Positions 1 through 64,000 of a stretch of 64,000 nt of DNA are shown here, in pieces (positions within the stretch are counted from its first letter, which is position 1; each line of letters begins with the position of its first letter). A model generated the notes under the pieces. That model was given only the letters and a program-made list of their open reading frames with translations, was not told the origin of the DNA and searched no databases. A program made the position numbers and the translations under genes. The stretch is from contig NZ_JAUCGQ010000002.1 in assembly GCF_030362835.1 (NCBI RefSeq), positions 248,001-312,000 on the forward strand. The letters run 5' to 3'. The DNA comes from Cellulomonas alba. Its GTDB lineage: Bacteria; Actinomycetota; Actinomycetes; Actinomycetales; Cellulomonadaceae.

Positions 1-331
1 GGACGCGCTCGTCCGGATCCTCAGCGAGCCGCGGAACGCGCTGGTCAAGCAGTACCAGCGGATGTTCCAGATCGACGGCGTCGAGCTCGAGTTCACCGAC
101 GACGCGGTCGCCGCGATCGCGGACCAGGCGCTGCTGCGCGGCACCGGAGCGCGCGGGCTGCGGGCGATCATGGAGGAGGTCCTCCAGCAGGTGATGTTCG
201 AGGTGCCGAGCCGCGACGACGTGGCGCGGGTCGTCATCACGCGCGAGGTCGTGCTCGAGAACGTCAACCCGACGCTCGTACCGCGGGACGCGCCGCGCGA
301 GAAGCGGCCGCCGCGCGAGAAGAGCGCCTGA
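1..331 (+). CDS. clpX: ATP-dependent protease ATPase subunit ClpX, C-terminal fragment
   Basis: The frame is open from base 2 and the gene begins outside the window, so only about 109 residues are visible. The translation carries the ClpX C-terminal small domain: the run LVKQYQRMF followed by the sensor-2 segment [14 protein letters not shown], whose arginine contacts ATP. ClpX is the hexameric unfoldase that feeds substrates into ClpP in the cytoplasm. The tail after the conserved domain is short and basic ([10 protein letters not shown]). Nothing else of a clp operon is visible downstream; the next gene is on the opposite strand. The identification is firm from these conserved motifs; the Walker motifs and zinc-binding domain are not in the window. 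Confidence 0.95.
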
Positions 332-468
332 GCCGGGAGCCCGTCCGGGGGCTGGCCCGCGACACGCCCGCGCTCGCAGCGGGCCGAGCGGCCGACCGCC
401 CGAGCCCGGGGCACCGGCGTGGTGTTCGCATGGTCCTGCGCGCGCCGGCGAGCCGGCGGATGGGGCCT

Positions 469-789
469 TCAGCCCTCGGGCGTCCCGCTCGCGTGGTCCT
501 GCGCGATCTCCTCGTGGTGCCGGATGACCTCCTCGACGATGAACGCGAGGAACTTCTCCGCGAACACCGGGTCGAGGTCGGCCTCGTGCGCGAGCCGGCG
601 CAGGCGAGCCACCTGCTCTGCCTCTCGGGCCGGGTCGGCCGGCGGCAGACCCTGCGCCGCCTTGAGCACACCCACGCGCTTCGTCGCCTTGAACCGCTCC
701 GCCAGGAGGTAGATCAGGGCGGCGTCGATGTTGTCGATGCTGCCGCGCAGTCCCACGAGCTCGGCTGGGACGGGCCGGGTGTCGCTCAC
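469..789 (-). CDS. AroQ-type (class II) chorismate mutase
   Basis: The 106-residue all-helical protein converts chorismate to prephenate for Phe/Tyr synthesis. It has the AroQ layout: an N-terminal helix LRGSIDNIDAALIYLLAERF containing the conserved Arg and Asp, a middle region KRVGVLK, and a C-terminal helix FLAFIVEEVIRHHEE. The length fits stand-alone actinobacterial chorismate mutases. The GTG start is supported by a TAGGAT hexamer 7 nt upstream and there is no convincing ribosome binding site, so the mRNA is probably leaderless. It is transcribed convergently with clpX and divergently from the next gene. No aromatic pathway gene adjoins it. Confidence 0.9.
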   Translation of the reverse strand: MSDTRPVPAELVGLRGSIDNIDAALIYLLAERFKATKRVGVLKAAQGLPPADPAREAEQVARLRRLAHEADLDPVFAEKFLAFIVEEVIRHHEEIAQDHASGTPEG

Positions 790-796
790 GCTGGCG

Positions 797-802
797 ATCC
801 TA
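797..802 (-). promoter_or_regulatory. Candidate -10 element of the chorismate mutase gene
   Basis: TAGGAT on the minus strand, 7 nt before the GTG start, fits transcription initiating at the start codon. Confidence 0.5.
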
Positions 803-1087
803 GGGCCGGGCGTGTGTGGCGAACCGGACGCGACGCCCGTTGGACGCCTCCACAGCGGCGGCGTGCTCGCGCTGGTGGGGCCGGACGGCGCGTCGCGCTG
901 GCCCGGCCGGGTGCGTCGGGGTCGCCGCCGGCCGGGGAACCACCCGCGCCCGGCCCGGAGCGGCGGCGCAGTGGCGGCGGGGCGTCCGGTGGAAGAAGGT
1001 AGGGAAGGTCAGCCTGGAGCCGGCCGGGACGGCGACGTCGTCCTAGGGGTCACCGGGGGAGATGACCGTCCAGGAGGTGCCGCACGC

Positions 1088-2278
1088 ATGGATCTGCACT
1101 GGCTGAAGCCGCTTCTCGGCCGTCCGTCGCCGTTCGTCACGGTGTACCTCGACGTCACCCGCGCGGAGGCGGCCGGCGAGGCCGAGGCGGCCGACCGGTG
1201 GCGTGGCCTGCGGCGCGGCCTCGAGCGTGACGGCGCGTCCGCCGCGGTGCTCGACGAGATCGGCGACCGCGTCGCGGTGCCCACGGGCGTGCGCCGACCG
1301 CACGGGCGCGTCGTGGTGGCGGACGCGCACGGCGTGGTCGTCGACCGCGTGCTGCTGCAGCCTCCCGCGCAGTCGACTGCCGAGGTGGGGCCGGCGCCGG
1401 CGCTGCTGCCCGCGGTCCGCGCTGCGGACGAGACGGTGGCGTACCTCGTCGTCGTCGTGGACCGCAACGGTGCCGACCTCGCGTGGAAGACGTCGGACTC
1501 GGGGCACGGTCCGTCGCGCCGCGAGGTCGTCGAGGGCGGCCACGACGACGTGCACAAGACGCGCGAGGGATCGCTCGCGCGGCGTGGTCAGACGCGGGCC
1601 GAGGACTCGTGGGAGCGGAACGCCGAGGCAGTCGCGCGGGCGGTCGAGCACGCGGTCGCCGAGGACGCGTTCGACGTCGTGGTGCTCACGGGCGACGTCC
1701 GCGCTGTCGCGCTCGTCAAGGAGGAGCTCGGCCGGCCCGCGCTCGACGTCGTGGTCGAGGTGCCGGGCGGTGCGCGCGGCGAGGGCGCCCGCGGAGACGT
1801 GTTCGAGGCTCGTGTCGCCGAGGCGCTCGAGGCGGTGCGCGAACGGCGCCGCGCCGAGGTGCTCGACCGGTTCCGCGAGGCGCAGGGTCGAGGCGAGGGT
1901 GCGGTCACGGCGCTCGAGGACGTGATCGAGGTGCTGCGACGCGGGCAGGTGGCGGAGCTCGTGGTGCACGTGGACGCGCTCGCCGGCGGCCTCGGAGACC
2001 GCGAGCTCTTCGTCGGGCCCGAGCCGCTCCAGCTCGCGAGCTCCGCGTCCGACCTGGCGGCGCTCGGCGTCAGCGGCGCGCCCCGCACCATGGCGGCGGG
2101 CGTCGCGCTGCTGCGCGCCGCGATCGGTCAGGACGCGGGCGTGACGTTCGCCGACGACGGGTCGGTCGACCTCGTCGACGGGATCGGGGCCGTGCTCCGG
2201 TGGTCGGACGGGTCGACCCCGAGCGAGGCCGTGCCGACGCAGTCGGCCGACCAGCGGCGCCTGCGCACGGTGATCTGA
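1088..2278 (+). CDS. Vms1/Ankzf1-family (Rv2629-like, eRF1-fold) protein
   Basis: The 396-residue protein resembles the actinobacterial Rv2629/baeRF group, distant relatives of eRF1 and of the eukaryotic peptidyl-tRNA hydrolase Vms1. Visible features are the N-terminal domain opening LLGRPSPFVTVYLDVTR, a central strand-rich segment AYLVVVVDRNGADLAW, and a loop SLARRGQTRAEDSW that contains RGQ where release factors carry their catalytic Gln loop. A C-terminal domain follows with the NA..VARAVEHAV helix. The ATG at 1088 is chosen because GGAGG lies 10 nt upstream (1073-1077); an open frame further upstream lacks such a signal. A role in ribosome rescue or stress is inferred from the family and not shown here. 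It stands alone between divergent and convergent neighbours. Confidence 0.75.
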   Translation: MDLHWLKPLLGRPSPFVTVYLDVTRAEAAGEAEAADRWRGLRRGLERDGASAAVLDEIGDRVAVPTGVRRPHGRVVVADAHGVVVDRVLLQPPAQSTAEVGPAPALLPAVRAADETVAYLVVVVDRNGADLAWKTSDSGHGPSRREVVEGGHDDVHKTREGSLARRGQTRAEDSWERNAEAVARAVEHAVAEDAFDVVVLTGDVRAVALVKEELGRPALDVVVEVPGGARGEGARGDVFEARVAEALEAVRERRRAEVLDRFREAQGRGEGAVTALEDVIEVLRRGQVAELVVHVDALAGGLGDRELFVGPEPLQLASSASDLAALGVSGAPRTMAAGVALLRAAIGQDAGVTFADDGSVDLVDGIGAVLRWSDGSTPSEAVPTQSADQRRLRTVI

Positions 2279-2402
2279 CGAGGGGGCGCCCGGCGGGTGG
2301 CGCGACGGAGGGCGCGGGCCGGCCTGTGGCGTGACGGAGAGGGCGCGCCGGCGCGCGTCCCGGCCGTCGACCTGACCGGCAGGCCCGCGGTGCCCGACGC
2401 CG

Positions 2403-4223
2403 TCAGTGGTTGCCGCTCGCGCGCGTGTCGACGTAGAGCTCGTCCACGTCGGCCGCGAAGTCCTTCAGCACGAGCCCGCGCTTCACCTTGAGGCTCGGCG
2501 TCAGGTACCCGTTCGCCTCGGTGAAGTCCGTGGGCAGCACGTGGATCTTCCGGATCGACTCGGCGCGCGAGACGGCCTCGTTGGCGCGGTCGACGGCCCG
2601 GTCGAGCGCCTCGAGCACCCGCTCGTCGTGGCCGGCGCTGACGACGTCCATGGCCGGCAGCCCGTGGTTGGCGAGCCAGCCGGGGAGCATCTCGGCGTCG
2701 AGCGTCACGAGGGCGCCGATGAACGGGCGCTGGTCGCCGACGACGACGACCTGCGAGATCAGCGGGTGGCCGCGCAGCCGGTCCTCGAGGACCGCGGGCG
2801 CGACGTTCTTGCCGCCCGCGGTCACGATGATCTCCTTCGACCGGCCGGTGATCGTCAGGTAGCCGTCGTCGTCGAGGGCGCCGAGGTCGCCCGTGCGGAA
2901 CCATCCGTCCTCGAACGCGGCCTTCGTCGCCTCGACGTCGTGCCGGTAGCCGCGGAAGACGTGCGGCCCGGAGATGAGCACCTGGCCGTCGTCGTCGATG
3001 CGGACGGCCGTGCCCGGGAACGCGGGCCCGACCGTGCCGACCTTCGTCAGCCCGGGCCGGTTGACCGTCGTCGGGGCGCACGTCTCGGTGAGGCCGTAGC
3101 CCTCGAGGACGCGGACGCCGATGCCGCGGTAGAAGTGCCCGAGCCGCTCCCCGAGCGGCGCGCCGCCCGAGACCGCCCACTGCAGGGCGCCGCCCAGGGC
3201 GGCCCGCACCTTGCCGTGCACCAACGCGCCCGCGAGCCGGTGCTGCGCCGTGAGCGCGGCGGACGGTCCGCCCGGGGTGTCGAGCGCCCGCGAGTACTCG
3301 ATCGCGACCTTGGCGGACCACCGGAACAGCCGCAGCCTGGTGCCCGACCCGGCGCTCTGCTCCGCCGAGTTGTAGACCTTCTCGAACACGCGCGGGACGG
3401 CGAGCACGAACGTCGGCTTGAACGAGTCGAGGTCGGGCAGCAGCGTGCGCGTCGAGGGTGAGTGGCCGATCACGGCGCCGGACGGCAGGCACACGACCTG
3501 GAGGTAGCGCGCGAACACGTGGGCGAGCGGCATGAACATGAGCGTGCGGGCGCCGGGGGCCGCGCAGACCTCGCCGAGGCCCTCGACGCCGTTGAGCGAC
3601 AGGCTGACGAAGTTGCCGTGCGTCAGCTCGACGCCCTTCGGACGCCCGGTGGTGCCGGAGGTGTAGATGATCGTCGCGAGGTCGTCGGCGCCCGCCTGCG
3701 TCGAGCGGCGCTCGATCTCGGCGTCCGCCACGTCGCGGCCCTCGCCGGCCAGCGTCGTCACCGCACCTTCGTCGATCACGAGCACGTCCGTCAGCCCGGG
3801 GAGGTCGTCGCGCACCTGGCCGACGACGTGCGCGTGCGCGGGCGTCTCGACGATCGCGAGCCGTACCCCCGCGTCGGCGCAGATCCAGCGGACCTGCTCG
3901 GCCGACGACGTCTCGTAGACGGGCACGCCGACGCCGCCCGCGAACCAGATGGCGTAGTCGAGCAGCGTCCACTCGTAGCGCGTCTTCGCCATCAGGGCGA
4001 CGCGGTCGCCGGGCTCGACGCCCCGCGCGACGAGTCCCTTCGCGACCGACACGACCTCCGCCGCGAAGGCGGCCACCGTGACGGGCGTCCAGCCGCCGCC
4101 GATCGACTGGCGACGCTCGACGTAGACGGCGTCCGGGTGGGTGGCGAGCCGGTCGCGCAGGAGCCAGGGGATGCTCCAGTGCGGCTCGGCGCGCGTGATG
4201 CCCTCGGCGTGGAACTCCCGCAC
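2403..4223 (-). CDS. Long-chain fatty-acid--CoA ligase (AMP-forming, FadD15-like)
   Basis: The 606-residue ANL-superfamily enzyme activates fatty acids to acyl-AMP and then acyl-CoA. Motifs in order are IIYTSGTTGRPKGVELTH (P-loop, near residue 200), GYGLTETCAP (A5), TGDLG, and the A8/A10 region RSKEIIVTAGGKNVAP, where GGKN replaces the usual GGEN. The length and the insertion pattern fit the long bacterial FadD15 type. The GTG start at 4223 has GAGGAGG 6 nt upstream, the best start signal in the region. It lies 113 bp downstream of valS on the same strand, so read-through from valS is possible. The exact chain length preference cannot be read from sequence. Confidence 0.88.
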   Translation of the reverse strand: MREFHAEGITRAEPHWSIPWLLRDRLATHPDAVYVERRQSIGGGWTPVTVAAFAAEVVSVAKGLVARGVEPGDRVALMAKTRYEWTLLDYAIWFAGGVGVPVYETSSAEQVRWICADAGVRLAIVETPAHAHVVGQVRDDLPGLTDVLVIDEGAVTTLAGEGRDVADAEIERRSTQAGADDLATIIYTSGTTGRPKGVELTHGNFVSLSLNGVEGLGEVCAAPGARTLMFMPLAHVFARYLQVVCLPSGAVIGHSPSTRTLLPDLDSFKPTFVLAVPRVFEKVYNSAEQSAGSGTRLRLFRWSAKVAIEYSRALDTPGGPSAALTAQHRLAGALVHGKVRAALGGALQWAVSGGAPLGERLGHFYRGIGVRVLEGYGLTETCAPTTVNRPGLTKVGTVGPAFPGTAVRIDDDGQVLISGPHVFRGYRHDVEATKAAFEDGWFRTGDLGALDDDGYLTITGRSKEIIVTAGGKNVAPAVLEDRLRGHPLISQVVVVGDQRPFIGALVTLDAEMLPGWLANHGLPAMDVVSAGHDERVLEALDRAVDRANEAVSRAESIRKIHVLPTDFTEANGYLTPSLKVKRGLVLKDFAADVDELYVDTRASGNH

Positions 4224-4336
4224 CGTGACCTCCTCGGTCCGCCTGCCGGCCCCGTCGGCCCGCTGCCCGTCAGCCTTCCACGTCGCCGCCCAGGTCGGCG
4301 CGCGGCCACGGCGCGCCGACCCCTGGGTGGTGGAGG

Positions 4337-6970
4337 TCAGGCGGGGACGACGAGCTCCGCGTCGTGCGCGACCGCGCCCTCGCCGTCGTGGTCGGCCAGG
4401 TCGAGCGAGCCCGTGACGCGGCCGGCGGCGCGGACGTCGTCGAGCGCGATCTCGACACCCGCGCGCAGCGCGTCCGGGACCGCGAGGCGCACGGACGCGA
4501 TCTCGGTGCGCATCGACACCTTGGCCTCGGACTTCACCTTGCGCAGCGCGGCGAGCGCGGCGCCGGCGGCGCCCACGACGCCCGGGTCGGCGTCGGCGGC
4601 GGCGGCCCGCAGCGGGGCGGCGTCGGGCCACGGCGCGCGGTGCACCGAGCCCTCGCGCCACCACGACCAGACCTCCTCGGTCGCGAACGGCAGCACGGGC
4701 GCGAACAGCCGCAGCAGCGTGTCGAGCGCGATGCCGAGCGCGGCGCGCGCGGACTGCGTGCCGGCCGAGACCTCGCCGTCGCCGCCCGCGTACGCGCGGT
4801 CCTTGACGAGCTCGAGGTAGTCGTCGCAGAACGTCCAGAAGAACGTCTCCGAGAGCTCGAGCGCGCGCGTGTGGTCGTAGCCCTCGAGCGCGGCGGTGGC
4901 CTTCTCGACGACGTCCGCGAGGCCGGCGAGCATCGCGCGGTCCAGCGGGTTCGTCACGAGCGCCGGGTCGAGCTCGGCCGTGCCGAACGAGAGCGCGAAC
5001 TTGCTCGCGTTGAGGATCTTGATGGCGAGGCGGCGGCCGATCTTCATCTGGCCGATCTCGAACGCCGCGTCGGTGCCGAGCCGGGCCGAGGCCGCCCAGT
5101 AGCGGACCGCGTCCGAGCCGTGCTCCTCGAGCAGCGCCATCGGCGTGACGACGTTGCCCTTGGACTTCGACATCTTCTTGCGGTCGGGGTCGAGGATCCA
5201 GCCGCTGATCGCGGCGTCGGACCATGGCAGCTCGCCGTGCTCGAGGTGGCTGCGCACCACCGTCGAGAAGAGCCAGGTGCGGATGATGTCCTGCCCCTGC
5301 GGGCGCAGGTCCATCGGGAAGACGCGCGCGAACAGGTCGGGGTCGGTGCGCCAGCCGCCGACGATCTGGGGCGTCAGCGACGAGGTCGCCCACGTGTCCA
5401 TGATGTCGGGGTCGGCCGTGAAGCCGCCGGGCACGTCGCGCTGGTCGGCCGTGTACCCGGCCGGGACGTCGGACGCGGGGTCGACGGGGAGCAGGTCCTC
5501 GGACGGCAGGAGCGGGTGGTCGTGGTCCGGCTCGCCGGCCTCGTCGAGGCGGTACCAGACCGGGAAGGGCACGCCGAAGAAGCGCTGCCGGCTGATGAGC
5601 CAGTCGCCGTTGAGGCCGCCGACCCAGTTCTCGTACCGGACCTGCATGAACTCCGGGTGGAAGTCGAGCTCGGCGCCGCGGGCCAGCAGCGCGTCACGGA
5701 GCTGCGCGTCGCGCCCGCCGTTGGTGATGTACCACTGGCGGCTCGTGACGATCTCGAGCGGCTTGTCGCCCTTCTCGTAGAAGTTCGCCTTGCGCTGCGT
5801 GGCCTGCGGCTCGCCCTCGAGGTCGCCCGTCTCGCGCAGCCCGGCGACGACCGCCTCGCGCGCGGAGAACGTCGTCTTGCCGGCGATCTCCTCGTAGCGG
5901 GCGCGGCCCTGGTCGGAAGCGATCCAGTCGGGGGTGTCGCGCAGCACGCGGCCGTCGCGGCCGATCACCGAGCGCGTCGGCAGCTGGAGCTCGCGCCACC
6001 ACTGGACGTCCGTCAGGTCGCCGAACGTGCAGCACATGGCGATGCCCGCGCCCTTGTCGGGCTCCGCCGCGGGGTGCGACAGCACGGGCACCTCGACGCC
6101 GTAGAGCGGCGTCGTCACCGTGGTGCCGAACAGGTGCTGGTAGCGCTCGTCGTCGGGGTGCGCGATGAGCGCGACGCACGCCGCGAGCAGCTCCGGGCGG
6201 GTGGTCTCGATGTGCACCGGGCCGCCCGCGCCGTGGAACGCGACGCGGTGGAACGCGCCGGGGTAGTCGCGCGCCTCGAGCTCGGCCTGCGCCACGGCCG
6301 TCTGGAACGTGACGTCCCACAGCCCCGGCGCCTCCGCCTGGTACGCCTCGCCGCGCGCGAGGTTGCGGAGGAACGCCTGCTGCGCGACGGCCCGCGACTC
6401 GGCGGAGATGGTCTGGTAGGTGGTCGACCAGTCGACGGAGAGCCCGAGGTGGCGCCAGAGCGCCTCGAACTGGCGCTCGTCCTCGACCGTCAGGCGCTCG
6501 CACAGCTCGACGAAGTTCCGGCGGCTGATCGGCACCTGGTCGGCGGCCTTGATGACCTTCCCGTCGGTGCCCTCGTGCGGCGGCTCGAACCCGTCGACGT
6601 ACGGCAGCGACGGGTCGCAGCGCACGCCGTAGTAGTTCTGCACGCGGCGCTCGGTGGGCAGGCCGTTGTCGTCCCAGCCCATCGGGTAGAACACCTCGCG
6701 GCCGCGCATGCGCTGGAAGCGGGCCACGACGTCGGTGTGCGTGTACGAGAACACGTGGCCGACGTGCAGCGAGCCTGAGACGGTGGGCGGCGGGGTGTCG
6801 ATCGAGTAGATCTCGTCGCGGCTCTTGGTCCGGTCGAAGCCGTAGAGGTTCTGCTCCGTCCAGGCCGCGTCCCAGCGCGTCTCGATGCCGTCGAGCGAGA
6901 CCTTGTCCGGTACCGCGCGCGTGCCTCGGGTCGGGGCGGGCGTGGTCGGGCTCGGGTTCTGCTCGGTCAT
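4337..6970 (-). CDS. valS: Valyl-tRNA synthetase
   Basis: The 877-residue class I aminoacyl-tRNA synthetase charges tRNA-Val in the cytoplasm. The HIGH motif appears as HVGH at residues 69-72 inside PPTVSGSLHVGHVFSYTHTD, and KMSKS is intact as KKMSKSKGNVVTP near residue 600. A long CP1 editing insertion lies between them, followed by the anticodon-binding domain with ALEGYDHTRALE. The protein ends soon after the anticodon domain with a region consistent with the short C-terminal arm. The ATG at 6970 (MTEQNPS) is preferred over one three codons upstream, which has no properly spaced ribosome site. No T-box is visible upstream. Confidence 0.97.
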   Translation of the reverse strand: MTEQNPSPTTPAPTRGTRAVPDKVSLDGIETRWDAAWTEQNLYGFDRTKSRDEIYSIDTPPPTVSGSLHVGHVFSYTHTDVVARFQRMRGREVFYPMGWDDNGLPTERRVQNYYGVRCDPSLPYVDGFEPPHEGTDGKVIKAADQVPISRRNFVELCERLTVEDERQFEALWRHLGLSVDWSTTYQTISAESRAVAQQAFLRNLARGEAYQAEAPGLWDVTFQTAVAQAELEARDYPGAFHRVAFHGAGGPVHIETTRPELLAACVALIAHPDDERYQHLFGTTVTTPLYGVEVPVLSHPAAEPDKGAGIAMCCTFGDLTDVQWWRELQLPTRSVIGRDGRVLRDTPDWIASDQGRARYEEIAGKTTFSAREAVVAGLRETGDLEGEPQATQRKANFYEKGDKPLEIVTSRQWYITNGGRDAQLRDALLARGAELDFHPEFMQVRYENWVGGLNGDWLISRQRFFGVPFPVWYRLDEAGEPDHDHPLLPSEDLLPVDPASDVPAGYTADQRDVPGGFTADPDIMDTWATSSLTPQIVGGWRTDPDLFARVFPMDLRPQGQDIIRTWLFSTVVRSHLEHGELPWSDAAISGWILDPDRKKMSKSKGNVVTPMALLEEHGSDAVRYWAASARLGTDAAFEIGQMKIGRRLAIKILNASKFALSFGTAELDPALVTNPLDRAMLAGLADVVEKATAALEGYDHTRALELSETFFWTFCDDYLELVKDRAYAGGDGEVSAGTQSARAALGIALDTLLRLFAPVLPFATEEVWSWWREGSVHRAPWPDAAPLRAAAADADPGVVGAAGAALAALRKVKSEAKVSMRTEIASVRLAVPDALRAGVEIALDDVRAAGRVTGSLDLADHDGEGAVAHDAELVVPA

Positions 6971-7023
6971 GACACCCATCTTCCCAGACCGGCGACATCC
7001 GGCGGTGCGGCGACCACCGCTCG

Positions 7024-7866
7024 TCAGAGGCGGACGGTGCCCTCGACGACCGTCACGGTGGCGCCTCCGACCCAGATCCGGCCGGAGTCCTCGCGCTCGA
7101 CGTGCACGCGCCCCGCGCGGCCGACCGCGGTGCCCTGGGCCGCGACGTACGCGGCGGGCGCCCGGCCGGTGCGCGTCAGCCACTCGCCGACCGACGCGTT
7201 GAGGCTGCCGGTGACCGGGTCCTCCTGGATGCCGATCCCCGGCGCGAACGCGCGCATCTCGAACGCGGTCCGGCCGCCCGCCGGGCGGGGTGCGACGACG
7301 CCGAGCTTGCCGGGCGCGGCGCGCGACCAGTCGGGCCGGAGCTCGAGCACCCGGTCCGCCGCGTCGAGCAGGAGCACCGGCCACGCGGGCCCGTTGTCGA
7401 GCAGCCGGTGGTCGACGACGGCGTCGGCGGGCAGCCCCAGCACGTCGAGCGCGGACGCGAGCTCGGCGTCCTCGAGGGGTCGGTCCTGCCGCAGCGGCGG
7501 CGCCGCGAAGGCGAGGCGGTCGCCCGTGCGGCGGATGGTCACGGGCCCGACCGTGCAGTCCTGGGTGATCGTGTCGCCGTCCACCGGGAGGCCGCCCGCG
7601 CCGAGCCACGCGTGGCACGTGCCGAGCGTCGGGTGGCCGGCGAACGGCAGCTCGCCGCCGGGCGTGAAGATGCGGACGCGGTAGTCGGCGCCGGGGCGGG
7701 TCGGGCGCAGCAGGAACGTCGTCTCCGACAGGTTGGTCCACCGCGCGAACGCCGCGAGCTGCGCGTCGCTCAGGTCGTCGGCGTCGTGCACCACGGCGAC
7801 GGGGTTGCCGAGCAGCGGCGTCGACGTGAAGACGTCGACCTCGGTGTAGCGGTGGGCGGCAGGCAT
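7024..7866 (-). CDS. PhzF-family isomerase/epimerase-like protein
   Basis: The 280-residue protein has the two-lobed diaminopimelate-epimerase fold of the PhzF family. The catalytic glutamate is in TNLSETTF (E48), the first lobe has PGGELPFAGHPTLGT, and the second lobe has GIQEDPVTGSLNAS, both family hallmarks. In phenazine producers PhzF isomerizes DHHA, but most family members in non-producers have unknown substrates, and no other phenazine genes are present here. The ATG follows a TACCGT hexamer by 6 nt and has no ribosome site, which suggests a leaderless transcript. It is divergent from the Pls-like synthetase gene, with 195 bp between the starts. Confidence 0.85.
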   Translation of the reverse strand: MPAAHRYTEVDVFTSTPLLGNPVAVVHDADDLSDAQLAAFARWTNLSETTFLLRPTRPGADYRVRIFTPGGELPFAGHPTLGTCHAWLGAGGLPVDGDTITQDCTVGPVTIRRTGDRLAFAAPPLRQDRPLEDAELASALDVLGLPADAVVDHRLLDNGPAWPVLLLDAADRVLELRPDWSRAAPGKLGVVAPRPAGGRTAFEMRAFAPGIGIQEDPVTGSLNASVGEWLTRTGRAPAAYVAAQGTAVGRAGRVHVEREDSGRIWVGGATVTVVEGTVRL

Positions 7867-7872
7867 GCGTGC

Positions 7873-7878
7873 ACGGTA
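7873..7878 (-). promoter_or_regulatory. Candidate -10 element of the PhzF-family gene
   Basis: TACCGT on the minus strand, spaced 6 nt from the ATG. Confidence 0.5.
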
Positions 7879-8061
7879 ACCACGACGCGCGCCCGTCGGG
7901 TCCGCGACGACCGGGCCGCGCGGGGCGACGATGAACAGCGGACGACGAACGCGTGAACTCGGGCTCGGTGCGGGCGGGATGCCGGTGCCGGGCTGCGAGG
8001 ATGCGCGGTCGGCACGCGGTCCGGTGACCGTGCCGACGAGTGCCCGACGAGTGCCGGACGA

Positions 8062-11000
8062 GTGGCGGAGGGAGGCCGGCGCGACCCGCCGAGGTCCCGC
8101 CGGGCACGGGTGGTCGACGACGAGCTGTTCTCGAGGTCCGGCCGGGCCGCGCACCCGCGCACGCTCCTCGACGTGCTCGACGCGACCGTCGGGGCGCACG
8201 GGGACGCGCCGGCGATCGACGACGGCACGGCCGTCCTGACGTACGACGAGCTCTCGGACGCGGTCCACGCCGGTGCCGCGGCGCTCGCGCGGCGCGGTGT
8301 GCGCCGCGGTGACCGCGTCGGCGTGCGGGTGCCGTCCGGGACGGCCGAGCTCTACGTCGCGATCCTCGCGGTGCTCGCGTCCGGTGCCGCGTACGTGCCG
8401 GTCGACGTCGACGACCCCGACGAGCGGGCGCGGCTCGTGTTCGAGGAGGCGAAGGTCGCGCTGATCGTGGGGGAGGGCGACCTCGACGCGTGGCGCGCGG
8501 CGCGGGGGCGGAGCGCGGCGGTCACGGCGCCCGAGCCCGGTGACGACGCGTGGATCATCTTCACGTCCGGCTCGACGGGCACCCCGAAGGGCGTCGCGGT
8601 CACGCACCGCTCGGCCGCCGCGTTCGTCGACGCCGAGGCGGGGCTGTTCCTGCAGGGGGCGCCGCTCGGCCCGGGCGACCGCGTGCTCGCCGGGCTCTCG
8701 GTCGCGTTCGACGCGAGCTGCGAGGAGATGTGGCTGGCGTGGGCGCACGGCGCCTGCCTCGTCCCCGCGCCGCGCGCACTCGTCCGCACGGGCATGGACC
8801 TCGGCCCGTGGCTCGTCGCGCAGGGCGTCACGGTGATCTCGACCGTGCCGACTCTGGCAGGGCTCTGGCGGCCCGAGGAGCTCGCCGGCGTGCGGCTGCT
8901 GATCTTCGGCGGCGAGGCCGTGCCGCCCGAGCTCGCAGCCCGGCTGCTTGCGCCCGGCCGCGAGGTGTGGAACACGTACGGGCCGACGGAGGCGACGGTC
9001 GTCTCGTGCGCGGCGCTGCTCACGGGCGACGGACCCGTGCGGATCGGGCACGCGCTCGACGGGTGGGACCTCGCGGTGGTCGGTCCGGACGGCGCGACAG
9101 TCGAGCCGGGCGGCACCGGCGAGCTCGTCATCGGCGGCGTCGGGCTCGCGCGGTACCTGGACCCCGCGAAGGACGCCGAACGGTTCGCGGCGGCGCCCGC
9201 CCTCGGGTGGGCGCGCGCCTACCGGAGCGGCGACCTCGTGCGCGCCGAGCCCGAGGGGCTCGTCTTCGTCGGCCGCGCCGACGACCAGGTGAAGATCGGC
9301 GGCCGGCGCATCGAGCTCGGTGAGGTCGACGCGGCGCTGGGCGACCTGGTCGGCGTGGCGGGGGCGGCGGCCGCGGTGCGCCGGACGCCCGGCGGCGCCG
9401 CGATCCTCGTCGGGTACCTGCTGCCGGCGCCGGGCGTCGCGCTCGACCTCGACGCGGCGCGTGTCGCGCTACGCGACCGGCTGCCCGCGGCGCTCGTGCC
9501 GCTGCTCGCCGCGGTCGACACGCTGCCGACCCGCGGCTCCGGCAAGGTCGACCGGGACGCGCTGCCCTGGCCGCTCCCGGGCGTCGGCGGCGGGGCCGGG
9601 GGTGGCGGGGCCGGTGGTGGCCCAGGCGGCGCCGAGGGTGCTGCGCTGGGCGGGACGGCGGCCTGGGTGGCGACGCGGTGGACCGCGGCGCTCGGGGCGC
9701 CCGTCGCGGGGGCGGACGACGACTTCTTCGCCGCCGGTGGCGGCAGCCTCGTGGCCGCGCAGCTCGTGTCAGCGCTGCGTGAGAGGTTCCCGACCGTGAC
9801 GGTCGCGGACGTGTACGAGAACCCGCGGCTCGGCGCGCTCGCGCGGCGGCTCGACGAGCTCGAGCCGGTCGGGGCCGCGACGCCGCGCGCGGTCGCGCCG
9901 GTGCCCGCGTCGGCGCGCGCGTGGCAGTGGCTCGCCGCGGTGCCGCTCGCGGCGCTGGTGGGTCTGCGGTGGCTGACGTGGACGCTCGCCGCGGGTGCGG
10001 TGCTCGACGCTGTCGCGCCGGCGCCGTGGCTGCCGAGCGTCCCGCACGTGTGGTGGTGGGTGCTGCTCGGGTGGGTGGTGCTCGTGAGCCCGCTCGGCCG
10101 CATGGGCAGCACGGTGCTGGTCGCGCGGGTGATGCTGCGCGGTCTGCGGCCCGGGCGCTACCCGCGCGGCGGGTCGGTGCACCTGCGGCTGTGGTTCGTC
10201 GAGAGCTGGGCGCACGCGGCGGGAGCGGGCAACGTGTCGTGCGCGCCGTGGACCACGCTCTACGCCCGGGCGCTCGGCGCGAAGGTCGCGCCCGACGTCG
10301 ACCTGCACGCGTTCCCGCCCGTCACCGGCCTGCTCTCGCTCGGCGCCGGGTGCGCGGTCGAGCCCGAGGTCGACCTGACGGGCCACTGGCTCGACGGTGA
10401 CGTGCTCCATGTCGGGCGGGTGCGCGTCGACAAGCGTGCGACGGTCGGGACCCGGTCGGTGCTCGCGCCGGGCTCGCGCGTCGGCCAGGGTGCGCAGGTC
10501 GCGCCCGGCTCTGCGGTCCGCGGGTCGGTCCCGCCGGGCGAGCTGTGGGCGGGCTCGCCCGCCGCGTTCGCGGACCCGGTGGGCGAGGGCTGGCCGCATG
10601 CGCGGGCCCCGCGGTCGCGGCGCTGGGTCGCCGCGTACGGGGCGACGGCGGCTGCGGTCGGCGCGCTGCCCGTGGTGTCGGTGGTGACGGGCCTCGTCGT
10701 GGTCGGGATCGGCATGCGCGGCGCTGCGACGTGGGGCGAGGCGGTTCGCGACGCGGCGCGAGCCGTCCCGCTCGGCGCGGCCGTCGCGTCGGTCGTGCTC
10801 GCGCTCGTCACGGGCGTCGCGGTGCGGCTGCTCGGCCGCGGGATGCTCGACGGCTACCACCCGGTGCACGGGCGGGTCGGCTGGCAGGTGTGGACCACGC
10901 AGCGGCTGATGGACGACGCTCGCTCCACGCTGTTCCCGCTCTACGCCAGCACGCTGACACCGGTGTGGCTCCGAGCGCTCGGCGCGCGCGTGGGCCGCGA

Positions 11001-12003
11001 CGTCGAGGCGTCGACCGTGCTGATGCTGCCGACCATGACGAGCGTCGGCGACGGCGCGTTCCTCGCGGACGACACGCTGATCGGCTCGTACGAGCTGGGC
11101 CGGGGCTGGATGCACGTCGAGCCCGCGAAGGTCGGCAAGCGCGCGTTCCTCGGCAACTCGGGCATGATCGCGCCCGGTCGCGCCGTGCCGAAGCGCGGGC
11201 TCGTGGCGGTGCTGTCGGCGACGCCGCCCGCCGCGAAGGCCGGCACGTCGTGGCTCGGTTCGCCGCCCGAGCGGCTGCGCCGCACCGCCTCCGACGTCGA
11301 CGCGGACCGCACGTTCGAGCCGGCGACGCGGCTGCGGATCGCGCGCGCGGTCGTGGAGCTCTGCCGGTTCGTGCCGGTGGCGTGCTCGTTCGGGCTCGGC
11401 GTCGCGGTGCTGCTCGTGCTCGACGCGGTGGTGCGGACCGCCGGCGTCGGGACCGCGGCCTGGGTGTCGCCGCTCGTCGTGCTCGGCGCGGCTGCGGTCG
11501 CCGCGGGGCTGGCCGTCGTCGCGAAGTGGGCGCTGGTCGGGCGGCTGCGCGCGGGGGAGCACCCGCTGTGGAGCTCGTTCGTGTGGCGGAACGAGCTCGC
11601 GGACACGTTCGTCGAGGCGCTCGCGGTGCCGTGGATCGGGCCGGCCGCGGTCGGGTCGCCCGCGCTGACGCTCTGGCTGCGCGCGCTGGGCGCGCGGATC
11701 GGACGCGGCACGTGGTGTGAGACGTACTGGCTGCCCGAGGCGGACCTCGTGACGCTCGGCGACGGCGCCACCGTGAACCGTGGGTGCGTGCTGCAGACGC
11801 ACCTGTTCCATGATCGGGTGATGAGCATCGACACCGTCACGCTGGGCGCAGGTGCGAGCCTCGGCCCGCACGGCGTCGTGCTGCCCGCCGCGAGCCTGGG
11901 CGCGGGCGCCGCCGTCGGGCCCGCGTCGCTGGTGCTGCGCGGCGAGGCCATCCCGGCGGGCTCGACGTGGACGGGGAACCCGGTCGTGCCGGTGCCCGCA
12001 TGA
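8062..12003 (+). CDS. Pls/PosA-type membrane-bound non-ribosomal peptide synthetase (A-T-[TM2-C]x3)
   Basis: The roughly 1,300-residue single-module synthetase has an adenylation domain (about 30-505) with TSGSTGTPKGVAVTH (A3), NTYGPTEATV (A5), YRSGDLV (A7), GRADDQVKIGGRRIELGEV (A8) and the A10 lysine in GSGKVDRDALP. A Gly-rich linker leads to a carrier domain with DDDFFAAGGGSLVA, whose Ser562 would bear phosphopantetheine. The C-terminal half has three pairs of hydrophobic helices (about 625-680, 854-923, 1106-1162), each followed by a left-handed beta-helix acyltransferase-like domain. This layout is that of epsilon-poly-lysine synthetase (Pls) of Streptomyces albulus. Read by eye, the pocket code is D-A-E-S-I-G-T-V-V-K. 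Start is uncertain: GTG 8062 or in-frame GTG 8110; neither has a good ribosome site. The stop overlaps the peptidase start. The product is inferred, not shown. Confidence 0.85.
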   Translation: MAEGGRRDPPRSRRARVVDDELFSRSGRAAHPRTLLDVLDATVGAHGDAPAIDDGTAVLTYDELSDAVHAGAAALARRGVRRGDRVGVRVPSGTAELYVAILAVLASGAAYVPVDVDDPDERARLVFEEAKVALIVGEGDLDAWRAARGRSAAVTAPEPGDDAWIIFTSGSTGTPKGVAVTHRSAAAFVDAEAGLFLQGAPLGPGDRVLAGLSVAFDASCEEMWLAWAHGACLVPAPRALVRTGMDLGPWLVAQGVTVISTVPTLAGLWRPEELAGVRLLIFGGEAVPPELAARLLAPGREVWNTYGPTEATVVSCAALLTGDGPVRIGHALDGWDLAVVGPDGATVEPGGTGELVIGGVGLARYLDPAKDAERFAAAPALGWARAYRSGDLVRAEPEGLVFVGRADDQVKIGGRRIELGEVDAALGDLVGVAGAAAAVRRTPGGAAILVGYLLPAPGVALDLDAARVALRDRLPAALVPLLAAVDTLPTRGSGKVDRDALPWPLPGVGGGAGGGGAGGGPGGAEGAALGGTAAWVATRWTAALGAPVAGADDDFFAAGGGSLVAAQLVSALRERFPTVTVADVYENPRLGALARRLDELEPVGAATPRAVAPVPASARAWQWLAAVPLAALVGLRWLTWTLAAGAVLDAVAPAPWLPSVPHVWWWVLLGWVVLVSPLGRMGSTVLVARVMLRGLRPGRYPRGGSVHLRLWFVESWAHAAGAGNVSCAPWTTLYARALGAKVAPDVDLHAFPPVTGLLSLGAGCAVEPEVDLTGHWLDGDVLHVGRVRVDKRATVGTRSVLAPGSRVGQGAQVAPGSAVRGSVPPGELWAGSPAAFADPVGEGWPHARAPRSRRWVAAYGATAAAVGALPVVSVVTGLVVVGIGMRGAATWGEAVRDAARAVPLGAAVASVVLALVTGVAVRLLGRGMLDGYHPVHGRVGWQVWTTQRLMDDARSTLFPLYASTLTPVWLRALGARVGRDVEASTVLMLPTMTSVGDGAFLADDTLIGSYELGRGWMHVEPAKVGKRAFLGNSGMIAPGRAVPKRGLVAVLSATPPAAKAGTSWLGSPPERLRRTASDVDADRTFEPATRLRIARAVVELCRFVPVACSFGLGVAVLLVLDAVVRTAGVGTAAWVSPLVVLGAAAVAAGLAVVAKWALVGRLRAGEHPLWSSFVWRNELADTFVEALAVPWIGPAAVGSPALTLWLRALGARIGRGTWCETYWLPEADLVTLGDGATVNRGCVLQTHLFHDRVMSIDTVTLGAGASLGPHGVVLPAASLGAGAAVGPASLVLRGEAIPAGSTWTGNPVVPVPA

Positions 12004-13298
12004 CGGACGCCGACCCCTACCAGCCGCGGCGCGGCGACGGCGGGCTCGACGTCTCGCGTTACGAGTTGGAGCTCGACTACCGCGTCGCCTCGAACCGGCT
12101 CGACGCCCGGGCTCGGGTGCACGCGACCGCACAACGCGCGCTCGACCGGTTCTCGCTCGACCTGGCCCACCTGCGCATCACCAAGGTGCTCGTCGACGGC
12201 CGGCGGCCCGAGCGCTGGACCCACCGAGACGGGCGCGTGCTGATCCGGCCGGACCGCGTGATCCCGCCCGGGTCGGCGCTGGTCGTCGAGCTGCAGTACA
12301 CCGGGCAGCCACGGCCGGTCGTCGGGCCGTGGGGCGAGGTCGGCTGGGAGGAGCTCACCGACGGCGTCATCGTCGCGGGTCAGCCCGACGGGTCGCCGTC
12401 CTGGTTCCCGTGCCACGACGACCCCGCGGACAAGGCGACGTTCGGCATCACGGTCACGACCGAGGCGGGCTACGCCGTGGTGTGCAACGGCCGGCTCGTC
12501 TCACGCACCGCGAAGGCGAGCCGCGTGCGGTGGGTGTACGACCAGCCCGAGCCGACCGCCTCCTACCTCGCGACGGTCCAGGTCGGGCGGTACGAGCCCC
12601 TCGAGCTCGCGCCGGGTCCCGTGCGCCAGGTCGCGTGGGTGCCGCTGCGGCTGCGCGAGGTGGCCCGCCACGACCTCGGCCGGCAGCCCGAGATGCTGCA
12701 CGTGTTCGAGGAGCTGTTCGGGCCGTACCCGTTCGGCGAGTACGCGGTGGTCGTGACGGACGACGCGCTCGAGATCCCGCTCGAGGCCCACGGTCTGTCG
12801 GTGTTCGGCGCCAACCACCTCGACGGCCGGCGCGGGTCGGAGCGGCTGGTCGCGCACGAGCTCGCGCACCAGTGGTTCGGCAACAGCCTGACGGTCGCGC
12901 ACTGGCGCGACATCTGGCTGCACGAGGGGTTCGCCTGCTACGCCGAGTGGCTGTGGTCGCAGGCGTCGGGCGGGCGCTCGGCCGACGTGCTCGCACGCGC
13001 CGCGCACGACCGGCTGGCGCGGCTCCCGCAGGACCTCGTCATCGGCGACCCGGGCCGCGACCGGATGTTCGACGACCGGCTCTACAAGCGGGGAGCGCTC
13101 GCGCTGCACGCCCTGCGCCGGACCGTCGGCGACGCGGCGTTCTTCGCGACGCTGCGCGAGTGGACGCGGCGGTACCGGCACGGGTCCGTGACGACCGAGG
13201 CGTTCGTGGAGTGCGCGTCCGCGGTCTCGCGGCGCCGCGTCGACGAGGTGCTCGAGCCCTGGCTGCACCAGGCGACGCTGCCGACGCTCCCGCGCTGA
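12000..13298 (+). CDS. M1-family zinc metallopeptidase (aminopeptidase)
   Basis: The 432-residue gluzincin has a complete zinc site: H286-E-L-A-H290 followed after 18 residues by E309 (WLHEGFACYAEW), the M1 signature HExxH-x18-E. The canonical GAMEN exopeptidase motif seems replaced by IPLEAHGLSVFG, so strict aminopeptidase activity is not certain. A YKRGALALHALR helix, typical of M1 enzymes, lies C-terminal. There is no signal peptide and no long C-terminal ERAP-like domain, as in short actinobacterial members; it is probably cytoplasmic. The ATG overlaps the stop of the Pls-like synthetase (ATGA), implying translational coupling. A role in trimming or degrading the synthetase product, as proposed for the Streptomyces poly-lysine-degrading aminopeptidases, is an inference from context. 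Confidence 0.88.
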   Translation: MTDADPYQPRRGDGGLDVSRYELELDYRVASNRLDARARVHATAQRALDRFSLDLAHLRITKVLVDGRRPERWTHRDGRVLIRPDRVIPPGSALVVELQYTGQPRPVVGPWGEVGWEELTDGVIVAGQPDGSPSWFPCHDDPADKATFGITVTTEAGYAVVCNGRLVSRTAKASRVRWVYDQPEPTASYLATVQVGRYEPLELAPGPVRQVAWVPLRLREVARHDLGRQPEMLHVFEELFGPYPFGEYAVVVTDDALEIPLEAHGLSVFGANHLDGRRGSERLVAHELAHQWFGNSLTVAHWRDIWLHEGFACYAEWLWSQASGGRSADVLARAAHDRLARLPQDLVIGDPGRDRMFDDRLYKRGALALHALRRTVGDAAFFATLREWTRRYRHGSVTTEAFVECASAVSRRRVDEVLEPWLHQATLPTLPR

Positions 13299-13307
13299 GC
13301 GAGCGCG

Positions 13308-14048
13308 TCAGCCCGGCCCGGCGTCGAGCGTCGGCGCGTCGCCCGGGCCGCGCGCGCCGAGTCGCAGCGCGACCGCGCCGACGCAGCCCGGCACCGCGTC
13401 CGCGTCCGCGACCCACCAGCCCGGGGCTGCGAGCGGGGCCGGGACGAGCACGCGGTGCGGCGGCTCGACCGTGACGTCGCCCGGGTCGACCGCGAGGCCG
13501 ACACCGGCGGCCTTCAGCACCGCCTCGACCCGGACCCAGCGGCGCAGGACCGCGGGGTCGTCCTCGACGGTCGCCGGCGCGTCCGCCCGCGGCTCGCGCA
13601 CCCGGTCGGCGTGCGCGACGGCCGCGACCGCGTCCACGTCCGGCCCGCGCTCCGGACCCGTGCGCGCCCCGCCGTCGCGTCCGCCGGCCAGGAGGTCCGC
13701 GAGCCCGGCCGTGCGGGTGCCGACGCGCTCGACGTCGACCCCCAGTCCGAGGACCGGTCCGTCGGCGACCGCCGCCACCACGAGCGACCCGGCGCGACTC
13801 AGCGACACCCCGACCTCCCCGACGCCGCGCACCCGCGCGACGGGCGCCCCGTGGCGCGCGCTCCCGCACCGCGGGCACCGCCGCGTCGTCACGACGCCCT
13901 CGGGATCGACGCCGTGCACGTGCGCGACCGTGTCCCGCACGAGCGCGTCGGCCACCGCCCGCCGGGCGTCCGCGACGCCACGGCGGGTCTCGCCCGACGC
14001 CGGGTCGGGTGTCTCGCGCCACCGCAGCACGACCCGCACGGCGCCCAT
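13308..14048 (-). CDS. 4'-phosphopantetheinyl transferase (Sfp-type)
   Basis: The 246-residue protein carries the Sfp/AcpT signatures: LGVDVERV, whose acidic residues bind magnesium, and WVRVEAVLKAAGVGL, the counterpart of the W-x-x-K/R-E-A-x-x-K motif. Enzymes of this type move phosphopantetheine from CoA to a serine of carrier proteins. It ends 9 bp from the end of the M1 peptidase gene, in convergent orientation, which places it in the same small locus as the synthetase whose Ser562 needs this modification. The ATG at 14048 is the only plausible start and has no clear ribosome site. An insertion-like loop with several Cys/Arg (TTRRCPRCGSARHG) in the N-terminal half resembles the CxRCG segment of actinobacterial members. 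Confidence 0.85.
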   Translation of the reverse strand: MGAVRVVLRWRETPDPASGETRRGVADARRAVADALVRDTVAHVHGVDPEGVVTTRRCPRCGSARHGAPVARVRGVGEVGVSLSRAGSLVVAAVADGPVLGLGVDVERVGTRTAGLADLLAGGRDGGARTGPERGPDVDAVAAVAHADRVREPRADAPATVEDDPAVLRRWVRVEAVLKAAGVGLAVDPGDVTVEPPHRVLVPAPLAAPGWWVADADAVPGCVGAVALRLGARGPGDAPTLDAGPG

Positions 14049-14219
14049 CCTGTCGTGCTGCGCGGTCGGGGCCGGGCCGCCGCGCTCGGCCGCCGGTCAG
14101 GCGCCGGGCCGGACCGACAGCCCGGCGGCGCGAGGGTTAGGGTCGCCGAGAGGCCGGTGCGCAGGCAGCGCCGGGCGGTCGGCGGGCGAGACGAGGCCCG
14201 CGACGGAGAGGGACACCCA

Positions 14220-15224
14220 GTGACGAACGGTCTGACGGTCGGGCTCGCGGCCGCGCTCGAGCAGTTCCACCCGCGCGACATCGTGGACGTCGCGACCCTG
14301 GCCGAGGAGCACGGCTTCTCGGGCGTGATGGCGGCCGACCACTTCCAGCCGTGGGTGCCCGCGCAGGGGCAGGCGTCGTTCGTCTGGAACGTGCTGACGG
14401 CGGTCGGCGAGCGCACGCGCGGCGACCTCGGCCCCGGCGTCACGGCGCCGACCTTCCGGTGGCACCCGGCGATGGTGGCGCAGGCCAGCGCGACGCTCGC
14501 GGCGATGTACCCGGGCCGGCACTGGCTCGGGCTCGGGTCCGGCGAGGCGCTGAACGAGCACATCGTCGCGCAGTACTGGCCCGAGGCGCCCGAGCGGATC
14601 AACCGCATGTTCGAGGCCATCGACATCATCAAGAAGCTGTTCTCGGCGTCGCTCGCGGGCAAGGACACGAAGCACGCCGGGCAGTTCTACAAGCTCGAGT
14701 CGACCCGGCTCTGGACGATGCCCGAGGTGGCGCCCGAGATCCTCGTGGCGACCGCCGGGCCCGTCACGGCGAAGCGCGCGGGCCGGCACGCCGACGGGCT
14801 CATCACCGTCGGCGCGCCGCTCGAGAAGATCGGCGGCCTGTTCGCCAAGTTCGACGAGGGCGCACGCGAGTCGGGCCGCGACCCCGAGCAGATGCCGAAG
14901 GTGCTGCAGCTGCACCTCTCGTGGGCGCCGACCGACGAGGAGGCTCTCGCGAACGCGATGCAGCAGTGGCCGAACGGCGGCATGAAGTTCCCGAAGGGCG
15001 ACGTGCGGTCGCCGTTCGAGTTCGAGCAGATGGCGAAGCTCGTCCGGCCCGAGGACTTCGAGGGGCGCATGGTCATCTCCGCCGACCCGGACGCCCACCG
15101 CGCCGAGATCCAGAAGTACGTCGACCTCGGGTTCGACCGGATCTACCTGCACAACGTCGGACGCAACCAGCGCGAGTGGGTCGAGGTGTTCGGCCGCGAC
15201 GTGCTGCCGAAGCTGGCGCGGTGA
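14220..15224 (+). CDS. F420-dependent oxidoreductase, G6PDH family (LLM class)
   Basis: The 334-residue TIM-barrel protein belongs to the luciferase-like monooxygenase class. It shows the F420-binding signature of the glucose-6-phosphate dehydrogenase (Fgd) subfamily: [12 protein letters not shown] near residue 40, [19 protein letters not shown], and [13 protein letters not shown] later segment, [12 protein letters not shown], is also family-typical. It probably reduces F420 with a sugar phosphate or uses F420H2 for another substrate; which one cannot be told by eye. The GTG start has a GGAG-containing site about 9 nt upstream. cofE follows 31 bp downstream on the same strand, so the two are likely co-transcribed. 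A TTAGGGT about 80 nt upstream may be the promoter. Confidence 0.88.
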
Positions 15225-15255
15225 GGGTGGCCGCGATGACGACGGTGGTCCGGGC

Positions 15256-16047
15256 ATGACGGCCGAGCTGCGCGTCTGGGCGCCCGACGGGCTGCCGGAG
15301 ATCGCGCCGGGCGACGACCTGGTCGCGCTGCTCGCGGGCGTCCTGCGCGCCGGCGAGCCCCTGGAGGACGGCGACGTGCTGGTCCTCACGAGCAAGGTCG
15401 TGTCGAAGGCCGAGGGCCGGTACGTCGCGGCGGCCGACCGCGAGCAGGCGATCAGCGACGAGACGGTGCGCGTCGTCGCGACGCGCGAGCACGCGGGCGG
15501 CGTCACGCGGATCGTCGAGAACCGGCTCGGCCTCGTCATGGCGGCCGCCGGGGTCGACGCGAGCAACACGCCCGCCGGGACCGTGCTGCTGCTGCCGGTC
15601 GACCCGGACGAGTCGGCGCGCCGGCTGCGGGCCGGCCTCGGCGAGGCGCTCGGCGTCCGGCTCGGCGTGATCGTCTCGGACACCGCCGGGCGGCCGTGGC
15701 GCGACGGGCTCACCGACATCGCGATCGGCGCCGCGGGCATCCAGGTGCTCGACGACCTCCGTGGGCAGGTCGACTCGTTCGGCCGCCTGCTCGTCATGAC
15801 GGTCGCCGCCGTCGCCGACGAGGTGGCCGCCGCGGCCGAGCTGGTCAAGGGCAAGGCGACCGGGCGGCCGCTCGCGGTCGTGCGCGGTCTCGCGCACCTC
15901 GTGACGGACGACGACGGGCCGGGCGCGCGGGCGCTGGTCCGACTGGGCGAGGCCGACATGTTCGCGCAGGGCAGCGCCGAGGCGTACGCGGCGGGCTGGA
16001 AGGACGCCCTCGCGGCGGAGGCGGGTCCGGAGCAGCAGCAGCCGTAG
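15256..16047 (+). CDS. cofE: Coenzyme F420-0:L-glutamate ligase (CofE / FbiB N-domain)
   Basis: The 263-residue protein adds the gamma-linked glutamate tail to F420-0. Conserved stretches are [15 protein letters not shown] (GTP/substrate loop), [19 protein letters not shown] and [21 protein letters not shown] (metal-binding acidic cluster). In mycobacteria FbiB has a second, C-terminal FMN-binding domain that reduces dehydro-F420-0; here the protein stops after the CofE domain, as in archaea. A separate dehydro-F420 reductase should therefore exist elsewhere. It follows the F420-dependent oxidoreductase gene with a 31-bp gap. Function is assigned with high confidence from motifs and neighbours. 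Confidence 0.92.
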
Positions 16048-16223
16048 CGCCCACCGCGGCCGGGACGTCGACCCGGCCGCCCGGCGGGGCGCCAACCCGC
16101 GACGCATGGGCGCCGGCCACGTCCCGGCCGGCACGTCGACCTGGGCGCCGGCGTGCCCGCGGGCCAGGTGGATCGAGCCGCGACGCGCGGGCGCCGAGGG
16201 GCGTGAGCCTCAGGCCGGCCTCG

Positions 16224-16229
16224 TACCGT
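16224..16229 (+). promoter_or_regulatory. Candidate -10 element of the GH3 gene
   Basis: TACCGT lies 7 nt before the ATG at 16237. The 189-bp gap upstream holds nothing else I can identify. Confidence 0.45.
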
Positions 16230-16236
16230 GTGCCGC

Positions 16237-17469
16237 ATGACGCGGCGGGGTCGGGCGGTGGTGGTCGGCGTCATCGTCGTGCTGGTGGTGGTCGCGGGCG
16301 TCGCCGCGGCGCAGGCTCTCCGGCAGGGTCCGCCCACGGCGGGCCCGACGTCGACCGGCACGGCGACGCGGACCCCGACGCCCACTGCGACGGTGACGCC
16401 GACACCGACCCGCTCGGCCACGCCCACCGCGAGCCCGACCGAGCCCGCGGACCCGCTGGCCGGCTGGACGCTCGAGCAGAAGGTCGGCCAGCTGTTCATG
16501 GTCGGCGTCGACCTGACGAAGCCGCAGCAGGTCGCGTACCGCGCGGTGCGCGACGACCACGTCGGGAACGTGTTCCTGCACGGCCGGACGACCGCGGGTC
16601 TCGGCCCGACGCGCACCCTGGTCCGGTCGATGACGTCCCTCGTCTCGCCCGAGACCACCCATGGCACGCGGATGTTCGTCGCGACCGACCAGGAGGGCGG
16701 GCTCGTCCAGGCGCTCCAGGGGCCGGGCTTCGCGCGCATCCCGGACGCGATGACGCAGGCCGGGTGGTCGACGCCGACGCTGCGCTCGCGGGCTGCGACG
16801 TGGGGCGGTCAGCTGGCGGCCGCGGGCGTGAACCTCGACCTCGCGCCCGTCATGGACCTGGTCCCCGGGGCGGCCGCCGCGGCGACGAACCCGCCCGTCG
16901 GGCAGCTGCACCGCAACTACGGGTACACGCCGGCGAGCGTGACGGGCAGCGCGAACGCGTTCTCCGCGGGCCTGCGGTCGGAGGGCGTCGGCGTCGCCGT
17001 CAAGCACTTCCCGGGGCTGGGCCGCGTGACCGGCAACACCGACACGACCGCGGGCGTCACCGACGGCGTCACGACCCGGCACGGCGCCTCGGTCGACGTC
17101 TTCCGCTCGGGCATCGACGCGGGCGCGGAGCTCGTCATGGTCTCGACGGCCGTGTACTCGAGGATCGACGGCTCGCGGCCCGCGGCGTTCTCGCCGGTCG
17201 TCGTGACCGACATGCTGCGCGGCGACCTCGGGTTCCGCGGGCTCGTCATCACGGACGACCTCTCCGCCGCCGCGCAGGTCGAGGCATGGACGCCGGGGGA
17301 GCGGGCGGTGCAGGCGATCGACGCGGGCGTCGACCTCGTGCTCGTCTCGAAGGACCCGTCCGTGACGCACGCCGCCGTCCAGGCCGTGCTCGGCCGCGCG
17401 CGCAGCGACGCCGCGTTCGCGGCGAAGGTCGACGCGGCGGCGCACGCGGTGGTCGCCGCCAAGAGCTGA
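16237..17469 (+). CDS. Glycoside hydrolase family 3, NagZ/LpqI-like exported beta-N-acetylglucosaminidase
   Basis: The 410-residue protein has an N-terminal hydrophobic segment (residues 8-26) without a lipobox cysteine, then a Thr/Pro-rich linker (about 34-70), then a GH3 catalytic domain. The domain shows WTLEQKVGQLFMVGVD, FVATDQEGGLVQAL, KHFPGLGRV and the nucleophile strand GLVITDDLSAAA. Enzymes of this kind cut N-acetylglucosamine from peptidoglycan fragments. The loop that in classical NagZ carries an Asp-Ser-His catalytic dyad reads NTDTTAG here, so the usual acid/base His is missing at that position. The signal anchor predicts action outside the membrane. The ATG at 16237 is chosen over a GTG three codons upstream because of the -10 spacing. 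Confidence 0.85.
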   Translation: MTRRGRAVVVGVIVVLVVVAGVAAAQALRQGPPTAGPTSTGTATRTPTPTATVTPTPTRSATPTASPTEPADPLAGWTLEQKVGQLFMVGVDLTKPQQVAYRAVRDDHVGNVFLHGRTTAGLGPTRTLVRSMTSLVSPETTHGTRMFVATDQEGGLVQALQGPGFARIPDAMTQAGWSTPTLRSRAATWGGQLAAAGVNLDLAPVMDLVPGAAAAATNPPVGQLHRNYGYTPASVTGSANAFSAGLRSEGVGVAVKHFPGLGRVTGNTDTTAGVTDGVTTRHGASVDVFRSGIDAGAELVMVSTAVYSRIDGSRPAAFSPVVVTDMLRGDLGFRGLVITDDLSAAAQVEAWTPGERAVQAIDAGVDLVLVSKDPSVTHAAVQAVLGRARSDAAFAAKVDAAAHAVVAAKS

Positions 17470-17532
17470 CGCGGCGGCGGCCGGCCCGACGGATCACCCG
17501 CGCGGTGCCGCCGGCGCCGATCGTCGCCGTGC

Positions 17533-17538
17533 CAGGAT
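17533..17538 (+). promoter_or_regulatory. Candidate -10 element of the YbjQ-family gene
   Basis: CAGGAT is placed 7 nt before the GTG start. Confidence 0.4.
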
Positions 17539-17545
17539 CGCCCGC

Positions 17546-17923
17546 GTGATCGTGGTGACGACGAACGACATCCCGGGCTACCGGATCCAGGCCGTGCTCG
17601 GCGAGGTGATGGGCCTGACCGTCCGCTCGTTGAACATCGGGACGAGCATCACCGCCGGCTTCCGCTCGATCGGCGGCGGCGAGATCCCCGAGTACACGAA
17701 GATCATGTACGAGAGCCGCCAGGAGGTCATGCACCGCATGGCGGCGGAGGCGCAGCAGCGCGGCGCGAACGCGATCGTCGCGATGCGGTTCGACACCGAC
17801 TCGATCGACCGGTTCTCCGAGGTGTGCGCGTACGGCACCGCGGTGATCGCCGAGCCGATCGGCGCGGGGCAGCCCGGTGCCACGGGCCAGTCCGCGCAGC
17901 TCGCGGGGCAGCCGCAGGGCTGA
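17546..17923 (+). CDS. YbjQ/UPF0145 family protein
   Basis: The 125-residue protein matches the small conserved YbjQ (DUF74) family: an opening strand TTNDIPGYRIQAVLGEVMGLTVRS, a central helix YESRQEVMHRMAAEAQQRGANAIVAMRFD, and a short Gly/Gln-rich tail. Members form compact oligomers and have no settled function. The conserved GANAIV segment is present, so the domain looks intact. It has no ribosome site and a -10-like hexamer close to its GTG. It ends 15 bp from a convergent gene. I cannot infer a role from its neighbours. Confidence 0.85.
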   Translation: MIVVTTNDIPGYRIQAVLGEVMGLTVRSLNIGTSITAGFRSIGGGEIPEYTKIMYESRQEVMHRMAAEAQQRGANAIVAMRFDTDSIDRFSEVCAYGTAVIAEPIGAGQPGATGQSAQLAGQPQG

Positions 17924-17938
17924 CGCGGCCGCGCCGGC

Positions 17939-18514
17939 CTAGGCCTTCGCGGCCTTCGCCGCGGCCTTGGCCGCCTGCTTCGTCGCGCGGACCTCGCCGA
18001 GCGACGTGGCGTCGACGACGTCGGCGATCGACCGCCGCGACCCCTCCTCGCCGTAGGCGCCGGCGGCCTCGCGCCACCCGTCCGGCGTCACGCCCCGCTG
18101 CTTGCCCAGGAGCGCCAGGAAGATGCGCGCCTTCTGGTCCCCGAACCCCGGGAGCGCCTTGAGCCGCGCGAGCACGGCCGTGGCGTCGGGCGACCCGGCG
18201 GTCCACAGCTGGGTGACGTCGTCGTCGTACTCGTCCGCCACGACCCGCGCGACCGCCTGGACGCGGCCCGCCATCGAGCCGGGGTAGCGATGGATCGCGG
18301 GCGGCGTGGTGCACAGCGCCGCGAACGACTCCGGGTCGGCGTCCGCGATGCGCGCGGGGTCCAGCGTGCCGAACCGCGCCAGGATCTTCGCGGGGCCGGA
18401 GAACGCGGCCTCCATCGGGTACTGCTGGTCGAGCAGCATGCCGACGAGCAGCGCGAACGGGTCCGAGTCGAGCAGCCGGTCGGCGTCCGCGTCGCCGGTC
18501 ATCCAGAGCGTCAT
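17939..18514 (-). CDS. HhH-GPD base-excision-repair-like protein
   Basis: The 191-residue protein belongs to a small actinobacterial group of HhH-GPD proteins related to DNA glycosylases. It has FALLVGMLLDQQYPMEAAFSGP near residue 20, typical of the first helical bundle, and a helix-hairpin-helix reading LPGFGDQKARIFLALLGKQ near 125-140. I cannot point to a catalytic Lys or Asp with confidence, so activity on DNA is inferred. The C-terminus is an Ala/Lys-rich basic tail (KQAAKAAAKAAKA) that could bind nucleic acid. The ATG at 18514 is preceded by CAGGAT at 6 nt. Confidence 0.8.
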   Translation of the reverse strand: MTLWMTGDADADRLLDSDPFALLVGMLLDQQYPMEAAFSGPAKILARFGTLDPARIADADPESFAALCTTPPAIHRYPGSMAGRVQAVARVVADEYDDDVTQLWTAGSPDATAVLARLKALPGFGDQKARIFLALLGKQRGVTPDGWREAAGAYGEEGSRRSIADVVDATSLGEVRATKQAAKAAAKAAKA

Positions 18515-18520
18515 GTCGCC

Positions 18521-18526
18521 ATCCTG
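18521..18526 (-). promoter_or_regulatory. Candidate -10 element of the HhH-GPD gene
   Basis: CAGGAT (minus strand) lies 6 nt from the ATG. The AGGATGG here could also act as a ribosome site, so this one is ambiguous. Confidence 0.35.
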
Positions 18527-18669
18527 GCATCGGCCAGGCCGGCAGCGGAGCCCGGTGGCCCCGCTGCGGCGCACGAGGGCCCCCCGTTCGTGAGGCGGCG
18601 AACCGGCTCCGCCCCACGACCGGGGCCCGCGCGTTCAGGACACGTCACCGCCGCGCGGCGGCCCCGGCA

Positions 18670-19422
18670 TCACGTCGCGGCGGGCGCCGGGGCGAGGTGC
18701 CGCGCGAAGAAGCGGGCGGCGTCCTCGCCGGCGTGCGCCGGGACCCCGGTGTGCCCGCCCATGTTGGCCTGCAGCGTCTTCTCCGCCGAGCCGAAGGCGT
18801 CGAACAGCTCGAGCGACCGCTCGCGGTCGTTGTTCTCGTCGTCCCACTGGAGCAGCACGTGCAGCGGGATCGTCACACGCTGCGCCTCCGCCAGGATGCT
18901 CCGCGGCACGAAGCTGCCCGCGAACAGGCCGGCCGCGACGATGCGCGGCTCCACGAGTGCCAGGCGTGTCCCGATCGAGACGTTGCCGCCGGAGTACCCG
19001 ACGGGCCCGCCGACCTCCGGCAGGTCGAGGGCGGCGTCGAGGGTTGCCTGCCACTCGGGCACCGCAGTGTCGACGAGGGGGAGGACGAGGCGATCGATCA
19101 CGTCCTCGCTGGGCGCCTCTCCGGCGAGGACGGCGCGTCGCAGGTCGGCGCGCGCCTGCTCGGTGGCCGGGGACGCCGGGCGCTCGCCGGACTCGGGCAG
19201 CTCGACGGTGACCGCTGCGAAGCCCTGCTCGGCTGCGCTGCGTGCCCGGCCCAACAGGCGCGGGTACATCTGGCGCATCCGCCCGGGGTGCCCGAGGAGG
19301 ATCAGCGGCACCGGGCTGGACGCCGACGCGGAGGAGGGCGTCCACAGGATGCCCGGGATCTCGCCGAGGGTGAACTCGCGCTCGAGGACGTCGCCGAGGC
19401 GTTGTTCTGAGGTGACGTGCAT
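18670..19422 (-). CDS. Alpha/beta hydrolase, dienelactone-hydrolase-like
   Basis: The 250-residue protein has an alpha/beta hydrolase core: an oxyanion strand PLILLGHPG near residue 40, a nucleophile elbow VGYSGGNVS with Ser in GYSGG, and a late His in MGGHTGVPAHAG. An Asp-rich segment, LLQWDDENNDRERSLELFD, probably supplies the acid. It resembles small esterases and dienelactone hydrolases, but the substrate is unknown. The start at 19422 has GAAAGG 8 nt upstream. A 16-codon ORF with a strong ribosome site ends 45 nt before this start, so the gene may be under leader-peptide control. Confidence 0.8.
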   Translation of the reverse strand: MHVTSEQRLGDVLEREFTLGEIPGILWTPSSASASSPVPLILLGHPGRMRQMYPRLLGRARSAAEQGFAAVTVELPESGERPASPATEQARADLRRAVLAGEAPSEDVIDRLVLPLVDTAVPEWQATLDAALDLPEVGGPVGYSGGNVSIGTRLALVEPRIVAAGLFAGSFVPRSILAEAQRVTIPLHVLLQWDDENNDRERSLELFDAFGSAEKTLQANMGGHTGVPAHAGEDAARFFARHLAPAPAAT

Positions 19423-19467
19423 GGTCGTGCCTTTCGGGAGTGCGCGGATGAGGCGCTCCCGGACGAC

Positions 19468-19518
19468 CTATCGTCCGACCGTGTCCCCGAGGAGGAGCAC
19501 CCACGTCGAGACCTTCAT
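19468..19518 (-). CDS. Short leader-type ORF upstream of the hydrolase
   Basis: The ORF encodes MKVSTWVLLLGDTVGR (16 residues) and ends in TAG 45 nt before the hydrolase start. Its ATG has one of the strongest ribosome sites in the region (GAGAGGAGGTG, about 6 nt away). This is more than an accidental ATG would show in a window where many genes have no ribosome site. It could be a regulatory upstream ORF. The peptide has no run of a single amino acid that would mark a classical attenuator, so the sensed signal is unknown. Confidence 0.45.
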   Translation of the reverse strand: MKVSTWVLLLGDTVGR

Positions 19519-19663
19519 GGGGACACCTCCTCTCCACGCTGCACGGACCCGCACACGGTAGCAGCGCGGTGGCAGCATGGCGCCAGCGCGCTCGGAGCGA
19601 CGAGCGCGATCCCTCTCCGTCCGCGACGCACAGCGCCGGCACCCGCCCGGCCGGACGACCAGT

Positions 19664-19669
19664 GACAAT
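19664..19669 (+). promoter_or_regulatory. Candidate -10 element of cofC
   Basis: GACAAT lies 6 nt before the GTG; there is no ribosome site. Confidence 0.5.
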
Positions 19670-19675
19670 GGGCGC

Positions 19676-20353
19676 GTGACGTCGCTCGGGTGGGTCGTGG
19701 TCGTGCCGGTCAAGCCGGCCGCACACGGCAAGTCGCGCCTCGCCGGCCTGCTCACGGACGACGACCGCGCCGACCTGGTCAGGGCCATGGCGCTCGACAC
19801 GATCGCGGCCGCGCGGTCGACCGTGGGGGTTCGTCGGGTCGTGGTCGTGACGGCCGACGACCCGCTCCGCAGAGCCCTCGTCGCGGCGTCGGACGAGGCC
19901 GAGGCGCCGATCGACGTCGTCGACGAGCCGGACCCGAGCCCGGATCCGCTCAACGCGGCCCTGCGGGCGGGAGCCGCGGCGGGCCGCCGGCTCGAGCCGG
20001 ACGCAGCCGTCGCCGCCCTGCTGGGCGATCTGCCGCGGCTGCGCGCGGACGACCTCGCCGAGGCGCTCCACGCGGCGGCCCCGCACCTCGGCGCGTTCGT
20101 CGCCGACGCGCAGGGCACCGGGACGACCCTGCTCGCCGTCGCGCCGGGCGCGGAGCTCGACCCGCGCTTCGGTGCGGGCTCCGCGCGCGCACACGCGGCG
20201 GCCGGCAACGTCGAGCTGGACGTCCCGCGCACGTCGACCCTGCGGCACGACGTCGACGTCCCGGACGACCTGCGTGCGGCGCAGGAGCTCGCCACCGGCC
20301 CACGGACGACGGCGTGGCTCGCGCGCGCGGCCGCGGTCGGGCCGTTGGGCTGA
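19676..20353 (+). CDS. cofC: 2-phospho-L-lactate / phosphoenolpyruvate guanylyltransferase (CofC / FbiD)
   Basis: The 225-residue nucleotidyltransferase forms the GDP-activated C3 intermediate used to build F420. It shows the N-terminal loop VVVVPVKPAAHGKSRLAG, typical of CofC, then VVVVTADD, a segment DVVDEPDPSPDPLNAALRAGA, and LLGDLPRLRADDL with the metal-binding Asp. In mycobacteria and other actinobacteria the homolog FbiD uses phosphoenolpyruvate. It faces cofD convergently with 17 bp between stops, so the enzyme and its immediate successor in the pathway are adjacent but on opposite strands. GTG start with leaderless spacing. Confidence 0.92.
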   Translation: MTSLGWVVVVPVKPAAHGKSRLAGLLTDDDRADLVRAMALDTIAAARSTVGVRRVVVVTADDPLRRALVAASDEAEAPIDVVDEPDPSPDPLNAALRAGAAAGRRLEPDAAVAALLGDLPRLRADDLAEALHAAAPHLGAFVADAQGTGTTLLAVAPGAELDPRFGAGSARAHAAAGNVELDVPRTSTLRHDVDVPDDLRAAQELATGPRTTAWLARAAAVGPLG

Positions 20354-20370
20354 CGCGCAGGCGCAACCCG

Positions 20371-21350
20371 TCAGGGCAGGCGGTCCACCAGCGTGAGGGC
20401 GTCCGCCGCGATCTGCGCCGTCGTGGCGACGTCGGTCATCAGCGTCGGCACCGCGCGAACGGTCCACCCGTCGTCGCGCAGCGCGTCTGCCGCGGCCCGG
20501 TCCGCGGTGTCCACCAGCCACGCGTCGAGCACCCCGCCGTCGACGCGCCGCCCGTAGTGCCGCGCGACCGCGGCCGCGTCCGTCTCGACGCCGATCGCGG
20601 TGAGGCATGCGTCCGCCATGCCGCGCACGGGCGCGCCGCCGATCACCGGGCTGACGCCGACCACGGGCGCGGTCGTCGCCCGCAGCGCCTCGCCGACGCC
20701 GGGGATCGCGAGGATCGTCCCGACCGACACCACCGGGTTCGACGGCGGCAGCACGACGACGTCCGCGTCCTGGAGCGCCTCCACGACGCCCGGCGCGGCG
20801 ACCGACCCGACCAGCCCGACCTGCTCGAACCCGCGGGCCGGGAGAGCGGCGCGGTGGCGCACCCACCACTCCTCGAAGTGGATCGAGCCGCCGTCCACCA
20901 GCACGTGCGTCTCCACCTCCGAGTCGGTCGCCGGCAGCAGCCGGACCCCGAGCCCCCAGCGCGACGCGAGCCGAGCCGTCACCTCGGAGAGCGGCAGCCC
21001 GCGGCGCAGCAGCTCGGTCCGCGCCAGGTGCGTCGCGAGGTCGAGGTCGCCCAGCGTGAACCACTCCCAGCCGAGCCCGTACGCCTGCAGGTCGTCGGAC
21101 ACGCGCCGGCTCTCGTCGCGGCGGCCCCAGCCCTGCTCCTCGTGGACCGCGCCGCCGAGCGTGTACATGAGCGTGTCGAGGTCGGGGCAGACGCGCACGC
21201 CGTGCAGCCACATGTCGTCCCCGGTGTTGGCGACGACCGTGACGGACGCGGTCGTCCCGCCGACCCCGTCCGGGAGGCGGTCGCGCAGCAGCGCGAGCAG
21301 GCCGCGCGTGAACCGCGCCCCGCCGACACCGCCCGACAGCACCGTGACCT

Positions 21351-21354
<4 letters not shown>
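20371..21354 (-). CDS. cofD: 2-phospho-L-lactate transferase (CofD / FbiA)
   Basis: The 327-residue protein transfers the activated phospho-C3 moiety to the deazaflavin FO, giving (dehydro-)F420-0. Hallmarks are the N-terminal VLSGGVGGARFTRGLL, the FO-binding NTGDDMWLHGVRVCPDLDTLMYTL and the later ADVVVLPPSNPVVSVGTILAIPG. The ATG overlaps the stop of the ABC ATPase gene upstream (ATGA, 21351-21354), so it is translated as the fourth gene of the transporter operon. This links import of a substrate directly to the step that consumes FO. Assignment is firm. Confidence 0.95.
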
Positions 21355-22123
<769 letters not shown>

Positions 22124-22133
<10 letters not shown>

Positions 22134-23203
22134 GCCGCACCTCCGCGACGCCGCAGCAGCACGACGAACACCGGCACGCCGACGAGCGCGGTGACGATGC
22201 CGACCGGCAGCTCGCGCGGCGCGAACAGCGTCCGGGCCAGCGTGTCCGCCCACGTCAGGAACACCGCACCGGCCAGCGCGACGACGGGCAGCAGCCGCCG
22301 GTGCAGCGGGCCGGTCAGCGCCGAGACGGCGTGCGGCAGCACGAGCCCGACGAAGCCGATCGCGCCGCTGACGGCGACCATCGCGCCCGTCAGCAGCGCG
22401 ACGAGCGTCATGAGCGTCCACCGCGTGCGGTCGACGTCGATGCCGAGGGCCGCCGCCGCGGTGTCGCCGAACGCGAACGCGTCGAGCCGCACCGCGCTCG
22501 TCAGCAGCACCGTCCCGACGCCCACCAGCGCGACGCCCGCGATCGCGACCGACTGCCATGTCGCACCGGCCACCGAGCCGAGGATCCACGCGAGGATCTC
22601 CTGGTACGAGTCGCCCTTCGCGGTCCAGAAGACGACGAACGACGTCCCCGCCGCGCACAGCTGCGACACGGCGAGCCCTGCGAGCACCGCGCGCGACGGG
22701 GTGAGCGTCCCGCCGCTGCGCGCGAGCGTCAGCGTCGCGGTCAGCGCGAGCAGCGCCCCGGCGAACGCCGCGACGGGCAGCAGCAGCGTCACACCGAGCA
22801 GGAGCACGGCCACCGCGCCGAGCGACGCGCCCGACGACAGCCCCAGCAGGTACGGGTCGGCGAGCGGGTTGCGCGTCAGGCTCTGCATGACGGCTCCCGA
22901 CAGCGCGAGCCCCGCACCCACCGCGGCGGCCGTCAGCACGCGCGGCAGCCGCAGCTCCCACACGATCGCGTCGTGCAGCCGAGGCACGGGCGCCACGTCG
23001 AGGCCCAGGTGGTGCGCGATCGAGCGCGCGACCTCGCCCACGCCGAGATGCGCGGGCCCGATGGCGACGCACACCAGCACCGTCAGGACCACCGCGAGGA
23101 CGCCGCCGCCGACCAGCACCGCGAGCGGAACGCGCCGTCGCGCCGGAGCGGCCGCCGCGACCGCCGGGTGCGTCGCGCCGCCGGCCCGGACGTCGGTCGT
23201 CAC
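22124..23203 (-). CDS. ABC importer permease, FecCD/BtuC type (proposed F420-precursor transporter)
   Basis: The 359-residue protein has about ten predicted membrane helices and the FecCD signatures LRLPRVLTAAAVGAGLALSGAVMQSLTRNPLADPYLLG and IGFVGLVLPHAVSALTG. Such permeases work as dimers with two ATPase subunits. An N-terminal cytoplasmic stretch of about 25 residues is Ala/Arg-rich. The GTG start overlaps the stop of the binding-protein gene (GTGA), so all subunits are translationally coupled. Its relatives move iron-siderophores, heme or cobalamin; the F420-precursor proposal rests on gene neighbourhood and not on residues I can identify. Confidence 0.87.
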
Positions 23204-24216
23204 GACCCCAGCTTCGCGAGCTGCTCGTCGATCGACGCCACGGCCTCGGCGTTCCGCACCCCGGCCTCGGTCGCGGCGAACGGGAGCACGACGTACCGCT
23301 GCTCCTTGACCGCGCGCAGCGCCGCCGTCGCCGGGTTGGCCGCGAGCGCCTTCTTCTTCGCCTCCGCGGGGTTCCACGACGCGTCGACCAGCACGATCAC
23401 GTCGGGGTCCGCCGCGACGACGTCCTCCCACCCCGCGCTCGTCCACGTGTCGTGCACGCCCGCGAACACGTTCGTCAGGCCGGCGGCGTCCATGATCATC
23501 TGCGGCGCGCCGATGCCGGCCCCGACGTACGGGGTCCCGTTGCCCGAGCTCCACCAGAGCGCCCTCGGCGGCGTCGCCGGCTTGGTCACCGAGGCGAGCG
23601 TCTCGTGCTCCCGCGCGACGAGGGCCTCGGCGCGGTCCGGGACGCCGAAGATGCGTCCGACCTCGCGGATCTCCGCGTCGACGTCGTCGAACGTCAGGGG
23701 GTCCGGCTGGTACCCCTTCTCCTTGCACGCCGACGGCGACACGTACGTGCCGATGCCGAGCCTGGCGAGCGCCGCACGGTCGCCCGCGCCCTGTGCGGAG
23801 AAGTTCGACTCCCAGCCGGCGTAGACGAAGTCGGGGCTCGTCGCGAGCACCGACTCCTGGCCCGGCACCGTGTCGGACAGGACGGGGACCTTGTCGTACG
23901 CCGCCTTCTCGTCGGCCGGCACGGGCCCGTCCGCGAACGCGGTGCCGACGAGCCGGTCGCCGAGGCCGAGCGCGAGCATCGCCTCGGTGGTCGACGACTT
24001 GATCGTGACGACCCGCTGCGGCGGGCTGGTGACGGTGACCTTCGTGCCGCAGTTGTCGAGCGTCACGGGGGCGAACGACGGGGCGGCGCTCGGGCCGGAG
24101 GCGCTCGGCGCGCTCGGGCCATTCGAGGCGTCCGAGGCCGAGGAGCAGGCGGCGAGGGGCAGGGCGGCGGTGACGAGGGTGAGCGCGGCGAGCGCGCGGA
24201 GGCGGTGCGACGGCAT
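23200..24216 (-). CDS. Substrate-binding lipoprotein of the same ABC importer
   Basis: The 338-residue protein starts with a lipoprotein signal, MPSHRLRALAALTLVTAALPLAACSS, whose lipobox LAAC puts the lipidated Cys near residue 23. A Ser/Pro/Ala-rich linker follows, then a class III (BtuF/FhuD-like) binding domain with RVVTIKSSTTEAMLALGLGDRLVGTA, FVYAGWESNFS and DPDVIVLVDASWNP. It would capture the ligand outside the membrane. It opens the four-gene operon ending with cofD. The ATG at 24216 is chosen because the signal peptide begins there; the frame stays open for another 31 codons upstream without signal-like sequence. Confidence 0.87.
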   Translation of the reverse strand: MPSHRLRALAALTLVTAALPLAACSSASDASNGPSAPSASGPSAAPSFAPVTLDNCGTKVTVTSPPQRVVTIKSSTTEAMLALGLGDRLVGTAFADGPVPADEKAAYDKVPVLSDTVPGQESVLATSPDFVYAGWESNFSAQGAGDRAALARLGIGTYVSPSACKEKGYQPDPLTFDDVDAEIREVGRIFGVPDRAEALVAREHETLASVTKPATPPRALWWSSGNGTPYVGAGIGAPQMIMDAAGLTNVFAGVHDTWTSAGWEDVVAADPDVIVLVDASWNPAEAKKKALAANPATAALRAVKEQRYVVLPFAATEAGVRNAEAVASIDEQLAKLGS

Positions 24217-24301
24217 GGACGGGTTCGGCTCCGGGTCCGGGGGCGCGCCGCGGGGCCGCAGCGCGGGGGAGGGAGGCGGTGCACGTCGCGCCGCGGGAGG
24301 G

Positions 24302-24342
24302 CCGGCCACGTCCGGCCGGCGTCCCCGGCCACGTCCGGCCGG
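24302..24342 (+). repeat. Tandem pair of an 18-bp hairpin-forming repeat
   Basis: CCGGCCACGTCCGGCCGG occurs at 24302-24319 and 24325-24342 (period 23). Each copy is a 6-bp inverted repeat around a 6-nt loop. They lie in the probable 5' leader of the importer operon. Confidence 0.7.
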
Positions 24343-24350
24343 GTTCCGCT

Positions 24351-24361
24351 GGTCAGCCTAA
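24351..24361 (-). promoter_or_regulatory. Iron-box-like sequence upstream of the importer operon
   Basis: Minus strand TTAGGCTGACC matches 10 of 11 positions of the inner and right half of the DtxR/IdeR consensus, but the outer bases do not match. It may instead contain a promoter element. It lies 135 nt before the lipoprotein start. Confidence 0.25.
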
Positions 24362-24451
24362 GGCCGCCGCGCCGGGTTCGTCGGCCGCGGTGGTCGCCGC
24401 GAGACGGGCGACATCAGTCGTCCGGAGCGCTGGATCGCTCGCCCGGCGTGC

Positions 24452-24527
24452 CTGATCTCGCCCGGCCTGCCTGATCTCGCCCGGCGTGGCTGATCTCGCC
24501 TGGCGTGCCTGATCTCGCCCGGGTGCG
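24452..24527 (+). repeat. Four tandem copies of a 19-bp repeat
   Basis: The unit CTGATCTCGCCCGGCGTGC is repeated four times without gaps (starts 24452, 24471, 24490, 24509), with 1-5 differences per copy, and a degenerate partial copy precedes at 24430-24451. The repeats occupy the 377-bp gap between the divergent importer and SDR genes. That gap also holds the hairpin pair and the iron-box-like site, and nothing else I can identify. Confidence 0.85.
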
Positions 24528-24593
24528 TCATGTCGCGCCCGGGTGACGCGGGAGGATGGGCGCCGACACTCGTCCCCGCTGCTGGAGGCCACC

Positions 24594-25373
24594 GTGACCG
24601 AGCCGAACCCGACGCCCGAGCCGACCGCGCCCCGGCGGGCGCTCGTCACGGGCGCATCGTCCGGGATCGGTGCCGCCACCGTGCGGCGCCTGCGCGCCGA
24701 GGGCTGGTCCGTCGTGGCGGCGGCGCGGCGGCTCGACCGTCTGGAGGCGCTCGCGGCCGCGACGGGGGCCGAGCCGTTCGAGCTCGACGTCACCGACGCC
24801 GCGGCAGTCGAGCGGCTCGCGGCTCACCTCGAGGCGAGCGGCGGCCTCGACGCCGTCGTCAACAACGCGGGCGGCGCGCTCGGCCTCGACCCGGTCGAGA
24901 GGGCCGACGTCGAGCAGTGGCGCGCGATGTTCGAGGTGAACGTGCTCGGCACGCTGCAGGTGACGAAGGCCGTGCTGCCGCTGCTGCGCGCCGCGGGCGG
25001 TGGCGACGTCGTGGTCCTGACGTCGACCGCGGCGCACGGCGCCTACGAGGGCGGTGCGGGCTACACGGGCGCCAAGCACGCCGAGCGCATGCTCGCGACG
25101 ACGCTGCGCTGGGAGATCGTCGGCGAGCCGATCCGCGTCATCGAGGTCGCGCCCGGCGCGGTCGCGACCGAGGAGTTCTCGCTGGTGCGGTTCGCCGGAG
25201 ACGCCGAGCGCGCGGCGGCGACGTACGCGGGGTTCCAGCCGCTCGTCGCGGACGACGTCGCGGACGCGATCACGTGGGCGCTGACCCGGCCGCCGCACGT
25301 CAACGTCGACCTGCTCGTGGTCCGACCGCGCGCGCAGGCGAGCAACACGAAGACGGCCCGCACGGGCGTCTGA
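24594..25373 (+). CDS. Short-chain dehydrogenase/reductase
   Basis: The 259-residue classical SDR has the cofactor loop TGASSGIGAATV near residue 18, the structural NNAGGALG near 85, catalytic Ser in LTSTAAHGAYEGG and the YTGAKHAE catalytic pair (Tyr/Lys) near 155. AARRLDR after the second strand suggests NADP preference. The profile is like YdfG/serine-3-dehydrogenase relatives, but the substrate is unknown. The GTG start has GGAGG 6 nt upstream. Transcription is probably separate from the exporter genes that follow, because a strong inverted repeat lies between. Confidence 0.85.
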   Translation: MTEPNPTPEPTAPRRALVTGASSGIGAATVRRLRAEGWSVVAAARRLDRLEALAAATGAEPFELDVTDAAAVERLAAHLEASGGLDAVVNNAGGALGLDPVERADVEQWRAMFEVNVLGTLQVTKAVLPLLRAAGGGDVVVLTSTAAHGAYEGGAGYTGAKHAERMLATTLRWEIVGEPIRVIEVAPGAVATEEFSLVRFAGDAERAAATYAGFQPLVADDVADAITWALTRPPHVNVDLLVVRPRAQASNTKTARTGV

Positions 25374-25407
25374 CGAACCACCCCGCGCGCGTCGACCCTC
25401 GCGGCCG

Positions 25408-25451
25408 TGACCCGAGGTCGTTACCTCGGGTCACTATTCGGAATCCCGAGG
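25408..25451 (+). terminator. Overlapping alternative hairpins between the SDR and exporter genes
   Basis: A perfect 11-bp inverted repeat (arms TGACCCGAGGT and ACCTCGGGTCA, loop CGTT) covers 25408-25433. Its right arm core CCTCGGG (25424-25430) can instead pair with a third copy CCCGAGG (25445-25451). No T-run follows. It could terminate the SDR transcript, or be an operator or attenuator for the exporter. Confidence 0.55.
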
Positions 25452-25471
25452 CGCGTGTCGGAGGCGCTTCG

Positions 25472-25477
25472 TAGGGT
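25472..25477 (+). promoter_or_regulatory. Candidate -10 element of the exporter operon
   Basis: TAGGGT, 6 nt before the GTG of the first ABC exporter gene. Confidence 0.5.
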
Positions 25478-25483
25478 GGTCGG

Positions 25484-27541
25484 GTGCCCTCTGCAACACC
25501 CCCTCCGCCGCGCCCGTCCGTCGTCCCGTCCGAGGGGCTCGCGACGAGCGCGGGAGCGGGCCAGGCCCCCCGCACGTCGGGCGGTCGTGGCGCGGAGCGC
25601 GACGAGTCCGCGACGCGGACGCTGCTGCGGCTCGTCGAGTGGGCGCGGCCGGCGGTCCCGCGCATCGTGACCGGCGGGTTCACCGCGCTCGGGGCGAGCC
25701 TGCTCGCGCTCGCGGTGCCGCAGGTCCTCCGCTGGATCGTCAACGGCCCGATCCTCACCGACGGCTCGTCGCAGGCCGTCGTCGCCGGCGCACTCCTCGT
25801 GCTCGCGCTCGGCGTGCTCGAGGCGTTCTTCGTCTGGTGCCGCCGCGCCCTCGTCGCGACGCCCGGCACCACGGTCGAGCGCGACATGCGCGTCCGGCTG
25901 TTCCGCCACCTGCTCGACCTCCCGGTCGAGTTCCACGACCGCTGGGCCGGCGGCCAGCTGCTCTCGCGCGCGATGTCGGACCTCGGCGCGATCCGGCGCT
26001 GGCTCGTGTTCGGCCTCGTGATGCTGCTGGTCAGCGCCACGACCGCGGTCGTCGGCGTCGTGCTGATGTTCGTCACGAGCTGGGTGCTCGCGCTCGTCTA
26101 CGTCGCCGGCGCGGTCCCCATGGTGTGGCTGAGCTTCCGCTTCCGGCAGGACTACAAGGTCGCGGCGCGCCGCGCCCGCGAGCAGACCGGAGACCTGGCG
26201 ACGGCCGTCGAGGAGTCGGTGCACGGCATCCGCGTCCTCAAGGCGTTCGGGCGCGGGGACGACGCGCTCGACGACTTCGTGCGCCAGGCCGACGAGCTGC
26301 GCGAGACCGAGATCGACAAGGCGCGCACGCTGTCGCGCGTCTCGTTCGCGCTCGGCGCGATCCCCGAGGCGATCCTCGCGGTCGCACTCGCGGTCGGCGT
26401 GCCGCTGACGGCCCACGGCCACCTGTCCGTCGGCGCGCTCGTCGCCTTCTTCGCGACCGCCGCCGTGGTCAACAACCCCGTCGAGCGGCTGGGCCAGCTG
26501 CTCGCGATGACGCTCGACGCGAAGGCGTCCACCGACCGGTTCCTGCAGGTGATGGACACGGCGTCGACCGTCACCGACCCGCTCGAGCCGCACGCGTTGC
26601 CGCCGGCGCCCGGGGCCGGCTCGACGGTCGAGCTGCGCGGCGTGCGGTTCGCGCACCGGTCGACGCGCGGCTCGTCGGAGGTGCTGTCCGGCGTCGACCT
26701 CGTGCTCGAGCCCGGCACCACCACGGCGCTCGTCGGTCTCACCGGCAGCGGCAAGACGACGCTGCTGCAGCTCGTCCCGCGGCTGTACGACGTGACCGGC
26801 GGCGCGGTGACGATCGACGGCGTCGACGTGCGCGACCTGACGCGTCACGACCTGCGGCGCGCGGTCGCCGTCGCGTTCGAGGACCCGATCCTGTTCTCCG
26901 CGTCGGTGCGCGAGAACGTGCTGCTCGGCACCGACGACCTCACCGGGGCCGAGGCGGACGCCCGGGTCGAGGAGGCGCTCGAGGTGGCGAGCGCGGGCTT
27001 CGTGCGCCGCCTGCCGCAGGGCCTCGCGACCGTGATCGGCGAGGAGGGGCTCAGCCTGTCCGGCGGCCAGCGGCAGCGCGTCGCGCTCGCCCGCGCGATC
27101 GCCACCCGACCGCGCGTGCTCGTGCTCGACGACCCGCTCTCGGCGCTGGACGTCACGACCGAGGCCGTCGTCACCCGGCGGCTGCGCGAGGTCCTGCGCG
27201 GCACGACGTCGCTCGTCGTCGCCCACCGGCCCTCGACCGTCGCGCTCGCGGACCGGGTCGCGGTGCTCGAGGACGGGCGGATCACGGGCGTCGGCACGCA
27301 CGAGGACCTGCTCGCGAACCACCCGCACTACCGCTTCGTGCTCACCGCGCTCGCTGCCCACGCGCCCGGCGACGGGGTCGAGGAGCGCGGCGACGAGGAC
27401 GGCGTCGACGGGCCCCCGGGCGGCCCGCCCGGCGCGCGGGCCCAGCGCGCTCCGCGCGACGCCGCCGACGACGCGACGGGCGCGCGCACCGGCCGCCACG
27501 ACTCCGGCCGCGCCGGCGTCACCCCGGGAGGTGCTCGATGA
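25484..27541 (+). CDS. ABC exporter half-transporter, subunit with degenerate ATPase site
   Basis: The 685-residue protein has a six-helix type IV exporter domain (about 45-350) and a nucleotide-binding domain (about 375-620). Walker A is GLTGSGKTT and the signature is LSGGQRQR. Walker B is VLVLDDPLSALD, with Asp where the catalytic Glu belongs, while the H-loop (AHRPSTV) is kept. This Glu-to-Asp change marks the non-hydrolytic site of heterodimeric exporters such as LmrC or TM287. The tail after residue 620 is long, Gly/Pro/Arg/Asp-rich and probably disordered. The stop overlaps the start of the partner gene (ATGA). Substrate is unknown; export of drugs or lipids is typical for the class. 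Confidence 0.9.
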   Translation: MPSATPPPPRPSVVPSEGLATSAGAGQAPRTSGGRGAERDESATRTLLRLVEWARPAVPRIVTGGFTALGASLLALAVPQVLRWIVNGPILTDGSSQAVVAGALLVLALGVLEAFFVWCRRALVATPGTTVERDMRVRLFRHLLDLPVEFHDRWAGGQLLSRAMSDLGAIRRWLVFGLVMLLVSATTAVVGVVLMFVTSWVLALVYVAGAVPMVWLSFRFRQDYKVAARRAREQTGDLATAVEESVHGIRVLKAFGRGDDALDDFVRQADELRETEIDKARTLSRVSFALGAIPEAILAVALAVGVPLTAHGHLSVGALVAFFATAAVVNNPVERLGQLLAMTLDAKASTDRFLQVMDTASTVTDPLEPHALPPAPGAGSTVELRGVRFAHRSTRGSSEVLSGVDLVLEPGTTTALVGLTGSGKTTLLQLVPRLYDVTGGAVTIDGVDVRDLTRHDLRRAVAVAFEDPILFSASVRENVLLGTDDLTGAEADARVEEALEVASAGFVRRLPQGLATVIGEEGLSLSGGQRQRVALARAIATRPRVLVLDDPLSALDVTTEAVVTRRLREVLRGTTSLVVAHRPSTVALADRVAVLEDGRITGVGTHEDLLANHPHYRFVLTALAAHAPGDGVEERGDEDGVDGPPGGPPGARAQRAPRDAADDATGARTGRHDSGRAGVTPGGAR

Positions 27542-29355
27542 GCGCCCTGCAGCCCGAGTTCCGCGACCGGCCCGCCGACCGTGCGGAGTCGCGCGCGATC
27601 CGCAGCCGCTCGATGCGCCTGCTCGGGTCGCTCCTGTCGCCGGTCGCCGCGGCGACGTGGCTGACCGTGGCCCTGGTCGTGCTGTCGCAGGTCGCCGCCG
27701 TGGCCGGCCCGGCCTTCGTGGCGTACGGCGTCGACCACGCGCTACCCGCGTTGCAGGGCGGCGACAGCGGGCCGCTCGTGCTCGCCGCGGGGGCGTACCT
27801 CGTCACCGCGCTCGCGGGCGGCCTGCTCACCGCGTGGACCGTGCGGCTCGCGGCGCGCGTCAGCCAGGCGATCCTGCTCGACGTCCGCAGCCGCGTCTTC
27901 CGCCACACCCAGCGGCTCAGCCTCGAGTTCCACGAGAGCTACACGTCGGGCCGGATCATCTCGCGGCAGACGTCTGACGTCGACGCGCTGCGCGAGCTGC
28001 TCGACGGCGGCATCACGACGCTCGCGCAGGGTGTGCTCGCCATGGTGTTCACCGCCGTCGGGCTCGTGCTGCTCGACTGGCGCAGCGGCCTCGTGCTCCT
28101 GATCGCGGTCGTGCCCGGCATCGTGCTGACGCGCTGGTTCCAGGTCCGCTCGCAGCACCAGTACCGGCTCAGCCGAACCGCCGCGGCGCGCGTCATCATC
28201 CGCTTCGTCGAGACGATGACCGGCATCCGCGCCGTCCAGGCGTTCCGTCGCGAGCGCCAGGTCTCCGAGGTCTACGACGACCTCGCGGAGGACTACCGGC
28301 GCACGAACGCCGAGGCGATCCGGCTCAACGGCGTGTTCGACACGGGTCTCACGCTGATCGGCAACGTGACGGTCGCGACCGTCCTGCTCATCGGCGGCCT
28401 GCGGGCGCTGCACGGCGAGCTCGCGGTCGGCGTGCTGATCGCCGCCGTGCTCTACGCCCGGCGGTTCTTCCAGCCGCTCGCGCAGATCGGCATGTTCTAC
28501 AACGCGTTCCAGTCCGCGGCCGCTGCTCTCGAGAAGCTCGCGGCGCTGCTCGCCGAGGAGCCCACGGTGCCGGACCCGGTGCGGCCGGTGCACCTGCGTG
28601 CCCCGCGCGCCGACGTCAGGTTCGAGGGCGTCGAGTTCGGCTACGGGACCGGCCCGACAGTGCTGCCGCACGTCGAGCTGCACCTGCCCGCGGGGCAGAC
28701 CGTCGCGCTCGTCGGCGAGACGGGCGCGGGCAAGTCGACCGTCGCGAAGCTGCTTGCCCGGTTCTACGACGTGCGCCAGGGCGCGGTGCGGATCGACGGC
28801 CTCGACGTGCGCGACATCGACCCGGTCGACCTGCGGCGGGCCGTCGTCATGGTCACGCAGGAGGCGTACCTGTTCTCCGGCTCGGTGGGCGCGAACATCG
28901 CCCTGGGCCGTCCGGGTGCGACTCCGGAGGAGATCGAGGCGGCGGCGCGCGCGGTCGGCGTGCACGACGTCATCGCCGCGATGCCGGACGGCTACGACAC
29001 CGAGGTCGACAAGCGCGGCACGCGGCTGTCGGCCGGCCAGCGGCAGCTCGTGTCCTTCGCGCGCGCGTTCCTCGCCGACCCGGCGCTGCTGATCCTCGAC
29101 GAGGCGACGAGCTCGCTCGACGTCCCCGGCGAGGCGCTCGTGCAGCACGGCCTGCGCACCCTGCTCGCGGGCCGGACGGCGGTCGTCATCGCGCACCGCC
29201 TCTCGACGGTGATGGGTGCCGACCGGGTGCTCGTCGTGGACGGCGGGCGGGTCGTCGAGGACGGCACGCCGGCGCAGCTGGTCGAGCGCGGCGGCCTGTT
29301 CGCGGCGCTGCACGCCGACTGGCAGCGCTCGCTGGGCGCGACCGCCGGCGCCTGA
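27538..29355 (+). CDS. ABC exporter half-transporter, subunit with canonical ATPase site
   Basis: The 605-residue partner has a six-helix membrane domain (about 30-330) and a nucleotide-binding domain with Walker A GETGAGKST, Q-loop VTQEAYLFSGS, Walker B LLILDEATSSLD with the catalytic Glu, and H-loop IAHRLSTV. Its signature motif reads LSAGQRQ where its partner has LSGGQRQ; in heterodimers the altered signature faces the partner's degenerate site. It is translationally coupled to the first subunit, so equal production is expected. It ends near the convergent TipA-like regulator gene, with a hairpin between. Confidence 0.92.
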   Translation: MSALQPEFRDRPADRAESRAIRSRSMRLLGSLLSPVAAATWLTVALVVLSQVAAVAGPAFVAYGVDHALPALQGGDSGPLVLAAGAYLVTALAGGLLTAWTVRLAARVSQAILLDVRSRVFRHTQRLSLEFHESYTSGRIISRQTSDVDALRELLDGGITTLAQGVLAMVFTAVGLVLLDWRSGLVLLIAVVPGIVLTRWFQVRSQHQYRLSRTAAARVIIRFVETMTGIRAVQAFRRERQVSEVYDDLAEDYRRTNAEAIRLNGVFDTGLTLIGNVTVATVLLIGGLRALHGELAVGVLIAAVLYARRFFQPLAQIGMFYNAFQSAAAALEKLAALLAEEPTVPDPVRPVHLRAPRADVRFEGVEFGYGTGPTVLPHVELHLPAGQTVALVGETGAGKSTVAKLLARFYDVRQGAVRIDGLDVRDIDPVDLRRAVVMVTQEAYLFSGSVGANIALGRPGATPEEIEAAARAVGVHDVIAAMPDGYDTEVDKRGTRLSAGQRQLVSFARAFLADPALLILDEATSSLDVPGEALVQHGLRTLLAGRTAVVIAHRLSTVMGADRVLVVDGGRVVEDGTPAQLVERGGLFAALHADWQRSLGATAGA

Positions 29356-29409
29356 CGCGGCCGGGCGGCCGCCTGACGCGGCCGTCCGGCCGCCGCCGCC
29401 CGGGCCCGA

Positions 29410-29444
29410 CGCGGCCGGGGGAGGCAGGCCCCACCCCGGCCGCG
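29410..29444 (+). terminator. Bidirectional terminator-like hairpin
   Basis: A perfect 11-bp stem (CGCGGCCGGGG / CCCCGGCCGCG) with a 13-nt loop sits between convergent genes. A smaller GCGGCCG/CGGCCGC hairpin lies just before it at 29376-29391. No T-tract. Confidence 0.6.
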
Positions 29445-29448
29445 GCGA

Positions 29449-30207
29449 TCAGCGGTTGGCCGCGACCCACGCCCGGATCGCGTCCCGGACGAACGTCGCC
29501 TTCTCGGCCGTCTCGTACGCGCTCCGGAACCGGTCGTCCGCCACGTACATGTCGGCCAGGCCGAGCAGGTACCCGGCTGCAGGCGTCCCGTCGTCGTCGC
29601 GCGGCGTGCCCGGCACCGACCGCAGCCAGTCGACGTGCCGCTGCGCGAGCGCCTGCGCCTCGTCGGAGGTCGGGTCGAGGCCCGCTCCCGCGGCGGCGGA
29701 CCAGGCGTTCGTGAGGTCCGCGGCGCGCGCCTTCCACGCGGCCTGCTCGCCGGCGTCCATCGACGTCCACCAGTCGTTCGACGCCCGGTAGGCGTCCGCG
29801 CCCCAGCGCTGCTCGACCTCCTCGCGGTACTGCGTGTGGTCGAACCCGTCGAACATGTCCTCGGCCATGAGCCCTGCCCCTTCCTCTCGTGCGGTGATCG
29901 TGCGTTCCACGGAGGCGACGAGCCGGTCGAGCCGCCGCGACTCGGCCCGCAGGTGCTCGAGATGACGACGCAGGGCCGCCGTCTCGTCGTCGTGCGCCTC
30001 GAGGGCGCGAGCGATCTCCGGCAGGCCGAGGCCGAGCTCGCGCAGCAGCAGGATCCGCTGCAGCCGCACGAGCGCGTCCTCGTCGTACCAGCGGTACCCG
30101 TTGTTCCCCACGCGGCTCGGGGTGAGCAGCCCGACGGCCTGGTAGTGCCGCAGGGTCCGGCTCGTGGTGCCCGTCAGCCGGGCGACCTCCTGGATCGACG
30201 CCTCCAT
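29449..30207 (-). CDS. MerR-family regulator with TipAS-like ligand domain
   Basis: The 252-residue protein has a MerR winged helix (residues 4-72: IQEVARLTGTTSRTLRHYQAVGLLTPSRVGNNGYRWYDEDALVRLQRILLLRELGL), a dimerizing helix, and a C-terminal domain resembling TipAS (EDMFDGFDHTQYREEVEQRWG ... WWTSM). TipAS domains bind structurally varied antibiotics and trigger promoter activation. Its own promoter has the MerR arrangement, so autoregulation is likely. It is convergent with the heterodimeric exporter operon, an arrangement compatible with drug-induced export, though I see no copy of its operator ahead of that operon. The ATG at 30207 has no ribosome site and lies 7 nt from a -10 element. 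Confidence 0.88.
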   Translation of the reverse strand: MEASIQEVARLTGTTSRTLRHYQAVGLLTPSRVGNNGYRWYDEDALVRLQRILLLRELGLGLPEIARALEAHDDETAALRRHLEHLRAESRRLDRLVASVERTITAREEGAGLMAEDMFDGFDHTQYREEVEQRWGADAYRASNDWWTSMDAGEQAAWKARAADLTNAWSAAAGAGLDPTSDEAQALAQRHVDWLRSVPGTPRDDDGTPAAGYLLGLADMYVADDRFRSAYETAEKATFVRDAIRAWVAANR

Positions 30208-30214
30208 GCCGACC

Positions 30215-30245
30215 ACGGTAGAAGTTGACGCGGCGTCAACGTCAA
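30215..30245 (-). promoter_or_regulatory. MerR-type promoter with operator dyad in a 19-bp spacer
   Basis: On the minus strand TTGACG (30245-30240) and TACCGT (30220-30215) are separated by 19 bp, the long spacing typical of MerR-activated promoters. The spacer holds a perfect dyad GTTGACG-CGG-CGTCAAC (30224-30240). Confidence 0.65.
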
Positions 30246-30262
30246 GCGCGCGCCCCCAAGCG

Positions 30263-30925
30263 TCACACCGCGAGGCGCAGCTGCTCCAGCACCGCGCGCG
30301 CGAGCTCGGCCGGCGAGTCGACCAGCGCGACCGCCCCGGCGTCGTCGAGCTCGCCCGGCAACGCGTACCCCCACGTCACGCCGATCGTCGGGACGCCGTG
30401 CACCTGCGCGCCCTCGACGTCGTGCTCGCGGTCGCCGACCATCACGACCGCCGACGGCGGCTCGGCGAGCGACGCGAGCGCCTCGCCGATCACGGCGGCC
30501 TTGTTCGAGGTCGACTCGTCGAGCGGAGCGCCGAAGACGCCGTCCACGAGCTCGGCCAGGCCGAAGTCGGCGCACAGCGGGCGCGCCCACACGGCGGGCT
30601 TCGACGTCGCGATCAGCAGCTGGAGGCCCGCGGCGCGCAGGGCACGCAGCGCGTCGGGGATGCCGTCGAACACGCGGGTGTCGTGCAGCGCGCCGGCCTC
30701 GAGCGCGGCGCGGTAGGCGTCGACCGCGGCGTCCATCAGGTCGGCCGGCACACCGTGCCGCGCGAACGAGTCGGTGATCGGCGGACCGGCGAACGTGCGG
30801 AGCTCGGCGTCGGTCGGCAGCGGCAGGCCGGTGGCGCGGTACGCGGCGGTCGCGGCCGTCACGACGCCCGCGATCGAGTCCATCAGCGTGCCGTCGAGGT
30901 CGAGCAGGACGAGGGGCCGAGTCAT
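30263..30925 (-). CDS. HAD-superfamily phosphatase (Gph-like), copy 1
   Basis: The 220-residue HAD hydrolase has motif I LLDLDGTLMD, motif II ATSKP, motif III Lys in the TSNKAAV region and motif IV MVGDREHDVEGA, all intact. A helical cap between residues 15 and 80 puts it in subclass I, like phosphoglycolate phosphatases. It is a clear relative of the HAD protein at 32792-33460, with long identical stretches (VLLDLDGTL, VDGVFGAP, MVGDREHD). The two flank a family 9 glycosidase. The substrate is unknown. CAGACT lies 6 nt before the ATG. Confidence 0.87.
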   Translation of the reverse strand: MTRPLVLLDLDGTLMDSIAGVVTAATAAYRATGLPLPTDAELRTFAGPPITDSFARHGVPADLMDAAVDAYRAALEAGALHDTRVFDGIPDALRALRAAGLQLLIATSKPAVWARPLCADFGLAELVDGVFGAPLDESTSNKAAVIGEALASLAEPPSAVVMVGDREHDVEGAQVHGVPTIGVTWGYALPGELDDAGAVALVDSPAELARAVLEQLRLAV

Positions 30926-30931
30926 CCCACC

Positions 30932-30937
30932 AGTCTG
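30932..30937 (-). promoter_or_regulatory. Candidate -10 element of HAD copy 1
   Basis: CAGACT on the minus strand, 6 nt from the ATG. Confidence 0.4.
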
Positions 30938-31007
30938 CCGCCGCGCCGGCGATGCTCATGACACGCTGTGCCCGGCCCGCCCGGAGCCACCCCTCGACAG
31001 GAGCACC

Positions 31008-32723
31008 ATGACGCCGCGTGTCCGTGTGAACCAGCTCGGCTACCTCGCGACGGGTCCGCTGCGCGCGACGCTCGTGACGGACGCGACCCGGCCCGTGCCG
31101 TGGCGCCTCGAGCGTGCGGGCGCGCTGGTCGCGCAGGGCGGGTCGACCCCGCGCGGCCACGACCCGTCCGCGGGGCTCGACGTCCACGTCCTCGACGTCC
31201 CCACGCCCGCGCCGGGCACGGGCTACCGCCTGGCGGCCGACGGCGACACGAGCGACGAGTTCGCGGTCGGCGACGACCTGTACGCGGGGCTCGCCGACGA
31301 CGCGCTGCGGTTCTTCCACCTCCAGCGCAGCGGCGTCGAGATCGGGCCGGACGTCGCGGGCCCCGCCTACGCCCGGCCCGCGGGCCACCGGGGCGCGCAC
31401 CCGAACCGCGGCGACACCGCGGTCCCGTGCCTCCCCGCGGGCCACGCCGTGACGCCCGACGGTGTCGACCTCTACGAGGGCTGGACCGACTCGCACGTGC
31501 TCGACGTGAGCGGCGGCTGGTACGACGCGGGCGACCAGGGCAAGTACGTGGTCAACGGCGGCATCGCGGTCGCCCAGCTGCTCGCCGTCGCGGAGCGGCT
31601 CGCGCGTCGCGGCCGGGCCGACTCGCCGTTCGCCCGGCGGGTCCGCGCCGAGGCTCGCTGGGAGCTCGAGTGGTTGCTGCGCATGCAGGTCCCGGCCGGC
31701 CACCGCCACGCGGGGATGGCGCACCACAAGGTCGTCGACGAGCGCTGGACGCCGCTGCCCACGCTGCCGCATCTCGACCCGCAGCCGCGCTACCTGCACC
31801 GCCCGTCGACCGCCGCGACGCTCAACCTGGCCGCGGCGGCCGCGCAGGGCGCGCGCGTCCTGGCGACCGACGACCCCGATCTCGCGCAGCGCCTGCTCGC
31901 CGCGGCCCGCGTGGCGTACGCGGCCGCTCTCGAGACGCCGGACCTGCTGGCTCCGGACACCAACGCGCTCGCCGACGCGGGCGGCGGCCCCTACGACGAC
32001 ACCGACGTCGACGACGAGCGCGGGTGGGCCGCCGCCGAGCTGCTGCTCACGACCGGCGAGGCCGCGTACGCGGAGGACCTGCGCGGCAACCCGTGGTTCG
32101 TCGGCGGTACCCGCGACCCGTGGGCGGTGCTCGACTGGCAGTGGACGGGCGCCCTCCCGCTGATGCAGCTCGCGCTCGCGCCGGGCGTCCCGGCGCTCCC
32201 GGAGCAGGACGCCGTGCGTGCGGCGGTCGCGCAGGCCGCTGACCGGTGGCTCGCGGCGCAGCGCGCGCAGCCGTTCGGGCACCCGTACGCGCCACCGGAC
32301 GGCCGCTACGCGTGGGGCTCGAACGGTCGCCTCCTGACGAACCTCACGGTGCTCGCCGCCGCGTACGACGTGACGCGCGACCCGCGGTACCGCGACGGCG
32401 TCGCGGAGGGGATCGACTACCTCCTGGGGCGCAACGCGCTCGGCCTGTCCTACGTCACGGGCTACGGCACGAGGTACGCCGCGCACCAGCACAGCCGCTG
32501 GTACGCGCACCAGCTCGACCCGAGGCTGCCGCCACCCCCGCCCGGCACGGTCGCGGGCGGCCCGAACTCGGACGTGCCCGACCCGGTCGCTGCGCCGCTC
32601 TCGGGCCGCGCGGCGCAGCTCTGCTACGTCGACGACATCGGCTCGTACGGCACCAACGAGCTGACGATCAACTGGAACGCGCCGCTCGTGCAGGTCGCCG
32701 CGTTCCTCGTCGATCCGGGCTGA
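31008..32723 (+). CDS. Glycoside hydrolase family 9 enzyme without signal peptide
   Basis: The 571-residue protein has an N-terminal Ig-like cellulase domain (about 3-85, opening TPRVRVNQLGYLATGP) followed by an (alpha/alpha)6 GH9 catalytic domain. The catalytic aspartates lie in GGWYDAGDQGKYVVNGG (about 170-185), the GH9 His signature region is RYAAHQHSRWYAHQ, and the proton-donor Glu is in YGTNELTINWNAPLV near the C-terminus. Family members cut cellulose or cello-oligosaccharides. It starts directly with the Ig-like domain and has no signal peptide, linker or carbohydrate-binding module, so it probably acts in the cytoplasm on imported oligosaccharides. The ATG has GGAG 5 nt upstream. Start could not be moved upstream to gain a signal sequence. 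Confidence 0.9.
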   Translation: MTPRVRVNQLGYLATGPLRATLVTDATRPVPWRLERAGALVAQGGSTPRGHDPSAGLDVHVLDVPTPAPGTGYRLAADGDTSDEFAVGDDLYAGLADDALRFFHLQRSGVEIGPDVAGPAYARPAGHRGAHPNRGDTAVPCLPAGHAVTPDGVDLYEGWTDSHVLDVSGGWYDAGDQGKYVVNGGIAVAQLLAVAERLARRGRADSPFARRVRAEARWELEWLLRMQVPAGHRHAGMAHHKVVDERWTPLPTLPHLDPQPRYLHRPSTAATLNLAAAAAQGARVLATDDPDLAQRLLAAARVAYAAALETPDLLAPDTNALADAGGGPYDDTDVDDERGWAAAELLLTTGEAAYAEDLRGNPWFVGGTRDPWAVLDWQWTGALPLMQLALAPGVPALPEQDAVRAAVAQAADRWLAAQRAQPFGHPYAPPDGRYAWGSNGRLLTNLTVLAAAYDVTRDPRYRDGVAEGIDYLLGRNALGLSYVTGYGTRYAAHQHSRWYAHQLDPRLPPPPPGTVAGGPNSDVPDPVAAPLSGRAAQLCYVDDIGSYGTNELTINWNAPLVQVAAFLVDPG

Positions 32724-32791
32724 GACGGGGCGCCCGCCCTGGCGAGCCAGGTGGCGGCGCGGCTGTGCAAGCACGCGCCGACAGAGGTCCG

Positions 32792-33460
32792 TCAGTCCGT
32801 CAGCCCGACGAGCCGGCGCACCGTCGCGACCAGCGCCGACGGCGAGTCGACCACCTCGACGGCCCCGGCCCGCTCGAGCTCACCGTGGCCCGCGTAGCCC
32901 CACGAGACGCCGACGCACCGCAGCCCGTGCGCCGCCGCGCCGGCCGCGTCGTGCTCGCGGTCCCCGACCATCACGGTCGTGCCGCGCGACCAGTCGCCGA
33001 TCGCCGCGAGCGCCGCGGCGATCACGTCCGCCTTCGTCGAGGGCACGTCGTCGGGCGGCGCCCCGAACACGCCGTCCACGAGCACGTCGAGCCCGAACCG
33101 GGCGCAGATCGGCTCGGCGTAGACCTGCGGCTTCGACGTCGCGACCACCAGCCGGCACCCGTCGGCCCGCAGCCGGCGCAGCGCCTCGGGGATGCCGTCG
33201 AACACCGCGTTGTCGTACATCCCGCCCGCGACGAACGCCGCGCGGTACGCCGTCACCGCGTCCCGCACCCGGTCGGCCGGCACGCCGTGCGCGCGGAACG
33301 AGTCGGCGATCGGCGGCCCGACGAACGTCCGGAGCTCGGCCGCGGTCGGCACCGGCAGGCCGAGCGTCCGGAAGGCGTCGGCCGCGCACGCGAAGATCCC
33401 CGGTCCGGAGTCGGTGAGCGTGCCGTCGAGGTCGAGCAGGACGAGGGGAGCGGCGGCCAC
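32792..33460 (-). CDS. HAD-superfamily phosphatase (Gph-like), copy 2
   Basis: The 222-residue protein is paralogous to the HAD protein at 30263-30925 and has the same motifs: LLDLDGTLTD, VATSKP, the STKADV Lys and MVGDREHDAAGA. By eye more than half of residues are identical, which suggests a local duplication now separated by the GH9 gene. The GTG at 33460 is picked because GACAAT lies 6 nt upstream on its strand and the conserved N-terminus begins there; the frame remains open further upstream. It is divergent from the T-box leader of ileS. Confidence 0.85.
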   Translation of the reverse strand: MAAAPLVLLDLDGTLTDSGPGIFACAADAFRTLGLPVPTAAELRTFVGPPIADSFRAHGVPADRVRDAVTAYRAAFVAGGMYDNAVFDGIPEALRRLRADGCRLVVATSKPQVYAEPICARFGLDVLVDGVFGAPPDDVPSTKADVIAAALAAIGDWSRGTTVMVGDREHDAAGAAAHGLRCVGVSWGYAGHGELERAGAVEVVDSPSALVATVRRLVGLTD

Positions 33461-33466
33461 GCCGGC

Positions 33467-33472
33467 ATTGTC
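33467..33472 (-). promoter_or_regulatory. Candidate -10 element of HAD copy 2
   Basis: GACAAT on the minus strand, 6 nt from the GTG chosen as start. Confidence 0.45.
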
Positions 33473-33532
33473 GACCACCGGCCCGCGCCGCCGCTGCGGC
33501 GTCCGAGCAGGCGGGACGGTCGCGCGGCCCGG

Positions 33533-33538
33533 TAGCAT
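33533..33538 (+). promoter_or_regulatory. Candidate -10 element of the ileS T-box transcript
   Basis: TAGCAT just ahead of the T-box structure would start the RNA near 33545. Confidence 0.4.
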
Positions 33539-33544
33539 GGCACC

Positions 33545-33750
33545 CACAGGCGTCGACCCGGCCATCACCGGCGAGCCTCCGGAAGAACAGGGCGCGAGCC
33601 CCCAGTAGAACCGGACGGGGCAGGCCCGTCACAGCCGCAGGCGAGTGGTCGGGCCCCGGTCCGGCAAGCGAGGTGGTACCGCGGCGTTCGCGTCGTCCTC
33701 GTGGACCGTGCCGTGCGCATCCGTCCGCGGGTGCCGATCACAGGAGCGAC
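33545..33750 (+). ncRNA. T-box riboswitch controlling ileS (translational type)
   Basis: The conserved T-box core AGGTGGTACCGCG is at 33671-33683 and includes the UGGU bulge that pairs with the uncharged tRNA acceptor end. An ATC isoleucine codon at 33564-33566 (context GGCCATCACCGG) is the likely specifier. Only about 100 nt separate the two, consistent with the ultrashort stem I described for actinobacterial ileS T-boxes. The T-box is followed by the AGGAG ribosome site (about 33741-33745), not a T-run, so uncharged tRNA-Ile probably frees the ribosome site. Confidence 0.88.
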
Positions 33751-33755
33751 CGCCA

Positions 33756-36700
33756 GTGGCCGACCAGCCGCGCTACCCGCTGCACCGCCCGGACGCGACC
33801 GGCGTCCCCGCCTCCCCGGACCTGCCGCAGATCGAGCGTGACGTGCTCGCGCACTGGGAGGCCGACGGCACCTTCCAGGCGTCGATCGACCAGCGGCCCG
33901 CGGGCGAGCACGGCGACAACGAGTACGTCTTCTACGACGGCCCGCCCTTCGCCAACGGCCTGCCGCACTACGGCCACCTGCTGACCGGCTACGCCAAGGA
34001 CGTCGTGCCGCGCTACCAGACGATGAAGGGCCGCCGGGTCGAGCGCCGCTTCGGCTGGGACACGCACGGCCTGCCGGCCGAGCTCGAGGCGCAGCGCCTG
34101 CTCGGCATCACGGACACGCGCCAGATCGAGGAGATGGGCCTCGCCGCGTTCAACGCCGCGTGCCGCGAGTCCGTCCTCAAGTACACGGGCGAGTGGCGGG
34201 AGTACGTGACGCGCCAGGCCCGCTGGGTCGACTTCGACCACGACTACAAGACGCTCGACGTCACGTTCATGGAGTCCGTGATCTGGGCGTTCAAGCGCCT
34301 GCACGACCAGGGCCTGGCGTACGAGGGCTACCGCGTGCTGCCGTACTGCTGGCGCGACGAGACCCCGTTGTCGAACCACGAGCTCGGCATGGACGCGGAC
34401 GTCTACCAGTCGCGCCAGGACCCGGCGCTGACGGTCGGTCTGCGCCTCGAGAGCGGCGAGCTGCTGCTCATCTGGACGACGACGCCGTGGACCCTCCCGT
34501 CCAACCTCGCCGTCGCCGTCGGGCCGGACATCGAGTACGTGGTCGCCGAGCCGGCCCCCGACAGCCCGTTCGCGCAGGCGCACCCGGGCGAGCGCGTCGT
34601 GCTCGCGCAGGCCCGGCTCGCGGCCTACGAGCGCGAGCTCGGCGAGGCGACGGTCGTCGAGACCGTCACGGGCGCCGACCTCGCGGGCCGCCGGTACACG
34701 CCGCCGTTCGACTACTTCGCCGGCCACGAGAACGCGCACCAGGTGCTCGTCGCGGACTTCGTCACCACGGAGGACGGCACCGGCGTGGTGCACCTCGCGC
34801 CGGCGTTCGGCGAGGACGACATGGCGGCGTGCGAGCGCGCAGGCATCGCGCCCGTCGTGCCCGTCGACTCCCGCGGCGAGTTCACGGCGCAGGTCGCCGA
34901 CTACGAGGGCGTGCAGGTCTTCGACGCGAACAAGCAGATCATCACGGACCTGCGCGACGGCGTCGGTGCGCTCGCCCGCGTCCCCGCCGAGCGCCGCTCG
35001 GTCGTCGTGCGCCACGAGACGTACCAGCACTCGTACCCGCACTGCTGGCGGTGCCGGAACCCGCTCATCTACAAGGCGGTGAGCAGCTGGTTTGTGCGTG
35101 TCACGGAGTTCCGCGACCGCATGGTCGAGCTCAACCAGGACATCCGGTGGATCCCGGAGCACATCCGCGACGGCCAGTTCGGCAAGTGGCTGGCGAACGC
35201 GCGCGACTGGTCGATCAGCCGCAACCGCTACTGGGGCACGCCGATCCCGGTGTGGGTGTCCGACGACCCGGCGTACCCGCGCGTCGACGTCTACGGCAGC
35301 CTCGCCGAGCTCGAGGCGGACTTCGGCCGCGTCCCGACGAACGAGGCGGGCGAGCCCGACCTGCACCGCCCGTGGATCGACGACCTGACGCGCCCGAACC
35401 CGGACGACCCGACCGGTGCGTCCACGATGCGCCGCATCCCCGACGTGCTCGACGTCTGGTTCGACTCGGGGTCGATGCCGTTCGCGCAGGTGCACTACCC
35501 GTTCGAGAACGCGGACTGGTTCGAGCACCACTACCCGGGCGACTTCATCGTCGAGTACATCGGCCAGACGCGCGGCTGGTTCTACACGCTGCACGTGCTC
35601 GCCACGGCGCTGTTCGACCGCCCGGCGTTCCGCGACGTGATGTGCCACGGCATCGTCCTGGGCGACGACGGCCGCAAGGCCAGCAAGTCGCTCCGCAACT
35701 TCCCCGACCCCACCACGATGTGGGACGTCTACGGCTCGGACGCGGTGCGCTGGTCGCTCATGAGCAGCACGATCCTGCGCGGCGGCAACCTCATCGTCTC
35801 CGAGGAGGGCATCCGCGAGGGCGTCCGCCAGGTGCTGCTGCCGCTGTGGAGCACGTACTACTTCTTCAGCCTGTATGCGGCGGCCGCGCGCGGGGGCGAG
35901 GGTGTCGAGGGGCACCGCGTCACCGACGCCGGCGGCCTCGCCACGATGGACCGGTACGTTCTGGCGCGCACGCGCGAGCTCGTCGTGACGGTGACGGCGC
36001 AGCTCGACGCGTACGACATCCCGGCGGCGTGCGAGTCGGTGCGCGAGCACCTCGACGTCGTCACGAACTGGTACGTGCGCACGCAACGGCAGCGGTTCTG
36101 GGACGAGGACGCGGCGGCGTTCGACACGCTGTGGACGGTCCTCGAGACGCTGACGCGTCTGATGGCGCCGCTCGCGCCGCTCGTCACCGAGGAGATCTGG
36201 CGCGGCCTGACGGGTGGCCGCAGCGTGCACCTCACCGACTGGCCGACGGCGGACGACATCGTCGCGACCGATGCGGGGCAGGCGTTCACCGACGCCGAGC
36301 TCGTCGTCGCGATGGACCGCGTGCGCGAGGTCGTGTCGGTGACCCTCGGCCTGCGCAAGGCCGAGAACCTGCGGGTGCGCCAGCCGCTGCGCGAGCTGCG
36401 CCTCGCGGTGCCGCACCCGGAGTGGAACCTGCCGTTCGCCGACCTGGTCGCTGCCGAGGTCAACGTCCGCAAGGTCACCGTGCTCGGCGTGGACGACGCC
36501 GCGGCCGCCGAGGTGAACGTCTCGCAGCGCCTCGACGTCAACGCGCGCGCCGCGGGCCCGCGCCTCGGCCGCGCCGTCCAGTCCGTCATCCGCGCCGCGA
36601 AGGCGGGGGAGTGGCGCACCGACGAGGGCGCGGTCGTCGTCACGACGCCCGACGGCGAGGTGCCGCTGCTCGAGCCCGAGTACACGCTCACGACGGTCGT

Positions 36701-37031
36701 GGCGGACCGCGAGGGCGACGACGTCGCCGCGGCGGTGCTGTCCGGCGGCGGGTTCGTCGTGCTCGACCTGTCGCTCGACGACGACCTGATCGCCGAGGGC
36801 TACGCGCGCGACGTGGTGCGGGCGGTGCAGGACGCGCGCAAGGCGGCCGGTCTCAACGTCGGCGACCGCATCAAGCTGCTGCTCGACGTCCCGGCCGACA
36901 AGGCGCCGGCGGTCGAGGCGCACCGCGACTTCGTCGCCCGCGAGACGCTCGCGGTCGCGATCGAGGTCGGTCACGCTGACGAGCTCGCCGTCACGGTCGA
37001 GCCCGTCGCGGCCGGGGGGTACGAGCCGTGA
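33756..37031 (+). CDS. ileS: Isoleucyl-tRNA synthetase (eukaryote-like IleS2 type)
   Basis: The 1,091-residue class I synthetase charges tRNA-Ile. The HIGH motif is HYGH at residues 71-74 in [20 protein letters not shown]; the KMSKS loop reads KASKS in [14 protein letters not shown] near residue 643. Both contexts, and the length with a long C-terminal domain, match the IleS2 group whose members are often insensitive to mupirocin. The CP1 editing domain (about 200-420) has the [13 protein letters not shown] strand. The GTG start follows an AGGAG about 10 nt upstream and lies at the end of the T-box leader. The stop overlaps the folC start (GTGA). Confidence 0.97.
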
Positions 37032-38401
37032 GCGGCGCCCAGCACCAGCGCGACGAGGCGGCCCGCGCGGCGCGTGCGGCCGCCGACGCGGTGTACGCGC
37101 AGATCCTGGCGCGTGCCCCGGAGCACGAGCCGAACCCGTCGACCGACCGGGTGCGCGAGGTGTGCGAGCTGCTCGGCGACCCGCAGCGCGCGTACCGCGT
37201 GGTGCACCTGACGGGCACGAACGGCAAGACGTCGACGAGCCGGATGGTCGAGCGCCTGCTGCGCGAGCACGGGTTGCGCACGGGCCGGTTCACGAGCCCG
37301 CACCTGACGCGCGTCAACGAGCGGATCGCGATCGACGGCGAGCCGATCAGCGACGAGCGGTTCGTCGAGGTGTGGCACGACGTCGAGCCGTACATCGCGA
37401 TGGTGGACGAGCGGTCGGCGCAGATCGGCCGCCCGCGGCTCTCGTTCTTCGAGGTCTTCGTGGTCATGGCGTTCGCGGCGTTCGCCGACGCGCCCGTCGA
37501 CGTCGCGGTGATCGAGGTCGGCATGGGCGGCTCGTGGGACGCGACGAACGTCGCCGACGGCGAGGTCGCGGTCATCACTTCGGTCGGCCTGGACCACCAG
37601 CAGTGGCTCGGCGACACGATCCTCGACATCGCCGAGGTCAAGGCCGGCATCGTCAAGGACGGCGCGACCCTCGTGCTCGCGCAGCAGGAGGAGGACGTCG
37701 AGGGCGTCGTGCTGACGGTCGCCGCGGAGCGCGGCGCGCGCGTGGTGCGCGAGGGCGTCGACATCGCCGTCGTCGAGCGCCAGGTCGCGGTCGGCGGCCA
37801 GCTGCTGACCCTGCGCGGCCTCGGCGGCGTGTACGCCGACGTGTACCTGCCGCTGCACGGCGAGTTCCAGGCCCACAACGCGCTGCTCGCGCTCGCGGCG
37901 ACCGAGGCGCTGCTCACCGGCGGCGCGGCGCTCGACGGCGACGTGGTCGGCACGGCGTTCGCCGACGTGACGTCGCCGGGCCGGCTCGAGGTCGTGCGGT
38001 CGAGCCCCACCGTCGTGGTCGACGGCGCGCACAACCCGCACGGCGCGGAGGCGCTCGTCGCGTCGCTCGACGAGGCGTTCGCCTTCGACCGGCTCGTCGG
38101 GGTGGTCGGCGTCATGGCCGACAAGGACCCCGAGGCGATCCTGTCGGTGCTCGAGCCCGTGCTGGCCGAGGTCGTCGTCACGCGGGCCTCGGTGCCGCGC
38201 GCGATGGAGCCGGACGACCTCGGCGAGGTCGCGGTCGACGTGTTCGGCGAGGACCGGGTGCACGTGGTCGAGCGGCTCGACGACGCGATCGCGCTCGCGG
38301 TCGAACGTGCGGAGAGCGAGGTCGAGCGCGGCGCGGGCGTGCTCGTGACGGGCTCGATCCTCGTCGTCGCCGAGGCGCGGGTGCTGCTGGGCCGCGCCTG
38401 A
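37028..38401 (+). CDS. folC: Dihydrofolate synthase / folylpolyglutamate synthase
   Basis: The 457-residue Mur-ligase-family enzyme adds glutamates to dihydropteroate and folates. It shows P-loop [20 protein letters not shown] near residue 60, the [15 protein letters not shown] loop, the metal-binding [13 protein letters not shown], a carbamylated-Lys region [11 protein letters not shown], and the C-terminal domain [15 protein letters not shown]. The GTG overlaps the ileS stop by 4 nt, so it is translationally coupled and also under T-box control. Downstream is a 200-bp gap before the dihydroxyacetone kinase genes. Confidence 0.95.
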
Positions 38402-38450
38402 CGCGCGCACGGTCCCGCGCCCGCGTCGGTCTCGGCCCGCGGGCGTGAGC

Positions 38451-38466
38451 CTGCACGAACGTGCAG
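38451..38466 (+). promoter_or_regulatory. Perfect palindrome upstream of the dha genes
   Basis: CTGCACGAACGTGCAG is a 16-bp perfect palindrome with an AA centre, 21 bp before a TTGACG (38487-38492) that could be a -35 box. It may be the operator for dhaKLM; no cognate regulator is identified. Confidence 0.4.
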
Positions 38467-38603
38467 CACGGCCGCACGTCCTCCACTTGACGCTCCCTTG
38501 GGCACGCCCTGAAGGTGAGTTTTGTCGCGGCGACCAGCCGCGACACCCCTGCGCAAGCGCCGAGGCGGGCTCGCCGACGAGCCCGCGAGGAGGGATGGCC
38601 GCA

Positions 38604-39599
<996 letters not shown>

Positions 39600-39636
39600 G
39601 GGCCGTGGCCGCCCGGCGGGGACGAGGAGCGTGGGC

Positions 39637-40269
39637 ATGACCCTGGACGTGGCGTGGGCGATCGACTGGGTGCGACGCTCGGCGGCGACCGTCAAGGAGC
39701 ACCGCGAGGAGCTCATCGAGCTCGACCGGCAGATCGGCGACGGCGACCACGGCGAGAACCTCAACCGGGGGTTCACCGCCGTCGTGGGGAAGCTCGACGC
39801 GCTCGAGTCCCCGCCCGGCGACGTCGGCGAGGTGCTCAAGCTCGTCGCGACGACGCTCATGTCCACGGTCGGTGGCGCCGCGGGTCCGCTCTACGGGACC
39901 GCGTACCTGCGGGCCGCGAAGGCGGCGGCCGTCCCCGAGCTCGACGCGAACGGCGTGGTCGCCATGCTCGAGGCGGCGCTCGAGGGCATCGTCGCGCGCG
40001 GCAAGGCGACCACGGGCGAGAAGACGATGGTCGACGCGTGGACGCCCGCCACCGAGGCGGCGGTCGCCGCTGCCGACGAGGGGGCGGCCCCGGCCGCGGT
40101 GCTCGCGGCGGCGGCGGACGCGGCGACGCGCGGCGCCGAGTCGACGATCCCGCTCGTCGCCACCAAGGGGCGTGCGTCCTACCTCGGCGAGCGCTCGGCG
40201 GGCCACCTCGACCCGGGCGCCCGCTCGACCGAGCTCATCCTGCACGCCGCCGCCGAGGCGGCCCAGTGA
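39637..40269 (+). CDS. dhaL: Dihydroxyacetone kinase, ADP-binding subunit DhaL
   Basis: The 210-residue all-helical protein carries the nucleotide as a tightly bound cofactor and transfers phosphate to dihydroxyacetone on DhaK. The metal-binding aspartates are in LDRQIGDGDHGENLNRGF (around residues 30-37). Other conserved stretches are TLMSTVGGAAGPLYGTAYLRAA, RGKATTGEKTMVDAWTPA and GRASYLGERSAGHLDPGA. The ATG at 39637 has GAGGAG 7 nt upstream; an in-frame GTG at 39631 is too close to it. The stop overlaps the dhaM start by 4 nt. Confidence 0.96.
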   Translation: MTLDVAWAIDWVRRSAATVKEHREELIELDRQIGDGDHGENLNRGFTAVVGKLDALESPPGDVGEVLKLVATTLMSTVGGAAGPLYGTAYLRAAKAAAVPELDANGVVAMLEAALEGIVARGKATTGEKTMVDAWTPATEAAVAAADEGAAPAAVLAAAADAATRGAESTIPLVATKGRASYLGERSAGHLDPGARSTELILHAAAEAAQ

Positions 40270-41006
40270 GCGAGACGGCGAACCGCGCCGAGGTCGCGCT
40301 GGTGCTCGTCTCGCACTCGCGCGACCTCGCCCGCGGCGCCGCCGAGCTCGCGGGCCAGATGGCTCCCGGCGTGCTGCTGCTGCCGGTCGGAGGCACGGCC
40401 GACGGCGGCATCGGCACGGACTTCGACGGCGTGCAGGCGGCGATCGAGCAGGGCACCGCGGACGGCGGGTCCGTGGTCGTCCTGACGGACCTCGGCTCGG
40501 CCGTGCTCACCACCGAGTCGGTGCTCGAGTTCCTCGACGACGAGGTGCAGGCGCGCGTGTCGCTCGCGGACGCGCCGTTCGTCGAGGGCGCGGCCGCGGC
40601 GGCGGTCACGGCGCACGGCGGGGCCCACCGCAAGGCCGTCCTCGACGCCGCCGAGCACGCGGGGCACACGTTCGCCCCGCACCCGGACGCGCCGCCTCCG
40701 GACGCCCCGCCGAAGCCGACCACCGGCGAGCAGGCTCCGCTGGACGACGGCGTCGCGCGCGCTCAGGTGACGCTGCGGAACAAGCTCGGCCTGCACGCCC
40801 GGCCGGCCGCCGTCGTCGCCCGCATGCTCGCCGGCTACGACGCCAAGGTCCGCGTCAACGGCGTGAACGCGGCCAGCGTCCTCGAGCTCATGAAGCTCGG
40901 CGCGACCGAGGGGCACTCGCTGACCATCGAGGCGGAGGGACCCCAGGCGCAGGCCGCGCGAGACGCGCTCGTCGACGCCGTCGAGAGCGGGTTCGGCGAG
41001 CTCTGA
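40266..41006 (+). CDS. dhaM: PTS-dependent dihydroxyacetone kinase phosphoryl donor DhaM (EIIA-HPr fusion)
   Basis: The 246-residue protein joins an EIIA-mannose-like domain (residues 8-135; VALVLVSHSRDLARG with the phosphorylated His) to an HPr domain (about 160-246; LRNKLGLHARPAAVVARML with the active His). A Pro-rich linker, PHPDAPPPDAPPKP, separates them. It rephosphorylates the ADP on DhaL. Unlike E. coli DhaM there is no Enzyme I-like third domain, so a separate Enzyme I must supply phosphate. It is translationally coupled to dhaL (GTGA overlap). Confidence 0.95.
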   Translation: MSETANRAEVALVLVSHSRDLARGAAELAGQMAPGVLLLPVGGTADGGIGTDFDGVQAAIEQGTADGGSVVVLTDLGSAVLTTESVLEFLDDEVQARVSLADAPFVEGAAAAAVTAHGGAHRKAVLDAAEHAGHTFAPHPDAPPPDAPPKPTTGEQAPLDDGVARAQVTLRNKLGLHARPAAVVARMLAGYDAKVRVNGVNAASVLELMKLGATEGHSLTIEAEGPQAQAARDALVDAVESGFGEL

Positions 41007-41055
41007 CCGCGCCGGTGTGACGAAGGTCCCGTCCGTCGGGCCCGAATTGCAGTCG

Positions 41056-41069
41056 GTGCAAGTTTGCAC
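41056..41069 (+). promoter_or_regulatory. Palindromic operator candidate in the tetR promoter
   Basis: GTGCAAGTTTGCAC is a perfect 14-bp palindrome 20 bp before the tetR GTG. The surrounding 45 bp are unusually AT-rich for this genome, and TAAGTT (41076-41081) could be the -10. It fits an autoregulatory TetR site. Confidence 0.5.
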
Positions 41070-41085
41070 GGGGTGTAAGTTTTAA

Positions 41086-43623
<2,538 letters not shown>

Positions 43624-43632
43624 CCTGAGCGC

Positions 43633-44085
43633 GTGACTTCCCCCGAGCCGACGCCCGCGCCGGACGGGTCGGCAGGACCGACCGACGGCCAGGCCGTGCG
43701 CCGCAAGCGCCCCGCGAAGCCCCAGTTCACCCAGACGATCCTCGTGCTCGAGGCCGTCCTGGTGTTCTTCGCGACGCTCGTGGCCTACGGCCTGGCCCAG
43801 GGCGATCCCTCGCGGTCGCCCTCGACGAGCACCGTGTGGTGGCTCGGCGGCATCACGTCGGTCGTGCTGATCGTGCTCGCGGGCCTCGTCGGGCGACCCG
43901 GCGGGTACGTGCTCGGCTGGATCGGCCAGGTCGCGGTGCTCGCCGGCGGGTTCGTCGTGCCGATGATGTTCGCGATCGGCGGCCTGTTCGTCGTGCTCTG
44001 GATCGTCGCGCTGCGCCTCGGCGGCCGCATCGACCGCGAACGCGCGGAGTACGACGCGGCCCACCCGGGCGCCGTCGGTCCCTGA
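43633..44085 (+). CDS. DUF4233 membrane protein
   Basis: The 150-residue protein has a Pro/Ala-rich cytoplasmic start (1-35) and four hydrophobic segments (about 38-57, 70-86, 91-110, 113-133), with the conserved LVLEAVLVFFATLVAYGL and GYVLGWIGQVAVL of the family. In many actinobacteria it lies between folC and ndk, and its function is unknown. Here it adjoins ndk but is separated from folC by the dha genes, tetR and the MFS pump. Confidence 0.85.
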   Translation: MTSPEPTPAPDGSAGPTDGQAVRRKRPAKPQFTQTILVLEAVLVFFATLVAYGLAQGDPSRSPSTSTVWWLGGITSVVLIVLAGLVGRPGGYVLGWIGQVAVLAGGFVVPMMFAIGGLFVVLWIVALRLGGRIDRERAEYDAAHPGAVGP

Positions 44086-44130
44086 CCCGCCGTGCCGGCC
44101 GGCGGCTCTCGACGGCCCGGCTCTCGACCT

Positions 44131-44186
44131 GCGAACAACGCCGCAAGAAGCGAACTGCGCAGTTCGTCTCTCGCGGCGTTGTTCGC
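44131..44186 (+). repeat. 56-bp near-perfect palindrome
   Basis: Outer arms of 14 bp (44131-44144 GCGAACAACGCCGC and 44173-44186) are perfectly complementary. The centre holds another perfect 16-bp palindrome, CGAACTGCGCAGTTCG (44151-44166). The 6-nt stretches between pair mostly. It lies 83 bp before ndk and after the DUF4233 stop. It could be a strong terminator, a dispersed intergenic palindrome, or a protein site. Confidence 0.8.
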
Positions 44187-44256
44187 GGCCGGCGGGTCCC
44201 GCGGCGCACCGTCTCGCCGTCCGGCGCACGCGACCGGCGGGTTCCGGCGGTCCCGT

Positions 44257-44262
44257 TAGGGT
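44257..44262 (+). promoter_or_regulatory. Candidate -10 element of ndk
   Basis: TAGGGT, 7 nt before the GTG start. Confidence 0.55.
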
Positions 44263-44269
44263 TTCCCCC

Positions 44270-44704
44270 GTGACCGACGCACCCGCCACGCAGCGCACCC
44301 TCGTCCTCGTCAAGCCGGACGGCGTCCGCCGCGGCCTCGTGGGAGAGGTGCTCCGCCGCATCGAGGCCAAGGGCTACGCGCTCGTCGCGCTCGACCTGCG
44401 CACCGCCGACGAGGCGCTCCTCGCCGAGCACTACGCCGAGCACGCGGGCAAGCCGTTCGTGCGGCCGCTCATCGACTTCATGCGCTCGGGGCCCGTCGTG
44501 GCCGCAGTGATCGAGGGCCACCGCGTCATCGAGGGCTGGCGCTCTCTGGCCGGTGCGACCGACCCCACGAGCGCCGCCCCCGGCACCATCCGCGGCGACC
44601 TCGCGCGCGACTGGGGCCAGAAGGTGATCGAGAACATCGTGCACGGCAGCGACGGCGAGGACGCCGCGGCCCGCGAGATCGCGCTCTGGTTCCCGGGGCT
44701 CTGA
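44270..44704 (+). CDS. ndk: Nucleoside diphosphate kinase
   Basis: The 144-residue enzyme balances (d)NTP pools by ping-pong phosphate transfer. It shows TLVLVKPDGVRRGLVGEVLRRIE at the start, RPLIDFMRSGPVVAAVIEG in the middle and the active-site His in IENIVHGSDGEDAAAREI. The chain is slightly longer than the usual 136 residues owing to a short N-terminal extension. The GTG start follows a TAGGGT closely and has no ribosome site. smc begins 24 bp downstream with its own -10-like element. Confidence 0.97.
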   Translation: MTDAPATQRTLVLVKPDGVRRGLVGEVLRRIEAKGYALVALDLRTADEALLAEHYAEHAGKPFVRPLIDFMRSGPVVAAVIEGHRVIEGWRSLAGATDPTSAAPGTIRGDLARDWGQKVIENIVHGSDGEDAAAREIALWFPGL

Positions 44705-44716
44705 CCCACCGAACCG

Positions 44717-44722
44717 TAGGCT
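44717..44722 (+). promoter_or_regulatory. Candidate -10 element of smc
   Basis: TAGGCT lies 6 nt before the GTG start, within the ndk-smc gap. Confidence 0.5.
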
Positions 44723-44728
44723 CGGCCC

Positions 44729-47700
44729 GTGCACCTCAAGACCCTCACGCTGCGGGGGTTCAAGTCGTTCGCGTCCGCGACGACCCTGAACTTCGAGCCC
44801 GGCGTCACCTGCGTCGTCGGACCCAACGGCTCCGGCAAGTCCAACGTCGTCGACGCCCTCGCGTGGGTGATGGGCGAGCAGGGCGCCAAGTCCCTGCGCG
44901 GCGGCAAGATGGAGGACGTCATCTTCGCCGGCACGTCCGGCCGTCCGCCGCTCGGCCGCGCCGAGGTGTCGCTGACCATCGACAACACCGACGGCGCGCT
45001 GCCGATCGAGTACTCCGAGGTGACGATCAGCCGCACGCTGTTCCGCAACGGCGGCTCCGAGTACGCGATCAACGGCCAGGGCTGCCGCCTGCTCGACATC
45101 CAGGACCTGCTCTCCGACTCCGGCCTCGGCCGCGAGATGCACGTGATCGTCGGCCAGGGCCAGCTCGACGCCGTGCTCCGCGCGACCCCCGAGGAGCGAC
45201 GCGGCTTCATCGAGGAGGCCGCAGGCGTCCTCAAGCACCGCAAGCGCAAGGAGAAGGCCCTCCGCAAGCTCGAGGCGATGCAGGGCAACCTGACGCGCCT
45301 CGGCGACCTGACCGCCGAGATCCGCCGGCAGCTCGGCCCGCTGGGCCGGCAGGCCGAGGTCGCACGCAAGGCCGCCGTCGTCCAGGCCGACCTGCGCGAC
45401 GCACGCGCGCGCCTGCTCGCGGACGACCTCGCGCAGCTCACTGCGACGCTCGAGCAGGAGATCGCCGACGAGACCGCGGTGCGCGCGCAGCGCGAGCAGG
45501 TCGAGTCCGCGCTCGCCGAGACGCGCGCCCGGCTGGCGGCGCTCGAGGTCGAGGCAGCGTCCGCCGCGCCCGCGCTGTCCGAGGCGAGCGAGGTCTGGTA
45601 CCGGCTGTCGTCGCTGCGCGAGCGGCTGCGCGGCACGGCGTCCCTCGCCGGCGACCGTGTCCGGCTGCTGGGCTCGGCGTCGGGCGGGGGAGAGCGCCAG
45701 GGCGCCGACCCCGACGACCTCGCCGCCCAGGCCGAGCGGGTCCGCGCCGCGGAGGCCGAGCTCGCGGCCGAGGTCCAGATCGCGCGCTCCGCGCTCGAGG
45801 CCGCGGTCGCGGCTCGCACCAGGGCCGAGACGGAGGCCGGTGACGCCGAGAAGGCGCTCGCGACCGCGTTGCGCGGCGCGGCCGACCGGCGCGAGGGCGT
45901 CGCCCGCCTCGCCGGCCAGGTGGCCGCGCGGCGGAGCCGCGTCGAGGCGACGCAGGCCGAGATCGGCCGCCTGCAGGAGGCGCTGGTCGCCGCCGAGCGG
46001 CGCGGCGAGGAGGCCACCACCGAGTTCGCGGCTCTCGAGTCGCAGGTCGCGGGCGTCGAGGAGGGCGAGGAGGGCCTGGACGCCGAGCACGAGGCCGCGA
46101 CGCTGGCCCTCGAGAGCGCGACCGCGCGCGTCGCCGAGCTGAGCGAGCAGCTGCAGGCGGCCGAGGCGCAGCGCCAGCAGCTGACGGCACGCGCCGAGAC
46201 GCTCGAGCTGAGCCTGACGCGCAAGGACGGCGCGGGTGCGCTGCTCGCGGCGGACTCGTTGCCGGGCACGATCGGCTCGGTCGCGGCGCTGCTCGCGGTC
46301 GACGCGCGCGACGAGGACGCGGTGGTCGCCGCGCTCGGTGCGCTCGCCGACGCGGTCGCCGTGGAGTCGGTCGACGCCGCGGTCGACGCGATCCGCTACC
46401 TGCGCACCGAGGACGCGGGCCGCGCGTCGGTGCTCGTCGCCGGCGGCTCGGGCGACCGGCGGCCCGGCGCCGCACCCGCGGGCTCGGCGTGGGCGGTCGA
46501 CCTCGTCCGCGCGCCCGACCAGGTCCGCCCCACGGTCGAGGCGCTGCTCGCCGACGTCGTCGTGGTCGACGACCTCGCCGCCGCGCGCGCCGTCGTGGCC
46601 GCGCACCCCGACCTCGTGGTCGCGACCCGCACGGGCGACGTCCTGTCGCGCCACCGCGCGTCCGGCGGGTCGGTGAGCGCGCCGAGCGCGTTGCACCTGC
46701 AGGCCGCGCTCGACGACGCGCGCACGGGCGCGGCCGACGCCGCGGCGCGGGCCGAGCGGCTGCGCTTCGAGCTCGCCACCGCGACGACCGCGCGTGCCGA
46801 GGCGCGTTCCGACCACGAGCGCACGCTCGACCGCCTCAACGAGTCGGACGCGGCCCTCGCGGCCGTCGCCGAGCAGCTCGGCCACCTCGGGTCGACGGCC
46901 CGCGCGGCTCGCGCGGAGGCCGAGCGCCTGCAGTCCTCGCTCGACGCCGCCTCCCGCACGCTCACGGACGACACCGACCAGCTCGCCGAGCTCACCGAGC
47001 GCCTCACGGCGGCGGAGGTCGAGCCCGCCGACGCGGAGGCCGCGATCGTCGCGGGCACGGCCGCCCGCGACCGGCTCAACGAGGCCGCGTCGGCGGCGCG
47101 AGCGCGCGAGACCGAGGCCCGCCTCACGCTGCGCACCGACGAGGAGCGCGCCCGCGCGCTGTCGGGCCGCGCCGAGTCGCTCGAGCGCGCGGCGCAGGCC
47201 GAGCGCGTCGCCCGCGAGCGCGCCGCCGAGCGCGAGCGTGCGAGGGCGCGCCAGGCGGCCGTCGCACGCGCGGTCCACGAGGGTGCGACGCGCGCGCTCG
47301 CGGTGCTCGACCGCTCGCTGCGCCGCGCGTCCGACGAGCGCGACGGCGCCGAGGCCGCCCGCGCGCAGCGCGACGTCACGATCACGGCGACCCGGGCGGA
47401 GGTCGACCGTCAGGCGGGCGAGCTCGCGAAGCTGACCGACGTCGTGCACCGCGACGAGGTCGCCCGCACGCAGCAGCGGCTGCGCATCGAGGCCCTCCAG
47501 CAGCGGGCCGTCGAGGAGCTCGGCATCGACCCCGCGGTGCTCGTCGAGGAGTTCGGCCCGCACCAGGACGTGCCCGTCGTCGTGGTGCCCGGCACCGAGG
47601 TGGACCCCGACGCGCCGACCGCGGTGCCCTTCGTGCGCGAGCAGCAGGAGAAGCGCCTGCGCGCCGCCGAGCGCGCGCTGTCGCTGCTGGGCCGCGTCAA

Positions 47701-48295
47701 CCCGCTGGCCCTCGAGGAGTTCGCGGCCCTCGAGGAGCGCCACAAGTTCCTGACGGACCAGCTTGCCGACCTCAAGAAGTCGCGGGCGGACCTGCTCGAG
47801 ATCGTCAAGGAGATCGACGAGCGCGTCGAGCAGGTGTTCGCCGAGGCGTACCGCGACACCGCCGCGGCGTTCGACGTCGTCTTCCCGCGCCTTTTCCCTG
47901 GCGGCGAGGGCCGCCTCGTGCTCACCGACCCCGACAACATGCTGACCACCGGCATCGAGGTCGAGGCTCGCCCGGCGGGCAAGAAGGTCAAGCGGCTCTC
48001 GCTGCTCTCGGGCGGCGAGCGGTCGCTGACGGCGGTCGCGATGCTCGTCGCGATCTTCAAGGCGCGCCCCAGCCCGTTCTACGTCATGGACGAGGTCGAG
48101 GCAGCGCTCGACGACGCGAACCTCGGGCGCCTGCTCGAGATCTTCCGCGAGCTGCAGGAGGACTCGCAGCTGATCGTCGTGACGCACCAGAAGCGCACGA
48201 TGGAGATCGCCGACGCGCTGTACGGCGTGACGATGCGCGGCGACGGCGTCACCACGGTCATCAGCCAGCGCATGCGGGAGGACGCGGCCGTCTGA
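44729..48295 (+). CDS. smc: Chromosome segregation protein SMC
   Basis: The 1,188-residue ATPase condenses and segregates chromosomes as a dimer with ScpA/ScpB. The N-terminal head has LRGFKSFASATTLNFEPGVT and Walker A GPNGSGKSNVVDAL (about residue 32). Two coiled-coil arms (about 165-490 and 670-1010, rich in Ala/Glu/Arg) flank a hinge around 500-650 with the motif IRYLRTEDAGRASVLV. The C-terminal head has LSLLSGGERSLTAVAMLVAIF and Walker B VMDEVEAALDDAN. All parts are intact. A hairpin follows the stop. In many actinobacteria rnc and mutM precede smc; here ndk does. Confidence 0.97.
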   Translation: MHLKTLTLRGFKSFASATTLNFEPGVTCVVGPNGSGKSNVVDALAWVMGEQGAKSLRGGKMEDVIFAGTSGRPPLGRAEVSLTIDNTDGALPIEYSEVTISRTLFRNGGSEYAINGQGCRLLDIQDLLSDSGLGREMHVIVGQGQLDAVLRATPEERRGFIEEAAGVLKHRKRKEKALRKLEAMQGNLTRLGDLTAEIRRQLGPLGRQAEVARKAAVVQADLRDARARLLADDLAQLTATLEQEIADETAVRAQREQVESALAETRARLAALEVEAASAAPALSEASEVWYRLSSLRERLRGTASLAGDRVRLLGSASGGGERQGADPDDLAAQAERVRAAEAELAAEVQIARSALEAAVAARTRAETEAGDAEKALATALRGAADRREGVARLAGQVAARRSRVEATQAEIGRLQEALVAAERRGEEATTEFAALESQVAGVEEGEEGLDAEHEAATLALESATARVAELSEQLQAAEAQRQQLTARAETLELSLTRKDGAGALLAADSLPGTIGSVAALLAVDARDEDAVVAALGALADAVAVESVDAAVDAIRYLRTEDAGRASVLVAGGSGDRRPGAAPAGSAWAVDLVRAPDQVRPTVEALLADVVVVDDLAAARAVVAAHPDLVVATRTGDVLSRHRASGGSVSAPSALHLQAALDDARTGAADAAARAERLRFELATATTARAEARSDHERTLDRLNESDAALAAVAEQLGHLGSTARAARAEAERLQSSLDAASRTLTDDTDQLAELTERLTAAEVEPADAEAAIVAGTAARDRLNEAASAARARETEARLTLRTDEERARALSGRAESLERAAQAERVARERAAERERARARQAAVARAVHEGATRALAVLDRSLRRASDERDGAEAARAQRDVTITATRAEVDRQAGELAKLTDVVHRDEVARTQQRLRIEALQQRAVEELGIDPAVLVEEFGPHQDVPVVVVPGTEVDPDAPTAVPFVREQQEKRLRAAERALSLLGRVNPLALEEFAALEERHKFLTDQLADLKKSRADLLEIVKEIDERVEQVFAEAYRDTAAAFDVVFPRLFPGGEGRLVLTDPDNMLTTGIEVEARPAGKKVKRLSLLSGGERSLTAVAMLVAIFKARPSPFYVMDEVEAALDDANLGRLLEIFRELQEDSQLIVVTHQKRTMEIADALYGVTMRGDGVTTVISQRMREDAAV

Positions 48296-48300
48296 CGCCG

Positions 48301-48344
48301 ATCTCCGCCGGCCGGCAACGGGCCGGTTGCAGGGCGGTGGAGAT
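48301..48344 (+). terminator. Terminator-like hairpin after smc
   Basis: ATCTCCGCC (48301-48309) pairs with GGTGGAGAT (48336-48344), and an inner GCAAC/GTTGC pair strengthens the stem. It starts 6 nt after the smc stop and is followed by TCTG, not a T-run. Confidence 0.6.
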
Positions 48345-48403
48345 TCTGTGACGGTTCGCCGCGCGCCCCGGGAGTGGGCGTGCCGGGTACCGGGGTGCCA
48401 CCG

Positions 48404-48409
48404 GAGACT
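48404..48409 (+). promoter_or_regulatory. Candidate -10 element of the small membrane protein gene
   Basis: GAGACT lies 6 nt before the ATG. The match is weak and rests mainly on spacing. Confidence 0.3.
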
Positions 48410-48415
48410 GGACGC

Positions 48416-48724
48416 ATGGCCGTTCTCGTCGGAATCGTCCTCGCCCTCATCGTCGCCGCCGCCGTGCTCCTCGTGGCCAGCGTCGCCGCTGGACCGCGTG
48501 ACGTCGACGAGTCGCCGTGGCAGGCCTTCCGCCGCGGCTGGGCGTCCCGCCACGAGACCGAGGGCGAGGCCGCAGCCGCCGCCTCGGCCGAGCCGGTCGA
48601 CCTGTCGCTGACCGAGTTCCTGTCGGCCACCGCCGAGCGCGGCGAGGGCTACCTCCAGGTCGACGAGCTGGCGGACACGCTCTCCCGCGCCCGCGACCGC
48701 GTCCCGGGTCTGCGCCGCGGCTGA
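48416..48724 (+). CDS. Small single-span membrane protein, function unknown
   Basis: The 102-residue protein has one hydrophobic helix (VLVGIVLALIVAAAVLLVASVAAG, residues 3-26) followed by a soluble tail with PWQAFRRGWASRH and a C-terminal helical part, TEFLSATAERGEGYLQVDELADTLSRARDRVPGL. I do not recognise the family. Its position between smc and ftsY, in the same direction, suggests an envelope-associated role, but this is only context. The ATG at 48416 begins just before the helix; an upstream extension would add 14 residues without any signal. Confidence 0.65.
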   Translation: MAVLVGIVLALIVAAAVLLVASVAAGPRDVDESPWQAFRRGWASRHETEGEAAAAASAEPVDLSLTEFLSATAERGEGYLQVDELADTLSRARDRVPGLRRG

Positions 48725-48808
48725 CGCGCCGACGGCGCGTCCTGCCGACCTGCGACCGACCCGCGGACCGCAGGACGACCCAGGTCGCGCGGGGCGCTCG
48801 ACGCCCGA

Positions 48809-48814
48809 CAGACT
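48809..48814 (+). promoter_or_regulatory. Candidate -10 element of ftsY
   Basis: CAGACT, 6 nt before the GTG start. Confidence 0.4.
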
Positions 48815-48820
48815 GTCCGC

Positions 48821-50065
48821 GTGAACGACACCCTCGCCACCCTCCTCGCGGCCGGCGTGCCGATCGCGATCCTCATCGCGCTGGGCACGCTGCTGGTCCG
48901 TCGCCGCGGCAACCGCCCACCGACCGGCCCCGGCTCCGACGAGGACTCCAGCGGCTCCGTGCTCGCCCCGCCCCGCCCGGGTGGCTCCACGGTCGACGAG
49001 ACGACCGCCGTCGACGTCCCCGGCACTCCGCCCGCGCCCGCCGCCGAGCCCGCCTCGGGGAGCGCCCCGCCCGCCGGGGCCGCCGTCCTCGAGCCGGAGC
49101 TCCTCGAGCCCGAGGCGCCGGCTCTCGAGGTCCCGGCCCCGGTCGCCGGTCGGCTCGCGCGCCTCCGTGGGCGCCTCGCCCGCTCGGGCTCGCCGCTCGG
49201 CGCGCGGCTGCTCCAGGTGCTGTCCCGCGACCACCTCACGGAGGACGACTGGGACGAGCTCGAGGAGACGCTGCTGCTCGCGGACGTCGGCGCCGGCCCG
49301 AGCGCCGAGCTGATCGAGGCGCTTCGTACGCGGGTTCGCGTCGAGGGCGTCAAGGACCCCGCCCACGTGCGCACGATGCTGCGCGAACAGCTCCTCGCGC
49401 TCGTCGACCCGGCGCTCGACCGCGAGCTGAGCACCGCGCGCACCGCCGACGGCGCGCCCGCGGTGGTCCTCGTCGTCGGCGTCAACGGCACCGGCAAGAC
49501 GACGACCGTCGGCAAGCTCGCCCGCGTCCTCGTGGCCGAGGGCCGCACCGTCGTGCTCGGCGCCGCCGACACGTTCCGTGCCGCGGCCGCCGACCAGCTC
49601 CAGACGTGGGGCTCGCGGGTCGGCGTGCACACCGTGCGCTCGGACCGCGACGGTGCCGACCCGGCCGCCGTCGCGTTCGACGCGGTCCGTCAGGGCCGCT
49701 CGGAGGGCGTCGACGTCGTGCTGGTCGACACGGCCGGGCGGCTGCAGAACAAGGCCGGCCTGATGGACGAGCTCGGCAAGATCACGCGCGTCATCACGCG
49801 CGAGGCGCCGCTGTCCGAGGTCCTGCTCGTCCTCGACGCCACGACGGGCCAGAACGGGCTCAACCAGGCGCGCGTGTTCGGCGAGGTCGCGGGCGTCACG
49901 GGCATCGTGCTGACCAAGCTCGACGGCACCGCCAAGGGCGGCATCGTGGTCGCGGTGCAGCGCGAGCTGGGCGTGCCGGTCAAGCTGGTGGGCCTGGGCG
50001 AGGGCCCCGACGACCTCGCGCCGTTCGACCCGGAGGCGTTCGTCGACGGGCTCCTCGAGGCGTAG
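48821..50065 (+). CDS. ftsY: Signal recognition particle receptor FtsY
   Basis: The 414-residue SRP receptor docks ribosome-SRP complexes at the membrane. It begins with a membrane helix (LATLLAAGVPIAILIALGTLLVRRR), then a Pro/Ala/Glu-rich linker (to about 105), then the N domain and G domain: GVNGTGKTTTVGKLA (G1), DTFRAAAADQL (G2/IBD), DTAGRLQNKAGLMDEL (G3), TKLDGTAKGG (G4) and GLGEGPDDLAPFDPEAFVDGLL at the end. The transmembrane anchor is typical of actinobacterial FtsY. It works with Ffh encoded 3.7 kb downstream. Confidence 0.96.
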   Translation: MNDTLATLLAAGVPIAILIALGTLLVRRRGNRPPTGPGSDEDSSGSVLAPPRPGGSTVDETTAVDVPGTPPAPAAEPASGSAPPAGAAVLEPELLEPEAPALEVPAPVAGRLARLRGRLARSGSPLGARLLQVLSRDHLTEDDWDELEETLLLADVGAGPSAELIEALRTRVRVEGVKDPAHVRTMLREQLLALVDPALDRELSTARTADGAPAVVLVVGVNGTGKTTTVGKLARVLVAEGRTVVLGAADTFRAAAADQLQTWGSRVGVHTVRSDRDGADPAAVAFDAVRQGRSEGVDVVLVDTAGRLQNKAGLMDELGKITRVITREAPLSEVLLVLDATTGQNGLNQARVFGEVAGVTGIVLTKLDGTAKGGIVVAVQRELGVPVKLVGLGEGPDDLAPFDPEAFVDGLLEA

Positions 50066-50101
50066 GCCGCCGGCGCGCGGTCCCGGACGCTCGACCAGCA
50101 C

Positions 50102-50148
50102 GAAACCGAACGTTTACGCCGATGTGCGGCTTGTCACACGGCTGTAAC
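50102..50148 (+). promoter_or_regulatory. GlnR-like operator upstream of amtB
   Basis: GTCAC-N6-GTAAC (50133-50148) matches the GlnR half-box pattern gTnAC-N6-GaAAC closely, and GAAAC-N6-TTTAC (50102-50117) lies upstream in compatible phase. Nitrogen-limited activation of amtB-glnB is the expected effect. Confidence 0.5.
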
Positions 50149-50229
50149 GCGCCCCGCAACCGTCCGAAACGGCCGCGGCCGACTGTTGTCCCCGACCGAC
50201 CGGGTGGTCGGCGGAGGGAGAGTCGGGAC

Positions 50230-51896
<1,667 letters not shown>

Positions 51897-51898
51897 CG

Positions 51899-53722
51899 AT
51901 GACCGAAGGACGGCCGCCCGCGGGGGGCGCGGCCGGGAGCGACCCGCAGGTCCCGCACTCCACCCCCGGAGTGCGGGACCTGCGCGCTTCCCGGCTCGAC
52001 CTCGCGGCTCGCATGACGGGCCCCGGCACGGACGGGGTGGCGCGCCGCACGGCCGGTGTCGACGTGGTGCTGGCGGCGCTGCGCGAGCTCTGGGACGACG
52101 TCACCGGTGGCGTCGACACGACCGGGCTGGCGCTGGGCGCGGTGGGCAGCGTGGGCCGCGGCGACGCGAGCCCGGTGAGCGACCTCGACCTGCTGCTCGT
52201 GCACGAGGGCCGCGCGCGCGGGCCCGAAGAGCTGGCCGCGCTCGCACAGCGGCTCTGGTACCCGATCTGGGACGCGGGTCTCGACCTCGACCACGCGGTG
52301 CGCTCGCTCGCGCAGTGCCGGCAGATCGCGTCGAAGGACCTGCCGGCCGCCGTGGGCCTGCTCGACCTCCAGCCGGTCGCCGGCGATGCGGCGCTCGTGG
52401 CTCGTGCGACGAGCGCGCTGCTCGAGGACTGGCGGGCGGCGGCCCGCCGGCGCCTGCCCGAGCTGCTGGCCTCGACGCGGCAGCGCGCGGACCGTCACGG
52501 CGAGCTCGCGTACCTGATCGAGCCCGAGCTCAAGGAGGCGCGCGGCGGCATCCGTGACGCGGTGGTCCTGTCGGCGCTCGCGGCCACGTGGCTCACGGAC
52601 CGCCCGCACGGCGCGGTCGACGCCGCCTACACGCACCTGCTCGACGTCCGCGACGCGGTGCAGGTCGTCACGCGCCGGCACACCAACCGCCTGCTCCTCG
52701 CGGACCAGGACGAGGTCGCGGCGCTCGTGGGGTTCGACGACCGCGACGACCTGCTCGCGAGCATCGCGGAGGCGGGCCGCATCATCAGCTACGCGCTCGA
52801 CACGACCGCGCGCAACGCGCGCCAGGCGCTGCAGCGCCCCGCCCGCAAGCCCGTCATCGTGCGGGGCCGGCGCACCGGGCCGCGCCTGCGCACGATCGCG
52901 GAGGACCTCGTCGAGCACGACGGCGAGATCGTGCTCGCCGTCGACGCCCGGCCCGCCGACGACCCGCTGCTCTCGTTGCGCGCCGCCGCCACGGCCGCGC
53001 GCACCGGTCTCGTGCTCAGTCCGGTGACGGTCGCGAGCCTGACGGCCACGCCGCCGCTGCCCACGCCGTGGCCGCGCGCCGCACGCGCGTCGTTCCTGAC
53101 GCTGCTCGGCTCGGGCCACGCTCAGGTCCCGGTCTGGGAGGCGCTGGACCTCGCGGGCGTCGTCACGACGTGGATCCCGGAGTGGGCGGGCGTCCGCAAC
53201 CGGCCGCAGCGCTCGCCCGTGCACCGCCACACGGTCGACCGGCACCTCGTCGAGACGGTCGCGCGCGCCGACCGGCACGCGGTCGAGACGCCGGACACCC
53301 TGCTGCTCGCGGCGGTCCTGCACGACATCGGCAAGCGCGCCGGCGCGGGGGACCACGCCGTCGAGGGCGCGCGGCTCGCGGGTCCGATCGCGGCGCGGAT
53401 GGGCTTCGACGACGCGGTGGCGGCGGACGTCGCGCGGCTCGTCCGCGAGCACCTCACGCTCGTCGAGCTGGCCACCACCGCCGACCCGGACGACCCGGTG
53501 ACCGTCGCCCGCCTGCTCGACGCCGTGGACCGCCGGGAGGACCTGCTGCTCGTGCTGCGCGCGCTCACCGTGGCGGACGCGACCGCGGCCGGCCCGGCCG
53601 CGTGGAGCCAGTGGCGCGCCACCCTCGTCGACGAGCTCGTGGCGCGGGCGCGGGCCGCGCTCGGCGGCACGACGCGCGGGCGTCCCGGTTACCCTGGGAC
53701 GTCCGTGATCCCCCGAACCTGA
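51899..53722 (+). CDS. glnD: PII-modifying nucleotidyltransferase GlnD, lacking ACT domains
   Basis: The 607-residue protein has the nucleotidyltransferase core [23 protein letters not shown] (about 75-97), the linker [28 protein letters not shown], and the HD hydrolase domain with [24 protein letters not shown] (about 470-495). It ends at [21 protein letters not shown], just after the HD domain. Typical GlnD continues with two ACT domains that sense glutamine, giving 690-890 residues. Nothing follows except ffh, so the lack is real and not a frameshift visible here. The ATG directly follows glnB; a perfect hairpin covers codons 16-29, so a later start (GTG 51971) is possible. Confidence 0.88.
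51945..51984 (+). terminator. Perfect 17-bp hairpin at the glnB/glnD boundary
   Basis: Arms 51945-51961 and 51968-51984 (left arm starts CGCAGGTCCCGC, right arm ends GCGGGACCTGCG) are fully complementary around a 6-nt loop. It begins 49 nt after the glnB stop and lies in the first codons of glnD as annotated. It may limit read-through from amtB-glnB. Confidence 0.65.
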
Positions 53723-53730
53723 GGACGGCC

Positions 53731-55320
53731 GTGTTCGCCACCCTGTCGGACCGACTGACGTCGACCTTCAAGAACCTGCGCACCAAGGGCCGGCTCTCCG
53801 AGGCGGACATCGACGCGACCGTCCGCGAGATCCGACGCGCGCTGCTCGACGCCGACGTCGCCGTCCCGGTCGTCCGGCAGTTCACGGGCGCGATCCGCGA
53901 GCGCGCGCTCTCGGCCGAGGTGTCGCAGGCGCTCAACCCGGCGCAGCAGGTCGTCAAGATCGTCAACGAGGAGCTCGTCTCGATCCTCGGCGGGCAGACC
54001 CGCACCCTGAACCTCGCGAAGAACCCCCCGACGGTCATCCTGCTCGCGGGCCTGCAGGGTGCCGGCAAGACGACGCTGGCCGGCAAGCTCGCGCTGCACC
54101 TCAAGGGCCAGGGCCACACGCCGATCCTCGTCGCGGCCGACCTCCAGCGCCCCAACGCCGTCACGCAGCTCCAGGTCGTCGGCGAGCGCGCGGGCGTCCC
54201 GGTCTTCGCTCCGCACCCGGGCAACCAGGGTGCCGACGACGTGCTGCCACAGGGCGCCGACCCCGTCGCCGTCGCGCGTCAGGGCGTCGAGACGGCGACG
54301 GCCCGGCAGCACGACGTCGTCATCGTCGACACGGCGGGCCGGCTCGGCATCGACGCCGAGCTCATGCGGCAGGCCGCGGACATCCGCGACGCGACGAACC
54401 CGGACGAGGTCCTGTTCGTCATCGACGCGATGATCGGGCAGGACGCGGTCACGACCGCGCAGGCGTTCCTCGACGGCGTCGGCTTCACGGGCGTCGTGCT
54501 GTCCAAGCTCGACGGCGACGCGCGCGGTGGTGCCGCGCTGTCCGTCGCGTCCGTCACGGGTCGCCCGATCCTCTACGCCAGCACCGGCGAGAAGCTCACC
54601 GACTTCGAGGTCTTCCACCCCGACCGCATGGCCGGCCGCATCCTCGACATGGGCGACGTCCTGACGCTCATCGAGCAGGCCGAGCGCGCGTTCGACCAGG
54701 ACCAGGCCGAGAAGATGGCGGGCAAGCTCGCCGCCGGCGAGGACTTCACGCTCGCCGACTTCCTCGAGCAGATGCAGCAGCTCAAGAAGATGGGCTCGAT
54801 GAAGAAGATGCTCGGCATGATGCCGGGCATGGGCCAGATGCGTGAGGCCCTGGAGAACTTCGACGAGCGCGAGGTCGACCGCATCGAGGCGATCGTGCGC
54901 TCGATGACTCCGGGCGAGCGCGACAACCCGAAGATCATCAACGGCTCGCGTCGCGCCCGCATCGCCCGCGGGTCGGGCACCACGCCGACCGACGTCAACC
55001 AGCTGCTCGAGCGCTTCGACGGCGCGCAGAAGATGATGAAGCAGATGGCGCGCAACGGCGGCGGCATGCCGGGCTTCGGCAACCTGCCGGGCATGGGCAA
55101 GAAGGCGCGCGGTCGCGTCGCCGCCCCGTCCAAGCGCGTCAAGGGCAAGTCGGGCAACCCGGCCAAGCGCGCCGAGCAGGAGAAGGCCGCGCTCGAGGGT
55201 CGTCCCGCGGCGGCGGCGCAGCAGGGCTCGGCATTCGGGCTCGGCGCGCCGAAGGCGCCCGCCGACTTCGACCCGTCACAGCTGCCGTCCGGTCTCGACC
55301 GGTTCCTCGGCGGGCGCTGA
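53731..55320 (+). CDS. ffh: Signal recognition particle protein Ffh
   Basis: The 529-residue SRP54 homolog binds signal peptides and 4.5S RNA. The N domain opens FATLSDRLTSTFKNLRTKGRLSEADID; the G domain has GLQGAGKTTLAGKLA, DLQRPNAVTQL, DTAGRLGIDAELM and SKLDGDARGGAALS; the M domain is Met-rich (MKKMLGMMPGMGQM, MTPGERDNPKIINGSRRARIARGSG). A Gly/Lys-rich tail extends about 70 residues past the M domain. The GTG at 53731 starts 8 bp after glnD, with GAGGA 6 nt upstream. Confidence 0.97.
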   Translation: MFATLSDRLTSTFKNLRTKGRLSEADIDATVREIRRALLDADVAVPVVRQFTGAIRERALSAEVSQALNPAQQVVKIVNEELVSILGGQTRTLNLAKNPPTVILLAGLQGAGKTTLAGKLALHLKGQGHTPILVAADLQRPNAVTQLQVVGERAGVPVFAPHPGNQGADDVLPQGADPVAVARQGVETATARQHDVVIVDTAGRLGIDAELMRQAADIRDATNPDEVLFVIDAMIGQDAVTTAQAFLDGVGFTGVVLSKLDGDARGGAALSVASVTGRPILYASTGEKLTDFEVFHPDRMAGRILDMGDVLTLIEQAERAFDQDQAEKMAGKLAAGEDFTLADFLEQMQQLKKMGSMKKMLGMMPGMGQMREALENFDEREVDRIEAIVRSMTPGERDNPKIINGSRRARIARGSGTTPTDVNQLLERFDGAQKMMKQMARNGGGMPGFGNLPGMGKKARGRVAAPSKRVKGKSGNPAKRAEQEKAALEGRPAAAAQQGSAFGLGAPKAPADFDPSQLPSGLDRFLGGR

Positions 55321-55331
55321 GGCCGTTCGTC

Positions 55332-56426
55332 GTGCCCGGCGTCCTGCACCTGCGGGGGACGGTCGTCCTCGACGACCACCACGAGGTCGGCGACGTCTGG
55401 GTCGTGGGGGACCGGCTGACGTTCGAGCGCCCGGCCACGGCGCCCGACGCGACGATCGAGGGCTGGGTGCTGCCCGGCCTCGTCGACGTGCACTGCCACA
55501 TCGGCCTCGCGGCCGACGGCCCGGTCGACGACGCCACGGCCGAGAAGCAGGCGGTCGCCGACCGCGACTCGGGCGTGCTCCTCATCCGCGACGCCGGCTC
55601 GCCGGCCGACACGCGCTGGGTGCACGCGCGCCCGGACCTGCCGCGCCTGATCCGCTCGGGCCACCACCTGGCGCGCCCCAAGCGCTACCTGCGGCACTAC
55701 GGCCGCGAGCTCGCCTCGGTCGACGACCTGCCGACCGCGGTGCGCGAGGAGGCGCTGCTCGGCGACGGCTGGGTCAAGCTCGTCGCCGACTGGATCGACC
55801 GCGACCTGGGGGCCGACGGCGACCTGCGCCCGCTCTGGCCGGACGACGTGCTGCGCCGCGCGGTGGCCGTGGCGCACGACGAGGGTGCGCGCGTCACCGC
55901 GCACACGTTCGCGGCCGAGGCCGTCGACCCGCTGCTCGACGCCGGCGTCGACTGCCTCGAACACGCCTGCGGTGCGACACCGGAGCAGGTCGCGCGCATC
56001 GCGGCCGCCGGCATCCCCGTCACCGCGACGCTCCTCCAGGTGGGCCGGTTCGAGGACATCGCGGCGCAGGCCGACGGCCGGTACCCGCGGTTCGCGGCCC
56101 GCATGCGCGGCCTGCACGCCCACCGGTACGACCAGGTCCGTGACCTGTACGACGCGGGCGTCCCCGTGCTCGTCGGCACCGACGCGGGAGGGACGATCGG
56201 CCACGGGAACATCGCCGACGAGGCCACGGAGATGGCCCGCGCCGGCATCCCCGCGCGCGACGTCGTGGCCGCCGCGAGCTGGCGCACCCGCGCGTGGCTC
56301 GGGGCCGACGGCATCGCCGAGGGCACGAGCGCCGACGTCGTCGTCTACGACCGCGACCCGCGCACGGATGTCGAGGCCCTGCGCGAGCCCGTCGCCGTGA
56401 TCCTGCGCGGCGTCCGGTACGCGTGA
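55332..56426 (+). CDS. Amidohydrolase-superfamily protein
   Basis: The 364-residue metal-dependent hydrolase has the opening beta-sandwich, the HxH metal site [14 protein letters not shown] (near residue 55), a possible metal-bridging Lys in GWVKLVADW, histidines in [28 protein letters not shown] and the late Asp in [15 protein letters not shown]. The closing sandwich reads [18 protein letters not shown]. It is close to imidazolonepropionase/prolidase-like members, but the substrate is unknown. It starts 11 bp after ffh, so it may be co-transcribed with it. A 199-bp gap with the rpsP promoter follows. Confidence 0.87.
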
Positions 56427-56490
56427 CGCGGCGCCGCGGCTGAGCCGTGAGCCGCCGCCGACCGATTCGGACCCGGCGCGGTTCGTCTGG

Positions 56491-56496
56491 CACAAT
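56491..56496 (+). promoter_or_regulatory. Candidate -10 element of the rpsP operon
   Basis: CACAAT, about 130 nt before rpsP; the leader that follows has no structure I can name. Confidence 0.35.
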
Positions 56497-56625
56497 GGTC
56501 GGCTGTACCCGACGGCGGCAGCCCCTCTACCTGCCCTCGTCGTGTCCTTCGTCGGACCGGCGCGCCCTACCCCACGGGCTGCGCGGCGAGACACCCCCAG
56601 ACAGACATCGGGAGAAGACCACACC

Positions 56626-57072
56626 GTGGCCACCAAGATCCGCCTCAAGCGCCTGGGCAAGATCCGCGCGCCGTACTACCGCATCGTCGTCGCCGACTCG
56701 CGCACCAAGCGCGACGGTCGCGTGATCGAGGAGATCGGCAAGTACCACCCCACCGAGGAGCCCTCGCTCATCGAGGTCAGCTCGGACCGTGCGCAGTACT
56801 GGCTCGGTGTCGGCGCGCAGCCGACCGAGCAGGTGCTCGCGCTCTTCAAGGTCACCGGTGACTGGCAGAAGTTCAAGGGCCTGCCGGGCGCCGAGGGCAC
56901 GCTTCGGACCAAGGGCGACAAGGTCGACCCGAAGGCCGCCGTCGAGGCCGCCGCCGCCGACGCGGAGAAGGTCAAGGCGAAGGCGTCGGAGAAGAAGGTC
57001 GCCGCTGACGAGGCTCCGGCCGATGAGCCGGCCGCCGAGGTCGAGGCGCCAGCCGAGGACGAGCAGGCCTGA
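56626..57072 (+). CDS. rpsP: 30S ribosomal protein S16
   Basis: The 148-residue protein has the S16 core in residues 1-85: [41 protein letters not shown] and [20 protein letters not shown]. The last 50 residues are an Ala/Glu/Lys-rich extension ([20 protein letters not shown]) common in actinobacteria. It starts the conserved rpsP-khpA-rimM-trmD-rplS order. The GTG has GGAG about 12 nt upstream. Its stop overlaps the khpA ATG (TGATG). Confidence 0.97.
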
Positions 57073-57311
57073 TGCTGGCCGACGCGCTCGAGCACCTGGT
57101 GCGCGGCATCGTCGACCACCCGGACGACGTGCGCGTCACGTCCTCCGCGCTGCGCCGCGGCGAGCTGCTCGAGGTCCGGGTCAATCCCGAGGACCTCGGC
57201 CGCGTGATCGGCCGCAACGGCCGGACCGCCAAGGCGCTGCGCACCGTCGTCGGCGCGCTGTCGACCGACGGCCCCGTGCGCGTCGACGTCGTGGACGTCG
57301 ACCGCCGCTGA
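57072..57311 (+). CDS. khpA: KH-domain RNA-binding protein KhpA
   Basis: The 79-residue protein is a single KH domain with the RNA-binding loop GRVIGRNGRTAKALRTVV (GxxG as GRNG). It starts LADALEHLVRGIVDHPDDVRV, as in the family. In other bacteria KhpA pairs with KhpB (Jag) and affects cell division and small-RNA stability. It is translationally coupled to rpsP. A strong hairpin lies between it and rimM. Confidence 0.95.
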   Translation: MLADALEHLVRGIVDHPDDVRVTSSALRRGELLEVRVNPEDLGRVIGRNGRTAKALRTVVGALSTDGPVRVDVVDVDRR

Positions 57312-57323
57312 GCACGACTCGTC

Positions 57324-57359
57324 GAAGGCCCGGCCCCCTAGCCTGGGGGTCGGGCCTTC
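57324..57359 (+). terminator. Terminator-like hairpin between khpA and rimM
   Basis: A 15-bp stem with one G-T pair (GAAGGCCCGGCCCCC with 57345-57359) and a TAGCCT loop, 12 nt after the khpA stop. It may partly terminate the rpsP transcript. Confidence 0.6.
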
Positions 57360-57381
57360 GTCATGGACACCGGAGGACGAC

Positions 57382-57930
57382 ATGCAGCTGACGGTCGCAC
57401 GCATCGGCCGTGCCCACGGCCTGCGCGGCGAGGTCGCGCTCGACCTGCGCACCGACGTGCCCGACGAGCGCCTCGCCGCGGGCACCGAGCTCGCCACCGA
57501 GCCGGCGTCCGCCGGTCCGCTGACCGTGGTCCGCACGCGCATCCAGCAGGGTCGCTGGTACGTGACGTTCGCGCAGGTCAGCGACCGGACGGCCGCGGAG
57601 GCGCTGCGCGGGGTCGAGCTCGTCGTGGACGCGGACGAGGCGGACGACGACGAGGACGCCTGGTACCCGCACGAGCTCGCGGGCCTGCGCGTCGAGCACG
57701 TCGACGGCCGCGTGCTCGGTGAGGTCGTCGGCCTCGACCAGGGTCCCGCGCACGACCTCCTGGTGATCCGCGAGACGGGTGGCGCGCGCACGGCGGTGCC
57801 GTTCGTCCGGGCGATCGTCCCCGTGGTCGACGTGCCGGGCGGCCGCGTCGTGCTCGACCCGCCGGGCGGCTTGCTCGCGTCGGACGCGGCGAACCTCGTG
57901 GTGTCCGACGACGAGACGCGCGGGAGCTGA
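57382..57930 (+). CDS. rimM: Ribosome maturation factor RimM
   Basis: The 182-residue protein helps assemble the 30S head by binding S19. The N-terminal RimM domain reads [23 protein letters not shown] and the C-terminal PRC barrel has [25 protein letters not shown] and [28 protein letters not shown]. The ATG has GGAGGA about 6 nt upstream. trmD starts 5 bp after its stop, so the two are co-translated or closely spaced in one message. Confidence 0.96.
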
Positions 57931-57935
57931 CCCGC

Positions 57936-58706
57936 GTGCGCATCGACGTCGTCACGATCTTCCGGGACTACCTGACGCCGCTGGACCTCTCGCTCGTGGG
58001 GAAGGCGCGCAAGGCCGGCCTGCTCGACCTGCGGGTCCACGACCTGCGCGACTGGACCTCGGACCGGCACCGCACCGTGGACGACACGCCGTTCGGCGGC
58101 GGTGCCGGCATGGTGATGCGCCCCGACGTCTGGGGGCTCGCGCTCGACGAGCTGCTCGACGACGACGCGCACCTGCTGGTGCCGACCCCGTCCGGCGAGC
58201 CGTTCACGCAGCGCACCGCCGAGGCGCTCGCCGGCGAGCAGCACCTGGTGCTGGCATGCGGCCGCTACGAGGGCATCGACGCGCGCGTCGCGGAGCATTA
58301 CCGCTCGCGCGTGCGCGTCACCGAGTACTCGATCGGCGACTACGTGCTCAACGGGGGAGAGGTCGCGGCGCTCGTCGTGGTGGAGGCCGTCGCGCGGCTG
58401 CTGCCCGGCGTCGTGGGCAACCCGGAGTCGCTGGTCGAGGAGTCGCACGGTGCGGCCGGCCTGCTCGAGTACCCCGTCTACACGAAGCCGCCGGAGTGGG
58501 CCGGGCTCGAGGTGCCGGACGTCCTGCTCTCGGGCCACCACGCGCGCGTCGCGCGGTGGCGGCGCGACGAGGCGCTCGCGCGGACGTCGCAGCGGCGACC
58601 CGACCTGGTCGCGGCCCTCGACGTCGCCGAGCTCGACAAGCACGACCTCGCGACGCTCGACGGGCTCGGCTGGGTCGTCGTCGACGGGCGGCTCGCCAGG
58701 CGCTGA
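57936..58706 (+). CDS. trmD: tRNA (guanine-N1-)-methyltransferase
   Basis: The 256-residue SPOUT enzyme makes m1G37 in tRNAs, which prevents frameshifting. It has [41 protein letters not shown] (SAM knot), [35 protein letters not shown] and the C-terminal [34 protein letters not shown]. The catalytic Asp and the trefoil-knot residues are present. The GTG start lies 5 bp after rimM. The gap to rplS is 248 bp and holds a separate leader. Confidence 0.97.
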
Positions 58707-58757
58707 GTGGGACCACCTGCGGGCGGCCGAGGACGCCCGATTACCGGCGCGCAGACG

Positions 58758-58954
58758 CCCTGTGGCAGACTTGTGCGCTGGTGCGCGCCGGTCGCGTCTC
58801 TGCCACAGGGGAGACGAACCACGACCACCGGAGCCCCGACGGTTCACGCCGACCAGGCCCGACGCACCGCGAACAGACCACCGGGACACCGCCACACGTG
58901 CGCGTGCCCTCGACGACGTCGCTGACCTGTGGCAGGGCGAGGAAGCGAACCATC
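58758..58954 (+). promoter_or_regulatory. Structured leader of rplS with mutually exclusive pairings
   Basis: A 12-nt segment CCCTGTGGCAGA (58758-58769) is complementary to 58799-58810. A second copy of its core, CCTGTGGCAG (58926-58935), lies next to the rplS ribosome site (GAGGAAG) and can pair with 58800-58809 instead. CAGACT (58766-58771) may be the -10, in which case the RNA would contain only the second pairing. Confidence 0.5.
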
Positions 58955-59317
58955 ATGCACACGCTCGACCAGATCGACGCGCAGTCGCTGCGCAGCGACG
59001 TCCCCGAGTTCCGCGCCGGCGACACCGTCAAGGTCAACGTCAAGGTCGTCGAGGGCAACCGCTCCCGCATCCAGGCGTTCCAGGGCGTCGTCATCGCGCG
59101 CCAGGGCGCCGGCGTCCGCGAGACGTTCACGGTCCGCAAGATCAGCTTCCAGGTCGGTGTCGAGCGCACGTTCCCCGTGCACTCGCCGTCGCTCGAGTCG
59201 ATCGAGGTCATCACCCGTGGTGACGTCCGTCGCGCGAAGCTGTACTACCTGCGTGGCCTGCGCGGCAAGGCCGCCAAGATCAAGGAGAAGCGCGACACCC
59301 CGGCCGCCAAGGCCTGA
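58955..59317 (+). CDS. rplS: 50S ribosomal protein L19
   Basis: The 120-residue protein sits at the 30S-50S interface. Its sequence is typical throughout: [96 protein letters not shown]. The ATG has GAGGAAG about 8 nt upstream. The 248-nt gap before it contains complementary segments that may regulate it. A long hairpin follows the gene. Confidence 0.97.
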
Positions 59318-59332
59318 GCTCGCTGCTCCAGC

Positions 59333-59371
59333 CCGACGGGCGGTCACCGGAACTCGGTGGCCGCCCGTCGG
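59333..59371 (+). terminator. Terminator-like hairpin after rplS
   Basis: A 17-bp stem with one G-T pair (59333-59349 with 59355-59371) and loop GAACT, 15 nt after the stop. There is no T-run. Confidence 0.7.
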
Positions 59372-59475
59372 CGTCCCCGGGGGCGTGTGGACGCCCTCGC
59401 CCGGGCGATCTGTGAATGCACGATCCGTCCCGGTCTCGGGGCGTGGTCGGGCGCACGCAACCCGGTCGAGCATGC

Positions 59476-59481
59476 GACAGT
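59476..59481 (+). promoter_or_regulatory. Candidate -10 element of lepB
   Basis: GACAGT, 6 nt before GTG 59488. Confidence 0.45.
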
Positions 59482-59487
59482 TGGCCA

Positions 59488-60378
59488 GTGATGGACCGCT
59501 CTCCTGAAGGGCTCGACGACGAGCCGCTCGTCGTCCCGCCCGCCGCCGCGCACGGTGCGCGCAGCACCTCGGACGCCCACGCCACGCGCCGCGAGGCCCG
59601 TCACGGCGACGGCGCCCGGCACCCGGGGGGCACGGAGGACGGCGACCTCGTCGAGGCGAGCGCCGACCGCCGCCACGCGGCGCCGCGCACGCGCAGCTCG
59701 GGTCCGATGGCGTTCCTCCGCGAGACGGCGATCATCCTGATCTGCGCGCTCGCGCTGTCGTGGGTCGTCAAGACGTTCTTCGTGCAGGCGTTCTTCATCC
59801 CGAGCCCCTCGATGCACGACACGCTCATCGAGCACGACCGGATCCTGGTCAACAAGCTCGCGCCCGGACCGTTCGAGCTGCATCGTGGCGACATCGTCGT
59901 GTTCAAGGACCCGGGCGGCTGGCTGCAGGGCGAGACCGAGCAGACGCCGAGCCGCAGCCGCTCGATCGTCAACGACGTGCTGACGTTCGTCGGCCTGTAC
60001 CCGCAGGACGCGGGCCAGCACCTGGTCAAGCGCGTCATCGGCACGGCCGGCGACCACGTCGCGTGCGCCGGCCCGGGCAAGCCGGTGACCGTCAACGGCG
60101 TCGCGCTCGACGAGCCGTACCTCGCGCCGGGCTCCGAGCCGAGCGAGCAGAAGTTCGACATCACCGTCCCGGCGAACTCGATCTGGGTGATGGGGGACAA
60201 CCGCCAGCACTCGTGGGACTCGCGGTTCCACCAGGGCAACCCGGGCGGCGGGTCGGTGCCGATCAGCAACGTCGTGGGCGTCGCGTTCGTGACCGTGTGG
60301 CCCATCGAGCGCGCCGGTCTGCTGCACAACCCCGCCAAGACGTTCGAGGACGTGCCGGCGCCGACCGCCACGAACTGA
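59488..60378 (+). CDS. lepB: Signal peptidase I
   Basis: The 296-residue membrane protease removes signal peptides from exported proteins. It has a long hydrophilic, acidic/His-rich cytoplasmic N-terminus (about 1-75), one membrane helix ([21 protein letters not shown]), the catalytic serine in [11 protein letters not shown] (Ser108) and the catalytic lysine in [12 protein letters not shown] (Lys181). Later motifs are [11 protein letters not shown] and [14 protein letters not shown]. The start is GTG 59488 if the message is leaderless (-10 at 6 nt) or the adjacent in-frame ATG 59491. The next gene, rnhB, starts 7 bp downstream. Confidence 0.95.
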
Positions 60379-60385
60379 GCCGCGC

Positions 60386-61315
60386 ATGACCGACCTGCTC
60401 GAACCCGGAGCCCTCGTCCCGACGGACGACGACGCGACCGCGCCCGCACCGGCCCGTGGCCGGTCGGCCGTTCCGCCGGCGCGCGGCATCCGCACTGCGC
60501 CGCACCTGCGGCACGAGCGGGTGCTGCTGCGCGAGGGCGCGCGGCTCGTCGCCGGCATGGACGAGGTGGGCCGAGGCTCGCTCGCCGGACCGGTGAGCGT
60601 CGGCGTGGTCGTGATCGACGCGTCGACGCGGTCGGCGCCGCAGGGAGTCGCGGACTCGAAGCTCCTGACGGCCGCCGCACGCCAGGCCCTCGTTCCGCGC
60701 CTGCGCCGCTGGGGGCTCGCGCGGGCCGTCGGGCACGCGAGCGCCGCCGAGATCGACGAGATCGGCATCATCGCCGCGCTGCGTCTCGCGGGGACGCGCG
60801 CGTTGTCGGTCGTGGCCGCGAGCGTCGGACCGGTGGACGTCGTGCTGCTGGACGGCTCGCACGACTGGCTCACGGCGCCCGCGCAGGGGGACCTGTTCGC
60901 ACCCGAGCCGGACGTCGGGCTCGACGGCGTCGCCAGCGGCCCGCGCGTCGTGACGCGCGTCAAGGCGGACCGGACCTGCGCGACCGTCGCCGCCGCCAGC
61001 GTGCTCGCCAAGTGCGAGCGCGACGGCCTCATGGCGGAGCTCGCGGGGACGCACCCGCACTACGGCTGGGACGAGAACAAGGGCTACGCGTCGCCCGGCC
61101 ACGTCGCAGCGCTCCACGACCACGGGCCGTGCGAGCTCCACCGACGGTCGTGGCGGCTGCCCGGCATCGGCGGGTGGCCGGGCGGCGACGAGCTCGCCGC
61201 GGCGCTGGCGGCAGGTGACGACGCGGCGCTGCTGCTCGCGGCCGAAGGGGCGGAGCTCGCGGCCGACGACGAGTTCGACGCACTCGAGGGCGGCTCGCTC
61301 GGCGAGGCGCGGTGA
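60386..61315 (+). CDS. rnhB: Ribonuclease HII
   Basis: The 309-residue enzyme removes ribonucleotides from DNA. The acidic active site is visible as [21 protein letters not shown] (Asp-Glu), an Asp in [11 protein letters not shown] and the Asp in [22 protein letters not shown]; the fold ends with [21 protein letters not shown]. It is longer than E. coli RnhB (198) owing to a 50-residue N-terminal extension, an internal insertion ([19 protein letters not shown]) and a 45-residue acidic tail. It lies 7 bp after lepB in the same direction. Confidence 0.95.
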
Positions 61316-61336
61316 CCCGTCGCGCGGGCGATGGGG

Positions 61337-61342
61337 GATGAT
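61337..61342 (+). promoter_or_regulatory. Candidate -10 element of the DUF2469 gene
   Basis: GATGAT, 6 nt before the GTG. Confidence 0.4.
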
Positions 61343-61348
61343 GGGTCC

Positions 61349-61672
61349 GTGAGTGCGGAGGACCTCGAGAACTACGAGACCGACATGGAGCTCGCGCTCT
61401 ACCGCGAGTACCGCGACGTCGTCGGGCTGTTCTCCTACGTCGTCGAGACCGAGCGCCGGTTCTACCTGGCGAACCAGGTGGACCTGCAGGTCCGTTCCGC
61501 GGCGGGCGAGGTGTACTTCGAGCTCACCCTCTCCGACGCGTGGGTCTGGGACGTGTACCGCTCGGCGCGGTTCGTGAAGTCGGTGCGCGTGGTGACGTTC
61601 AAGGACGTGAACGTCGAGGAGCTCGCGAAGGCCGAGCTCGACCTGGGCGGCGGCGCGGGGTTCGCGCGCTAG
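61349..61672 (+). CDS. DUF2469 family protein
   Basis: The 107-residue acidic protein is strongly conserved across actinobacteria: SAEDLENYETDMELALYREYRDVVGLFSYVVETERRFYLAN followed by VYFELTLSDAWVWDVYRSARFVKSVRVVTFKDVNVEEL. Its place between rnhB and yraN is also conserved. The function is unknown. The sequence is complete and shows no membrane segment. GTG start, no ribosome site. Confidence 0.92.
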   Translation: MSAEDLENYETDMELALYREYRDVVGLFSYVVETERRFYLANQVDLQVRSAAGEVYFELTLSDAWVWDVYRSARFVKSVRVVTFKDVNVEELAKAELDLGGGAGFAR

Positions 61673-61686
61673 CTGACGCCGGTCGT

Positions 61687-61755
61687 GCACGCGTCGGCCG
61701 GCGCGGTGCGCTGACGCCCCCCGAGCACGCGTCGGTCCGCTCGGTGCGCTGACGC
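61687..61755 (+). repeat. Imperfect 31-bp direct repeat, two copies
   Basis: 61687-61717 and 61725-61755 share the start GCACGCGTCGG and the end CGGTGCGCTGACGC, with 3 differing bases between. They lie in the gap before yraN, where I see nothing else. Confidence 0.7.
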
Positions 61756-61905
61756 GTCCCCAGCGACGAGCCGCGTGCCCGCCGTGTCGCGCGCCCGCCG
61801 TCGAGCCGTCCACAGCCCCGGCCGTGAGCCCCTCGTCCACGGATCCGCCGGGCGGCCAGGGGCGTTCGCGCCGCGGCGGCACGCTCGTCGCCGGAGGTGG
61901 TGCAG

Positions 61906-62262
61906 GTGCGGGCGAAGGACGCGCTGGGGCGGTACGGCGAGGAGGTGGCGGCCGCTCACGTCGTCAGGCGTGGATGGCAGGTGCTCGACCGGAACTGGCG
62001 GGCGCCTCACGGCGAGCTCGACCTCGTGGCCCTCGACGGCGACGAGCTCGTGGTCGTCGAGGTGAAGACCCGGCGCTCCGTCGTCTTCGGGCACCCGGCC
62101 GAGGCGGTGACGCCCGTCAAGCTCGCGCGCGTGCGTCGGCTCGCGGCGGCCTGGCTCGCCGAGCACCAGGTGCGGCCCGCATCGGTGCGGGTCGACGTCG
62201 TGGCGGTGCTCGTCACGCCCGGATCGCCGGTGCGCGTGCAGCACCTCGAGGGGGTGGTGTGA
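61906..62262 (+). CDS. yraN: UPF0102 (YraN) nuclease-fold protein
   Basis: The 118-residue protein has the restriction-endonuclease-like fold of the UPF0102 family: LGRYGEEVAAAHVVRRGWQVLDRNWRAPHGELDLVALDGDELVVVEVKTRRS contains the E, E-L-D and E-V-K residues of the PD-(D/E)xK site. A role in DNA uptake or repair is suspected from its association with comM and dprA. GTG 61906 is chosen because GGAGG lies 8 nt upstream; a GTG at 61897 overlaps that site. It ends right at the start of comM. Confidence 0.92.
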   Translation: MRAKDALGRYGEEVAAAHVVRRGWQVLDRNWRAPHGELDLVALDGDELVVVEVKTRRSVVFGHPAEAVTPVKLARVRRLAAAWLAEHQVRPASVRVDVVAVLVTPGSPVRVQHLEGVV

Positions 62263-63786
62263 ATGGCGCTGGGTCGCACGCTCGGGGTCGCGCTCGTCGG
62301 CCTGACCGGCCACGTCGTCGAGGTGGAGGCCCACCTCGCGCCCTCGCTGCCGGCGTTCTCGCTGGTCGGCCTGCCGGACGCGTCGCTCGCCGAGGCCCGC
62401 GACCGGGTGCGCGCGGCGGTGACCTCGTCGGGCATCGCCTGGCCGAACCGCCGCATCACGGTGAACCTGTCGCCCGCGTCGCTGCCGAAGTCCGGCTCGG
62501 GCTTCGACCTGGCGGTGGCGGTCGCGACGCTCGCGGGCGCGGGGGTGGTCGACCCGGCGCGGGTCCGGGACGTCGTCCACGTCGGCGAGCTCGGACTCGA
62601 CGGCCGCGTCCGGCCGGTGCGCGGGGTGCTGCCGGCGGTGGCGGCGGCAGTCGCGGCGGGGCGCACGCAGGTCGTGGTCGCCGAGGCCAACGCCGCCGAG
62701 GCGGCGCTCGTGCCGGGCGCCGACGTGGTCGCCGTGCGCAGCCTCGCCCAGGTCGCGGTCCGCCACGGCGCCGACGTGGAGGTGCCGGACGTGCCGCCGG
62801 TCCACGCGGAACGGACCATGGCCGGCCCGTCGCCCGCGACGTCCGACCTGCGCGAGGTGGTCGGCCAGGACGAGGCCCGGTCGTGCCTCGAGGTCGCGGC
62901 GGCCGGTGGGCACCACCTGCTGATGGTCGGGCCACCGGGAACGGGCAAGACCATGCTCGCGGCGCGCCTGCCCGGTCTGCTGCCGGATCTCGGGGAGGCC
63001 GATGCCGTCGAGGTCACGGCCGTCCACTCGCTCGCGGGGACGTTCGACCCGGCGGGCGGGCTGCTGCGCCGGCCGCCCTTCGAGGACCCCCACCACACGG
63101 CGACGTCGGCGAGCGTCGTCGGTGGCGGCTCGGGGATCGCTCGCCCGGGCGCCGCGTCGCGCGCGCACCGCGGCGTGCTGTTCCTCGACGAGGCACCCGA
63201 GTTCGCGACGGCCGTGCTCCAGACGCTCCGGCAGCCGCTGGAGCACGGCGAGCTGGTGCTGCACCGCGCCGGCGGTGCCGCCCGGTACCCGGCGAGGTTC
63301 CAGCTCGTGCTGGCCGCGAACCCGTGCCCCTGCGGCCGCGCGGTCGGCAAGGGCCTCGACTGCTCGTGCCGCCCGGAGCAGCGGCGGCGGTACTTCGGCA
63401 AGCTCTCGGGGCCGCTGCTCGACCGGATCGACCTGCAGGTCGAGCTCCAGCCGGCGCGCGCGGGCGATCCCGACGGCGAGTCGACGGCGGCGGTGGCGCG
63501 GCGGGTCGCGACCGCGCGTGCAGCGCAGGCCGAGCGGCTCGCCGCGACGCCGTGGCGCACGAACGCCGAGGTGCCGGGCGCGTGGCTCAGGGCGCGGCTC
63601 GGCCCCGACCGCGGCCTCGTCGCCGACCTCGACCGCGCCGTCGACCGCGGCACCCTCAGCCTGCGCGGCGTCGACCGCGTCTTGCGCGTCGCGTGGACGA
63701 TCGCGGACCTGGCGGGACGGCCGTCGCCCACGGCGGCCGACGTGGGCCGCGCGCTGCTGATGCGGACGCGGGGGCACGGGGCGTGA
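62263..63786 (+). CDS. comM: YifB/ComM-family AAA+ ATPase (Mg-chelatase-like)
   Basis: The 507-residue protein has an N-terminal Lon-protease-like domain (GLTGHVVEVEAHLAPSLPAFSLVGLPDASLAEARDRVRAAV), an AAA+ core with Walker A MVGPPGTGKTMLA (about residue 228) and Walker B GVLFLDEAPEF, a Cys cluster NPCPCGRAVGKGLDCSC, and a C-terminal helical domain LSLRGVDRVLRVAWTIADLAG. ComM of Haemophilus is a hexameric helicase that aids branch migration during transformation. It follows yraN directly and overlaps dprA (GTGA). Confidence 0.94.
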   Translation: MALGRTLGVALVGLTGHVVEVEAHLAPSLPAFSLVGLPDASLAEARDRVRAAVTSSGIAWPNRRITVNLSPASLPKSGSGFDLAVAVATLAGAGVVDPARVRDVVHVGELGLDGRVRPVRGVLPAVAAAVAAGRTQVVVAEANAAEAALVPGADVVAVRSLAQVAVRHGADVEVPDVPPVHAERTMAGPSPATSDLREVVGQDEARSCLEVAAAGGHHLLMVGPPGTGKTMLAARLPGLLPDLGEADAVEVTAVHSLAGTFDPAGGLLRRPPFEDPHHTATSASVVGGGSGIARPGAASRAHRGVLFLDEAPEFATAVLQTLRQPLEHGELVLHRAGGAARYPARFQLVLAANPCPCGRAVGKGLDCSCRPEQRRRYFGKLSGPLLDRIDLQVELQPARAGDPDGESTAAVARRVATARAAQAERLAATPWRTNAEVPGAWLRARLGPDRGLVADLDRAVDRGTLSLRGVDRVLRVAWTIADLAGRPSPTAADVGRALLMRTRGHGA

Positions 63787-64000
63787 GCGACGTGCACGAT
63801 CGCGAGCGCCTCGCCCGCGTGGCGTGGAGCGGGATCGCGGAGCCCGGTGACGCGGTCGCGGGTGCGCTCGTCGGGGCGCTCGGCGCGGCCGACGCGCTCG
63901 ACTGGCTGCGCGACGCGACGGCCCGCCTGGACGGCGGCGGTGCTGTCGAGCAGGGCCGCCTGGACCGCGGCGGTGCCGCCGACCGCGACGGCTCCGCCGC
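63783..64000 (+). CDS. dprA: DNA processing protein DprA, N-terminal fragment
   Basis: Only the first 72 codons are in the window. The start reads VSDVHDRERLARVAWSGIAEPGDAVAGALVGALGAADALDWLRDA, the N-terminal helical domain of actinobacterial DprA/Smf. A Gly/Asp/Arg-rich low-complexity stretch follows (from about codon 48). DprA loads RecA on incoming single strands during transformation; the Rossmann domain lies beyond the window. The GTG overlaps the comM stop, so yraN-comM-dprA is one translational unit. Confidence 0.85.
   Translation, partial: MSDVHDRERLARVAWSGIAEPGDAVAGALVGALGAADALDWLRDATARLDGGGAVEQGRLDRGGAADRDGSA

Follow-up and report, generated by a model that had tools for sequence, protein, structure and literature searches.

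A candidate epsilon-poly-L-lysine cassette in Cellulomonas alba: a synthetase, a coupled M1 peptidase, and a phosphopantetheinyl transferase found beside the pair in Micrococcales

We analyzed a 64,000-nucleotide stretch of Cellulomonas alba DNA (here, the window) that holds a compact three-gene locus. The synthetase gene lies on the forward strand (8062..12003; GTG start at 8062, TGA stop at 12003, 1,313 amino acids) and was delimited by ORF calling and domain models. It is followed on the same strand by a gene for a PldII-like M1 zinc metallopeptidase (12000..13298; ATG start at 12000, 432 amino acids), assigned by its Pfam domains and zinc motif, and then, on the reverse strand, by a gene for an Sfp-type 4'-phosphopantetheinyl transferase (PPTase; 13308..14048; 246 amino acids), assigned by its motifs and an alignment of neighbors. 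By inspection, the start codon of the M1 gene at 12000 overlaps the synthetase stop by 4 bp (ATGA), and the ORF coordinates leave a spacer of 9 bases (13299-13307) between the convergent M1 and PPTase genes. The ORFs and domains therefore agree with the layout described in an earlier note on this DNA: a synthetase, an overlapping M1 gene, and a convergent PPTase gene 9 bp further on.

Upstream, a gene of the PhzC/PhzF family (7024-7866, reverse strand) diverges from the synthetase gene at a distance of 195 bases; it was rejected as a member of the locus, with zero matches at E ≤ 1e-8 in 86 loci, of which 80 were relatives. The locus is followed on the forward strand by genes for a luciferase-like protein of the LLM class (14220-15224) and an F420-0:gamma-glutamyl ligase (15256-16047). 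A scan for promoter and terminator consensus sequences found nothing and is uninformative at this G+C content.

The synthetase combines in a single chain an adenylation (A) domain at about residues 22-506 (AMP-binding, Pfam, 195 bits), a carrier (T) domain at residues 535-597 (PP-binding, Pfam, 43 bits; serine in DDFFAAGGGS), and a predicted C-terminal polymerization part at residues 621-1308, an organization that, by Pfam, NCBIfam, and motif search, is that of Pls. The NCBIfam model TIGR02353, named "Pls/PosA family non-ribosomal peptide synthetase," matched it at 690 bits (cut-off, 423). Three related units make up the C-terminal part, with 28-33% identity to one another (mutual alignment, E values of 6e-9 to 3e-11); the Pfam Hexapep model stayed under its cut-off there (24.3 of 27 bits). 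A motif search found no HHxxxD condensation motif in the synthetase, Pfam gave zero matches to condensation or TE models, and the C-terminal part contains a single GxSxG string (GASLG). In PosA, six membrane helices are described as carrying three beta-helices of left-handed type (PMC10522769). In a simple Kyte-Doolittle scan of our synthetase, helix pairs two and three were detected and pair one fell under the threshold of 1.6. The one A domain, one carrier domain, and three related units claimed earlier are thus all present, and two of the three claimed helix pairs appear in the hydropathy scan.

The closest solved relative of the A domain was the epsilon-poly-L-lysine synthase 7wew (639 bits; runner-up, 330 bits). 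Reading the ten-residue specificity code at the motif positions of GrsA, we obtained DAESIGTVVK, and the aligned Pls sequence (7wew) has the same ten residues. Code position 2 is Ala in lysine enzymes, Met in ornithine enzymes, and Phe in diaminopropionate or diaminobutyrate enzymes, according to PMC10522769. The synthetase has the Ala at position 2 and the Glu at position 3 that mark a lysine-type code, and because its code is identical to that of Pls, lysine is the predicted substrate. The earlier proposal of a Pls-type synthetase is supported by the TIGR02353 match, by the nearest A-domain structure, and by the code.

The conservation of the locus was evaluated in two samples: 80 loci, the best 80 of at least 575 relatives, which for that reason lean toward close kin and include no record titled Streptomyces, and 81 genomes of the genus, which overlap with the Cellulomonas loci of the first sample (identical coordinates). 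The code DAESIGTVVK was present in 79 of the best 80 loci, the remaining one having DAESVGTVVK. Many genomes of Nocardia, Rhodococcus, Mycobacterium/Mycolicibacterium, and Tsukamurella carry synthetase-M1 pairs with the lysine code at about 60% identity (L008-L080).

The 432-residue peptidase matched Peptidase_M1 (101 bits) and Peptidase_M1_N (41 bits) in Pfam and has the zinc motif HELAH at residue 286, with a Glu 18 residues on; this HExxH-18-E arrangement is kept in all of the best 80 loci. A simple scan found no hydrophobic stretch in the protein, and its nearest solved structures are zinc metalloproteases of 474 residues (6a8z, 6iff). A modeling paper on PldII proposes two zinc ions at sites unlike an HExxH site, which counts against a PldII-type assignment. 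In each of the best 80 loci the M1 gene lies downstream of the synthetase gene on the same strand, in 75 of them at most 160 bases away; the two matches are 643-2209 bases apart in the other five (L023, L024, L025, L028, and L033, from Williamsia and Tsukamurella). The neighborhood expected for a synthetase-M1 pair is thus conserved among these relatives.

Within the genus, the synthetase was detected in 36 of the 81 genomes (E ≤ 1e-60), 35 of which also exceeded the family cut-off. An M1 orthologue was found at the same threshold in exactly these 36 genomes, always adjacent and on the same strand, and the remaining 45 had none. The synthetase match is interrupted by contig ends in G023 and G095. 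In G070 (C1:1184838-1186899) it falls into two pieces that overlap and read in different frames, pointing to a frameshift or a sequencing error. Our likening of the M1 protein to PldII relies on the shared M1 family and on its presence in every pls-bearing genome of the genus and in no other.

Taken alone, the window PPTase is a faint match: it scored 19.6 bits against Pfam ACPS (PF01648), under the gathering cut-off of 25, and had no match in NCBIfam. Most of the adjacent homologues in other genus genomes passed the ACPS cut-off (the one in G032 fails). When the 18 PPTases encoded beside the pair were aligned, the G, D, W, E, A, and K of the GxD and WxxxEAxxK motifs were invariant, and the profile of this alignment matched the Sfp structure 1qr0 at 2e-11. 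At the level of sequence, this alignment establishes the PPTase as Sfp-type. Its own motifs read GVDVE and WVRVEAVLK, and it thus has Val in place of the Lys that is common in the second motif of Sfp-type PPTases. In Sfp, the Lys of WxxKEAxxK contributes to catalysis. That Lys is present in 16 of the 18 aligned members and replaced by Ala in L007. Six other relatives have Val there while keeping GxDxE and the W, E, A, and K, and Thr and Leu likewise occur among further relatives. A decayed gene, which the change from Lys to Val might suggest, is unsupported given the recurrence of Val with the motifs kept and of Thr. These PPTases share the two motifs with Sfp and differ from it in a CxxC...HG element near the N terminus, invariant in the 18 neighbors.

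An iterated profile search found a convergent PPTase gene after the M1 gene in 18 of the 80 loci, the frames being at most 190 bases apart or overlapping in 17 of these and 1,070 bases apart in L007; the PPTase of L071 is cut by a contig end. The 18 loci come from Cellulomonas, Cellulosimicrobium, Compostimonas, Agreia, Plantibacter, Cryobacterium, Humibacillus, Arthrobacter, and Paenarthrobacter, nine genera of Micrococcales that are named in the relatives' records. Of the best 80 loci (out of at least 575 relatives), 18 of the 22 from Micrococcales and none of the other 58 have a PPTase gene next to the pair, two of these 58 (L059 and L060) being actinobacterial MAGs with no stated order. 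The earlier note had included the PPTase in a three-gene unit; this is supported within Micrococcales and fails in the 58 loci outside it, and we rejected the PPTase as a general partner of pls across Actinobacteria on the same count. Adjacency also divides the genus, where 18 of the 36 synthetase-bearing genomes have the PPTase gene beside the pair and the other 18 do not.

The four Micrococcales loci without an adjacent PPTase are L002, L003, and L005 from Cellulomonas and L066, where the contig stops some 520 bases beyond the M1 match. Whole-genome searches covered the genomes of 20 of the 22 Micrococcales loci (L048 and L058 were left out), and 18 of the 20 contained a PPTase of this Sfp type somewhere: the genomes of L002 and L003 had none, that of L005 had one elsewhere, and that of L066 had one where another contig begins. 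Six Cellulomonas loci (L002-L007) have the LLM gene downstream. Because it is kept in L002 and L003, which have no PPTase, the PPTase gene was lost or gained inside a conserved neighborhood. By inspection, the place of the PPTase gene in L005 (Cellulomonas composti, 13225-14888) is taken by genes for a CGNR-type protein and an EamA-type transporter.

We also looked into which carrier proteins the PPTase could serve, counting carriers and PPTases with one Pfam model each. The window's genome (3.80 Mb, 99.99% complete) has two detected carrier domains, namely AcpP, encoded between fabH and fabF, and that of the synthetase, and two detected PPTases, namely AcpS and the enzyme of the locus. Across the 81 genus genomes, having at least two carriers was associated with having at least two PPTases (51 genomes with both, 20 with neither, and 5 discordant in each direction; Fisher P value = 4e-10, with the relatedness of the genomes ignored). 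A PPTase of the present type (at least 60 bits) was found in 25 of the 36 genomes with the synthetase and in 7 of the 45 without it, in a search that scored 35 candidates per genome and may therefore have missed some. Sorted by position, the 36 synthetase genomes comprise 18 with an adjacent PPTase, 8 with one of the same type elsewhere, and 10 with none of this type; 8 of these 10 have a second PF01648 protein (Pfam match only). In the remaining two, G023 and G075, both fragmented into over 400 contigs, a single PPTase was detected, and AcpS might therefore be enough. All 18 genus genomes with an adjacent PPTase have exactly two PPTases, and 16 of them have exactly two carriers. At least two PPTases also occur in 22 of the 45 genus genomes without the synthetase.

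Three alternatives to a polylysine locus with its own activator were weighed. The same machinery might make a different cationic product, such as a polymer or oligomer built from ornithine, diaminobutyrate, or beta-lysine, and the Pls/PosA family does include synthetases of ornithine, diaminobutyrate, and diaminopropionate polymers (PMC10522769). However, the agreement with Pls at all ten code positions, Ala at position 2 included, makes such a product improbable, and for that reason we dropped it as a first choice; moreover, PMC8117764 reports the three diaminobutyrate and diaminopropionate synthetases in a gene context unlike the pls-peptidase operon. It is more improbable still that the M1 protein has a housekeeping role as an aminopeptidase, with no tie to the polymer. 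Its database names are general ones (aminopeptidase N, M1 family metallopeptidase, peptidase M1), but within the genus it occurs in exactly the genomes that have the synthetase, which led us to rule this out, and the ATGA coupling and the published role of pldII speak against it as well.

The alternative that the PPTase is a general Sfp-type enzyme that is merely next door, with no functional tie to the synthetase, deserves more weight than these two, yet we consider it unlikely. It would account for a gene on the strand opposite to the pair, for its absence beside the pair in the 58 non-Micrococcales loci of the best 80, and for the half of the synthetase-bearing genus genomes in which it is not adjacent. 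Against it, the window's genome has no other detected carrier domain that would require this PPTase, the genus genomes with adjacency mostly have exactly two carriers, and adjacency extends over the nine genera named above. Our best reading, drawn from genome content, is that the PPTase would be a dedicated activator of the synthetase. The data fit a PPTase that is retained for the synthetase in genomes with no other need of one and that is replaceable given another PPTase.

The locus can be compared with several known systems. In Streptomyces albulus, pldII is reported to have a 4-bp overlap with pls within a single operon (PMC4361855) and is described as "translationally coupled" to it (PMC9223678). 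The window shares with this system the synthetase family, the ten-residue code, the downstream peptidase gene, and the 4-bp overlap, and it differs in the convergent Sfp-type PPTase gene that follows the pair. The pls of Corynebacterium variabile, in an operon with a peptidase gene, yielded epsilon-polylysine of 26-35 residues in S. coelicolor (PMC8117764); the synthetase type and the operon with a peptidase gene are alike, and a PPTase is not named in the gene context given in the results section of that paper. As reported in the same source, the single coryneform pls gene examined was silent in its native host, and on expression in C. glutamicum the protein was made and the polymer was not detected, for which the authors suspected regulation. 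The C. glutamicum control genome in our analysis had a TIGR02353 match over the cut-off, though this species served as a pls expression host in PMC8117764. PosA, the delta-poly-L-ornithine synthetase of Acinetobacter baumannii, is alike in its NCBIfam family name and, where described, its C-terminal organization, whereas its code position 2 is Met where the window has Ala, and the substrates differ. The open-licence literature on pls or polylysine and PPTases, as far as its texts were available, yielded no description of a PPTase beside pls. Because the pls-pldII pair, 4-bp overlap included, is already published, the window adds one more example of a known arrangement. The synthetase-M1 pair is thus established knowledge, and the novelty is the linked PPTase, a modest addition that concerns one order only.

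The domain order, specificity code, gene coupling, conserved neighborhood, and co-occurrence, all observed directly, make it very probable that the locus is an epsilon-poly-L-lysine cassette of a synthetase, a PPTase activator, and a PldII-type peptidase; by analogy with published homologues, this would extend to the product, the C-terminal fold, and the role of the peptidase. Epsilon-polylysine-like clusters form the antiSMASH class NAPAA, a term that also turns up in genome papers. In the mechanism that we propose, the PPTase would load phosphopantetheine onto the carrier domain of the synthetase, and the adenylation domain would activate L-lysine and transfer it to the carrier domain. The C-terminal part, embedded in the membrane, with helix pairs and three acyltransferase-like beta-helix units in between, would then link lysines through their epsilon-amine, with no classical condensation domain involved. 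The PldII-type M1 peptidase of the pair would hydrolyze the polymer, protecting the producer and helping to set the chain length. A coupled degrading peptidase, as the earlier note had it, is borne out and published as pls-pldII for S. albulus and C. variabile, and "trim" is the weakest word in that note: the role published for PldII is degradation with a postulated self-protection, and its repression altered chain length.

Epsilon-polylysine is a commercial food preservative, and a compact natural cassette with a likely activator of its own, from a host with one other detected carrier, would be a convenient expression unit. These observations also raise a testable question, namely, whether PPTase supply is one reason for the failure of cloned pls in some hosts. 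Tentatively, and with slightly less than even confidence, we suggest that the Micrococcales locus may be a self-contained three-gene cassette with its own dedicated PPTase, in hosts that often have no other carrier besides AcpP, and that activator supply, beyond promoter control, may decide the productivity of a horizontally acquired or heterologously expressed pls.
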